DNA of 48,173 bases. Origin: Chloroflexota bacterium (GTDB lineage Bacteria; Chloroflexota; Limnocylindria; Limnocylindrales; Limnocylindraceae). The notes under the pieces were generated by a model. The model was not told the DNA's origin and searched no databases. It worked only from the letters and a program-made list of their open reading frames with translations. Shown in pieces: positions 1 to 48,173 of the stretch. Within the stretch, counting starts at the first letter, position 1. The number at the start of each line of letters is the position of its first letter. The stretch covers positions 1-48,173 of the forward strand of contig JAPLHQ010000013.1 in assembly GCA_026389555.1 (NCBI GenBank). Reading direction: 5' to 3'. Made by a program: the position numbers and the translations under genes.

Positions 1-813
1 GATCCAATCTTGCCAACGGGGAGCGCCTCACCGTTCGTGAGCAGGATCCCCTGCGTGTAGCCAAGAATCCCAGAGAGCGCGGCACCAACCAGGAGTAACA
101 CAAGTCCTGTGTGCATCACCAACGTGAATCGATACGAGCGACGGAACTTATCGCCATGAATGATCCTGCCGCTCGTGTTCTCAGGATCGGTGACAAACTG
201 CGCATCCCAACCGGCGGCGCGCATCTCGCGCGCCACTCGCTCCGCCGCGTTATCAACCTGCTGTGATTCGACTGGCGCCGCGAGTGCAATCTCACCACGT
301 CCAGGGAGTGACGCGTCAAAGAATGCACTCGGCTGCTCTACACGACTGCGCGCCGTCACCGCGCGGATCTTCGGCAGACGATCCAGCGTGCAGACAACAA
401 TGGATACGGTTAGCAGCACCAGCAGCGCAGAGAACCACGGCGCCGTGAAGATGCGGAAGAAGCCGAGTCGCTCAAAGAGATCGGTGAGTGGCCCAAGGGT
501 TGGCTCATAGATGGCGCGGAGTTTCCCCATCTCAAGCGTGTAGTCGGAGGCGCTAAGGAGCGCATAATCCGGCAGCTGCTTCAGCGCCACCCCCACGCTC
601 GCCGCCAGGGCGATCGCGGCGATCTGGACCATGGCGAACTGCACGTTCGCCAAGAGGGCACGAACTACGGTGAGTGGTCCTCTGATCACCCGCTGATGGT
701 AGCCTTCGCTCCGCCTGGACCATGGCGAACTGCACGTTCGCCAAGAGGGCACGAACTACGGTGAGTGGTCCTCTGATCACCCGCTGATGGTAGCCTTCGC
801 TCCGCTTGGACAT
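1..813 (-). CDS. Cytochrome c biogenesis protein ResB-like, truncated at left window edge; N-terminal region disrupted by a 91-bp tandem duplication
   Basis: Minus-strand reading through 1-~689 gives ..VVRALLANVQFAMVQIAAIALAASVGVALKQLPDYALLSASDYTLEMGKLRAIYEPTLGPLTDLFERLGFFRIFTAPWFSALLVLLTVSIVVCTLDRLPKIRA.., typical of a ResB N-terminus. ATG at 813 is out of frame with this because of the duplication; an in-frame GTG lies at 689. Confidence 0.75.
624..805. repeat. Perfect direct tandem duplication, 2 x 91 bp (624-714 and 715-805)
   Basis: ctggaccatggcgaactgcacgttcgccaagagggcacgaactacggtgagtggtcctctgatcacccgctgatggtagccttcgctccgc occurs twice head-to-tail. Confidence 0.97.
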
Positions 814-860
814 GCGGTCGAGGCGAGGCGAGCGGCAGATCCGCTCACGCTGGAGGAGAT

Positions 861-1337
861 GTGGCGAAGGGTCAGGAACGCGCCGGGCTCGACGAACTCG
901 ATCGTCGTCTCATGGAGGTGCTCCAGGTTGACGGGCGTCGCCCCTTCACCGAAATCGCCACCGCGTTCGCCGTCCCCGAGTCTACGATCCGCGCCCGCTA
1001 CAAATCGCTCGTCGATCGCGGCGCGCTCAAGGTGATCGCCGTGGCAGATCCGCTGAAGGTTGGTTATCCGCTGATGGCGATGATCGGCGTCCGCTGCACC
1101 CCCGCCGCACTCTTGGCCACCGCCGCCGCGCTCGAGGCGCTCCCAGAGGTGAGCTACTGCGTAGTGGTTGCTGGCGCGTACGACTTACTTATTGAAGTTG
1201 TGTGTGAAGACAACGATGCGCTGCTCACCTTCCTCACCGAACGACTTCGCGCAATTGAAGGCGTCCTTGAGACAGAGACGTTCGTCTATCTGCGCATCCT
1301 GAAGCAGAACTATGAGTGGGGCACCGCAACGCCGTAA
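861..1337 (+). CDS. Lrp/AsnC family transcriptional regulator
   Basis: 158 aa; N-terminal HTH (LDELDRRLMEVLQVDGRRPFTEIATAFAVPESTIRARYKSLVDRGAL) plus RAM-like domain (VVVAGAYDLLIEVVCEDNDALLTFLTERLRAIEGVLETETFVYLRILK). Confidence 0.9.
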   Translation: MAKGQERAGLDELDRRLMEVLQVDGRRPFTEIATAFAVPESTIRARYKSLVDRGALKVIAVADPLKVGYPLMAMIGVRCTPAALLATAAALEALPEVSYCVVVAGAYDLLIEVVCEDNDALLTFLTERLRAIEGVLETETFVYLRILKQNYEWGTATP

Positions 1338-1364
1338 CTGCGCGCGCAGTAACCGCGCTCCTGA

Positions 1365-2153
1365 TTACGAGTTCGCGCGCGACTTCCTCCAGCCAACGAG
1401 CGCCGCACCACCAACCCAGGCGAGCAGCACCGCGAGAATGATCTTTGGTAGTTCATGCACCCATCCGTCGCCACCGTGTGCCTCACCACCATCAACAGGT
1501 CCAGGCCCTGGAGCTGGCGCGAAGAGCGGCATTGGCCCAGCAACGCTTCCGTCTGGCAGTAGGCAGGTCACCACCGCTGGATCAGCAGGGTCAACGTCTG
1601 ATGCGCACGGCTCAAGGGTGGCGATGAAGTCGTTGTACCAATCCTCGTAAAGGATCGCCCAGTCAGTCTCATCCGAGCCTGGCTGGCCCGACGGCGCTGG
1701 CTCCACTTCGGTGATTGGCACGATGCCACCCGTTGCGCCGTTGAGCGCTTCAATCATCAGCAGACCCTCAGGCGCATCGGCGGGGAGTGAATCGCCTTGA
1801 TGGCTGTCAAACGACACCGCGCCGCTCACTTGGTCTACTTGATAGACGAATGTGTGACTGCTGATGCAACCGGCCTGGCAGTCACCCCATCCGTACGTAT
1901 AAACAATAATCCAGGTTGCAGAGCTTCCAGGCTCCCCCTTCACCTCGTAGTACTGCGACGCACCAATCAGCGCGTCGTCAAGAAGGACGAAGTCACCGAA
2001 CGGTGTGCCGCTGGCGATCACCGCGGCGTGTGCTTCGGCGGGCGTGTCAATTGGGAGCTCGATGGAGGTGGAGCCATGCGCGCGCACGGGTAGTGCTGCC
2101 GCAAAGAGGAGGCTGAGCGTCAAGAGGAACTGGAGTCCGCGCTTCGTCTTCAT
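1365..2153 (-). CDS. Secreted, C-terminally membrane-anchored hypothetical protein
   Basis: Signal peptide MKTKRGLQFLLTLSLLFAAALPVRA; C-terminal TM LPKIILAVLLAWVGGAALVGWRKSRANS. The longer ORF start would run through the tRNA, so the start is set at 2153. Confidence 0.7.
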   Translation of the reverse strand: MKTKRGLQFLLTLSLLFAAALPVRAHGSTSIELPIDTPAEAHAAVIASGTPFGDFVLLDDALIGASQYYEVKGEPGSSATWIIVYTYGWGDCQAGCISSHTFVYQVDQVSGAVSFDSHQGDSLPADAPEGLLMIEALNGATGGIVPITEVEPAPSGQPGSDETDWAILYEDWYNDFIATLEPCASDVDPADPAVVTCLLPDGSVAGPMPLFAPAPGPGPVDGGEAHGGDGWVHELPKIILAVLLAWVGGAALVGWRKSRANS

Positions 2154-2239
2154 GCTGCACCTCCATCTATACAGGGCGGGGTCGCCCTCTCTCTCAATAA
2201 CGCCCGCTGATGCGAGCAGGTTCCCGCGCGGTAAGAGTG

Positions 2240-2316
2240 TGGTCGGGGCGGGGGGATTCGAACCCACGGCCTCCTGCTCCCAAAGCAGGCGCGCTACCAA
2301 GCTGCGCTACGCCCCG
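2240..2316 (-). tRNA. tRNA-Pro(UGG), CCA encoded
   Basis: Minus: CGGGGCGTAGCGCAGCTTGGTAGCGCGCCTGCTTTGGGAGCAGGAGGCCGTGGGTTCGAATCCCCCCGCCCCGACCA; acceptor, anticodon (CCTGC/GCAGG) and T arms pair. Confidence 0.95.
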
Positions 2317-2373
2317 TCGCGCCATCCTAGCGTGCCGCGGCGTGAAGCCCCTGATGGTGGCATCATCAGCGCC

Positions 2374-3981
2374 ATGCCTCCACGATCTCGCCTCTCACTC
2401 CTTCGTGGGCCACTCGGCGCCGCCTACGCCTCCGCACTGATCCCGGGGCTCGGCCAACTCATGCGCGGCCAACGCCGCGCCGCGCTCCTTGCCGTCTCCC
2501 CCCTCCTCCTCATCGCGCTGATCGTCCTGCTGAACGCTGCGAGCGTTGGCTTGGTCAGTTACGCCGCAACATTCGCCGCACCTGGCCGCCTGGCACAACT
2601 GACGCTTCTCCTCTTGCTGATGATCCCGTGGCGCGCCGCGGTGGTGCTGCATGCGGCGCGCGGCGCCGAAGTGCGTGGCGGCGAGCGGCGCGGCGCCGTT
2701 TCCCTCCTCCTCGCCGTCGCGCTGCTCATCTCCGCCGCGCCACATGCTGGCGCCGCGCTGATCACGTCGCGTGCTGGCAGCACCGTGGATGAAGTCTTCT
2801 CCGGTTTCGAATCGGCCTCGCCTGGCGACTCGAGTGGACCAACGCCAACACCGCCGCCACTCGGTGATCGATTCACCGTCCTCTTGGTCGGCGCTGATGC
2901 CATGGGGCAGCGCACCTCATTCAACACCGACTCCATGATCATCGCCAGTTGGGATCGCGTCGGTGGCTGGGTGAGCACCATCTCCATCCCGCGCGACATC
3001 GTCAACGTTCCCATGGGCAACGGTGATGTCTGGGATCCAAAGATCAACTCGCTCTGGCCATCTGCGCAACGCAACAAGACGCTCTTCCCAGAAGGACCAG
3101 CGGTCGCATTGAGGAAGGCGCTTGGCGCCATGTTCGGCATCACGATCGACGCAACCGCCGTGATCGTGATCCCAACCTTCCGGCAACTGATCAATGACAT
3201 CGGTGGCGTAGACGTGCATATCAGCCGGCCCATCTTTGATCCGTCGTATCGCACTGGCACCTTCCGCGGCGTCACGCTGCCAAAAGGAAACTGGCACCTT
3301 GATGGTGACTGCGCGCTCGCCTACGCGCGCGTGCGCAAGGCGGCGGGGACCGATGACTTCAATCGCGGTGGGCGCCAGCAGGAGCTCCTCGTTGGGATCC
3401 GCAATCAGCTCGCCGCAAGCGGCAACATCTTGAGTAATGGGCTCGCCCTCCTCACCGCACTCGGCGACGGGGTGCGCACCGACCTCGACCAAGCGCTCCT
3501 CCCAACACTCGCTGAAGGAGCCCAGGCGTTTGATACGTCACACGTGGTGAGCGCGCAGATGCGCGCCGGCGACGGACTCCTCCGCTACCGCCGCGCCGAT
3601 GAGCCGAGCCCGTATGGCTCTGTCGTCTTCTTCAACGCGAAGCGCGCGCTGCTCTTGGGCGCACGACTCTTCCCAACACCGGGGACGCGCCCATACGGCT
3701 GGCCCGTAGCAAAGGGTGAGCCAGCACTCGGCGAAGAGTCACTCCCGCTTCCATCGCCATCTGCTGATTCCAGCGCAGCGCCAAAACCAACGCCCGTCAA
3801 GACGCCGCTCCCTGCTGGGCCGTATCAGTCACTCGCCACCTGCAATGCGAACGTCCCCGCGCCGTCATACAGGCCAGCACCAGACCCAACCTCAGCACCA
3901 AGCGAAGAGCCGAGCGGCGATCCGAGCGCCGAGCCGAGCGCTGAACCGAGTGCCTCTGAGAGTCTGGCCCCTTCGCCGTAG
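2374..3981 (+). CDS. LytR-CpsA-Psr (LCP) family protein with several N-terminal hydrophobic segments and Pro/Ser/Glu-rich tail
   Basis: RFTVLLVGADAMGQRTSFNTDSMIIASWDRVGGWVSTISIPRDIVNVPMGNG...INSLWP...FRQLINDIGGVDVHISRPIFD...LDGDCALAYARVRKAAGTDDFNRGGRQQELL are LCP motifs. Confidence 0.9.
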   Translation: MPPRSRLSLLRGPLGAAYASALIPGLGQLMRGQRRAALLAVSPLLLIALIVLLNAASVGLVSYAATFAAPGRLAQLTLLLLLMIPWRAAVVLHAARGAEVRGGERRGAVSLLLAVALLISAAPHAGAALITSRAGSTVDEVFSGFESASPGDSSGPTPTPPPLGDRFTVLLVGADAMGQRTSFNTDSMIIASWDRVGGWVSTISIPRDIVNVPMGNGDVWDPKINSLWPSAQRNKTLFPEGPAVALRKALGAMFGITIDATAVIVIPTFRQLINDIGGVDVHISRPIFDPSYRTGTFRGVTLPKGNWHLDGDCALAYARVRKAAGTDDFNRGGRQQELLVGIRNQLAASGNILSNGLALLTALGDGVRTDLDQALLPTLAEGAQAFDTSHVVSAQMRAGDGLLRYRRADEPSPYGSVVFFNAKRALLLGARLFPTPGTRPYGWPVAKGEPALGEESLPLPSPSADSSAAPKPTPVKTPLPAGPYQSLATCNANVPAPSYRPAPDPTSAPSEEPSGDPSAEPSAEPSASESLAPSP

Positions 3982-3997
3982 CTCGTCTCGGTAACGC

Positions 3998-4615
3998 TTA
4001 GCCGAGCAACTCCGCGCGGAGTGCCGCCGCTACAAGCGCCGCCGCCTGGCCGCGATGGCTGAGCTGATCCTTCTCTTCTGGTGAACGCTCCGCCATGGTG
4101 CGGCCATCTACTTCAAAGACCGGATCGTAGCCAAATCCTCCAGCGCCGCGCGGCCCTTCAACAATCTCCCCGCGCCGCTCGCCGCGGAAGATGCGCGGCG
4201 GCTCACCGCTAGGGAGTGATGGATCAACGAGCGCCATACAGCAGACAAATCGCGCGCCACGTTGCGCACGCGGGAGTCCGCTCAGCGCACCGAGCAGCTT
4301 TTCGTAGTTCTGCTGATAGGTTGCATCTGCTCCAGCATAGCGGCGCGTGTAGACGCCAGGTGCGCCGTTGAGCGCGTCAACCTCTAGTCCAGAGTCATCA
4401 GCGAGCGTCCAGTGACCGCTCTTCTCGGCGTAGAAGCGCGCCTTCTGCACCGCGTTCTCCTCAAAGGTCGCGCCGTCTTCTGGTGCTTCGTCGCTAATCC
4501 CTAGATCACGCAGCGTGACGAGCGTGAGCGGGAGGTCGCCGAAGAGTCGCTGCAGTTCAACGAGCTTGTGCGCTGATCCTGTTGCAACAAGGAGTGTGCG
4601 TGCAGTGCGACTCAT
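3998..4615 (-). CDS. rdgB: RdgB/HAM1 family XTP/dITP pyrophosphatase
   Basis: LLVATGSAHKLVELQRLF.., LADDSGLEVDALNGAPGVYTRRYAG, GFGYDPVFEVDGRTMAERSPEEKDQLSHRGQA. Confidence 0.95.
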   Translation of the reverse strand: MSRTARTLLVATGSAHKLVELQRLFGDLPLTLVTLRDLGISDEAPEDGATFEENAVQKARFYAEKSGHWTLADDSGLEVDALNGAPGVYTRRYAGADATYQQNYEKLLGALSGLPRAQRGARFVCCMALVDPSLPSGEPPRIFRGERRGEIVEGPRGAGGFGYDPVFEVDGRTMAERSPEEKDQLSHRGQAAALVAAALRAELLG

Positions 4616-4640
4616 CCTGTGTGAGTGGCGGCTGCGCGCC

Positions 4641-5372
4641 TTATCGCGCGGCGTCGACGGTGGCGCGCTGGAAGGTGATCAGTTCGGCGATCCCCTTGTC
4701 GGCCAAGGCGAGCATCGCGTCGAGTGAGGCGCGATCGAACGGCTCCTGCTCCGCCGTCCCCTGCAGCTCTACATAGTGGCCACTCTCCGTGGCGACAACG
4801 TTGAGATCCACATCCGCGCGGCTGTCCTCTTCGTACGGAAGGTCGAGCACCGGTCGCCCGTCAACAACGCCAACCGAGACGGCGGCGATGTTGCGCGTCA
4901 GGAACTGATCAAGCTTCTTCGCGCGCATGGCGATCGCCAGCGCAATCCAGCCGCCAGTGATGCTGGCGCAGCGCGTTCCGCCGTCCGCTACCAGCACGTC
5001 GCAGTCAATCAAGATGGAGCGCTCGCCGAGCTTGGTGAGATCCACGGCCTGGCGAAGAGAGCGGCCGATGAGGCGCTGAATCTCATGGGTGCGTCCGCCA
5101 AGCTTGCCGCGCACCGCTTCGCGATCTGATCGCGTGTTGGTTGCGCGCGGAAGCATGCTGTATTCGGCGGTGATCCAGCCGGTCCCCTTGCCGCGAAGGT
5201 GCGGCGGGACGCGATCTTCAACGCTGGCGGAGCAGATCACCACAGTGTTCCCCACGGTGATGATCGCCGAACCCTCTGCCCACTTCTGGACGCCGAGCTC
5301 CGCGCTCAGTGCGCGCATCTGATCTGGTGCGCGTCCATCGCCACGAGGGCCGCTTGCGCTTCCGATACTCAT
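4641..5372 (-). CDS. rph: Ribonuclease PH
   Basis: [99 protein letters not shown]. Confidence 0.96.
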
Positions 5373-5385
5373 CAGGATCTCCCCT

Positions 5386-6639
5386 TCAACTCTTCGAATC
5401 CAACGCGCCGGCGCGCTCGGCGGCCTTCGCCTCGTCCCAGAGCGTATCTAATGTGGCAAAGTCTGCCGTTTTTAGGTCGATCTTGCGTTCAGCGGCGCGC
5501 CGCTCCACCTCACCGAAGCGGCGGCGGAACTTCTCATTCGCCCCGCGGAGCGCCGCCTCCGCGTCAATGCCGCTGCGGCGTCCAAGGTTCACCAGCACCG
5601 CCATCACATCACCGAGCTCATCTTGGGCCGCGGCCAGCGTCGCAGCGCTCGTTGCACCGCGCCCCGTGATGCTGTCTGGGTTCCCCGCCGCCTCAAGCGC
5701 CTCAGTTAACTCCTGAATCTCTTCGGTGAACTTCTCGCGCACGCCGTCCAGTGTTGGCCAGTCGTAACCCATCGCGCTCGCGCGATCCTGCAGTTCGCGA
5801 CTCGCCGAAAGTGCCGGCAGTCCGCGACTGACGCCGCTCAGCGCGCTCTTACTCTTTGGGCTTGCATCACCACGTTCGGCGCGCTCCTCCGCCTTCACTG
5901 ACTCCCAGGCGCGCTGCACCTCTCGGCTCGTCTCCGCTGTCGCTTCACCAAAGACGTGCGGATGGCGGCGAATGATCTTCTTCGCAAGCCGCTCCTGCAC
6001 GTCGGTGAGGTCGAACGCGCCGCGCTCCGCCGCCAGCTGCGTGTGGAGGACCACCTGCAGATACACGTCACCCAGCTCTTCAGCAATTGCCGCGTCCGTC
6101 GCGGCGCTCGGCGCCGCCGCCTGCGCTTCAATCGCATCGTGCAACTCCCACGCCTCTTCAATCAGGTGTTTCGCAAGCGTCAGGTGTGTCTGCTCGCGAT
6201 CCCACGGGCAGCCGTCCGGCGCGCGCAGTCGCGCACTCAGCCACGGCATCGCCCACGGCGACGCAAGCGCCTCAATCGGCGCGAGCGGTGGAAGTAGGAG
6301 CGCCTCCCATGCATTGGACGTATCCGCAGTGACGCTCTGCAGCGTGGTGGTCTCTCCTGACGGAAGGAGTGTCACCTGGTGTTGTGCACCGTAGAGGCGC
6401 TCGAGCAGAGCTGCACCACTTCCGCCCCTCCCTGGGAGTTCAACACCAGCAACTGCGCGCGCCTCTTTTGGCGCAACGGTTCGTGTGACAAAGAGTGGGA
6501 GACGAGGATCTGCCGCCGTTGATGCGATCGCCCTCAGTGGGATGACGGCGAATCCACCAGCGAGATCAACGTGCGGGGCAACCGCTCGCGCGGTTGCAAT
6601 CAGTGACTCCACTGCGAGTTGGTCGCCGCGCGCCGTCAC
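5386..6639 (-). CDS. mazG: MazG family nucleoside triphosphate pyrophosphohydrolase with degenerate N-terminal extension
   Basis: [50 protein letters not shown]...[13 protein letters not shown]; second MazG half [40 protein letters not shown] start overlaps the upstream TGA (GTGA). Confidence 0.93.
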
Positions 6640-8360
6640 GGCGCTGGTGAGCCCCCCGCCTCCTGGACCACGCTACCGTCAATGGCAATCTCCGCTGTCT
6701 CCCGATACGTATCAAGCCAGATAAGGAAGCCGCTCGACTTGATCGTCGCCTTTTGCGCTTCCGTCAGCGCACGCTCTTCAATCGCGTTAACTCGGAAGAT
6801 CACCATCTGGCCGTTGAGCGTCTGCACGCTGCTCACTTCGCCCGCTGCGAGGGCCCAGGCGGCTGAACCGATCTGCGCATTCAGCGAATAGCGAGAGGTG
6901 AAGCCAAGGTTGTCTGTGGTCATCCCCTCAAACTCCTTCAGCGCCTCTGCGGCACGCGCATCAAAATCAACGGATGGGCTGGCAAGCTCTTGCGCGAGTA
7001 GCTCCATGCGGAGCGTCATCCCATCGCGGCGACCCTCAAACTGCATAACGTGATAGCCAAACTCCGTCTTGATCGGGCCAAGAAGATCGCCAACCTGAAG
7101 GCCGTCTGCCCAGACGGCGTCCTCAAACGCAGGAACGTAACTCCCTTTCGCCGCCCAGCCGAGCAGGCCGCCGTTTGCACCGGAGCCAGTATCGTCACTC
7201 TGATCTGCGAGCGACTCCATTGACGCCCCGGCTGCAATCTTCTCGTAGGCAGCCTTCGCCTCTGCTTCAGCGGCAGCCCAGGCTGGATCGGTAGCGTCCA
7301 AGCCTGCGGCGCCCTTTGAATCGTCATTGGGGCTGTAGAGCAGGTGGCGAACGAGGACCTCTTCCGCCTCGCTGCTCCCCTGGGGCACTGGCACTGCAAT
7401 GTAGCTAATGTCGCGCTGCTCAACTGGATCAACGAGGAGCTCAGCGGTTACAACGTCGCTGAGTGCTGCGCTGAGGGCACGCTCACCAACCATCTTCTTG
7501 TAGAGATCCATGTTGATCTTGGCGTCGCTTGCACTCACCTCAAAGTTCGGGTCGGCTTGTGCAGGGCGAATTTGATCTACGTAGAAGATGACCAGCTGAG
7601 TAGTTGACTGGCTGATCACCTCGGTTGGACCGGCTGCGGTGAGGGCCCAGGCGGCGGCGTAGGCCGGGTCCGTAAGTGGATCCTCCGCCTTTGTGCTCCA
7701 CCCAATACGTCCGCCCTCAGCGGCAAAGGAGTCGGTCGATTCTCGCTTCGCAATGGCTCCAACGTCGCCGCCAGCCTTGATCTCCGCGAGGATTGAATCA
7801 GCCTTCTGCTGCGCAGCGGCGATCGTTGCCTCTGTCGGTACTCCCTTTGGTCCTTTCGCAATCTCAATAGAGATGCGTCGCAAGAGGCGGAGCTCAGGGA
7901 CTGATGTCTCATCTACCCATGCAGCGTCGATCGCGGCTTGATCAATCGTGACGTTCTTTTCAGTCGCAAGTTGTGCAACAAGGAGTGCATCAATCATGTC
8001 AGAGGTCAACTGGCTGCTCAGGTTGGTGCTCGCGTCGCTGAGGTTCTGCAAGAGCGCATTACCTTCGTCATTGGTGAGCGTTCCGGCAGAGACGCGTGCC
8101 CTAATCCGCGCCGACTGAAGGTTCAGGCGGAAGTTCTCGATCTCACCTCGTGACTTCGCCTCCCCAACACTGATTGAGGAGCCATTTACTGTAACGGCAG
8201 ACGCGTAGTTGTCACTCCACCAGCCCACCGCCAAGACGCCGGCGAGGAGCAGGGTAGAGAGGGCAATGGCCCCAAGGAAGGCAAGGTTGGTAAGCACGGA
8301 TTTATCCGTTGCGTGATACCACGCTAAAGCGCTGGCGCGAAGTTTTGCGATCGGATTCAC
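6636..8360 (-). CDS. Membrane-anchored parvulin-type (PpiC/SurA-like) peptidyl-prolyl isomerase
   Basis: N-terminal TM; two parvulin-like segments: GDVGAIAKRESTDSFAAEGGRIGWST.. and ASMESLADQSDDTGSGANGGLLGWAAKGSYVPAFEDAVWADGLQVGDLLGPIKTEFGYHVMQFEGR. Confidence 0.85.
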   Translation of the reverse strand: MNPIAKLRASALAWYHATDKSVLTNLAFLGAIALSTLLLAGVLAVGWWSDNYASAVTVNGSSISVGEAKSRGEIENFRLNLQSARIRARVSAGTLTNDEGNALLQNLSDASTNLSSQLTSDMIDALLVAQLATEKNVTIDQAAIDAAWVDETSVPELRLLRRISIEIAKGPKGVPTEATIAAAQQKADSILAEIKAGGDVGAIAKRESTDSFAAEGGRIGWSTKAEDPLTDPAYAAAWALTAAGPTEVISQSTTQLVIFYVDQIRPAQADPNFEVSASDAKINMDLYKKMVGERALSAALSDVVTAELLVDPVEQRDISYIAVPVPQGSSEAEEVLVRHLLYSPNDDSKGAAGLDATDPAWAAAEAEAKAAYEKIAAGASMESLADQSDDTGSGANGGLLGWAAKGSYVPAFEDAVWADGLQVGDLLGPIKTEFGYHVMQFEGRRDGMTLRMELLAQELASPSVDFDARAAEALKEFEGMTTDNLGFTSRYSLNAQIGSAAWALAAGEVSSVQTLNGQMVIFRVNAIEERALTEAQKATIKSSGFLIWLDTYRETAEIAIDGSVVQEAGGSPAP

Positions 8361-8446
8361 AGGATCAACTCTCCTTTAGGCATGCTGCCTCACACTTGCG
8401 GGCACGTGGGATGAGTATAGGGGGTGGATGCTATCCTCTCGCCACA

Positions 8447-9301
8447 ATGGCAACTGCATCACTCCGCCTCACGGTGGGCCGCCCTCGAAGGGGCCCAATA
8501 GGGACGATTGCGGAGACCCTTCGCAGCATCTACCAGCGCCGCAGGCTCCTCATGTATCTCACGGTAGCAAGGGTGCGCCAAGACGGCGGAAACTCGATTC
8601 TTGGCAATTTTTGGCTTATCCTCGATCCCGCGATTCAGCTTGCGATTTACTACTTCCTTGTCGGTGTTGTCCTCAATCGCCCACAAGCAAACTTCCCCCT
8701 CTTCTTATTCGCAGCAATCCTGCCGTGGCGATGGTTCACCATGGCGCTCAGCAGTGCTACTGAGTCCGTGCGGGGGCATGACAAGGTGATGCGCCAGATC
8801 GCTTTTCCGCAGATTGTGCTCCCCCTCTCCGCCGTTGCGGCAAGCACCACGAGCTTCTTCTTCGGGCTTATCCCGCTCTTCTCCCTTTACCTCGTCTACC
8901 CCGACAGACTCACGAGCTGGGTGCTCGCCCTTCCACTCGTCATCGGAGTGCAAGTGCTTTGGACACTCCCCTTCGCAATCATGTTCAGCGCTCTCAACGT
9001 ATTCTTGCGGGACATCAGCAGCCTAGTCCGGCACGGGCTGCGGCTTGGGTTCTATGTCTCCCCTGCCTTATTCAGTTTCGAGAAGATCCAAGGCCTTCTC
9101 GCGCCGTATCCGCCCGCGCACTTACTCCTTGATCTGAACCCAATGGCATGGATCTTGAACGCGTATCGCGACCTGCTTTACGAAGGCCGTTCGGCTGACT
9201 GGGGTGCGCTCCTTGTTGTCGCCCTAGCCTCAATTCCATTTTCGCTCTTGAGCATCTACCTGTTCCGTCGTCTGGCTCCTTCGTTCGTGAAGGTCTTGTA
9301 G
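8447..9301 (+). CDS. Polysaccharide export ABC transporter permease (Wzm/TagG-like)
   Basis: RRRLLMYLTVARVRQDGGNSILGNFWLILDPAIQLAIYYFLVGVVLNR...FLRDISSLVRHGLRLGFYVSPALFS...LNPMAWILNAYRDLLY; ABC-2 permease pattern. Confidence 0.88.
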   Translation: MATASLRLTVGRPRRGPIGTIAETLRSIYQRRRLLMYLTVARVRQDGGNSILGNFWLILDPAIQLAIYYFLVGVVLNRPQANFPLFLFAAILPWRWFTMALSSATESVRGHDKVMRQIAFPQIVLPLSAVAASTTSFFFGLIPLFSLYLVYPDRLTSWVLALPLVIGVQVLWTLPFAIMFSALNVFLRDISSLVRHGLRLGFYVSPALFSFEKIQGLLAPYPPAHLLLDLNPMAWILNAYRDLLYEGRSADWGALLVVALASIPFSLLSIYLFRRLAPSFVKVL

Positions 9302-10051
9302 ATGGGAGCAACGCCGCCGATCTTGCTCAACAACGTTGGGGTGCGCTACAACATGCGACTTAAAAAGAAGCGCACCCTGCGTCGCTCAATCACGCAGGCA
9401 TCACGATTTGATGCGAAGGGCCACTTCTGGGCACTCCGAAACATCGATCTTGAGATTAAGGATGGCGAAACGGTCGCCGTGATCGGGGGAAATGGCGCCG
9501 GGAAGAGCACGCTGCTCATGACGCTCGCTGGCATCCTGGCGCCAGATGAGGGTTCGATCGCGGTCTACGGTTCTATTGCCACACTCCTCCATGTTGGTGC
9601 GGGATTTGATGATGAGCTGAACGCGGAGGAGAACATTCTCCTCGTCGGCGCCTTCCTTGGGGTGCCAGCCTCAGCCATGAGGAAGAAGATCCCTGAGATC
9701 ATAGATTTTGCGGGGATCGGTGATTTTGCTAAATCAGAGGTGCGGACCTACAGCTCTGGCATGCGCGCGCGGCTCGGCTTTGCTGTCGCAACCTCAGTGA
9801 ACCCAGATGTATTGCTTATTGACGAGGTTCTCTCAACTGGTGACGCATCGTTCCGCGACAAGGCGAGAGATCGCATGCTCGAGCTTATGCAGAAGGCACG
9901 GGCGGTGGTCTATGTCACGCACGACCTCTCCTCTGCAAAAGCATTCTGCACGCGATCGATCGAACTTGAGGGTGGCAAGATTATTGCGGATGGACCAGCG
10001 CGCTCAATCATTGACGCATACGAGAAGAAGATGCGAGGAACGTTGCGCTGA
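9302..10051 (+). CDS. Polysaccharide export ABC transporter ATP-binding protein (Wzt/TagH-like)
   Basis: Walker A GGNGAGKSTLL, signature YSSGMRARLGFA, Walker B VLLIDEVLSTGD; directly follows the permease. Confidence 0.93.
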   Translation: MGATPPILLNNVGVRYNMRLKKKRTLRRSITQASRFDAKGHFWALRNIDLEIKDGETVAVIGGNGAGKSTLLMTLAGILAPDEGSIAVYGSIATLLHVGAGFDDELNAEENILLVGAFLGVPASAMRKKIPEIIDFAGIGDFAKSEVRTYSSGMRARLGFAVATSVNPDVLLIDEVLSTGDASFRDKARDRMLELMQKARAVVYVTHDLSSAKAFCTRSIELEGGKIIADGPARSIIDAYEKKMRGTLR

Positions 10052-10059
10052 GCGCTAAC

Positions 10060-10947
10060 CTACGGCGCCGGGCTTGGGGCCTGAAGACCACCGCCGTAGT
10101 TAAGGATCACCAGTAGCGTTCGCGCAGAATCTAGCTCCAGGATTGGCTTCACTTCCGCACTCTTGATCACCGCACCAGACGGATCACTCACCGTAACAAC
10201 GCGACCAATGGAGAGTCCGCGCGGGAAGGCGGAGCGGATCGCGGAGCTCAGCTCAATCCCGGAGGTGGTGACCTCGGCGCCAACCGGCACGTCGCGAAGC
10301 GCATCAATGTCATCAAAAACAAGCGGGTTTGCGCCGCGCCCGTGAAGGAGACCGATCGCCCCAGTCGTAGCAATCTCTGCCGTGACGGTGAACTCTGGGT
10401 CGCTTACAAGCCGTACCTGTGCACTCCCCTCCGTAACTGAAATCACACGTCCAGCGAGCGTACCCCCCGCACCGATCACTACGTCGCCTTCGGTGATCCC
10501 GTCGCGCGTTCCGCGATCAATGATCACGAGTCGCTTCCCAATCTCGAAATCACGCGCCACCACCTGCACCGCAATGCTGCTGAACGAGATTGACGATCGC
10601 AGGTCGAGGATCGCCTGGAGTTCAGTGATCTCTCGTTCAAGGCTCGCCACGCGCACGGCGGAGGCGACCGCCTCATCGCGCTCTTGCAGCGTGAGGGCGA
10701 GACGCGTGCGAAGCGCCTGAACATCCGCGGTAACCGCACCGATAACGGCAAGGCCGCGCCCAACGGCGGCGATCGGCTCCGTTACTGCACGGAGCGCACT
10801 GGAGGCGCTGTCGCGCACCGCAATGCTTGGTGGGGTGCTAGAGGTGAGGAGGAGCAGGAGTGAGAGGGCGATCAGTGCCGGAGTGCCGCGCCCGCCGAGT
10901 GAGACCCCTGTGCGACGCCCCGTTCGAAGCCGTGAACGAAAGAGCAT
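10060..10947 (-). CDS. mreC: Rod shape-determining protein MreC
   Basis: Follows mreB; N-terminal TM then coiled coil; VQVVARDFEIGKRLVIIDRGTRDGITEGDVVIGAGGTLAGRVISVTEGSAQVRLVSDPEFTV. Confidence 0.9.
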   Translation of the reverse strand: MLFRSRLRTGRRTGVSLGGRGTPALIALSLLLLLTSSTPPSIAVRDSASSALRAVTEPIAAVGRGLAVIGAVTADVQALRTRLALTLQERDEAVASAVRVASLEREITELQAILDLRSSISFSSIAVQVVARDFEIGKRLVIIDRGTRDGITEGDVVIGAGGTLAGRVISVTEGSAQVRLVSDPEFTVTAEIATTGAIGLLHGRGANPLVFDDIDALRDVPVGAEVTTSGIELSSAIRSAFPRGLSIGRVVTVSDPSGAVIKSAEVKPILELDSARTLLVILNYGGGLQAPSPAP

Positions 10948-10956
10948 GAGAGGCCG

Positions 10957-12009
10957 TTACCGGAGTGGGCGCTGGTAAGTCTCTGGCACGAGCAGCTTCT
11001 CCAGCGTCTCCACCTCTTGCAGGATGATCCCCGTGCCGCGCACCACGCAGGTGAGTGGGTCATCCGCAATGCGGACTGGCATGTTGGTCTCGGCGGCGAG
11101 TCGAATCTCAATTCCTAGTAGCAGCGCACCACCACCGGCGAGAACGATCCCCTGATCCATGATGTCCGCCACCAGCTCGGGTGGCGTCTCTTCAATGGTG
11201 TCGCGCAGCGCGTTGACGATCTCAACGAGCGATGGCTCAAGCGCTTCACGAATCTGCGGCGCACCAACCTCAACAGAACGCGGCAGGCCAGTGAGGAGGT
11301 CGCGCCCACGCAGCGTGATGCGTTGTGCATCCCACTCGCCAGAGTGCGCCGAGCCAATGGCGATCTTGATATCTTCTGCGGTGCGCTCGCCAAGGAGCAT
11401 GTTGTACTTGCGGCGAGCGTAAGCAACGATGTTCTCGTCCATCTCATCGCCAGCAATGCGAATGCTGCGCGCCGTGACGATGCCGCCGAGGCTCGTCACT
11501 GCAACCTCCGTGGTCCCGCCACCAATGTCAACGATCATGCTCCCTGATGGTTCGGCAACGGCGAGCCCTGCGCCGATCGCGGCGGCCATCGGCTCTTCAA
11601 CGAGACGGACCCATCGGGCCCCCGCCTTCAACGCCGCGTCGCGCACGGCGCGCTTCTCCACTTCCGTCACGCCAGATGGAATGCCGATGATCATGCGTGG
11701 CCGCGCGGCGAGCCAGCCGCCAGAGTGCACCTTGCGAACGTAGTAGCTGATCATCTGTTCCGTCACCGCTGCGTCGGAGATGACGCCGTCGCGGAGCGGC
11801 CGAATGGCAACGATGTTCGCTGGGGTTCGGCCGAGCATGCGCTTCGCTTCAGCACCGATGGCGATCACCTTGCGCGACTTCGCCTCAACGGCAACAACAG
11901 AGGGCTCGCTAATGACGATCCCCTTCCCATGCACATGGACGAGCGTGTTCGCCGTGCCAAGGTCGATCCCAACGTCGTTGGAGAAGAGGCTGTAGAGGCG
12001 GTTGAGCAT
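10957..12009 (-). CDS. mreB: Rod shape-determining protein MreB
   Basis: NDVGIDLGTANTLVHVHGKGIVISEPSVVAVE...AIRPLRDGVISD...MIVDIGGGTTEVAV...GIVLAGGGALL. Confidence 0.97.
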   Translation of the reverse strand: MLNRLYSLFSNDVGIDLGTANTLVHVHGKGIVISEPSVVAVEAKSRKVIAIGAEAKRMLGRTPANIVAIRPLRDGVISDAAVTEQMISYYVRKVHSGGWLAARPRMIIGIPSGVTEVEKRAVRDAALKAGARWVRLVEEPMAAAIGAGLAVAEPSGSMIVDIGGGTTEVAVTSLGGIVTARSIRIAGDEMDENIVAYARRKYNMLLGERTAEDIKIAIGSAHSGEWDAQRITLRGRDLLTGLPRSVEVGAPQIREALEPSLVEIVNALRDTIEETPPELVADIMDQGIVLAGGGALLLGIEIRLAAETNMPVRIADDPLTCVVRGTGIILQEVETLEKLLVPETYQRPLR

Positions 12010-12035
12010 TGAGCGATGGTAGCACCAGCCTCCCG

Positions 12036-12713
12036 CTAGTCTGGCGCCGCCGTGGTCGCCCAGATCGTGGGTCGCTGCGAACGGATGCTGGCCCAGCGGC
12101 CGCGCCCAATCACGAGGTGGTCGAGGAACTCAAGGTCGAGCAGTCGTGCCGCCGCCGCCACCTCCGCCGTCAGGCGCAGGTCCTCCTCCGACGGTTCCGG
12201 GTCGCCGCTCGGATGGTTATGGACGAGTGCAAAACCGACACCGCCCCCATCTACAACTGGGCGGAGCAGTTCGGCGATGCGCACGCTCGTCCCCGTCGCC
12301 GTTCCTACATATACCTGGTGCAAACCGAGCAGCCCGTTACGTCCATCAACCACAGCTACGTGAAGTTCCTCCTGCTCACGCCGCGCAAGCAGCGGCGTAG
12401 CGAGCGCAGCAAGGTCCGCCGGCGACTGCACTCGTTGACGCCCCGCCGGCCACCACGTGGACGCCGCCTCTAACGCCTGCATCACCCGCTGTACACGTTC
12501 CGACTCTTCGATAGAGAGCCCTGCACGAACCAGTCGCGCACCGATGCGCGCCTGAAAAAGCTGCTCCGGCTCACCGTTCAGTGCGCCGTGAAGGCGATCG
12601 GCAAGCCCAGGTATTCCCGCGAGCACTTCGATTGCCGCGAGGAGGCTGTCGTCACCATGCGTCGCTCCGATGGTTGTATTGGTTTCTGGGCTCTCTGCGA
12701 TCGTCACACTCAC
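12036..12713 (-). CDS. radC: RadC/JAB-domain protein
   Basis: JAMM-like FALVHNHPSGDPEPSEEDLRLTAEVAAAARLLDLEFLDHLVIG; radC-mreB-mreC order; GTG start preceded by GGAGG. Confidence 0.9.
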   Translation of the reverse strand: MSVTIAESPETNTTIGATHGDDSLLAAIEVLAGIPGLADRLHGALNGEPEQLFQARIGARLVRAGLSIEESERVQRVMQALEAASTWWPAGRQRVQSPADLAALATPLLARREQEELHVAVVDGRNGLLGLHQVYVGTATGTSVRIAELLRPVVDGGGVGFALVHNHPSGDPEPSEEDLRLTAEVAAAARLLDLEFLDHLVIGRGRWASIRSQRPTIWATTAAPD

Positions 12714-12727
12714 CTCCGCTAGTATCT

Positions 12728-12784
12728 GGTGCCTTCGGTGACGCGGCGAGCCCGCCGTTTTCCCGCTACGCCACCGAAGGCATC
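12728..12784 (-). promoter_or_regulatory. Inverted repeat / hairpin in the radC leader (or terminator of the upstream gene)
   Basis: tgccttcggtg (12730-12740) pairs perfectly with caccgaaggca (12772-12782); nested hairpin CGGCG-AGCC-CGCCG (12744-12757). Confidence 0.6.
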
Positions 12785-12872
12785 GCCACTATGGGCGGCG
12801 CCGTGTAGCGCACACGTAGCGCACGAGTACGCGCGGAGTGTGGAGATCTCGCAGGGCTACGCCGCGCCGAAG

Positions 12873-13850
12873 TTACGCCGCGAAAGTGGCGAGAACGAGC
12901 ACCGCGTTATACGCAGCGTGCAGAACGATCGTGGCGAGGAGTGAGCGACGACGCACCCAGAGCCAACCGAGCGCCAAGCCAAGTGGAAGTCGAATCGCAA
13001 AGGCGACACCAGCAACAGCGAGCGCGTCGCCGATGCTCTCACCGCCAATGTTGAGCGTGTGCGCAAAGGCGAAGACGATCGCGGAGAAGACGATCGCGCG
13101 ACGCGCGCCTGACTGACGACCCCACGCCTGCGCGATCACGCCGCGATAGAGAATCTCCTCGCCGATCGGCGCAACGATCACCGCACTCAGTAGGTTGATC
13201 AGAAGTGCGCGACTGTCGCCTGATGGTGGGAGCGGCGACTCTGGAACCGCACCCGTACTCTGAATCAGCAGTGCGCTAAACAGCGCCGCCGCAACAACTA
13301 TTGGCACCGTGAGTGCAAGCCCCCAGGCAACGTCGCCGAGTGCGCCGCCGCGCCGGTCGGCGACGGGGAGGTTTGGTGAAGGGATGCTGTGTTCGCCTGT
13401 TATCTCGCTCCATCGCGCCGCACCGGTCCCAACCACGATGAGGGCAACGACGAGGGTTGTGGCGAGGTTCGTGCTGAGCGCGATCGCGAGCGTTGCCGAC
13501 GCGGCGTCCAACTGCCCAAATCCGCCGAACGGTGCAAAGAGGAGCAGGAGCAGCGCAGGGGCAAGGATCGCGAGTGGGAGCGCCGACCAGAAGATCGCGA
13601 GTGGCCCCGGGCCACGCCAGCTCCACGCTGGTGTGTCAACGGAGCGTTGCAGTGCGGACGCACCGCTCAGTCCGATCAGTCCAAGGCTGAGGGCGAGAAG
13701 GCTGACAGCAAGCGCCACCTCACCCGCCCCTGCGATCGCAGCGAAGAAGAGTGAGCCGCCGCCAACGCTTGCGAGCAGACCAAGGACGTAGAGCGCTGGT
13801 GCCTCACGACCTTCCAGTTGAAGAAGGCCCGGTCGCGGGCGGGCGTCCAT
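12873..13850 (-). CDS. CPBP family intramembrane glutamic endopeptidase (Abi-like)
   Basis: APIGEEILYRGVIAQAW ... FSAIVFAFAHTL multi-TM signature. Confidence 0.88.
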   Translation of the reverse strand: MDARPRPGLLQLEGREAPALYVLGLLASVGGGSLFFAAIAGAGEVALAVSLLALSLGLIGLSGASALQRSVDTPAWSWRGPGPLAIFWSALPLAILAPALLLLLFAPFGGFGQLDAASATLAIALSTNLATTLVVALIVVGTGAARWSEITGEHSIPSPNLPVADRRGGALGDVAWGLALTVPIVVAAALFSALLIQSTGAVPESPLPPSGDSRALLINLLSAVIVAPIGEEILYRGVIAQAWGRQSGARRAIVFSAIVFAFAHTLNIGGESIGDALAVAGVAFAIRLPLGLALGWLWVRRRSLLATIVLHAAYNAVLVLATFAA

Positions 13851-16800
13851 TTACGGGTTTGTTCCGGCCGTCAGCTCAGCAAGCGTGTCGAGCACGCGCT
13901 TCAGTTCCGCGATGCGCTCGCCGTACAGACTAAAGTCACCGCTACGTAGCGCCTCTTGTGACTGCGTGTAGAGCTGCGAGGCGCGTGTCACCAAGCCGCT
14001 GATATCGGTTGGCTCCGTTCCGCCGCCTGGATCAACCACCCCACCGCCAACGAGGAGGTTGAGCGCCTGCGCCAACGTGTCGCCCCAGACAACCTTGGTT
14101 GAGGTTGCCGCAACAATCTTCTGGAATTCTGGGAAGGAGCTTGATGTTGACTGCAGATAGACGGGCTGCAGGTAGACGAGCGTGTCGCCGATCGGTGTGA
14201 CGATCAGGTTGCCACGCGTCACCAGCGAACCAGACTGATCCCAGAGTGTGGTCTGCGCTGAGATGATCGGATCCGCATCAATGCGTGCGCCAACCTGGCT
14301 CGGACCGAAGACGGAGGTGTCCTTCGGGAAGCGGTAGCTCACCACCTGCCCGTAGTTCTCACCATCGTTGCGTGCCGCAACCCAGGCGATCATGTTCGGT
14401 CGGCTGGTTGGAACGAGCGGCTGAATCAGCGCGAACTCCGTTGCCTCTTGGCCAGGGAGTCGAACGCGAACATAGTAGGCCTCGCCCGGTAGTGACTGCG
14501 ATCCTGCAGCAGACTCTGGAACCGTCCACACATCATCCTGGCGATAGAAGGTCTGCGGATCGGTGACGTGATAGCGCGCGTAGACGCGCGTTGCAGCATC
14601 AAAGCCCGCCTCGCCAACACGAAGGTGGGCGCGCAGGTCCTGTGGCATCTCGTCAAGTGGGCGGAGGAGGCCAGGGAAGACGCCGCTCCAGGCACGAGCG
14701 AGCGGATCTGATGCGTCGGCGATGTAGATCTTCGTCTCGCCGGTATAGAGATCCACCGTCGCCTTGATGCTATTGCGAATGTAGTTTGCCGGTCGATCAA
14801 AACTGTTCGATGCCAAGACGGATGGGTCGAAGAACTGCGCGTTCGGGAAGCGATCGCTCACCGTATAGCCATCCACCATGTAGCTGAGGCCGCCATCCTC
14901 GCGGATCACAAGGTACGGATCGCTATCCCAGCTGACAAATGGGGCGAGGGCACTGATGCGCTCACTAATGGTGCGGCGCCAGAGAAGCTGACTCTCCGCC
15001 GTAATCTGATCGCTGATGAGGAGGTTGAAGTCGCCGAGGCGCGCCGCAAAGAGGAGCCGGTCCGCAAACGTCTTCAGCGAGATGCCGCCACTCCCACTCC
15101 AGGTGGTGGTGGCGTCAGTTGCAGTTGTTCCATCATCCGCACCCTCACCGACCGGATAGTCAAACTCAGGCGTCTTGGCGCCAACGACCACCCAGTCATC
15201 ATCCAGCTCACCGAAGTAGATACGCGGCTCCGTCACCTCCGGCGCACCGTCTGTTGAGACGGGCGGGATGTCACGAATGATGAGCTGTGGGAGTCCGCCA
15301 GATGCGACGCCAGCAACAGGGACCATCGCCACGCCAATGCCGTGTGTGAAGGCGATGCGGCGATTCACCCACGTTGAGGACTGCAGCGCACGCTGCGGAT
15401 TCAGTTCGCGCGCGGAGAGCATCACGAGTCGCTGCTCGCCGTTGATCTCGTATCGATCAACATCCACGTCCGAGAAGTTGTAGTACTGGCGAACCGTCTG
15501 CAACTGGTCAAGGGTCTGCTGCAGCGGTCGGTAGTCCCAGAGTCGGGCGTCGGCAAACGTGGCGGAATCCTTCGCAATCGCCTCTGGCGTCAGCTCCGCC
15601 TCGCCGTCGTACTGCGCCTCACTCCAGCCGTCCAACCCAAAAGCGAGGCGCGTCATCTTGATGTTGTTGGCAATGTATGGCTCCTCAAGCGCAAACTCGT
15701 TCGGCTGCACCTGGAAGCGCTGCACAAACTCTGGGTAGAGGCCACCGAAGATCCCCGATGCGCCGATCCAGACAACGCCGGTTAGGACGAGTGGCCAGGT
15801 GGAACGGGTCAGTGCCGCTCCAATGAGGAAGGCGGCGGCGAGTGCGGCGATCCCAGTAAGGATGTCTAGGCCTGGGAGTCGAGCCGCCTGATCCGCATAG
15901 GAGAGACCAGTGGCAACGCCAGTGGATGAGTAGACAAGTTCCAACTTATCCAGCTGATAGCCATATGCGGTGGCGAGGAGAATCCCACCAACGAGGAGGG
16001 CGAGGTGGAGGCGCGGGAGCGCGCCAATGAAGCCGAGTCCACGAGCACCAATGGATGGGAGGTAGCGCAGCGCAGTGAGGATCGTTCCTGCAAGCAGCAG
16101 CGTCACCACGATCCCTTGCGCCAGGCGCAAGATCGGTAGCTCAAAGAGATAGAAGGAGATGTCACGACCGAAGGCCGGATCCACTACTGGGGTGCCGCTC
16201 GGATCAAACGTGACGGCGTGCTGCCAGAGGCTGATCGCCTCCCAGTTCGCCGCAACCTGCGCACCAATAATCAGCGCAACGATTACCGCAGCAACGCGCA
16301 GCGCACCGTTCCCAACGCGCACCACGGCAGAGCCTTCGCCGCCCAGGTTCGCTCCGCCACTGGAGGCGAAGAGATCGCGCAGGGCATCGCCGATTCCGTC
16401 GATGCGGATCTGCCCGCGCTCGTTGACGAGTGGTGGCCGATCTTGACGCGTCTCGCTCGTCTGCTGCCGCGTGCCGGAAGCGTCACCGCCCCCTTGGCGA
16501 CGCGAGATCAGTCCAGCGAGGAGAACGGTAATCAGTAGGAAGGCGAGCGCGGCGAGCGCGGCGACGACGAGGAGCGTCCCTTGAATCTGCAGGCGCTGCC
16601 AGAAGAGTGCGCCTGCGCCGAGTGATTCAAACCATCGTGCATCAGTGAGCAGCCCGATGATCGGGCCGCCAATGAAGAAGAGCCCAACGAGGATCGGGAA
16701 GAAGAGTGAGCGCAGGCTCAACTTGGGCCGCGTGAAGTTGGTGCCGCCCCCAGATGCGGGACGTCGTGCGCGGGGGCGCGAAGGGGGTGGGGTGCCTTCG

Positions 16801-16913
16801 TCGGCGCCGTCAACGTTGGTGCCAGCCGCATTGGCGTTCTCCGCGGCTGGGCTCTCGCCGCCACTGCGTCGGCGCTCGAGTTCCTCAAGGAAGTCCTTGA
16901 ATGGATCCGTCAC
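13851..16913 (-). CDS. UPF0182 family membrane protein
   Basis: About 1020 aa; multi-TM N-terminus; LAFGLDGWSEAQYDGEAELTPEAI...LWDYRPLQQTLDQLQTVRQYYNFSDVDVDRY...YIRNSIKATVDLYTGETKIYIADASDPLARAWSGVFPGLL. GTG start at 16913 (VTDPFKDFLEELERRR). Confidence 0.92.
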   Translation of the reverse strand: MTDPFKDFLEELERRRSGGESPAAENANAAGTNVDGADEGTPPPSRPRARRPASGGGTNFTRPKLSLRSLFFPILVGLFFIGGPIIGLLTDARWFESLGAGALFWQRLQIQGTLLVVAALAALAFLLITVLLAGLISRRQGGGDASGTRQQTSETRQDRPPLVNERGQIRIDGIGDALRDLFASSGGANLGGEGSAVVRVGNGALRVAAVIVALIIGAQVAANWEAISLWQHAVTFDPSGTPVVDPAFGRDISFYLFELPILRLAQGIVVTLLLAGTILTALRYLPSIGARGLGFIGALPRLHLALLVGGILLATAYGYQLDKLELVYSSTGVATGLSYADQAARLPGLDILTGIAALAAAFLIGAALTRSTWPLVLTGVVWIGASGIFGGLYPEFVQRFQVQPNEFALEEPYIANNIKMTRLAFGLDGWSEAQYDGEAELTPEAIAKDSATFADARLWDYRPLQQTLDQLQTVRQYYNFSDVDVDRYEINGEQRLVMLSARELNPQRALQSSTWVNRRIAFTHGIGVAMVPVAGVASGGLPQLIIRDIPPVSTDGAPEVTEPRIYFGELDDDWVVVGAKTPEFDYPVGEGADDGTTATDATTTWSGSGGISLKTFADRLLFAARLGDFNLLISDQITAESQLLWRRTISERISALAPFVSWDSDPYLVIREDGGLSYMVDGYTVSDRFPNAQFFDPSVLASNSFDRPANYIRNSIKATVDLYTGETKIYIADASDPLARAWSGVFPGLLRPLDEMPQDLRAHLRVGEAGFDAATRVYARYHVTDPQTFYRQDDVWTVPESAAGSQSLPGEAYYVRVRLPGQEATEFALIQPLVPTSRPNMIAWVAARNDGENYGQVVSYRFPKDTSVFGPSQVGARIDADPIISAQTTLWDQSGSLVTRGNLIVTPIGDTLVYLQPVYLQSTSSSFPEFQKIVAATSTKVVWGDTLAQALNLLVGGGVVDPGGGTEPTDISGLVTRASQLYTQSQEALRSGDFSLYGERIAELKRVLDTLAELTAGTNP

Positions 16914-16938
16914 GTCGTCTCCTCCGTGTTGTTCACCC

Positions 16939-17433
16939 TTACGGCCGGTGCGCCACCTCAACGGCTCGCGCAAACGCATCGAGCGCCGCCTCAGCGACCT
17001 TCGACCCACTCATCGTAGCGACTCGCATCGGATCCCACTTCGCCGCAACCTGGAGTGCGAGGGGGCGGCGCCACGGCTCGCTCGACTGCGCCGCCTCACC
17101 AACGAGTCGTAACTTGAGGCAGGAGCGCCCCTCCTCTACGGCGAGAAGGTCACCGAGGCCATTCGTCATTAAGGCTCCATAACGTTCAAGGGGTGAGATC
17201 GGCGGAGGTCCGGCGAGCGGCGCTACTTCGCGGCAGCTCACCACGCCGTCACCGTCTTGTACCCAGAAGAGGGCGATCCACCAGCCATCGGGCATGGTGC
17301 TCGGCTGCGCAGCTCCGGCGCGGATCTCCCCCTCGGCGCGCCCCTCAATCACGATCGGTCGCACCTTCAGGAAGCTCGTCCCTGGGAGCGGCAGCCGCTC
17401 CGCCGAGTTCTCCACTCCGTTACTCACTCCCAC
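16939..17433 (-). CDS. Hypothetical protein
   Basis: 164-aa ORF between guaA and the UPF0182 gene on the same strand; overlaps the guaA 3' end by 10 nt; no recognised domain. Confidence 0.5.
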
Positions 17434-19022
17434 TCAATCGTTGCGGGCGGCTTGGAGGTGATGTCATAGACAACGCGCGTTACGTTCGGCACTTCGTTCA
17501 CGATGCGCGAAGAAATTTTTGCCATCAGGTCATACGGGAGGCGAGCCCAATCGGCGGTCATCCCGTCTTCACTCGTCACTGCGCGAATCGCCAGCACGTT
17601 GCCGTACGTTCGGCCATCACCCATTACGCCAACTGAGTGAAGCGGCGTCAACACGGCGAACGACTGCCAGATGCTGCGATACAGCCCCGCCGCCTTGATC
17701 TCATCAATGACGATCCAGTCCGCTTCGCGCAGTGTGTCGAGGCGCTCGCGCGTCACCTCGCCAAGGATGCGAATTGCAAGTCCAGGACCTGGGAAGGGCT
17801 GACGCAAGATCACGCTCTCAGGGAGTCCAAGCTGCAGGCCAACGGCGCGCACTTCGTCCTTGAAGAGTGCGCGGAGTGGCTCGACGAGTTCGAACTTCAG
17901 ATCATCTGGGAGGCCGCCCACGTTGTGGTGCGTCTTGATCTTCTGCGCAGACTTCGTCTCCTTTGAGGTTGACTCGATCACATCCGGGTAGAGCGTCCCC
18001 TGCGCGAGGAACTTGAAGTCGCCGGCCCGAGCCGACTCCTCTTCAAAGACGCGAATGAACTCTCGTCCGATGATCTTCCGCTTCTCTTCAGGGTCCACCA
18101 CCCCTTCAAGCGCATGCTGGAATCGCTCCTGCGCGTCGACCATGATGATCTTCATCCCAAGCTGTTCGGCGAACACTTCACGCAAGATCTCCGACTCGCG
18201 CTTACGCATCAGGCCGTGATCCACGTAGACGCAGGTGAGTCGATCGCCGATCGCCTTATGGACGAGCGCCGCCGCAACGGCGGAGTCAACGCCGCCAGAG
18301 AGCGCACAGAGGACGCGATCCGTTGGGCCGACCTGCGCCTTAATCGCCGCAACCGCGTCCTCCGCGAGTCGCCCTGGCGTCCAGGTTGCCTTCGCCTTTG
18401 CGATTCCGAGCACGAAGTTCTGTAGCAGCCGCTTCCCGCTCGGGGTGTGCACCACCTCCGGATGGAACTGGATCCCCCAGAGGTTGCGCGCCGTGTCGGC
18501 GAGCGCGGCGAACGGCGTGGAGTCTGTTGTTGCAAGTGCCGTAAAGCCTGGCGGCGCATCAATGATCGAGTCGCCGTGGCTCATCCAGACGCGCTCCTCA
18601 CCGGACGCGCCGAGTCCATCAAAGAGTGGACTCTCTGCGGCACTGATGCTGATGTCGGCGGGTCCATACTCACGCCGAGCGGACGGTCCGACGCGACCAC
18701 CGAGCTGCTGCGCCATCAGTTGCACGCCGTAACAGACGCCAAGGATCGGAACGCCGGCGCTCCAGAGGGCGGCGTCTGGCTTTGGCCCTGCGTCGTCATA
18801 CACGGAGAAGGGGCTGCCGCTCAGGATGATGCCAGCCGGCTTGCGCGCCAGGATCTCACTGATTGGAAGGTCGAATGGCACGAGCGCCGCATGCACGTTC
18901 ATCTCGCGGACGCGGCGCGTGATCAGTTGCGCGAACTGGCTCCCAAAATCCAAGACGAGGATGCCGCCCGTCTCAACTCCACCCGCGTGCACGCTTGTCG
19001 CAGAGCCAGCTTCAGCGGCCAC
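17424..19022 (-). CDS. guaA: GMP synthase (glutamine-hydrolysing)
   Basis: [20 protein letters not shown]...[15 protein letters not shown]...[21 protein letters not shown]...[15 protein letters not shown]...[10 protein letters not shown]. Confidence 0.98.
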
Positions 19023-20157
19023 GCTGCCAGCTCTTCCCTTCGGTCGCCGCGGCCGGCGCGTAGATCACCTCAACATCGCGGAATGCGGCGAGCGTCTGGA
19101 CGCCGAGTGCCGCCGCTGATTGACGCACCGCACCAACAAGGTTTTCGCTTCCGTCGGTGACGCGCGACGGTCCGTTGAGGATCTGCTCCATGCTCCCTGC
19201 GATCCCCACCTCAATGCGGGTGCCGCGCGGCAGCGTTGGTGATGAGGCGGCCATCCCCCAGTTGAATCCGCCGCCTGGCGCTTCAGTTGATCTCGCAAGC
19301 GGCGAACCGATCATCACCGCGTCCGCACCAACGGCGAGCGCCTTGGCGATCTCGCCGCCCTTTCGAATTCCGCCGTCAGCCACCACTGGAACGTAGCGGC
19401 CGGTCGCCTTCATGTAGGCATCGCGCGCACCGGCAACGTCGCTCACCGCGGTCACCTGCGGCACGCCGATGCCGAGCACCTCGCGCGTGGTGCAGGCGTT
19501 CCCCGGTCCAACGCCAACGAAGATCGCAGCGGCACCCTGCTCCATCAGTGAATACGCCGCCTCAGCGTTGGTGGTGTTCCCCACTGCAACGGGGATGCTG
19601 CTCCGCTTCACAAAGTCGGCAAGCTCCAGCGGTGCGTAGCCAGTGGCAATATGTCGCGCCGATGAGACCTGACTCTGGATCACCAGCAGATCTGCGCCAC
19701 CCTTAATGATTGCGTCGCCAAACTTGCCGATCGCCTGCGGCGTTGCCGCGATCATGGCTGGCGAACCTGTGGCGTGAATCTCTGCGATGCGCTGCGCAAT
19801 CAGCGCCTCTTTTACCGGCTCCGCGTAGAGCCTGGCGAAGAGCTCTTGCACATCACCTTTCGCTGCGGCACGTATTGCGGCGAAGTGTGACGCTGGATCG
19901 TCGTAGCGGAACCAGAGGCCCTCAAGGTTGATGCAGGCCAAGCTGCCGAGCTTGTGCAGTACGCCTGCAGTTGTAGGTGAGACGACCGCATCCATCGCCG
20001 ACGCCATGATCGGCACGGCGAGTGGGATGCCGCAGAAGTTTTGCGAGAGGTCAACATCCGATGGATCTGCGGTGTCGGTGCCTGGGGCGAGCGAGATGTC
20101 ATCAAACCCGTAGGCGGGTCGGAGGTTGTCGACCTTGGAGGTGAGTTGGGGCACCAT
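19012..20157 (-). CDS. GuaB3 family IMP dehydrogenase-related protein (no CBS insertion)
   Basis: 381 aa; [24 protein letters not shown]...[14 protein letters not shown]...[28 protein letters not shown]...[32 protein letters not shown]. Confidence 0.93.
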
Positions 20158-20182
20158 TGAGGAAGTGTAGCGGCGAGCCGCG

Positions 20183-20806
20183 TTAGCGCTTGGCGGCGAG
20201 TGCCCCTTGAACGATCTGGGCGATCTCTGCGGCGAGTGCCCCCTGCTCCGCGCTCGCGTCCAGGACGCGCCAGCGAGCCGGCTCAGCGGCGGCGAGGCTG
20301 CGGAAGCCTATCGCCACGCGCTCATGGAAGGCGGCATCGAAGCCCTCTTCAAAGCGTGTACGGTTACTCCCCGACTTTCGGGCGAGGCCGTGCTCTGCGG
20401 GGAGGTCGAGGAGGAGCGTCAGATCTGGTGTGCGTCCGGCGGTGGCGAAACGAATCATGCCGCGCAACTCCTCTACTGGGAGGCCACTCCCGTATCCCTG
20501 ATAGGCGAGTGTTGAATCGGCGAATCGGTCGGCGATCACCACGGCACCGCGTGCCAGCGCCGGCTCAATCACGTCCGCAACGAGTTGCGCGCGCGAGGCG
20601 TTGAAGAGGAGCGCATCGGCGCGTGGGTCTACTGGAACGGCGCCCCCCTCACCAAGGAGGATGGCGCGGATCTTCTCGCCCGCCGGCGTGCCGCCAGGCT
20701 CGCGCACGGTGACCACCTCACGCCCAGCGCTACGCAGCTGCTCAGCGAGCAGCGCGATCTGTGTTGACTTACCCGAGCCGTCTGGCCCCTCAAAGCTGAT
20801 GAACAT
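20183..20806 (-). CDS. tmk: dTMP kinase
   Basis: MFISFEGPDGSGKSTQIALLAEQL...TVREPGGTPAGEKIRAILL...ADRFADSTLAYQGYG. Confidence 0.97.
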   Translation of the reverse strand: MFISFEGPDGSGKSTQIALLAEQLRSAGREVVTVREPGGTPAGEKIRAILLGEGGAVPVDPRADALLFNASRAQLVADVIEPALARGAVVIADRFADSTLAYQGYGSGLPVEELRGMIRFATAGRTPDLTLLLDLPAEHGLARKSGSNRTRFEEGFDAAFHERVAIGFRSLAAAEPARWRVLDASAEQGALAAEIAQIVQGALAAKR

Positions 20807-20824
20807 GCTGCCGTCTACCTGCTA

Positions 20825-22798
20825 CTAGCGGCGGCGGCGCGGCGTGCTCGAAGCGCGCCCTGGCGGTTCAAGGCGTACGCGACGGTGCGGATCGCGACCA
20901 CGCGAACTGCTGGTGATGTTCGCCTCGCCAGCGAGTTGATGTTGTAGTCGGCGAATGAAGGCGCTCTGCGGTGCAAGTTCAACCGGGTGCGCAGTGCGGA
21001 GCACCTCCTCCACGCCGTTCGCCGCCTCACGCAGCGCCATCTCGCGCGGATCATCTGGAAGGTCGTAGAGCGCCAGTAGGGCGCGCTCCATCTGTGCCGC
21101 GGCGTTCGACTTCAGTACATGGATTGGGACGCCACGGCGCTCCGCCTCAACCAGCTGCACGCCGCGCTGCTTGAACTCGTTACGAATCGTCATCACCGCG
21201 TCCGCGTCTTCTGGGCCGCGCGCCGTGCTGGCCGGAAGTCCAAGCTCACGAATCGCAATCTCCAACTTCTTTCGCGAGATTCCGTGCGCGTAGATGCGCA
21301 ACTCGGGGAGCGCGCTCTCGCTCCGCTCTTCGTCATCTGCATCTGGTGCGTCATCCCACGCCGCAGGAATCCTACCGCCATCTACGGTGCGGGCAGCAGG
21401 TTCGTTATCCATCTCCGAGACCGCGCTCGCCATCGTCACGCCGTTCACCCAACCGCGCGACGGTCGCCAACTTCCTGAGGCAGGCGCCGCGCCGAGTGCT
21501 GGCATCACGGGGGCGGCGGTTCCACCTGGAATCGTTGCCGCTGGGTGACGCATGTCGTACAGTTCCGCGCCGCGACGCGAACGTTCGCGGTGCTTCCGCC
21601 AGCCACCCTGTCCTTCATCACGGCTGTCGCGACTGTCGCGGCGATCGCGACGATCCTCATGCGGCGTTAGCCCACCGAAACGGCGCTGCTCAATGCCGGG
21701 AAGCGCGCCTGGGCGAATCCGCTGCTGGGTGCGATGCACGCCAGCCTCATCGCGCCAACGCTCTTCTGGTGCAACGGCATCGCCACGCAGCAGCGCGTCA
21801 ACGGTTGCCGCAACATCTTCATGCACCAGGATGTGATCGCGGTCGATGATCTCCACCACCACGTCAAACGTTGGTGGCGCCTTCCGCTCCAGAACACTCT
21901 TCTGCGTGCGTCGTCGTCGCGCCTCGTCATCGCCGAGCGTCACGCTCTGAATCCCACCGATCAGGTCGGTGAGCGTTGGGTTCAACATCAGGTTGTCCAG
22001 GCTATTGCCGTGTGCCGTGCCGATCAGCTGCACACCACGTTCAGCGATAGTGCGCGCCGCGATCGCTTCAGCCTCCGTGCCGATCTCGTCAATGACGATC
22101 ACCTCTGGCATGTGATTCTCCACCGCCTCGATCATCACCAGGTGCTGGCGCTCTGGTGAGCTCACCTGCATCCTGCGCGCCTTCCCAATCGCTGGGTGTG
22201 GGATGTCACCGTCGCCGGCGATCTCGTTTGACGTGTCTACCACCACCACGCGCTTGGAGAATTCAGAGGCGAGGACGCGTGCCGCTTCGCGCAACATCGT
22301 CGTCTTCCCTACGCCAGGTCGTCCCATGATCAAGATCGACTTCCCTGATTCAATATGGTCGCGCAAGATCTCAATGGTGCCGAACACTGAGCGCCCAACG
22401 CGGCAGGTGAGGCCAACGACACGGTCAGAGCGATTCCTGATCGCCGAGATGCGGTGCAGCGTGCGCTCAATGCCGGCGCGATTATCTCCACCAAAATCAC
22501 CGATGCGTGAGATCACCCACGACAAATCTTCTTCGGTTACCTCGCGCTCGAGCAGCGTCACATCACCAGAGGTGAGTCGCGCCTCTGGTCGTCGGCCAAG
22601 GTCCATGACGATCTCAAGGAGTCCGTCGCGACCGGCGGCCAACTCTTCGCGCGTGGAGAGTTCACGAACGCTCGCAATGATTTCTCCAGGGAGGCAGTCG
22701 AGGAGGAGGTCGAGATTGTCGACGATCGCCTCTTCCTGCACGACCGTGGGCTCCAGTGCTGCGCTGGCTCCGTCGTGGGGGTTTTTGGCAAGGCTCAT
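20825..22798 (-). CDS. SpoIIIAA/Ycf45-like AAA ATPase with C-terminal R3H domain
   Basis: [26 protein letters not shown]...[27 protein letters not shown]...[28 protein letters not shown]...[15 protein letters not shown]...[23 protein letters not shown]-terminal R3H-like [27 protein letters not shown]. Upstream part of the 807-aa ORF is an artefactual extension. Confidence 0.9.
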
Positions 22799-22865
22799 TG
22801 GCGCAATCCTAGCGCGGCAACCGAGTGAACGGCTCGGTAACACTGCGTCCGAGTCTGCGTGAGAG

Positions 22866-23912
22866 TCAGCCGATCGCGGGGAGCATCCCTGGGGCGGTGA
22901 CGCGCGCTCGTGCATCACGCACGGCGAGGCGCAGATCACCAATAGCCGTGAAGCCCTGCGCCGTGAGCACTGCACCGAGTCCCCCCTCATAGCTGCGCAC
23001 CACCGCGAGGACGCCGTTCTCGGCCGTTCCAGCGCGCGTCGCCCGCTCTGCGATCTCGGCGAGCCCCGCCTGAATGAGTGGCGCCGCATCAACGCCAGGG
23101 AGGAGGCTGATGCGTAGCGCGTGCGGATGCGCTTCGCCAATCTCACGTGCCACACCAAGATGTAGCCACGCACTGATCTCGTCCGCCGCGCCATCCACCA
23201 CAAAGGCGCTCTGCTCTGCCAGCCGAAGGAGCGGCGTGATGCTCGCACGCGGTGCCCATGTTCCAGCGGCGGCGCGCTCCCACTCCCGCGCGTCGATCAA
23301 CTCCATCCGTGAGACGGCTGGCGGCGTGGTCACTGACATCAGTTGCGCAATGCGAAGTGCATCACTCGCCTGCGCTGGACGCAGCAGAGCACGCGCAGCG
23401 CTCGTAGTGCTCGCAGGACTTGTAGCGCTCAGTGAGCCCCCCTTCCGCAGGTAGAGCGTCTCGCGCGCATATGGCTGAAATCCGGCACTACTGAGGAGCA
23501 GCAGGGTCTCCGCATCTTCCGCACAGGCAACATGCAGGCGTACAACTCCGTGTCGACCCGCTTCGCGCGCAACGCGAGCGAGAAGTCGCGCACGCGCCGC
23601 ATCATCTACCGCATCCAACTCAACAATCGTCCAGTCGCCACGCTCGTCGCGCTCCACGCGTGCAAGCCCATCGGCAAAGGCGCCACGCTGATGAATCCAG
23701 ATGGAGTCAGACGAACGAATCAGACTGAGCGGCATGCGGAAGAGTTGATAGAGACTCAACGCGGCGGGACCAAGAGGAAGGCCGAGCGAGCGCATCTCGC
23801 CGCTCCCTTCGTGCAGTGAGCGCTGTGCGCGCCGCGAGATCTCTACGAGTGCGGTGAGGTCAGTAATGCGTGCGAGACGGACGCGCGGAGCACCCTCAGC
23901 GTTCGGTGACAC
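22866..23912 (-). CDS. Tandem GNAT-like acetyltransferase domain protein
   Basis: 348 aa; [25 protein letters not shown].. and second half [21 protein letters not shown]..; each half starts with a GNAT-like 'R.A...D...I..L' pattern. Confidence 0.6.
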
Positions 23913-23915
23913 GGT

Positions 23916-24542
23916 TCACCCGCGACGCGTCGTCGCCGCCTGCTCCACGAGCCAGCGATGCAGACGTGTCTCGCCTGCAATCTCCGGATGGAACGAGATC
24001 CCCACCACGTTCCCCTGTCGCGCCGCAACAATCTCGCCCCCCTCAAGTTGTGCCACCACACTCGCTGCCGGCCCAACTCGCAGGATCTCTGGCGCACGAA
24101 TAAAGACGGCGCGAAGAGTTGTAGGGCCGCCACTCGCCTTCAGGCTCTGCATCTTCAACTCCGTCTCAAACGAATCGAGCTGCCGACCGAACGCATTGCG
24201 TCGCACCTCCATGTCTATGAGTGAGAGGACGGGCTCGTCACCGTCAGCAATCTTCGTTGCGAGCAGGATTGCGCCAGCACAGGTGCCGAGGATTGGTGCG
24301 CCGCGCGTTGCAAGTGCCTTAACTGGTGCAACGAGTCCCCAGCGCGCATAGAGCTTGCGCATCGCCGTGCTCTCGCCACCGGGAAGGATCAGTCCATCAA
24401 CGCCATCAAGATCTGCGGGGAGACGGATCTCTCGACCAACAGCGCCGACTGCGTCGAGTGTGTCGAGGTGTTCGCGGAAGTCACCCTGCACCGCCATCAC
24501 GCCGATGACTGGCTGCCGTTTACGACGCGATGCGCCGGCCAT
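23916..24542 (-). CDS. pdxT: Pyridoxal 5'-phosphate synthase glutaminase subunit PdxT
   Basis: IGVMAVQGDFREHLDTLDAVGA...LILPGGESTAMRKL...PILGTCAGAILLA...NAFGRQLDSFE...SFHPEIAGETRLH. Confidence 0.97.
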   Translation of the reverse strand: MAGASRRKRQPVIGVMAVQGDFREHLDTLDAVGAVGREIRLPADLDGVDGLILPGGESTAMRKLYARWGLVAPVKALATRGAPILGTCAGAILLATKIADGDEPVLSLIDMEVRRNAFGRQLDSFETELKMQSLKASGGPTTLRAVFIRAPEILRVGPAASVVAQLEGGEIVAARQGNVVGISFHPEIAGETRLHRWLVEQAATTRRG

Positions 24543-24545
24543 CAG

Positions 24546-25460
24546 TTACCAGCCGCGAGAGGAGAGTCGCTCCGCATCTGGGATCGTGCGCATCTCGATC
24601 CCCTTCATCGCTTCGCCGAGTCCCGCTGAGACTTCGGCCAAGATCGCAGGGTTCGCCCAGTGCGTTGTTGCCTGGACAATTGCGGCCGCAGTCTTTGCTG
24701 GGCTCTTTGATTTGAAGATGCCTGATCCAACAAAGACGCCATCAGCGCCGAGCCACATGGAGAGCGCCGCATCGGCTGGCGTTGCAATGCCACCCGCAAC
24801 AAAGTTCACCACTGGGAGTCGCCCCGCCTTCATGGTGAGCTTCACGAGTTCGTAGGGGACGCGCATCTCCTTAGCGGCAGCGCGGAGGCGCTTCTCGCTC
24901 TGCCCCTTCAGCGCCTCAATCTGCTCTTTCACCGTCCTAATGTGACGCACCGCTTCGACAATATTTCCCGTGCCCGCCTCGCCCTTGGTGCGCATCATCG
25001 CCGCACCTTCGCTGATGCGACGGAGCGCCTCACCGAGGTCCTTGCAGCCGCAGACAAACGGGACGCGGAACTCGTGCTTATTGATATGGAATCGGTCGTC
25101 CGCCGGCGTCAGCACTTCAGACTCGTCAATGTAGTCAACGTTCAGCGCCTCAAGGATCTGCGCCTCTACGTGATGACCGATGCGCGCCTTCGCCATGACA
25201 GGGATGGAGGTGACCGCCTGGATCCCCTTGATCATGTCGGGGTCGCTCATACGCGCCACGCCGCCATCACGTCGAATATCAGACGGGACGCGCTCCAGTG
25301 CCATCACCGCTACGGCGCCCGCCTCTTCGGCGACCTTCGCCTCAGCCGGCGTCACCACGTCCATGATCACGCCGCCCTTGAGCATCTGCGCAAGGCCGCG
25401 CTTCGTTGCCCAGGTAGATTTGGCGACCTTCGCCTTTGCTGGTGCGTTGCGCTTTGCCAT
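24546..25460 (-). CDS. pdxS: Pyridoxal 5'-phosphate synthase lyase subunit PdxS
   Basis: [54 protein letters not shown]...[17 protein letters not shown]...[11 protein letters not shown]. Confidence 0.98.
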
Positions 25461-25483
25461 AGCCCTAGCCTCTCACGAGGCGC

Positions 25484-26416
25484 CTACAACTGCAAGCGCT
25501 TCCGCATCTGCTTCGGAGCAATAAAGGTGGCGATACCACCAGCCATCAACAAAAGCCACCACGCACTAGAAAGTACTAACACCGAAGGTAGCTGGTAAGA
25601 CCTAATGCCCACGAGCTTATGGCGCTTCGTAATCATCCCAAGTCCCCTCTTTATCTCGAGAACAACGTTCTTCCAGAATGGCTTTCTGCTAGCAAGGACC
25701 TTATCTCGCCCGCGCGCAAGCGCGCGTTCAACAAACTCGTAAAATCCTTTAGGCGCTGGGTGCTCAACATGGGCGTCCATCCGTCGGTGCATAGGAATGC
25801 CTGCAGCGCGGAGTTCACGTACGTGCGCGGCGCAGGATGCGCGCGCTGTTCCGCCAGATGAAGGAAATGGGAACTTCAGCAGCACCCCTCTCCGATATGC
25901 CACGCAGTTGACAAAAAATGAACCTATCTTTTTAATGCCGATCTCTGCTGAAGGAAGTTCAAAAGCCCAGATCAGAGCCAAGGTTTTCTCTAGTAGTGAG
26001 CCGTTTGCAAGATGGACAGCGCTTGCGCAGATCTGTACTTCGGAATCTTCAAATGCCTCAGTCAGCTTTTTGAGCGACCCTGGCGAAGGAATCACATCGC
26101 TGTCGAGCAAAAGCACAATCTCTCCGTGGCTCTCCAGCGCGCACTCATTCTTCATCTGATAATAGTCCCTGCCAGGCAGAGGTATGTTTCGGATATCAAT
26201 CCATGGAATCACGCCGAGACCTTGACGCAACATTCCTTCAATCACTTCTAATCGTATCCCGGTTGGGTCATAGCCAGAGATGATTTCTACTCCGCTAAAG
26301 TGTTCTGGCCCAAGTTCTCTTAGCTCGCGGCCAATGCAGCTAAGCATCTGAAGCGCGCGAGATTGGTCTGCAATCGCATTTTCCCACTCAACGACGATGG
26401 TGAGCGACTGTTTCAT
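25484..26416 (-). CDS. Glycosyltransferase (family 2-like) with C-terminal membrane segment
   Basis: TIVVEWENA...YYQMKNECALESHGEIVLLLDSDVIPSPGSLKKLTEAF; C-terminal hydrophobic VLVLSSAWWLLLMAGGIATFIAP. Confidence 0.75.
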   Translation of the reverse strand: MKQSLTIVVEWENAIADQSRALQMLSCIGRELRELGPEHFSGVEIISGYDPTGIRLEVIEGMLRQGLGVIPWIDIRNIPLPGRDYYQMKNECALESHGEIVLLLDSDVIPSPGSLKKLTEAFEDSEVQICASAVHLANGSLLEKTLALIWAFELPSAEIGIKKIGSFFVNCVAYRRGVLLKFPFPSSGGTARASCAAHVRELRAAGIPMHRRMDAHVEHPAPKGFYEFVERALARGRDKVLASRKPFWKNVVLEIKRGLGMITKRHKLVGIRSYQLPSVLVLSSAWWLLLMAGGIATFIAPKQMRKRLQL

Positions 26417-26489
26417 GAACGTTCAGCTGACCTGCTCATGGCAGCAGTTTACATTGATTCTCCTCGGCAACGCCTGATAGGCTAAGGGG

Positions 26490-27725
26490 GTGCAGCCTCT
26501 CCTTGTCCTCATTGAGCCAGGACTAACTCACCTCCTTAACACTGGGGGTTCTCGTGCCACCCTTGAGCACGGCATGGGGCATTGGACGGAGGCGATTGAA
26601 CGCTTTGGTGAATACTGGGCGGGAGAGACCCTCCTGATCGCCAATCAGGCCCCTCAGGACCTCATTGGCATCGACACAGTCCACTTGGTGAAGGAGCCAA
26701 TGGTTGACCCGGCCCGCTCACTTCCTTTACGTGCGCGAAGCCTCCTCGTACGCGCAAGTGACCCACTACTTTCAGGTGCCCTTGGGTCAATGCTCATGCG
26801 GGATAATTGGGAAGCACATCAACATGATGAGCTAGGCGCAATGCTAAGTGCAGTGGCTAAGGATAATCACCAAGTCACAATCTTTATCTCCACCGCAATC
26901 CCCGTTACCGCAGAAACAATCATCAGAAATACTGCGGAAATCCAGCGCATCGCTGGCGCTACAAGCCGCGTGAAGCTCCGCATCCGCTTCAGCTCACAGG
27001 GACAGGAGCGGCGCGCGCTCCACCCAAGCTATTTTGGATTGCAGCTGAGGCGGTGGAGTGATCGGGCTGGGGCGGTAGACCTGAAGTTTGGCGTTGAGGT
27101 TGAGTCAATGGCGCAAAGATACTCAGAGATCGCGGGGCTTCCGGTTTCATGGGTGCCGTGGCCGAAAGAGGTAACTGGATGCGGCACCTCAAACGCAAAA
27201 TCTACTAGCAATAAGAACCACATTTACATTTATGCAAGTCGACCCGAGCAAGGAAGTCACCGCAGCCAAGAGATCGTTAGCGGCCTCAGGTCTGCACTCG
27301 GATCTAGCGCCAGGTATACAGTGCAGATTGGGAAAAAGGGACGTTTGCGCTCTCCAATAATGATTAACGAGCTGCGCAAATCTCCTGATGTGCTACTTTG
27401 CGACAGCGGCCTCCCACCAGATCAGTTGCACGCACAGTTCGCTGACGCCAGCGTCATTATCTTGCCGTACGAGGTGGATCGCTATCGCGGCCGAGGATCT
27501 GCACTCATGTGGGGCGCGCTTGACCACGGCATCCCGCTGATTGCCCCTGCTGGGACTGGGTTCGGCGATGACATCGCAAGGCACGGGATCGGATTCGCAT
27601 ACCGCCGCCGCAAGGAGATCCCGGCACTCGTGGGCCGCGTCCTCGCAGAAGAGGCGGACCTGAAAGAGGCGATCGCTCGCTACCAAGTGCATCGTATCGC
27701 TGCCGTGCGCGACTACTTTGAATGA
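26490..27725 (+). CDS. Glycosyltransferase-like protein (GT4/GT-B-like C-terminus)
   Basis: 411 aa; C-terminal LHAQFADASVIILPYEVDRYRGRGSALMWGALDHGIPLIAPAGTGFGDDIARHGIGFAY. GTG start. Confidence 0.6.
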   Translation: MQPLLVLIEPGLTHLLNTGGSRATLEHGMGHWTEAIERFGEYWAGETLLIANQAPQDLIGIDTVHLVKEPMVDPARSLPLRARSLLVRASDPLLSGALGSMLMRDNWEAHQHDELGAMLSAVAKDNHQVTIFISTAIPVTAETIIRNTAEIQRIAGATSRVKLRIRFSSQGQERRALHPSYFGLQLRRWSDRAGAVDLKFGVEVESMAQRYSEIAGLPVSWVPWPKEVTGCGTSNAKSTSNKNHIYIYASRPEQGSHRSQEIVSGLRSALGSSARYTVQIGKKGRLRSPIMINELRKSPDVLLCDSGLPPDQLHAQFADASVIILPYEVDRYRGRGSALMWGALDHGIPLIAPAGTGFGDDIARHGIGFAYRRRKEIPALVGRVLAEEADLKEAIARYQVHRIAAVRDYFE

Positions 27726-27752
27726 AGTACTGGCTCGCGTAAGATCACCGCT

Positions 27753-28349
27753 ATGAGTGAGACGCCAGCGCCAGCGGAGGGGGACCAGGAGGGTCGAATG
27801 GACGACCTCGCCGCGGGGCGGCATGAGGTTCCTCGGCTCGCCGCGGGGAGCCGCGGCCAGATCGCCAGCATTAATGTCTCGCACCCCGGTGGCGTTCCGA
27901 AGCGACCAATTGATCGCACCCTCATTACAACGCGTGGCTTGATTGGCGATGGTCAGCGCACTAAGGAGCCGGTGCACGGTGGACCAGAGAAGGCGGTCTG
28001 CCTGTTTGGCGTAGAACAGATTCGTCGCGTCAACGCCGATGGCCATCACCTCTATCCAGGCGCCATTGGTGAAAACCTCACGTTGAGCGGGCTTGACCTT
28101 GGCGGGCTGGCGAGTGGCGACCGTCTCCGCATCGGCGACCCTGCCACGGGGCCAATTATCCAGTTGAGCGATCCGGCTGCCCCCTGCAAGAACATCGCGG
28201 GGAGCTTCAAAGATTGGCGGATCGCTCGGGTCAGCCATAAGGTGCGCCCCGAGGACAGCCGCTGGTACGCACGGGTGTTGCGTGAGGGGCCCGTGGTTTC
28301 GGGCGACCCGATTGAACTGCTCGGCGCGGCTGATACGATCGGGCAATGA
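27753..28349 (+). CDS. MOSC domain-containing protein
   Basis: GQIASINVSHPGGVPKRPI...VHGGPEKAVCLFGVEQIRRVNADGHHLYPGAIGENLTLSGLDL..GDRLRIGDPATGPIIQLSDPAAPCKNIAG. Confidence 0.92.
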   Translation: MSETPAPAEGDQEGRMDDLAAGRHEVPRLAAGSRGQIASINVSHPGGVPKRPIDRTLITTRGLIGDGQRTKEPVHGGPEKAVCLFGVEQIRRVNADGHHLYPGAIGENLTLSGLDLGGLASGDRLRIGDPATGPIIQLSDPAAPCKNIAGSFKDWRIARVSHKVRPEDSRWYARVLREGPVVSGDPIELLGAADTIGQ

Positions 28350-28879
28350 GCAGCGAGGTCCTCGTCTTAAATCAAGACTACGAGCCGTTGAACGTCTCGT
28401 CTCTCCCCCGCGCCTTCCGACTGGTCCTTGGTGGCAAGGCGGAGATCCTCGCCGAGGGTGAACCGATCCGCAGCGCCTCGCGCAGTTGGACCGCGCCATC
28501 TGTTGTGCGACTTCGACACCGCGTCCGCCGTCCGCGTCCACGCGCCAAGCTGAGCCGCAAAGAGATCTTCGCGCGCGACAAGCACGCCTGCCAATACTGT
28601 GGTCGCGCTGGCGTCTCACTCACCATTGATCACATTGTCCCGAAGAGTCGCGGTGGCGACTCATGGTCATGGGAGAACCTGGTGACCGCCTGCATGTCGT
28701 GCAATCACCGTAAGGGCGACCGACTTCCAGAGGCGGCCGGCCTGCAGTTGCGCCGTCGCCCGTATGAGCCACGCTGCGATGTCTACGCGATCTTCCTCCC
28801 CTACCTCCGCCACGATGCATATTCCGCGTGGCGCGACTTCCTCTTCATTGGAGAGGGCGCGGCGGCGAGCGGCGCGTGA
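28346..28879 (+). CDS. HNH endonuclease
   Basis: VLVLNQDYEPLNVSSLPRAFRLVLGGKAEIL...KEIFARDKHACQYCGRAGVSLTIDHIVPKSRGGDSWSWENLVTACMSCNHRKGDRLPEAAGL; ATGA overlap with the upstream gene. Confidence 0.94.
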   Translation: MSSEVLVLNQDYEPLNVSSLPRAFRLVLGGKAEILAEGEPIRSASRSWTAPSVVRLRHRVRRPRPRAKLSRKEIFARDKHACQYCGRAGVSLTIDHIVPKSRGGDSWSWENLVTACMSCNHRKGDRLPEAAGLQLRRRPYEPRCDVYAIFLPYLRHDAYSAWRDFLFIGEGAAASGA

Positions 28880-30180
28880 GCCACGAGGCGGCACTTCGCG
28901 CCGCCGTTCCAGAAGATGTGGCAGAACTTATGGGCCAACTCCGCGCGGCGGGCTTTGCCGCATACGTTGTTGGCGGCGCGGTGCGAGACACGCTTGCTGG
29001 TCGAGCCCCAGCCGACTGGGATCTAGCCACAGACGCTACGCCCGACCAGCTGCGCAGTGCCTTTCCTGACGCGCAGTACGAGAACCGATTCGGAACCGTT
29101 GGGATCCCAACGTCGAAGGGAGTGCGTGAGGTCACCACCTTCCGCGCCGATGGACCGAGTAGTGACGCACGTCGGCCTGATGCGATCACCTTCCTTGGCG
29201 CAATCGAAGGCGACCTTGCACGACGCGACTTCACCATCAATGCGATGGCGTTCGGCGTCCCCTCTGGTGCGCACGGCGATCCTGTTGCTTCTGGGACCAT
29301 TGTTGATCCGTTCGGTGGCGCGGCAGACCTTGCCGCCGGACTACTCCGTGCCGTAGGTGATGCAGGCGAACGATTCCAGGAGGACGCGCTGCGTATGCTC
29401 CGCGCCGCGCGCTTTGCGACGCGCTTTGATTTAATGATTGAACCGGCAACAGCGGCGGCGATACGCCGTGACGCTGGGCTCGTCGCCACGCTCTCTGGTG
29501 AACGGATCGGCGCTGAGATTGACGGGATCCTCGTCGCAGAGAACCCAGCACCTGGATTAGCGGCGCTCTTTGAACTCGGTCTCACGGCGCAGATCGCACC
29601 GGAACTACATGCTGCGTGGGTCGCGGAGCTCCCTACCCGCGTCGCTGCGATTGGCGAGACCGGAAGCCTCGATGCGCTTGATCCGATCGGGAGGCTTGCC
29701 GAACTGCTTGCAGTCATTACAGATGACGCGGTGGTCGAAAAGATCCTGACCTCGTGGCGGAGGCCGCGCGCTACGTTGCACGCTGTTGCTGCGCTGCGTG
29801 CAGCTGATCGCAGCGCCGCAGCCGCCGAGCGCGGAGAGATCGATGCTGCGTCGTATCGCATTGCCACGGCGGCGCAGAGTGGTGACCCGCGCGATGCCGC
29901 TCGCCAACTACGTCGCCGCATTGCAGCGGGTCGCGCAACTCCAGCCGCCGCCACACTCCTTGCGCTCTGTGAACGCGCCGACGAGCAGCAGCTCCCCGCT
30001 CTCCTAGGTGACCTTGCCGCGGACGGAGGGGAGATCATCGCAGCGATCAACGAGCAGCCCGGCGCCTGGGTGAAGCCGCTCCTTGAGGAGCTGCTACAAG
30101 AGGTTGCACATGGGCGGGTAGAGAATCGCCGCGACGCACTCGCCGCTGCCGCGAAGCAGCTCCACGAGAAGCAGCGATAG
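28876..30180 (+). CDS. CCA tRNA nucleotidyltransferase / poly(A) polymerase family protein
   Basis: GFAAYVVGGAVRDTLAGRAPADWDLATDATPDQLRSAFPDA...RRPDAITFLGAIEGDLARRDFTINAMAF...EDALRMLRAARFATRFDLMIEP. GTG start overlaps the HNH stop (GTGA). Confidence 0.93.
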   Translation: MSHEAALRAAVPEDVAELMGQLRAAGFAAYVVGGAVRDTLAGRAPADWDLATDATPDQLRSAFPDAQYENRFGTVGIPTSKGVREVTTFRADGPSSDARRPDAITFLGAIEGDLARRDFTINAMAFGVPSGAHGDPVASGTIVDPFGGAADLAAGLLRAVGDAGERFQEDALRMLRAARFATRFDLMIEPATAAAIRRDAGLVATLSGERIGAEIDGILVAENPAPGLAALFELGLTAQIAPELHAAWVAELPTRVAAIGETGSLDALDPIGRLAELLAVITDDAVVEKILTSWRRPRATLHAVAALRAADRSAAAAERGEIDAASYRIATAAQSGDPRDAARQLRRRIAAGRATPAAATLLALCERADEQQLPALLGDLAADGGEIIAAINEQPGAWVKPLLEELLQEVAHGRVENRRDALAAAAKQLHEKQR

Positions 30181-30208
30181 CAACTCAGCGCAGCGCTAGA
30201 ATCCGCGC

Positions 30209-31180
30209 ATGACAGAGCCTGGCGCAACGATCCTGCTCACCGGAGGTGCCGGCTATGTTGGCGCAGCAACGGCCGACGCGCTCCTCGCAGCCGGCTACCA
30301 GGTCGTGGTGCTTGACAACTTGTCGACTGGACACGTTGAGTCCATCCCGAATGCCGCCTCAGCTCAGACAGGAGATTACGGCGACAGTAACCGTGTGGAG
30401 CAGCTCCTTCATACCGCGCGGATTGATGCGGTAGTTCACTGCGGCGCAAAGAGCATCGTCTCGGAGAGCGCTGAGCAGCCTGAGCTCTACTTCAACGTCA
30501 ATGTCCAGGCGAGCATCAACCTCCTTGACGCTGTGCGTAATGCGGGGATCAACGCCTTCGTCTTCTCTTCGAGCGCCGCCATCTACGGCGCCCAGCCGGC
30601 CCTGAATCTGAGTGAAGATCTACCCCCCGATCCGATCAACCCGTATGGCGCAACGAAGGTCGCCTTTGAACTCGCGCTGCGCTCATTTGCCGAGGCGGGT
30701 GAGCTGCGCGCCGTTGCCCTGCGCTACTTCAATGTTGCGGGGAGCACCGAGCGGATCAGTGAACGCCACACACCTGAGACACATCTCGTCCCGCGACTGC
30801 TGCATGCCGCCCAGAGCGGCGAGCCGTTTGAGCTCTACGGCGACGACTACGCCACGCCAGATGGCAGCGCACTCCGCGACTACGTGCACCTCTCTGATGT
30901 TGCCGCCGCCAACGTGGCCGCAGTGAAGTACGCGCTCAAGGATTCAACGAAGCCTGGCTACGCCGCCATCAACATCGGGAGCGGAGTTGGCACGAGCGTC
31001 AAGGAGGCGATTAGCGCCGTTGAGCGCTCAACAAAGCGCACGATCAACGTCCAGATCAAGCCACGCCGCGCTGGCGACCCACCGCGTCTCGTTGCAGATA
31101 TCTCTCGCGCGGCATCACTCCTCGGCTGGAAGCCGCGTCAGAGCGAGATCACCCGCATCGTCCGCAGCCTCCTCGCCTAA
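30209..31180 (+). CDS. galE: UDP-glucose 4-epimerase
   Basis: ILLTGGAGYVGAATADALLAAGYQVVVLDNLSTGH...NPYGATKVAFELALR...LRAVALRYFNVAG...TPDGSALRDYVHLSDVA. Confidence 0.95.
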   Translation: MTEPGATILLTGGAGYVGAATADALLAAGYQVVVLDNLSTGHVESIPNAASAQTGDYGDSNRVEQLLHTARIDAVVHCGAKSIVSESAEQPELYFNVNVQASINLLDAVRNAGINAFVFSSSAAIYGAQPALNLSEDLPPDPINPYGATKVAFELALRSFAEAGELRAVALRYFNVAGSTERISERHTPETHLVPRLLHAAQSGEPFELYGDDYATPDGSALRDYVHLSDVAAANVAAVKYALKDSTKPGYAAINIGSGVGTSVKEAISAVERSTKRTINVQIKPRRAGDPPRLVADISRAASLLGWKPRQSEITRIVRSLLA

Positions 31181-31212
31181 GCGGCGCGCCGGCTCCACGC
31201 TTTAGCGGACGC

Positions 31213-32454
31213 TTAGCCCTCGCGCTTCTCCGGTACGCCCTGCAGTAGATACCAGCCAACAAGCATCGTTGCGAGCAGCGTCAGCAGCCCAACGGTGTAT
31301 GCACCGTTGCCAATGATCGGATGCAAGAAGAAGATCGTGCCGCCGTAGAGCAGGCCGCCGAGCACCTGTGATCCCTTGCCAACTAGGCCGTAGAGACCGT
31401 AGAACTCGCCGAGCTGCTTCGGTGGCGAGAGTCGATACATCAGGATGCGATCTGCACCCGAGAGGCCACCGAATCCGAAGCCGAGAATGACGCCGGCAAC
31501 GATGAATGGGATCGGCGAGACGAAGAGCGAGCCGATCACGAGTGCCACAGCCCAAAGGGCGAGGACGCGATTCAGCGTCGCCTTTGGTCCGCGGCTGTCA
31601 GTGAGGCGACCCCAAACAAGTCCGCCGATCACCGCCGTTGTTGCCAAGGCAACGAGGACGTAGTTCGCCTCACTCTGCGTGAAGCCGACCGCCTGGACGG
31701 CGAAGATCGCCATGATCGAAATCACGGTGTTCTGCGCGTCGGTGTAGAAGAAGCGCGCGGTCAAGAATCGGTTGAGTCCTGGGTACTTCTTCAGCTCACG
31801 AATGGTGGCAAGGGTCGCAAGCAGCGAAGCTCCGTTTGAGGACCTGCCTGCTGGCTCTGGAACCTCTTTGATGAAGATGAAGATCGGGATTGCCAAGACG
31901 CCGAAGAGGATAGGCGCCAAGACAAAGACCTGCTCAACGCTCAGACCACCGAAGAGGATGATCACGCCGATCAGGATCGTCCCCAAGTAGCCGAGTCCGT
32001 TGCCGAGTCCTGAGACCCAGCCACGATTCTCTGGCGTGCTGACGAGCTTGATTGTTGCGTCGTAGTAGACGAGTGACGATTGATAACCAAAGTTCGCGAT
32101 GCAGAAGAGCACAACGCCAAACCCAACAGGTACTGAAGGGATGAAGATGGCAGGGATGATCGCGAGGAGGGTGAAGAAGAGCAGATACGGCAGGCGACGT
32201 CCAGCGCGGTCAGAGATTGCTCCGATCGCTGGAGAGATCAACGCATTGATGCCAACGGAGAGTGCAATCGAGATCTGCAGCCACAGGTTCCCCTGTGATT
32301 CACCGAGACCCTGCTCGCTCGTCAGATAGAGGCCGATCGCGTAGGAGAAGATTCCGTACGACCAGATCGTGTTGGCGAGGTCGTAGAGCGTCCATGATGC
32401 GATCCAGGTTGCTGGGACGGTGATACGTACGCCGCCCGTTGATCGTGAAGCCAT
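31213..32454 (-). CDS. MFS transporter, UMF1/Atg22-like family
   Basis: WTLYDLANTIWSYGIFSYAIGLYL...SPAIGAISDRAGRRLPYLLFFT...GWVSGLGNGLGYLGTI; 12-TM pattern. Confidence 0.87.
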   Translation of the reverse strand: MASRSTGGVRITVPATWIASWTLYDLANTIWSYGIFSYAIGLYLTSEQGLGESQGNLWLQISIALSVGINALISPAIGAISDRAGRRLPYLLFFTLLAIIPAIFIPSVPVGFGVVLFCIANFGYQSSLVYYDATIKLVSTPENRGWVSGLGNGLGYLGTILIGVIILFGGLSVEQVFVLAPILFGVLAIPIFIFIKEVPEPAGRSSNGASLLATLATIRELKKYPGLNRFLTARFFYTDAQNTVISIMAIFAVQAVGFTQSEANYVLVALATTAVIGGLVWGRLTDSRGPKATLNRVLALWAVALVIGSLFVSPIPFIVAGVILGFGFGGLSGADRILMYRLSPPKQLGEFYGLYGLVGKGSQVLGGLLYGGTIFFLHPIIGNGAYTVGLLTLLATMLVGWYLLQGVPEKREG

Positions 32455-32604
32455 CTCGTTGTCCTCCCTCCCTGGGCGGGCTGCGATGGGCTCGCAGCGG
32501 CCGACCAGGCTTCAAAGAGGATGGCGGCTCCCCCGCCACCGCGCGAGTGGCGGCGCGCATGGCGCACCCGCACGAAGTGAGCGTGGCGACCGCAGATTGA
32601 GCGT

Positions 32605-33342
32605 GTGCGCCGCTACGATCAGGAAATGGCACGACGAATCGCTGACCCCGCGCGCGCCTGGGCAACCCAGCTCGAAAAGCGGCGCCCTGGGCTTGTGGCG
32701 GAGGTACTCGATGGGCTCGCCGAGCTCTACGGGAGGCCGCGCTGGAAGCCGCGGCTCGACCCGATTAGCGAACTAGTCACGACCATCCTCAGTCAGAACA
32801 CGAGCGACACCAACGCGGCGCGTGCATTTGCTGCGCTACGCGAACGATACGTAGACTGGGCGGCGGTTGAGCGTGCACCAGTGCGCCAACTGGCGAGCGT
32901 GATCAAGAGTGGTGGCCTTGCGGCGCAGAAGGCGCCACGCATTAAGGCGGCGCTGAAGGCGACGCGGTTGAAAAGCGGCGACTACGACCTGAGCTTCCTT
33001 AAGGAGATGGAGCCACTCGCCGCGCGCGACTGGCTCACGGCGATCCCTGGCATCGGCCCGAAGACGGCATCAATCGTGATGCTCTTCTGTTTCGGCGTGC
33101 CGCTGATGCCAGTTGACACGCATGTGGAGCGCGTCAGTAAACGCATCGGCCTGATCCCAGAGAAGGCGAGCCTGAAGTTTGCACACGACGCCTGGCTCCA
33201 CCTGGTCCCACCTGAGCGCATGTATGAGGCGCACGTGGCGCTGATCCGACACGGTCGCGGTCACTGCGACGCGCTCCGACCAGACTGCGGTGGATGCCCT
33301 GTCCGCGCACGATGCCGACACGTCAACCGCCGGGCACTGTAG
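32605..33342 (+). CDS. Endonuclease III-like DNA glycosylase (HhH-GPD, FeS cluster)
   Basis: ELVTTILSQNTSDTNAARAFAALRERY...LTAIPGIGPKTASIVMLFCFGVPLMPVDTHVERVSKRIGLI...GHCDALRPDCGGCPVRARC (C-x6-C-x2-C-x5-C). Alternative ATG at 32626. Confidence 0.93.
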   Translation: MRRYDQEMARRIADPARAWATQLEKRRPGLVAEVLDGLAELYGRPRWKPRLDPISELVTTILSQNTSDTNAARAFAALRERYVDWAAVERAPVRQLASVIKSGGLAAQKAPRIKAALKATRLKSGDYDLSFLKEMEPLAARDWLTAIPGIGPKTASIVMLFCFGVPLMPVDTHVERVSKRIGLIPEKASLKFAHDAWLHLVPPERMYEAHVALIRHGRGHCDALRPDCGGCPVRARCRHVNRRAL

Positions 33343-33349
33343 CGACGAC

Positions 33350-33943
33350 TTAACGCGCCGACCAGTCCAGTCGCTCAAAGCGCACCGTGTCAGGGAGGCC
33401 GAGCACTTCCACCGCCTCGCCAGTTTGTAGCGCGAGCTGCTCACCGCCACCTGCAACATCCGGATCACGCAGTGCGGCGATGCGTACATCATCTGGACCA
33501 TCCGCATGCGCCAAGATGCTCCACGGCCCGAGCGCTGCGAGGCCGGCGACGGTGCGGATTGCGTGACCACCGCAGGTGCATGACGCTGCGCGCCGACCGA
33601 GCGCCATCGCTGAGGCGGAATCGGCGATCACTGTCAGACCCGGCTCAGCGATCCAGCGACGTAGCAGAGCGGCGCGTGCACTGTCTGAAGCGAGCAGCGT
33701 GGCGTCACCGCCGCAGAGAAAGATCGTGCCGTTGGTTAGATCGCTATCTCCCGATGAGAAGAGCGTCGCTTCGCAGCCGCGCTCGGCGAGGAGTCTCACG
33801 AGTGCGTCCGCCTGGCGCTCATCATGTGAGGCGAGTGAGGCGATGCTGATCGGCGCAGGAGCGGCGGCGAGCCAGCCGAGCGCCTCCGGCCACGCGTTCA
33901 CGCGAACGCCAAAACCGCCACCAGAGAGGATCAGTCGTCCCAC
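33350..33943 (-). CDS. Type 1 glutamine amidotransferase / peptidase S51-like protein
   Basis: GRLILSGGGFGVRVN...SDLTNGTIFLCGGDATLLASDSARAALLRRWIAEPGLTVIADSASAMALG. Confidence 0.55.
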   Translation of the reverse strand: MGRLILSGGGFGVRVNAWPEALGWLAAAPAPISIASLASHDERQADALVRLLAERGCEATLFSSGDSDLTNGTIFLCGGDATLLASDSARAALLRRWIAEPGLTVIADSASAMALGRRAASCTCGGHAIRTVAGLAALGPWSILAHADGPDDVRIAALRDPDVAGGGEQLALQTGEAVEVLGLPDTVRFERLDWSAR

Positions 33944-33965
33944 CTCAGCATCCTAGCGGTGCCGA

Positions 33966-35060
33966 TTGCGCCATACTCCCCAGATGAGAAGTGACGGTGC
34001 AACAGGGCGAATCGTCTTGATCGGCTCAGGGGAGATCGGTCCATCAATGGCTCCAACCCATCGCGCGCTCGTCGCCTCACTGCCGCCTCGCAATGCAGCA
34101 CCGTCGCTCGTGGCGCTTGATGGCTCGTACGACTTCCAGACGAATCGTGCCGAGATGGGCGAGAAGATCGCCGTCTTCTTCCGCTCCAAGGTTGGTGTCG
34201 CCACCACCGTTGTTGGACTTCCGGAGACGGAGCGCCCTGGCGCCGATCTCGCCCCCTCCGCATTCACCACAACGCTCGCCGCACTTGATGCGGCGAACCT
34301 CCTCTTCCTCGGGCCTGGTTCTCCGTCGCGCGCCATCTTCCGCTGGGCTGGAACACCGATCGTTGATCGTCTCATTGCGCGCATCCGTGCAGGCGCAACG
34401 CTGATCACCTCGTCTGCAGCAGCTGCGGCGAGCAGTGAGTCAACAATCCCCGTCTATGAGATTTATAAGGCTGGGCTCCCCGCGCACTGGCTCAGCGGCA
34501 TGAATCTCCTCGGCACGATGCTCGGTCTTCGCGTTGCCATTGTGCCGCACTGGAATAACGCCGAAGGGGCTACGCACGACACCTCGCGCTGCTTCATCGG
34601 TGATGTCAAGTTGCGCGAACTTGAGCGATCGCTTCCGGCAGGTGTTGCCGTGCTCGGCATTGACGAACATACGGCGCTCTCCATTGACTTCGCGACCGAG
34701 AGCGTTGCGATCCACGGGAAGGGCGCCGTTACCATCCGCATCCCTGGATCCGGTGAGACGGCGCTGCATAGCGGCGCATCCGAATCAATCGCAAACTTTT
34801 TGGCACGCTTCCCTAACGCCGACGCACCGCGCCCTGCCGCAGCGCCGCTGAGCCCAGAGGTCGTCCTCGACACAGCTCCCGCGGCCCCATCAGCGCGTGA
34901 TCTCATTGCCCCAGCGGTGGATCGTCTGATCGCCTTGCGCGCCGCCGCCCGCGCAGAGAAGCGCTACGCAGATGCGGATGCGATTCGCGACGCCATTGAG
35001 GCGCTCGGGGTAGAACTTGTTGATCAGGCTGATGGTGTCAGCTGGAGCGTCCGCTCCTAA
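33966..35060 (+). CDS. Cyanophycinase/S51-like protein fused to a CysRS/YqeB-type C-terminal module
   Basis: IVLIGSGEIGPSMAPTHRALV...PSLVALDGSYDFQTNRAEMGEKIAVFF...LLFLGPGSPSRAIFRW...TLITSSAAAAASSE; C-terminal VDRLIALRAAARAEKRYADADAIRDAIEALGVELVDQADGVSWSVR. Confidence 0.75.
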   Translation: MRHTPQMRSDGATGRIVLIGSGEIGPSMAPTHRALVASLPPRNAAPSLVALDGSYDFQTNRAEMGEKIAVFFRSKVGVATTVVGLPETERPGADLAPSAFTTTLAALDAANLLFLGPGSPSRAIFRWAGTPIVDRLIARIRAGATLITSSAAAAASSESTIPVYEIYKAGLPAHWLSGMNLLGTMLGLRVAIVPHWNNAEGATHDTSRCFIGDVKLRELERSLPAGVAVLGIDEHTALSIDFATESVAIHGKGAVTIRIPGSGETALHSGASESIANFLARFPNADAPRPAAAPLSPEVVLDTAPAAPSARDLIAPAVDRLIALRAAARAEKRYADADAIRDAIEALGVELVDQADGVSWSVRS

Positions 35061-35102
35061 GCAAGGGGCAGCAGCCTCAGGGCGCTCGGCTGGCGTTTCG
35101 CG

Positions 35103-35885
35103 CTAGCGCGTAAATTGCGACATGAACGCGCCGATCTTGCGCTGCGCCGCACTCGGCATCAGTCCTAGAATTCGCGCACTGATCGCGTTAACGAGCCCTG
35201 GAACAACGAGTGCGCGACCCGCCTCAACCGCATCGAGCGCTGCGCGGGCAACTGAGTCGGCGCTCGTCAACATGAAGCTCGGTTGTCCCGCCGTAGAAGA
35301 GAGGCCGCCACGCGCCTGAAAGCCGCTCGGCGTGTAGCCCGGCGCAACGCAAGTGACGCGCACGCCAAGTGGTCGTGCCTCCTCATGTAAGGCGAGCGTA
35401 AAGCTGCGCACGAATGCCTTTGTCGCCGCGTAGGTTGTGAATCCTGGGAACGGGAGGAAGGAGGCAACCGAAGCAACGTTTAAGATCGCGCCACTCTTTC
35501 GTGGTGCCATCGCCACCAGCGCTGCACGTGAGAGACGCATCAGCGCGTTGACATTCACTGCGATCTCGTTTGACTCGCCCTCAGCATCAAGTTCGGTGAT
35601 CTTCCCGAACCTTCCGTAGCCGGCGTTGTTAACAACGAGATCAAGTGGTGCTGCGCTATCCGCAATGCGCGCCTCAATCAGTGCGACGCCGGCAGGAGTG
35701 GCGAGATCGGCGACGATCGTTTGACTTGTTGCGCCGCTGGCACTCGCCGCGGCGGCGACGCGCGCCAGCTCATCGCCACGGCGCGCCACAAGGACAAGGT
35801 CCCAGCCGCGCTCAGCGAGTTGCAGCGCGATGCACTCGCCAATACCAGAGGAGGCCCCCGTAACAAGTGCGGTTCGACGACTCAT
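35103..35885 (-). CDS. SDR family NAD(P)-dependent oxidoreductase
   Basis: RTALVTGASSGIGECIALQLAERGWDLVLVAR...LVVNNAGYGRFG...YAATKAFVRSFTLALHEEARPLGVRVTCVAPGYT. Confidence 0.95.
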   Translation of the reverse strand: MSRRTALVTGASSGIGECIALQLAERGWDLVLVARRGDELARVAAAASASGATSQTIVADLATPAGVALIEARIADSAAPLDLVVNNAGYGRFGKITELDAEGESNEIAVNVNALMRLSRAALVAMAPRKSGAILNVASVASFLPFPGFTTYAATKAFVRSFTLALHEEARPLGVRVTCVAPGYTPSGFQARGGLSSTAGQPSFMLTSADSVARAALDAVEAGRALVVPGLVNAISARILGLMPSAAQRKIGAFMSQFTR

Positions 35886-35905
35886 CTGAGTAGTATGCTC
35901 CGCTC

Positions 35906-36355
35906 ATGAGTTTTGCGTTTGACATCATCTTCCGAACCGTGGTCGTCTATCTCTTCCTCCTCTTCGGCCTCCGCCTCATCGGCCGAGGTGAGGCGGCGCA
36001 GCTGCGCAGCGTTGACCTCGTTCTGATCCTGATCATTGCGAATGCGGTGCAGAACGCGATGGTTGGCCCTGACACATCGCTCGCCGGCGGCCTCATTGCA
36101 GCAACCACCATTCTGATCTTGGCGCGCGGACTCCGCCTTCTTGAAGGTCGCTTCCCCACGCTGCGAAAGAGTGTTGAGGGTGAGCCGGTGCTCCTTGTCC
36201 GACACGGTCACGTCTCGCAACATGGACTGACGCGGGCGGGAATGTCACACGCGGACCTTGAGGTGGCGATGCGACGGGCGGGCATTGCAAGTACGGAGAA
36301 GATCGCGCTCGCAATCTTGGAGACCGACGGCAGCGTGAGTGTGATCGGTTCGTAG
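35906..36355 (+). CDS. DUF421/YetF-like membrane protein
   Basis: FRTVVVYLFLLFGLRLIGRGEAAQLRSVDLVLILIIANAVQNAMVGPDTSLAGGLIAATTIL...MRRAGIASTEKIALAILETDGSVSVI. Confidence 0.87.
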   Translation: MSFAFDIIFRTVVVYLFLLFGLRLIGRGEAAQLRSVDLVLILIIANAVQNAMVGPDTSLAGGLIAATTILILARGLRLLEGRFPTLRKSVEGEPVLLVRHGHVSQHGLTRAGMSHADLEVAMRRAGIASTEKIALAILETDGSVSVIGS

Positions 36356-36389
36356 CATTCGGATAGGAGCGCGAACCGCCAAGAGAAGT

Positions 36390-36466
36390 TGGTAGGGGGA
36401 CCTGGACTCGAACCAGGGACCGCCGAGATATAAGCTCGGAGCTCTAACCACCTGAGCTATCCCCCC
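36390..36466 (-). tRNA. tRNA-Ile(UAU), CCA encoded
   Basis: Minus: GGGGGGATAGCTCAGGTGGTTAGAGCTCCGAGCTTATATCTCGGCGGTCCCTGGTTCGAGTCCAGGTCCCCCTACCA; anticodon stem CCGAG/CTCGG with loop CTTATAT gives anticodon TAT. Confidence 0.9.
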
Positions 36467-36483
36467 ACGGCGTACCGCGCGCC

Positions 36484-37320
36484 TTAGCCTACCCCCTCAA
36501 CGGTGGCGAGTGCGACAGAAAGTGCGGCCACGGCGAGTCCGAGCGCGCTCAACTCCCAGCCACGCTGGCGCGCCCATCGTGTTGAGGCGCCGCTACAGGC
36601 GAGGCCGGTCGCCATCATCAGGCTTGCCACCACAAGTGAAGCGGGCGCGACCCGTGCTGGTGCAACAGTGAGGACGACCCCGATCGCCGCGCCGTGTGCG
36701 AGCAGTGCAAGAGCGAGCGCACGTCGCTCACCGAGTCGCACCACCACACCGCGCAGCCCAGCGCGCGCATCCAGCACGCGATCAGCGAGACCATTCTGCA
36801 GCGCGAGACCCGCACCGCCAGGAATCGCAGCGAGTGAGAGGCCAACGATTGACGAGGGTGCGCTGAGACCAGCCGCCGCCCAGGCGAAGGGCGGAATGAT
36901 GCTGACGCCAAGCGCAAACGGGAGCCAGGAGAGCGGCGTGCTCTTCATGCCAGCGTTGTAGGCAAGACCGAGCGTGGCGCCAGCGGCGGCGAGAGTAAGC
37001 GCAAGTGAACCGAGCTGTGCCGCAGCGAGAAGACCGCAGCTCACCCCAACGGCGGCAATGACGAGCGCGGATCGCGCCGGTACGGTGCCGCTCGCCAACG
37101 GCTTCTCCGCGCGACCAGCATCACGGTGGCGATCAAAATAATCATTAAGCGAGCCGATGCAGGCGTGGATCCCGAGCATCGTTGCCGCGGCGAGCGCCGC
37201 CTGATCTGCTCGCGCCCCCGCAACGGTGGAGAGGGCGGCGGCGACGGCGGCGTTCAGCAGCGTTGGGAGGGGGTGCGCCAAGCGCACGAGCGACATCACC
37301 GTCGTGGCTCCACTACTCAT
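36484..37320 (-). CDS. UbiA family prenyltransferase
   Basis: RLAHPLPTLLNAAVAAALS...GIHACIGSLNDYFDRHRDAGRAEKPLASGTVPARSAL..; multi-TM. Confidence 0.88.
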   Translation of the reverse strand: MSSGATTVMSLVRLAHPLPTLLNAAVAAALSTVAGARADQAALAAATMLGIHACIGSLNDYFDRHRDAGRAEKPLASGTVPARSALVIAAVGVSCGLLAAAQLGSLALTLAAAGATLGLAYNAGMKSTPLSWLPFALGVSIIPPFAWAAAGLSAPSSIVGLSLAAIPGGAGLALQNGLADRVLDARAGLRGVVVRLGERRALALALLAHGAAIGVVLTVAPARVAPASLVVASLMMATGLACSGASTRWARQRGWELSALGLAVAALSVALATVEGVG

Positions 37321-37354
37321 AGGGAGAGCCTAGCCTCCTGCTATCCTCTGCGCG

Positions 37355-38389
37355 ATGACACTTCACACCCCCACTCCAATAGGCAGCAGCCTCGCCCCGG
37401 CGATCAGCGTCCGCGACCTGGTCAAGCGCTATAAGGGCTCGGATCGCAACGCTGTTGATGGCGTCTCATTTGATGTTGCGCAAGGCTCGCTCTTCGCCCT
37501 CCTTGGGCCGAACGGCGCGGGGAAGACGACCACGATCAGCATCCTCACCACCACGCTCGCCGCAACCTCTGGCAGCGTCCAAATCGCTGGCGCTGATCTC
37601 GCACACGATCAGGCCGAGGTTCGCCGACGCGTCGGCATCATCTTCCAGAAGCCGTCGCTCGATCGTGCACTCACCGGCGAAGAGAACTGCCGCTTCCACG
37701 CCGCGCTCTACGGCGCATACGCGTATCGTCCCGCCTTCTCGCTGATGCCACAGGAGTACCGCGACCGCATCGTGGAGCTCGGTGCGCTCGTCGGCCTGGA
37801 GCGCGAAGACCTCTTCAAGAAGATCTCCAAGTATTCAGGCGGCATGCGCCGCAAGTTGGAGATTGCGCGATCGCTCCTCCATCGGCCACAGGTGCTCTTC
37901 CTTGACGAACCAACCGTGGGCCTTGACCCTGAGTCGCGCCGCTCCGTTGCTGGATACTTGGATGCGATCCGGCGCAGCGAGAAGACGACGATGGTCCTCA
38001 CCACGCATTATCTCGATGAGGTTGAAATCGCTGATCGCGTCTGCATTATTGACCGTGGCAAGATTGTGGCGAACGGCACACCAGCCGAACTTCGCACTGG
38101 CACTGGCGTAACGCGCGTTGAGCTTGAGGCGGCGGATCGCGCCGCACTCGGTGCTGAAGTGCAGCGGCTCGGCCACACGCCGCAGCCAATCTCAGCAGGG
38201 TTCGCCGTTGAGGTGAGCGGCGCAGAGACGGCGCACAGTCTGCTTCGCGATCTAAAGACGCCACTCACGCGATTCGAAGTTCGCAGCCCGAGCCTTGAAG
38301 ACGCCTATCTGAAGATCGTTGCGGCAACCGCAGACGATCGTGAAGAGTCGCCACTCGACGACGCGCCGCGTAGGGGCTTCCGCCGATGA
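37355..38389 (+). CDS. ABC transporter ATP-binding protein (DrrA-like)
   Basis: LLGPNGAGKTTTISILTTTL...KYSGGMRRKLEIARSLLHRPQVLFLDEPTVGLDPESR...TTHYLDEVEIADRVCIID. Confidence 0.94.
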   Translation: MTLHTPTPIGSSLAPAISVRDLVKRYKGSDRNAVDGVSFDVAQGSLFALLGPNGAGKTTTISILTTTLAATSGSVQIAGADLAHDQAEVRRRVGIIFQKPSLDRALTGEENCRFHAALYGAYAYRPAFSLMPQEYRDRIVELGALVGLEREDLFKKISKYSGGMRRKLEIARSLLHRPQVLFLDEPTVGLDPESRRSVAGYLDAIRRSEKTTMVLTTHYLDEVEIADRVCIIDRGKIVANGTPAELRTGTGVTRVELEAADRAALGAEVQRLGHTPQPISAGFAVEVSGAETAHSLLRDLKTPLTRFEVRSPSLEDAYLKIVAATADDREESPLDDAPRRGFRR

Positions 38390-39201
38390 GCGGACTCTCG
38401 TCAACCAGCAGCGTTTCGCGCGGCTTCAGCATTCGCCGTGAGGCGGCGGCGGCCGGCGCGATTGCCGCACGCGACGTCACAAAGCTCCTTCGCGACCCGA
38501 TCCGCCTGATTGGCGGACTCGTCTTCCCAGCACTCTTTATTGGCGTCCTCGGTGGTGCATTCGCCTCAAACTTTGAGTCGCCAGGGATCGACCTGCTCCC
38601 CTTCATCTTTGCTGGGCAGCTGGCGCAAGGCGTCTGGCAGTCCGCCGCCCTCGGGCTCATCTCCATCCTTGAAGACCGAGAGAACGATTTCAGCCAAGAG
38701 ATCTTCGTTGCCCCAATCGGGCGGCGCACCATCTTGGCCGGGAAGATCCTTGGCGAATCACTCGTCGCCTTCCCACAGGCATTCACGGTGATGCTCTTCG
38801 GCATCGTGCTTGGGATTCCGCTCACGCTGGCGCAAGTCTTCGCCATCATCCCAGCGCTGATCCTGGTTGCCATCTTCGGCGCTTCGTTCGGCGCACTGAT
38901 CGTCAGCCTCCTGCCGAATCAGCGATCGGCGAACCTCCTCTTCCCGTTCATCTTCTTGCCGCAGTTCTTCCTCGCCGGCGCCTTCAACCCAATCCGTAAT
39001 CTGCCGTGGTACCTAGACATCGTCAGCCACATCGCACCGCTCCGCTACGCGGTAGATCTAATCCGTGGCGCCTATTACGGCTACCCAAATCCCGCCGTCC
39101 TCGCGGATCCACTCTGGACAACCGGTCTCATCGCCGTGCTCACCGTGGTCATGCTGAGCATTGGGACGCTCCTCTTCGTGCGGAGTGAGCGCAACCGCTA
39201 A
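38386..39201 (+). CDS. ABC-2 type transporter permease (DrrB-like)
   Basis: ATGA overlap with the ATPase; RDVTKLLRDPIRLIGGLVFPALFIGVLGGAF...LLFPFIFLPQFFLAGAFNPIRNLPWYLDIVSHIAPLRYAVDLIRGAYYG. Confidence 0.9.
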   Translation: MSGLSSTSSVSRGFSIRREAAAAGAIAARDVTKLLRDPIRLIGGLVFPALFIGVLGGAFASNFESPGIDLLPFIFAGQLAQGVWQSAALGLISILEDRENDFSQEIFVAPIGRRTILAGKILGESLVAFPQAFTVMLFGIVLGIPLTLAQVFAIIPALILVAIFGASFGALIVSLLPNQRSANLLFPFIFLPQFFLAGAFNPIRNLPWYLDIVSHIAPLRYAVDLIRGAYYGYPNPAVLADPLWTTGLIAVLTVVMLSIGTLLFVRSERNR

Positions 39202-39349
39202 CAGCACCCGCTACCACGCTCCACGTAATCAATAGCGCGGTGCTCAGAATTACCCTTTTGTGAGGGAGAGGCAGATACTCACGGTGTAGGCGCGGGCCGC
39301 ATCGTCGGATTCCCCTCGACGGTCCGCTCCAAGTACAGGAGGAGCGGGT

Positions 39350-39904
39350 ATGCGAAACAGCTGGTTCGCTAACGCAGTTGCGATCGGTCGAGTGGTCATT
39401 GGAACCATTTTCCTCTGGGCTGGTCTGGAGAAGTTCATCGGTGGTGGTGGAGCCTGGACCGCAAAGGGCTTCCTCGCCTACGGCACGAACGGCAGCCTCG
39501 GTTGGCCGTTTGTCACCGGCGAGATCGCCGAAGGCACAATCTTCAACCCAACCCACGATCTCTGGGTATCACTCGCTGCGAATGACGGCGCCATGTCGCT
39601 GATCAATTTCTTCGTCCAGTTTGGACAGATTGCGATTGGAGCTGCGCTGATTCTTGGGCTAGCGACTCGATTCGCTGCAGCGATGGGCACACTGATGATG
39701 CTCTTCTTCTTTGTGGCGGCATGGGACTTTGCCTTTGGCATCGTCAACCAACACCTCACATATGCAGTGGTGACCTTTGGTCTTGCGATCGTGGGGGCAG
39801 GAAACTTTAATGGGCTGGATGCTCGAATCGCGAAGCAGCTCCCTGACTGGGCACGCGACTACGTTGCATCCGGAGCGCCTGCGAAGGCGGGGGGCCGCGC
39901 CTAG
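39350..39904 (+). CDS. DoxX/DoxD-like membrane protein
   Basis: AIGRVVIGTIFLWAGLEKFIGGGGAWTAKGFLAYGT...INFFVQFGQIAIGAALILGLATRFAAAMGTLMMLFFFVAAWDF. Confidence 0.82.
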   Translation: MRNSWFANAVAIGRVVIGTIFLWAGLEKFIGGGGAWTAKGFLAYGTNGSLGWPFVTGEIAEGTIFNPTHDLWVSLAANDGAMSLINFFVQFGQIAIGAALILGLATRFAAAMGTLMMLFFFVAAWDFAFGIVNQHLTYAVVTFGLAIVGAGNFNGLDARIAKQLPDWARDYVASGAPAKAGGRA

Positions 39905-39940
39905 CGGCGCGGAGCACGCGTCGAGCGCCGGGTGCGGTGA

Positions 39941-40969
39941 TCAGACCGCGTCCGGCCCCCGTCGCAGGCACGAGACCCGTCGGTTCCCGACAGGGTCGAG
40001 GCTGATCAGCGAGGGCGTTGTCGCCGAACAGGAGGCAACGCTCTCTCTGCATCGTGGATGGAATGTGCAGCCACTTGGCGGATTCAACGGTGACGGCACG
40101 TCGCCCTCCAGGATGATGCGGTCACGTCGTTCGCGACGGTCAGGCTCTGGGACGGCGGAGAGGAGCGCGCGCGTATACGGGTGTGACGGATCCTTAAAGA
40201 GTTCTGCCGCTGGCGCTGTCTCCACGATCTTTCCGAGGTACATCACAGCGATGCGATCACAGAGATGCTCCACCACACCAAGGTTGTGTGCGATGAAAAG
40301 ATACGAGAGACCGAGCTCCTTCTGGAGTTCTGCGAGCAGGTTCAACACCTGCGCCTGAATGGAGACATCGAGCGCTGAGACCGGCTCATCCAAGACGATC
40401 AGTGAAGGATCAAGGATGAGCGCACGAGCGATCCCCACGCGTTGGCGCTGACCACCAGAGAATTCGTGCGGGTAGCGACGCGCACTCTCTGGTCGCAGGC
40501 CGACCATGTCAAGCGTCTTTGCCACCTTCGCCTCGCGCTCTTTTGCTGAACCGATCCCGTGGATGCGCAGCCCCTCGCCGACCGCTTCGCCGATCGGCGT
40601 GCGTGGATCGAGGCTTGCGAACGGATCCTGGAAGACGATCTGCGCCTTACGGCGATATGACTTGAGCTGTGAGCCGCTCAGTTTGGTGATGTCCGTACCC
40701 CCAAAGAGAACTGAACCTCCCGTTGGCTCAATTAGCCGAAGGATGAGCCGACCAACGGTGGTCTTACCGCAACCAGACTCGCCAACAAGTCCGAGCGTCT
40801 CACCAGCACGAACCTCAAAGTCGACGCCATCAACGGCGCGCACTTGGCCAACCACACGCTGCAGCGCACCAGCGCGCACCGGGAAGGTCTTCGCAAGTCC
40901 GCGGACTTCTAGAAGCGGTGCACTACTTGGAACGGGGTTGCTGCTGACGCGCGCCTTCTCGCTCATCAC
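39941..40969 (-). CDS. Dipeptide/oligopeptide ABC transporter ATP-binding protein (DppF/OppF-like)
   Basis: [26 protein letters not shown]...[45 protein letters not shown]...GCTFHPRCR. Confidence 0.96.
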
Positions 40970-41988
40970 TTCACCCCCTTCAGCGCGAGTGCGCCGTGTG
41001 CTGGATCGTAGAGGTGGCAGCGCACGCAGCTGCCGCTTGCACCGCTATGCGCAAGGAGATCAGGGTGCTGCGAGGTGCAGGCGACGAGGCCCGTCGCTTC
41101 GCGCTGCCCACAGCGATCGCCAAAACGACAGCCGATGATGGGCTCAGTGAGTGCTGGCACCTGTCCAGGGATCACGCGGAGTTGTCCACGCCCAGTGCCA
41201 GCGCGCGGGATTGCGCCAAGGAGCCCCTGCGTGTACGGATGACGCGGGTTGTCAAAGATGGCGTCGCGGCCCTGCTCCTCCACCACTTCGCCGGCGTACA
41301 TCACGGCGACGCGATCGCAGAACTCAGAGACCACGCCAAGGTCGTGGGTGATCAGCACGATGGCGGTGCCGAGTCGCTCACGGAGATCGCGCAGCAACTC
41401 TAGGATCTGCGCCTGAATCGTCACGTCGAGTGCGGTAGTTGGCTCATCTGCAATGAGCAGCTCCGGCTCACAGGCGAGTGCCATGGCGATCATGACGCGT
41501 TGCGCCATACCACCGGAGATCTCGTGTGGGTAGGCATCGGCACGGCGACCAGGATCTGGAATGCCGACGAGTTCCAGCAGCTCAATGCCGCGCATGCGCG
41601 CCGCCTTCTCATCAAGGCCCTTATGGATGCGCAGCACCTCACCGATCTGATCAGCAAGCTTCTGCACTGGGTTGAGTGAGGAGTTCGGCTGCTGGAAGAT
41701 CATCGCGATGCGATTCCCACGAATCTTCTGCATCTCCAACTCGGTAGCGGTGAGGAGTTCCTGGCCGTCGAAGCGGACGCTCCCGCCAGTGATCTGACCC
41801 GGCGGCGTGATCAGGCGCAGGATGGAGAGCGAGGTGACGCTTTTTCCGCAGCCAGACTCGCCCACAAGTCCGAGCACCTCGCCGCGATCAACGCCGAACG
41901 TTGCGCCGTCCACCGCGCGCACCACACCGTCGCGCAGACGGAACGAGGTCTGCAGATCGCGTACCTCAAGGAGTCGATCAGCCATCAC
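40966..41988 (-). CDS. Dipeptide/oligopeptide ABC transporter ATP-binding protein (DppD/OppD-like)
   Basis: [21 protein letters not shown]...[43 protein letters not shown]...[10 protein letters not shown]. Confidence 0.96.
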
Positions 41989-41994
41989 GCCCTC

Positions 41995-42888
41995 CTATCG
42001 CTGCAGCCGTGGGTCAAGCGCGTCACGAAGACCGTCGCCGACCAGGTTAAAGGCGAGCACGGTCATGGTGATCGCAATGCCAGGGAAGACCACCACGTGC
42101 GGCGACGAGAAGAGGAGGTTGCGATCGGCGCCAATCATGGAGCCCCACTCCGCCGTTGGCGGCTGCGCGCCGAGGCCAAGGAAGCTCAACGCGGCAACGT
42201 CAAGGATGGCGCCGCCAATGCCGAGCGTTCCCTGGACGATGATCGGCGTCAGCGCGTTCGGAAGGATCTTCCGGAAGAGGATGGATGCCTCAGAGGCGCC
42301 GAGTGCGCGGCTCGCCGCAACAAACTCGCGGTCACGAAGCCCGAGCACTGAGGCGCGCATCACACGCGCATAGATTGGGATCGCAACGATGCCGATCGCG
42401 AGCTGCGTGTTGATCAGCCCCGGGCCGATCACCGTCACGATCGCAATGGCGAGGAGGAGGCTCGGGAAGGCGAGCAGCACATCCATGATGCGCATGAAGA
42501 GGTTGTCCACCCAGCCGCCAACAAATCCAGAGACGGCGCCGATCAGTGAACCGAGCACGATCGCGAAGCCGACGGTGAGGAAGCCCACCTGAAGGCTGAG
42601 GCGCGCGCCGTGAAGGACGCGCGCGAAGACATCGCGCACATTGTTATCAAGGCCGAAGATGTGCTGCGGCCCCTCGCAACCGAGAGCGTTGATGCAAGGG
42701 CCGGCGAGTCGGATCGCACCCGGCTCCTTATCAATCAGGACGTCAATCGGGCTGTAGCTGGCGAATACGTCTGCACCAAGCGCTGCGATGACCAGTACGG
42801 ACAGTAGGAGAAGCCCAACGCGTGCGGTGCGCTGCTCCAGGAATGAGCGGAGTGCGCGTCGGAACGGGGTCTGGGCCTGCGCGCTCAT
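41995..42888 (-). CDS. Dipeptide/oligopeptide ABC transporter permease (DppC/OppC-like)
   Basis: GLDNNVRDVFARVLHGARLSLQVGF...RVMRASVLGLRDREFVAASRALGASEASILFRKILPNALTPIIVQGTLGIGGAIL...FPGIAITMTVLAFNLVGDGLRDALDPR. Confidence 0.96.
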   Translation of the reverse strand: MSAQAQTPFRRALRSFLEQRTARVGLLLLSVLVIAALGADVFASYSPIDVLIDKEPGAIRLAGPCINALGCEGPQHIFGLDNNVRDVFARVLHGARLSLQVGFLTVGFAIVLGSLIGAVSGFVGGWVDNLFMRIMDVLLAFPSLLLAIAIVTVIGPGLINTQLAIGIVAIPIYARVMRASVLGLRDREFVAASRALGASEASILFRKILPNALTPIIVQGTLGIGGAILDVAALSFLGLGAQPPTAEWGSMIGADRNLLFSSPHVVVFPGIAITMTVLAFNLVGDGLRDALDPRLQR

Positions 42889-43964
42889 GAGTTGATCCGC
42901 ACCCGTGGGTCAAGGTAGGCGTAGCTGATGTCAACGATCAGGTTCACCACAACGTAGCCAACGCTCACGATCACGGTGACCCCTTGCACCACCACATAGT
43001 CACGCGCGGTGATCGCGTCGGAGATGGTACGACCGATTCCAGCAAATCCAAAGATCGTCTCCGTCAACACCGCACCAGAGAGGAGGCCGCCGAGCGAGAG
43101 GCCAACCACCGTTGCCACGGGGAGGAGTGCGTTGCGCAGCGCATGCTTTGAGACCACCTCGCGTTCAGAGAGTCCCTTCGCACGCGCGGTACGGATGTAA
43201 TCGGAGCCGAGCACGTCGAGCAGCGAGGAGCGCGTGATGCGCGCAATCACCGCCATCGGAATCGTCGCCAGGGCAACGGAGGGGAGGATGAGGTGCTTCA
43301 CCGCATCAATAAGGTTGCCAGGGTTCAGGGTCAGGATCGCATTCGGGATCGCCATGTTGGAGATGAAGTCGAGCAGGCCACGCAGCGGCCCCTGCAGCCC
43401 AGCGAGCCCCCAGGCAACCGCGATCTCCGTTGGGATGACGCCGGCGGTGTAGCGATTCGCAGGGGGGAGTGCGATCGGCGTCCCCTTTAGCACCACCGCA
43501 AAGAAGTAGGCGAGCAGGAGGCCAAGGACGAAGACAGGGATGGAGACTCCGAGGTTGGCGAAGATCATCGTGGAGACATCGGTGCGTGAGTTGCGCTTAG
43601 TGGCGGCGCGAACGCCGAGCTTAATACCGAAGAACGTAGCAATCGTGAGTGAGATCGCCGTAAGTTCAATCGTGGTTGGGAGTCGATCAACGATCAGCTG
43701 CGTGACCGGAACGCCGAAGCGAATCGAATCACCGAGGTCGCCCGTCAGCACCTGCTGCAGATACTTGAGGAACTGGACGGGTATCGGCTGATCAAAGCCG
43801 TAACGCGAGTTGAACGCGGCACATGCGACTTCAGTGGCCTTCTCACCGAGAAGTGCGCGGCACGGGTCGCCGGGGAGGAGCCGCGTGATGACAAAGACCG
43901 CCACAAGGATCCCGAAGATCACGGGGAGGCTCACCAGGAGCCGTCGCACGATGTAGGTCGTCAT
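42885..43964 (-). CDS. Dipeptide/oligopeptide ABC transporter permease (DppB/OppB-like)
   Basis: YIVRRLLVSLPVIFGILVAVFVITRLLPGDPCRALLG...ARITRSSLLDVLGSDYIRTARAKGLSEREVVSKHALRNALLPVATVVG. Confidence 0.96.
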   Translation of the reverse strand: MTTYIVRRLLVSLPVIFGILVAVFVITRLLPGDPCRALLGEKATEVACAAFNSRYGFDQPIPVQFLKYLQQVLTGDLGDSIRFGVPVTQLIVDRLPTTIELTAISLTIATFFGIKLGVRAATKRNSRTDVSTMIFANLGVSIPVFVLGLLLAYFFAVVLKGTPIALPPANRYTAGVIPTEIAVAWGLAGLQGPLRGLLDFISNMAIPNAILTLNPGNLIDAVKHLILPSVALATIPMAVIARITRSSLLDVLGSDYIRTARAKGLSEREVVSKHALRNALLPVATVVGLSLGGLLSGAVLTETIFGFAGIGRTISDAITARDYVVVQGVTVIVSVGYVVVNLIVDISYAYLDPRVRINS

Positions 43965-44036
43965 CGGGGCATTATCGCCCGATTACGCCCCTGTGGCGAA
44001 TACGGTGCGTGCAGCAAGCCAGCCCAATCACTCGCT

Positions 44037-45707
44037 TCAGTTCGACGCGCAGCGCTCCTCATTGAGGAAGGGGGAAAGGGTGCCCCAATAGCGGAAGATC
44101 CCCGTTCGCCCCTTATGAAGCGGGCTTGCGCAGTCCCAGATTGCGGCAAAGCTATCCAGCACGTCGCTCGCATCAAGGGTCGCTCCATTATGGAAGCGTA
44201 CGTTCGGTCGCAAAGTGCAGGTCCAGGTCAAAAGATCCTTTGATGAATCGCAAGACTCTGCGAGGAGTGGGCGGAGCTCCGTTTCTCCAGGAATCAGCCC
44301 GTAGAGCGTCTCGTTGATCTGCGAGCAGATGCGGTATGACTCAAAGTCTCCCTCATCTGCGCAGTAGAGGCCTCCCGGCTCCACGTTCTGCAAGAAGACG
44401 AGTGAAGATCGGTCGCCTGGCTTCATTGGAGCAAACGACTCATTCCCGAGTGGCGACGCCTCAGCGTTCGCCACATCACTCCTGAAGGCGACTGCCGAGC
44501 TACTAAACGCAATGGGCACCACAATCGCCTCTGAACGGATGATCTCGTTCGCTTCGGCGTACAGCGAATCGCGCTTGGATTTATCGCCAGTGGTTGCGGC
44601 GGCCGAGACAAGCGACTGAAGCGCTTCGGGGATTACACCAAATCGTGGTCCGGACTGCGGTCCAAAGAAGTAATCCATGAAGTTTGTTGCGTCAACATAG
44701 TCTGCACCGAATCCACCAAGGAAGATTCCTGTCAGCTTGCCGGAGTCACGGTTATCCTGGAAGATCGTTGACTCCTGAAGATCAAGTGTGGCAATCACGC
44801 CGATCTGCGCGAGTTGCGCCTGCACCTCAACGGCGATATCTGTTGGGTATGGCGTGTGGCGGCGCGTGACATCACGATACGCAATGGTCGTAGAGAAGCC
44901 GTTAGGGTAGCCAGCCTCAGCTAGGAGGCGCTTCGCCTCAGCGAGATCCTGGTCGTACCAGGGTGTTCCGCCGCAAGCATTAGGGATCGCGCACGGGGTG
45001 AAGTGCGTTGCAACTTCGGATCCATCTGGATAAAAGGTATCAACGATTCTCTTGCGGTCAAGCGCCATCGCTAAAGCCTGGCGAACGCGAACGTCAGTAA
45101 ATGGTTTCATCGTGTTACTAAAGCCCATGTACATAACGCTCAAACTTGGGCGGGAGAGGACCTGGACGTTCAAGTCTGACTTCAGGATTTCCGCATCGTC
45201 TGGCGAGATGTTGTCAATGCCATCTACCGTGCCCGCCTGAAGCTGAATCAGGCGTGCAGCTGCGTCTTGCTGCCACTGAAAGATCATCGACTCCGCGAGT
45301 GCCTTATCCCCCCAGTAGTTTTCGTTCCGCGCTAAGACAATCTGGCTCTCGCGCTCCCATGCAGTGAAGGAGAATGGACCAGTACCGTTCGGCTTCAGGC
45401 TGAGCACCCCGTCCTGAGCGTGTGCTTGCAGGTAGCCAGAATCATCAATCTGAAACGGGGTGAGCGAAACCTTTTCGAGGAATGCAATGTCAGGTGCGCA
45501 GAGCTCAAACTTGACCGTGAGCTCATTAACTGAGGTGATGCGCTTCAACCCAACCTCTGGAGTGCCGCCCTCGCTCACGCTGCATTTGGCTGGACCATCT
45601 ACAGGGTAGCTTCGCGCACTAAACGGAAGAAGTTCAGCCGCCGGAGTATTGCTGCCAGTGCATCCAACCGCCAACATGCCAACAAGCACTACTGACAGCA
45701 GTCGCAC
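44037..45707 (-). CDS. Family-5 ABC transporter substrate-binding lipoprotein, circularly permuted domain order
   Basis: GTG start with upstream GGAGGAGG; lipobox MLAVGC. N-terminal part matches the mid/C-terminal SBP_bac_5 region (LTVKFELCAPDIAFLEK..PNGTGPFSFTAWERESQIVLARNENYWG..FTDVRVRQALAMALDRKRI); C-terminal part matches the canonical N-terminus (EPGGLYCADEGDFESYRICSQINETLYG..LLTWTCTLRPNVRFHNGATLDASDVLDSF). Confidence 0.9.
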   Translation of the reverse strand: MRLLSVVLVGMLAVGCTGSNTPAAELLPFSARSYPVDGPAKCSVSEGGTPEVGLKRITSVNELTVKFELCAPDIAFLEKVSLTPFQIDDSGYLQAHAQDGVLSLKPNGTGPFSFTAWERESQIVLARNENYWGDKALAESMIFQWQQDAAARLIQLQAGTVDGIDNISPDDAEILKSDLNVQVLSRPSLSVMYMGFSNTMKPFTDVRVRQALAMALDRKRIVDTFYPDGSEVATHFTPCAIPNACGGTPWYDQDLAEAKRLLAEAGYPNGFSTTIAYRDVTRRHTPYPTDIAVEVQAQLAQIGVIATLDLQESTIFQDNRDSGKLTGIFLGGFGADYVDATNFMDYFFGPQSGPRFGVIPEALQSLVSAAATTGDKSKRDSLYAEANEIIRSEAIVVPIAFSSSAVAFRSDVANAEASPLGNESFAPMKPGDRSSLVFLQNVEPGGLYCADEGDFESYRICSQINETLYGLIPGETELRPLLAESCDSSKDLLTWTCTLRPNVRFHNGATLDASDVLDSFAAIWDCASPLHKGRTGIFRYWGTLSPFLNEERCASN

Positions 45708-45730
45708 CTGAGCCTCCTCCACATAAATAA

Positions 45731-45762
45731 ACGGGCGGACCGCCAATCGGCGATCCGCCCGT
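45731..45762 (-). terminator. Probable intrinsic terminator between the two SBP genes
   Basis: ACGGGCGGA..TCCGCCCGT (9-bp perfect arms) with nested CGCC/GGCG; minus-strand transcript continues TTTATTTATG. Confidence 0.65.
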
Positions 45763-45789
45763 AAGTTACCCCAGGTAACTAGATTGCGC

Positions 45790-47466
45790 TCATTCTGCTG
45801 GCTTGGTGCAGGCGTCGGTATTCAAGAACCCCGAGATGAGGCTGAAATACTCGAACACGCTGGTGCGGCCCTTGTGCAGTGGGTTTGCGCAGTCCCAGAC
45901 CGAAGCAAACGTATCAACCACGTCAGTGGCATCAAACGTTGCGCCGTTGTGGAACTTCACGCCCGTGCGCAGGGTGCACGTCCAGGTGAGCAGATCCTCA
46001 GAGGCCGTGCAGGCTGTGGCGAGGAGTGGCTTGGTTGTCGCCTCTCCCGTCACGAAGCCGAAGAGGCCTTCGCCGATCTGACCGCAGACGCGGAGTGACT
46101 CGCCGTCCGTCTCGTCCATACAGTAAAGCCCACCAGGCTCACCGTTCTGGATCCACACGAAGGTGTCGTCCCCGTCTGAGCTCATCACTGAAAGCTCCTC
46201 GTTGCCGAGTGGCGACGAGTGAGCGCCGGTGATGCTCGCCTTGAATGCAAGAGCTGAACCGCCGTGAGCCACTGGGATCATCGGAATGTTCGTCTTCAGT
46301 GCATTGTTCGCCTCGGCGTAAAGCGCAGCACGTGTTGCTGCATCAGCCGTTGCGCTCGCCGCCATCAGCGGCTCATAGACCGCTGCGATCGGGGCGCCGA
46401 ACTGTGGCGACGAGTTCTTTCCGAAGTGATAGTCCAGGAAGTTCGTTGGGTCTGGATAGTCCGCACCCCAACCGAGGAGATGCAGGCCCTGCAGGGTCCC
46501 AGCGCTTGCAGCGTCGAGATATGCCGTTGACTCCACCACAGCAATGGTGACGTCAATGCCGATCTCCTTGAGCTGTGCCTGGATGTCCGTGGCGACCGTG
46601 GCTGGGACCGGGAGGTACCCGCGCACAACGTCACGATATGAAAGGGTCGTCTTGAAGCCGCTTGGGTAACCGGCATCCTTCAGCAACTGCTTCGCTGCTG
46701 CGATGTCCTGGGTGTACCACTCTTCGCCTTCGCAGGCGAACTCAATGGTGCACGGCGTGAAGTGGCTCGCCACCTCTGAACCGCCCGGATAGAAGTTGTC
46801 GATGATGCGCTGACGATCAAGCGCCAGGGCAACCGCCTTACGAACCTCAAGCTTCTCGAATGGATCGCCGGCGATGCCGGAGTTCATTCCGAGGTACATG
46901 GTGTTCAGTGCAGCGCGCGGGATGACCTGCAGCGTTGTGTCTGCAGTTGCACCAGCGATGTCCGTTGGCGCAAGGTTGTCAATGCCGTCAGCTGTGCCGG
47001 CTCGAAGGGCGAGCAGTCGTGCCGCGCCCTCTGACTGCCACTGGAAGACTGCGGTGCCCGAAGTGGCGAGCTGTCCCCAATAGTCAGCATTGCGCTCGAG
47101 GACGATCTGGGAGCCCTTCTCCCACGCCTTGAGCTTGTATGGCCCGGTGCCGTTTGGCACCGTGACGATGCTCCCGTCCGCAGTAGCGGCGGTGAGGTAG
47201 CCGGAGTCGTTGATCTGGTAGTTGGTCAGTGCCAACTTCTGGATGAACGCCACGTCTGGTGCGCAGAGCTCAAAGACGACCGTCGAGGCGTCTGTTGAGG
47301 TGATGCGCTTGAAACCGTAGCCGTCGGCGCAGTCTGCCGCGCCAGCCTCTGGATATGCCTTCGCCTTGAAGGCGATGGTGTCAGCAGCGGAGCTCGATGA
47401 GCCACCACACGCTGCAGCAACCATCAGGAGAGCGGCGCCGATCGCGCCGATCCGTAGGTTCTTCAT
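45790..47466 (-). CDS. Family-5 ABC transporter substrate-binding lipoprotein, circularly permuted domain order
   Basis: Lipoprotein signal MKNLRIGAIGAALLMVAAACGGSSSS; same inverted order: STVVFELCAPDVAFIQK..NGTGPYKLKAWEKGSQIVLERNADYWG..LEVRKAVALALDRQRI..GWGADYPDPTNFLDYHFG.. then EPGGLYCMDETDGESLRVCGQIGEGLFGF..LLTWTCTLRTGVKFHNGATFDATDVVDTFASVWDC. Confidence 0.92.
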   Translation of the reverse strand: MKNLRIGAIGAALLMVAAACGGSSSSAADTIAFKAKAYPEAGAADCADGYGFKRITSTDASTVVFELCAPDVAFIQKLALTNYQINDSGYLTAATADGSIVTVPNGTGPYKLKAWEKGSQIVLERNADYWGQLATSGTAVFQWQSEGAARLLALRAGTADGIDNLAPTDIAGATADTTLQVIPRAALNTMYLGMNSGIAGDPFEKLEVRKAVALALDRQRIIDNFYPGGSEVASHFTPCTIEFACEGEEWYTQDIAAAKQLLKDAGYPSGFKTTLSYRDVVRGYLPVPATVATDIQAQLKEIGIDVTIAVVESTAYLDAASAGTLQGLHLLGWGADYPDPTNFLDYHFGKNSSPQFGAPIAAVYEPLMAASATADAATRAALYAEANNALKTNIPMIPVAHGGSALAFKASITGAHSSPLGNEELSVMSSDGDDTFVWIQNGEPGGLYCMDETDGESLRVCGQIGEGLFGFVTGEATTKPLLATACTASEDLLTWTCTLRTGVKFHNGATFDATDVVDTFASVWDCANPLHKGRTSVFEYFSLISGFLNTDACTKPAE

Positions 47467-47494
47467 TGCGCTTCTCCTTGGTTATCACTAGCGA

Positions 47495-47540
47495 AGGCGG
47501 CCCCTGCCGCCTCCCCCTGCGGAGTATCCGCATTACGGGG
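47495..47540 (-). promoter_or_regulatory. Structured leader: two hairpins upstream of the first SBP gene
   Basis: AGGCGGC-CCCT-GCCGCCT (47495-47512) and GCGGA-GTA-TCCGC (47519-47531) flanked by CCCC/GGGG. Confidence 0.45.
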
Positions 47541-47598
47541 AAGGATAGTGGACGCCACGCGCCTCTGACCGTTCCGCCCCACCCCTTATGATCCGTGC

Positions 47599-48173
47599 GT
47601 GACGGACCCCCTTTTTACCCTTCTCCCGCTCGGCTTCTTCCTGGTTGCCCTCCTCTACTCGTCCGTCGGCCATGCCGGGGCAACGGGCTACTTGGCCCTA
47701 ATGGCCCTGGCTGGGGTTGCCCCCGAGGTGATGCGACCAACAGCGCTCGTCCTGAACCTTGCCGTCGCCTCCATTACCGTCATCCGCTTCTCTCGCGCCG
47801 GGCATCTCCCCTGGCGCCTCCTCGCCCCGTTGCTCATTGGATCTGTTCCGGCCGTCTTTCTCACTGGGAGCCTCTCCATCCCTGATGCGATCTACCGCCC
47901 GCTGCTCGCTTTCGTGCTGATCGCTGCCGCGATCCGACTCGCCGCTCGAGCAGGACGCGACCTGGCATCAGAGCGCGTGGCAGGTGCACCGAGCACGCCC
48001 GTGTCGGCACTTGTTGGCGGCGGGATCGGACTCCTTGCCGGTGCAACGGGGACAGGTGGCGGGGTCTTCTTGACGCCGCTCGTGATTGCGCGGCGCTGGA
48101 CGACCGCGCGCGCCGCGGCGGGACTCTCGGCAGGGTTCATCCTGGCGAACTCGCTCGCTGGACTTGCGGCGAA
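47599..48173 (+). CDS. TSUP/TauE-SafE family membrane protein, truncated at right window edge
   Basis: GTG-initiated open frame to the window end: VTDPLFTLLPLGFFLVALLYSSVGHAGATGYLALMALAGVAPEVMRPTALVLNLAVASITVIRFSRAGHLPWRLLAPLLIGSVPAVFLTGS...GGGIGLLAGATGTGGGVFLTPL. Confidence 0.9.
   Translation, partial: MTDPLFTLLPLGFFLVALLYSSVGHAGATGYLALMALAGVAPEVMRPTALVLNLAVASITVIRFSRAGHLPWRLLAPLLIGSVPAVFLTGSLSIPDAIYRPLLAFVLIAAAIRLAARAGRDLASERVAGAPSTPVSALVGGGIGLLAGATGTGGGVFLTPLVIARRWTTARAAAGLSAGFILANSLAGLAA

Follow-up and report, generated by a model that had tools for sequence, protein, structure and literature searches.

Two tandem genes for family-5 peptide-binding lipoproteins raise the question of whether a DppA-type SBP can have its segments in rotated order and still serve a dipeptide importer. 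The genes lie in a window of 48,173 nucleotides (the whole stretch of DNA that was analysed) from a freshwater Chloroflexota MAG (127 contigs, genome of 1.16 Mb). Its closest named relative is Candidatus Limnocylindrus sp. ZSMar2m-chloro-G89, with 98% identity in the gene A body.

Organization of the locus

Six consecutive genes are found on the minus strand, in the order SBP gene A, SBP gene B, dppB, dppC, dppD and dppF. Gene A (45790..47466) starts with ATG and encodes a lipoprotein of 558 aa, identified as a circularly permuted DppA-type SBP from its ORF, Pfam, phmmer and AlphaFold2. Its signal peptide (47407..47466) ends in the lipobox VAAA-C20. Gene B (44037..45707) encodes a second such protein of 556 aa (ORF, Pfam, six-frame search). 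Its start was placed at the GTG at 45707, behind GGAGGAGG, instead of the TTG at 45746 that was the first start given by the ORF finder. The permease DppB (42885..43964) was assigned from its ORF and alignment; the permease DppC (41995..42888) and the ATPases DppD (40966..41988) and DppF (39941..40969) were assigned from ORFs and operon comparison. A hairpin scan revealed a strong terminator-like hairpin of 14 pairs, 11 GC, between genes A and B (45731..45762, minus strand). Its effect would be to make the product of gene A more abundant than any other; it is one site, and the region's total of such sites is not above that of shuffles.

Two homologous blocks in exchanged order

The initial annotation claimed that both ORFs are circularly permuted, the segment that is N-terminal in canonical proteins lying at the C-terminus, and expected SBP_bac_5 to match in two parts of swapped HMM order. 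This was seen in both genes. PF00496 (SBP_bac_5) matches each window protein as two stretches with 250-262 bits (cut-off 32.4). The gene A body (residues 51-352) corresponds to HMM positions 64-365 (5.5e-74), and the gene B body likewise. Downstream of the bodies, a six-frame search placed HMM 2-52 at 45883-46035 in gene A and HMM 1-49 at 44133-44279 in gene B, which is the swapped order. All 73 permuted proteins in our alignment match PF00496.

The search with phmmer against PDB 5f1q gave the same picture: residues 54-434 of the query matched DppA 154-538, and residues 419-543 matched DppA 14-145 (precursor numbering). In mature numbering, residues ~54-425 align with DppA 127-501 and the C-terminal ~127 aa with DppA 2-118. 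A profile of the moved segment built from 45 permuted proteins matched only family-5 SBPs, with 1dpp_A residues 2-118 at 3.2e-17. Neither window protein shows the colinear N-to-C order of canonical family-5 SBPs, whether by Pfam, phmmer, six-frame search or segment profile. On these data the gene A body comprises residues 51-425 (46192..47316, minus strand; E. coli DppA mature ~127-501, from the canonical interior to the C-terminus; Pfam, phmmer, rotation alignment), and its moved segment residues 430-545 (45832..46179, minus strand; DppA mature 2-118; phmmer, six-frame search, segment profile). In gene B the corresponding body lies at 44433..45551 (Pfam) and the moved, ancestral N-terminal segment at 44049..44405 (six-frame search), both on the minus strand. 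The segment limits given at the outset, 45790-46175 and 44037-44412, were right to within a few residues.

Rotation of the sequence gave a further comparison. When gene A was rotated near residue 430-435, the best cut against both reference proteins, its global score against E. coli DppA rose from 356 to 420, and that against Paracoccus DppA from 405 to 519 (shuffled, ~10). Rotation also lifted the scores of gene B and of the Bellilinea homologue against canonical SBPs, and produced no meaningful gain when applied to canonical control SBPs. Taken together, the swapped HMM blocks, phmmer, the segment profile and the rotation test agree that both ORFs are circularly permuted.

Both ancestral blocks are present in one copy each, exchanged, in a single ORF. 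The matches of the blocks to DppA 2-118 and 127-501 place the breakpoint at DppA mature 118-127, and the new termini presumably lie in subdomain Ib of lobe I. At the other end, alignment with DppA shows that the ancestral C-terminus and N-terminus meet in gene A at SVMSSDGDDTF (46159..46191, minus strand). The join reads ...PLGNEELSVM-SSDGD-DTFVWIQ..., where ~3 residues link the last strand of the ancestral chain to its first.

Predicted fold

AlphaFold2 was run with an alignment of the 73 permuted proteins. The whole gene A chain was predicted as one compact fold (pLDDT 93, pTM 0.90), a confidence that is not independent of the family because the permuted proteins' own alignment was supplied. 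The moved segment modelled alone reached only pLDDT 65 and pTM 0.58, and this model weakly retrieved family-5 SBPs in Foldseek. Since the segment folds poorly alone and its weak matches are again to family 5, it appears to be part of a single fold and no autonomous domain. The top Foldseek hits of the whole model were the DppA structures 5f1q and 1dpp. It was superposed on 1dpp over 388 columns at 2.0 A, with a query-based TM of 0.65. Only the colinear part is included, which is the outcome expected if the remainder is in swapped order.

The difference between the whole chain (pTM 0.90) and the segment alone (pLDDT 65) argues against two separate half-domains, the structure that the initial annotation had set against its own proposal, and against a degenerate SBP that binds no peptide and serves, for example, as a spacer or an adhesin. 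Such degeneration would suit the deep subgroup L037-L039, which is very divergent and on a long branch, but it is opposed by the invariant Arg/Asp clamp (73/73), the dpp operon and the strong purifying selection described below. We regard this reading as very improbable.

A domain-swapped oligomer, in which a body is completed by the moved segment from a different chain and the functional unit is a dimer, deserves slightly more credit and is still improbable. The tandem genes A and B could pair in this way, and pneumococcal AliC, also of cluster C, was crystallised as a domain-swapped dimer as far as the 8qlh entry indicates. However, the strands connected by the ~3-residue junction lie side by side in the canonical fold, an arrangement that favours closure within a single chain; the model of the monomer has high confidence along its whole length; and in most relatives each locus has only one copy of the gene.

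Distribution and origin of the permuted proteins

A scan of 84,980 species returned 305 relatives of the junction query, and the 80 loci that were fetched were all permuted. Within a set of 60 relatives, matches spanning the junction were found in two families. Nearly all fetched permuted genes stand directly upstream of dppB-dppC, often followed by dppD-dppF, with one permuted copy per locus in most relatives. Within Chloroflexota, a strong match was found in 55 of 400 sampled genomes (29 of 224 genera). Carriers include the cultured Bellilinea caldifistulae and Thermanaerothrix daxensis as well as Oscillochloris, and some carrier genomes are single contigs. The window itself comes from a MAG in 127 contigs, where a chimera of assembly or gene calling would be a natural suspicion; the same order in many independent assemblies, in the two cultured species and in single-contig genomes refutes it, and with well over 100 independent permuted loci its probability is negligible.

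The permuted form also occurs in Actinomycetota. Mislabelled MAGs were considered as the source of these records and rejected: WhiB genes were found in four carriers labelled Actinomycetota or other non-Chloroflexota, and in none of five Chloroflexota carriers. The non-Chloroflexota carriers form two pairs in the tree, which suggests transfer. The carrier lineages also have family-5 SBPs of canonical order.

For a tree, the permuted proteins were re-ordered and combined with canonical ones; it requires a single change of order (SH-aLRT 100), with the permuted clade nested among DppA-type proteins; the trees are quick ones without bootstrap, with some long branches and partial genome sampling. 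The homologue search proposed in the initial annotation thus mapped a clade that is widespread in Chloroflexota. The same genome carries a second permuted pair on contig C79 (L014:5426-8838), making four paralogues in total. Because genes A and B and the C79 pair group together, the duplications are recent and the permutation is old. The initial view that the permutation predates the duplication of A and B was right but too modest, as the permuted form extends over much of Chloroflexota with a single origin in the tree. We infer that the permutation arose once and then spread by vertical inheritance and horizontal transfer. The stretch read around the C79 pair contains no permease genes, and the pair may use the DppBCDF of the window. 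Its flanking ORFs have a 'PLALIHPLGPLFRHLPLSLRRHL'-like N-terminus in common.

The single event in a DppA ancestor would probably have consisted of tandem duplication, in-frame fusion and trimming at both ends. No duplication-fusion intermediate of the permuted form was found. Nine phylum matches flagged with a 'stop inside' were considered as split-gene intermediates and rejected, the stop being the normal end of the permuted ORF. Among canonical genes, L224:755-3049 (plus strand) is an ORF of 765 aa in which a DppA 9-244 half is fused in frame to a near-whole 50-535; part of the gene may have undergone tandem duplication and fusion, or the ORF is an artefact of the MAG. The permuted genes at L171:3615-5461 and L163:4066-5795 appear split over two overlapping frames, probably by frameshift errors of assembly.

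Plasmid records were also rejected as permuted, the junction query giving only weak matches of 26-41% identity. In H1 and H5, the two annotated plasmid cases with a match across the junction, this match begins right at the start of the SBP gene, and another ~1.1-1.2 kb of coding sequence follows; these genes therefore have the canonical order, and the alignment of the signal peptide is fortuitous. The Paracoccus SBP also has the canonical order. Five loci (L037, L038, L039, L168 and L169) encode very divergent permuted SBPs on long branches, perhaps with a different ligand, and L168 has no recognised dppBC in the fetched stretch.

Dipeptide pocket and selection

E. coli DppA binds the dipeptide through R383, which holds the carboxyl group, and D436, which holds the amino group; charge reversal of these residues abolishes binding, and the scoop loop of DppB (E41, R42) enters the DppA cleft (PMC12136057). 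Alignment places R282 of gene A (46621..46623, minus strand) at R383 and D336 (46459..46461, minus strand) at D436, and the equivalents of both are invariant in the 73 permuted proteins. The DppB of the window retains the scoop-loop Glu (GEKATEVAC, 43821-43847), and among 82 permuted operons the 69 parsable DppBs retain this Glu with Lys, Arg or His directly after it. The dN/dS of gene A against its orthologues is 0.05-0.26 in the body and the moved segment alike, which indicates purifying selection. From the invariant Arg/Asp pair and the kept scoop loop, ordinary peptide capture and delivery would be expected. A Cys pair was also observed in the DppB scoop motif in 71 of 82 permuted operons and in 2 of 13 canonical ones.

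Other ligands occur among the relatives of DppA, HbpA and GbpA. A permuted SBP whose main substrate is not di- or tripeptides but heme, glutathione or the like would be a matter of the ligand alone and does not conflict with the permutation. It is in keeping with HbpA and the glutathione-binding GbpA being among the closest solved relatives besides DppA, and with four paralogues in the genome, two of them without permease in the stretch read. The pair for the dipeptide ends is nevertheless invariant, although relatives with other ligands may keep it too, and we hold this possibility to be real but rather unlikely.

The preferred reading, to which we assign a probability of about 0.9, is that the products of genes A and B are dipeptide-binding proteins that work in an ABC importer, of DppA type and cluster C, with a natural circular permutation and a re-sited tether. 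The ancestral C- and N-termini are joined through ~3 residues, and new termini open in the lobe I loop at DppA mature 118-127. In the proposed mechanism a di- or tripeptide would be caught by the usual Venus-flytrap motion and passed to DppBC, and the lipid tether would leave from the 118-127 loop instead of the ancestral N-terminal strand.

The permease partner

A comparison of DppB from 82 permuted and 13 canonical operons revealed an enlarged periplasmic loop that accompanies permuted SBPs only; in the window it comprises residues 177-213 (43326..43436, minus strand). The periplasmic stretch measures 70-76 residues in 81 of the 82 permuted operons, against 37-57 in 13/13 canonical ones, so that the loop is ~20 residues larger in 81/82 and 0/13, respectively. 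The exception, L063, is probably a misread motif in a record with frameshifts. The enlarged loop may be adapted to the permuted SBP, and it lends indirect support to the initial suggestion that the permutation could change how the SBP is presented to the permease. The DppBs from permuted operons fall into a single group (support 89), and since the loop change tracks one inheritance event it could reflect shared ancestry, not adaptation.

The new N-terminus

Both window genes carry a lipobox pattern, as do 71 of 84 permuted relatives, and lipidation is predicted. The pattern gave no match in the other 13 relatives, of which some have truncated ORFs and others a plain signal peptide, so a lipid anchor is common but not universal. 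The lipobox reported initially therefore stands for both window genes and does not extend to the whole family. The permuted proteins begin with the signal peptide, in most cases the lipobox, a linker of variable length and Cys46, and then enter the interior strand. In the alignment of permuted proteins Cys46 and Cys68 are conserved beside the new N-terminus; a putative pairing between them could staple it.

Several lineages have an additional whole SBP domain, from one of three unrelated families, between the signal peptide and the permuted domain. It is SBP_bac_3 in L089, L097, L101 and L166 and Peripla_BP_6 in L090, L122 and L225, the last two cut by contig ends; in L063, with frameshifts, a Bmp domain lies just upstream of the permuted SBP. 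Tree positions suggest at least three separate fusion events, and these forms are possible dual receptors. Five long canonical ORFs taken as controls, a small sample, contained no second SBP domain of another family; one of the five is the fused partial duplicate L224.

Comparison with known systems

E. coli DppA and H. parasuis HbpA-GbpA are cluster C proteins of canonical order, and both blocks of the window proteins are homologous to them over the full length. The Arg + Asp dipeptide clamp and the dppBCDF partner genes are shared with DppA. The window proteins differ in carrying the equivalent of mature 2-118 C-terminally, with termini at the 118-127 loop, and the permuted form adds the conserved Cys46/Cys68 near the new N-terminus and the larger DppB loop.

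The only naturally permuted SBP that our literature search found is TpMglB-2 (Tp0684) of Treponema pallidum, a lipid-tethered protein classed as 'Type Ic / Cluster Bc' with N-lobe elements at the C-terminus, for which the authors suggest a link with tethering (PMC4990184). TpMglB-2 has the cluster B (type I) sugar-binding fold; identity in its moved part is 13%, and the protein has an insertion as well as a fourth hinge cross-over. In contrast, the window proteins belong to cluster C, sequence comparison readily matches their moved part with DppA, and their join is near-seamless. They do not fall into cluster B: SBP_bac_5 is the sole Pfam match and the top PDB hits are cluster C SBPs. For cluster C or family 5 the same search found no earlier report of a permuted SBP, an absence that is no proof.

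Significance of the permutation

Natural circular permutations are rare and are often noticed only once a structure has been solved, TpMglB-2 being one case. The permutation of DppA is evident from the sequence alone and is present in many genomes, and it offers a natural template for permuted biosensor scaffolds from family-5 SBPs. With one old event, a well-studied fold and the partner permease in the same operon, the question of neutral versus functional permutation becomes testable, by comparing permuted and canonical DppA, each with its own DppBC, for tether position, docking and folding. Tentatively, and with the odds against it, we suggest that the re-sited termini free the N-terminus for a tether and, in several lineages, for a whole second SBP (SBP_bac_3, Peripla_BP_6 or Bmp) at the lobe I loop, and that the DppB loop docks the permuted form. 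If this is true, the permutation would be an adaptive change in the way the SBP is presented to its permease, and the fused proteins would act as receptors of dual specificity.
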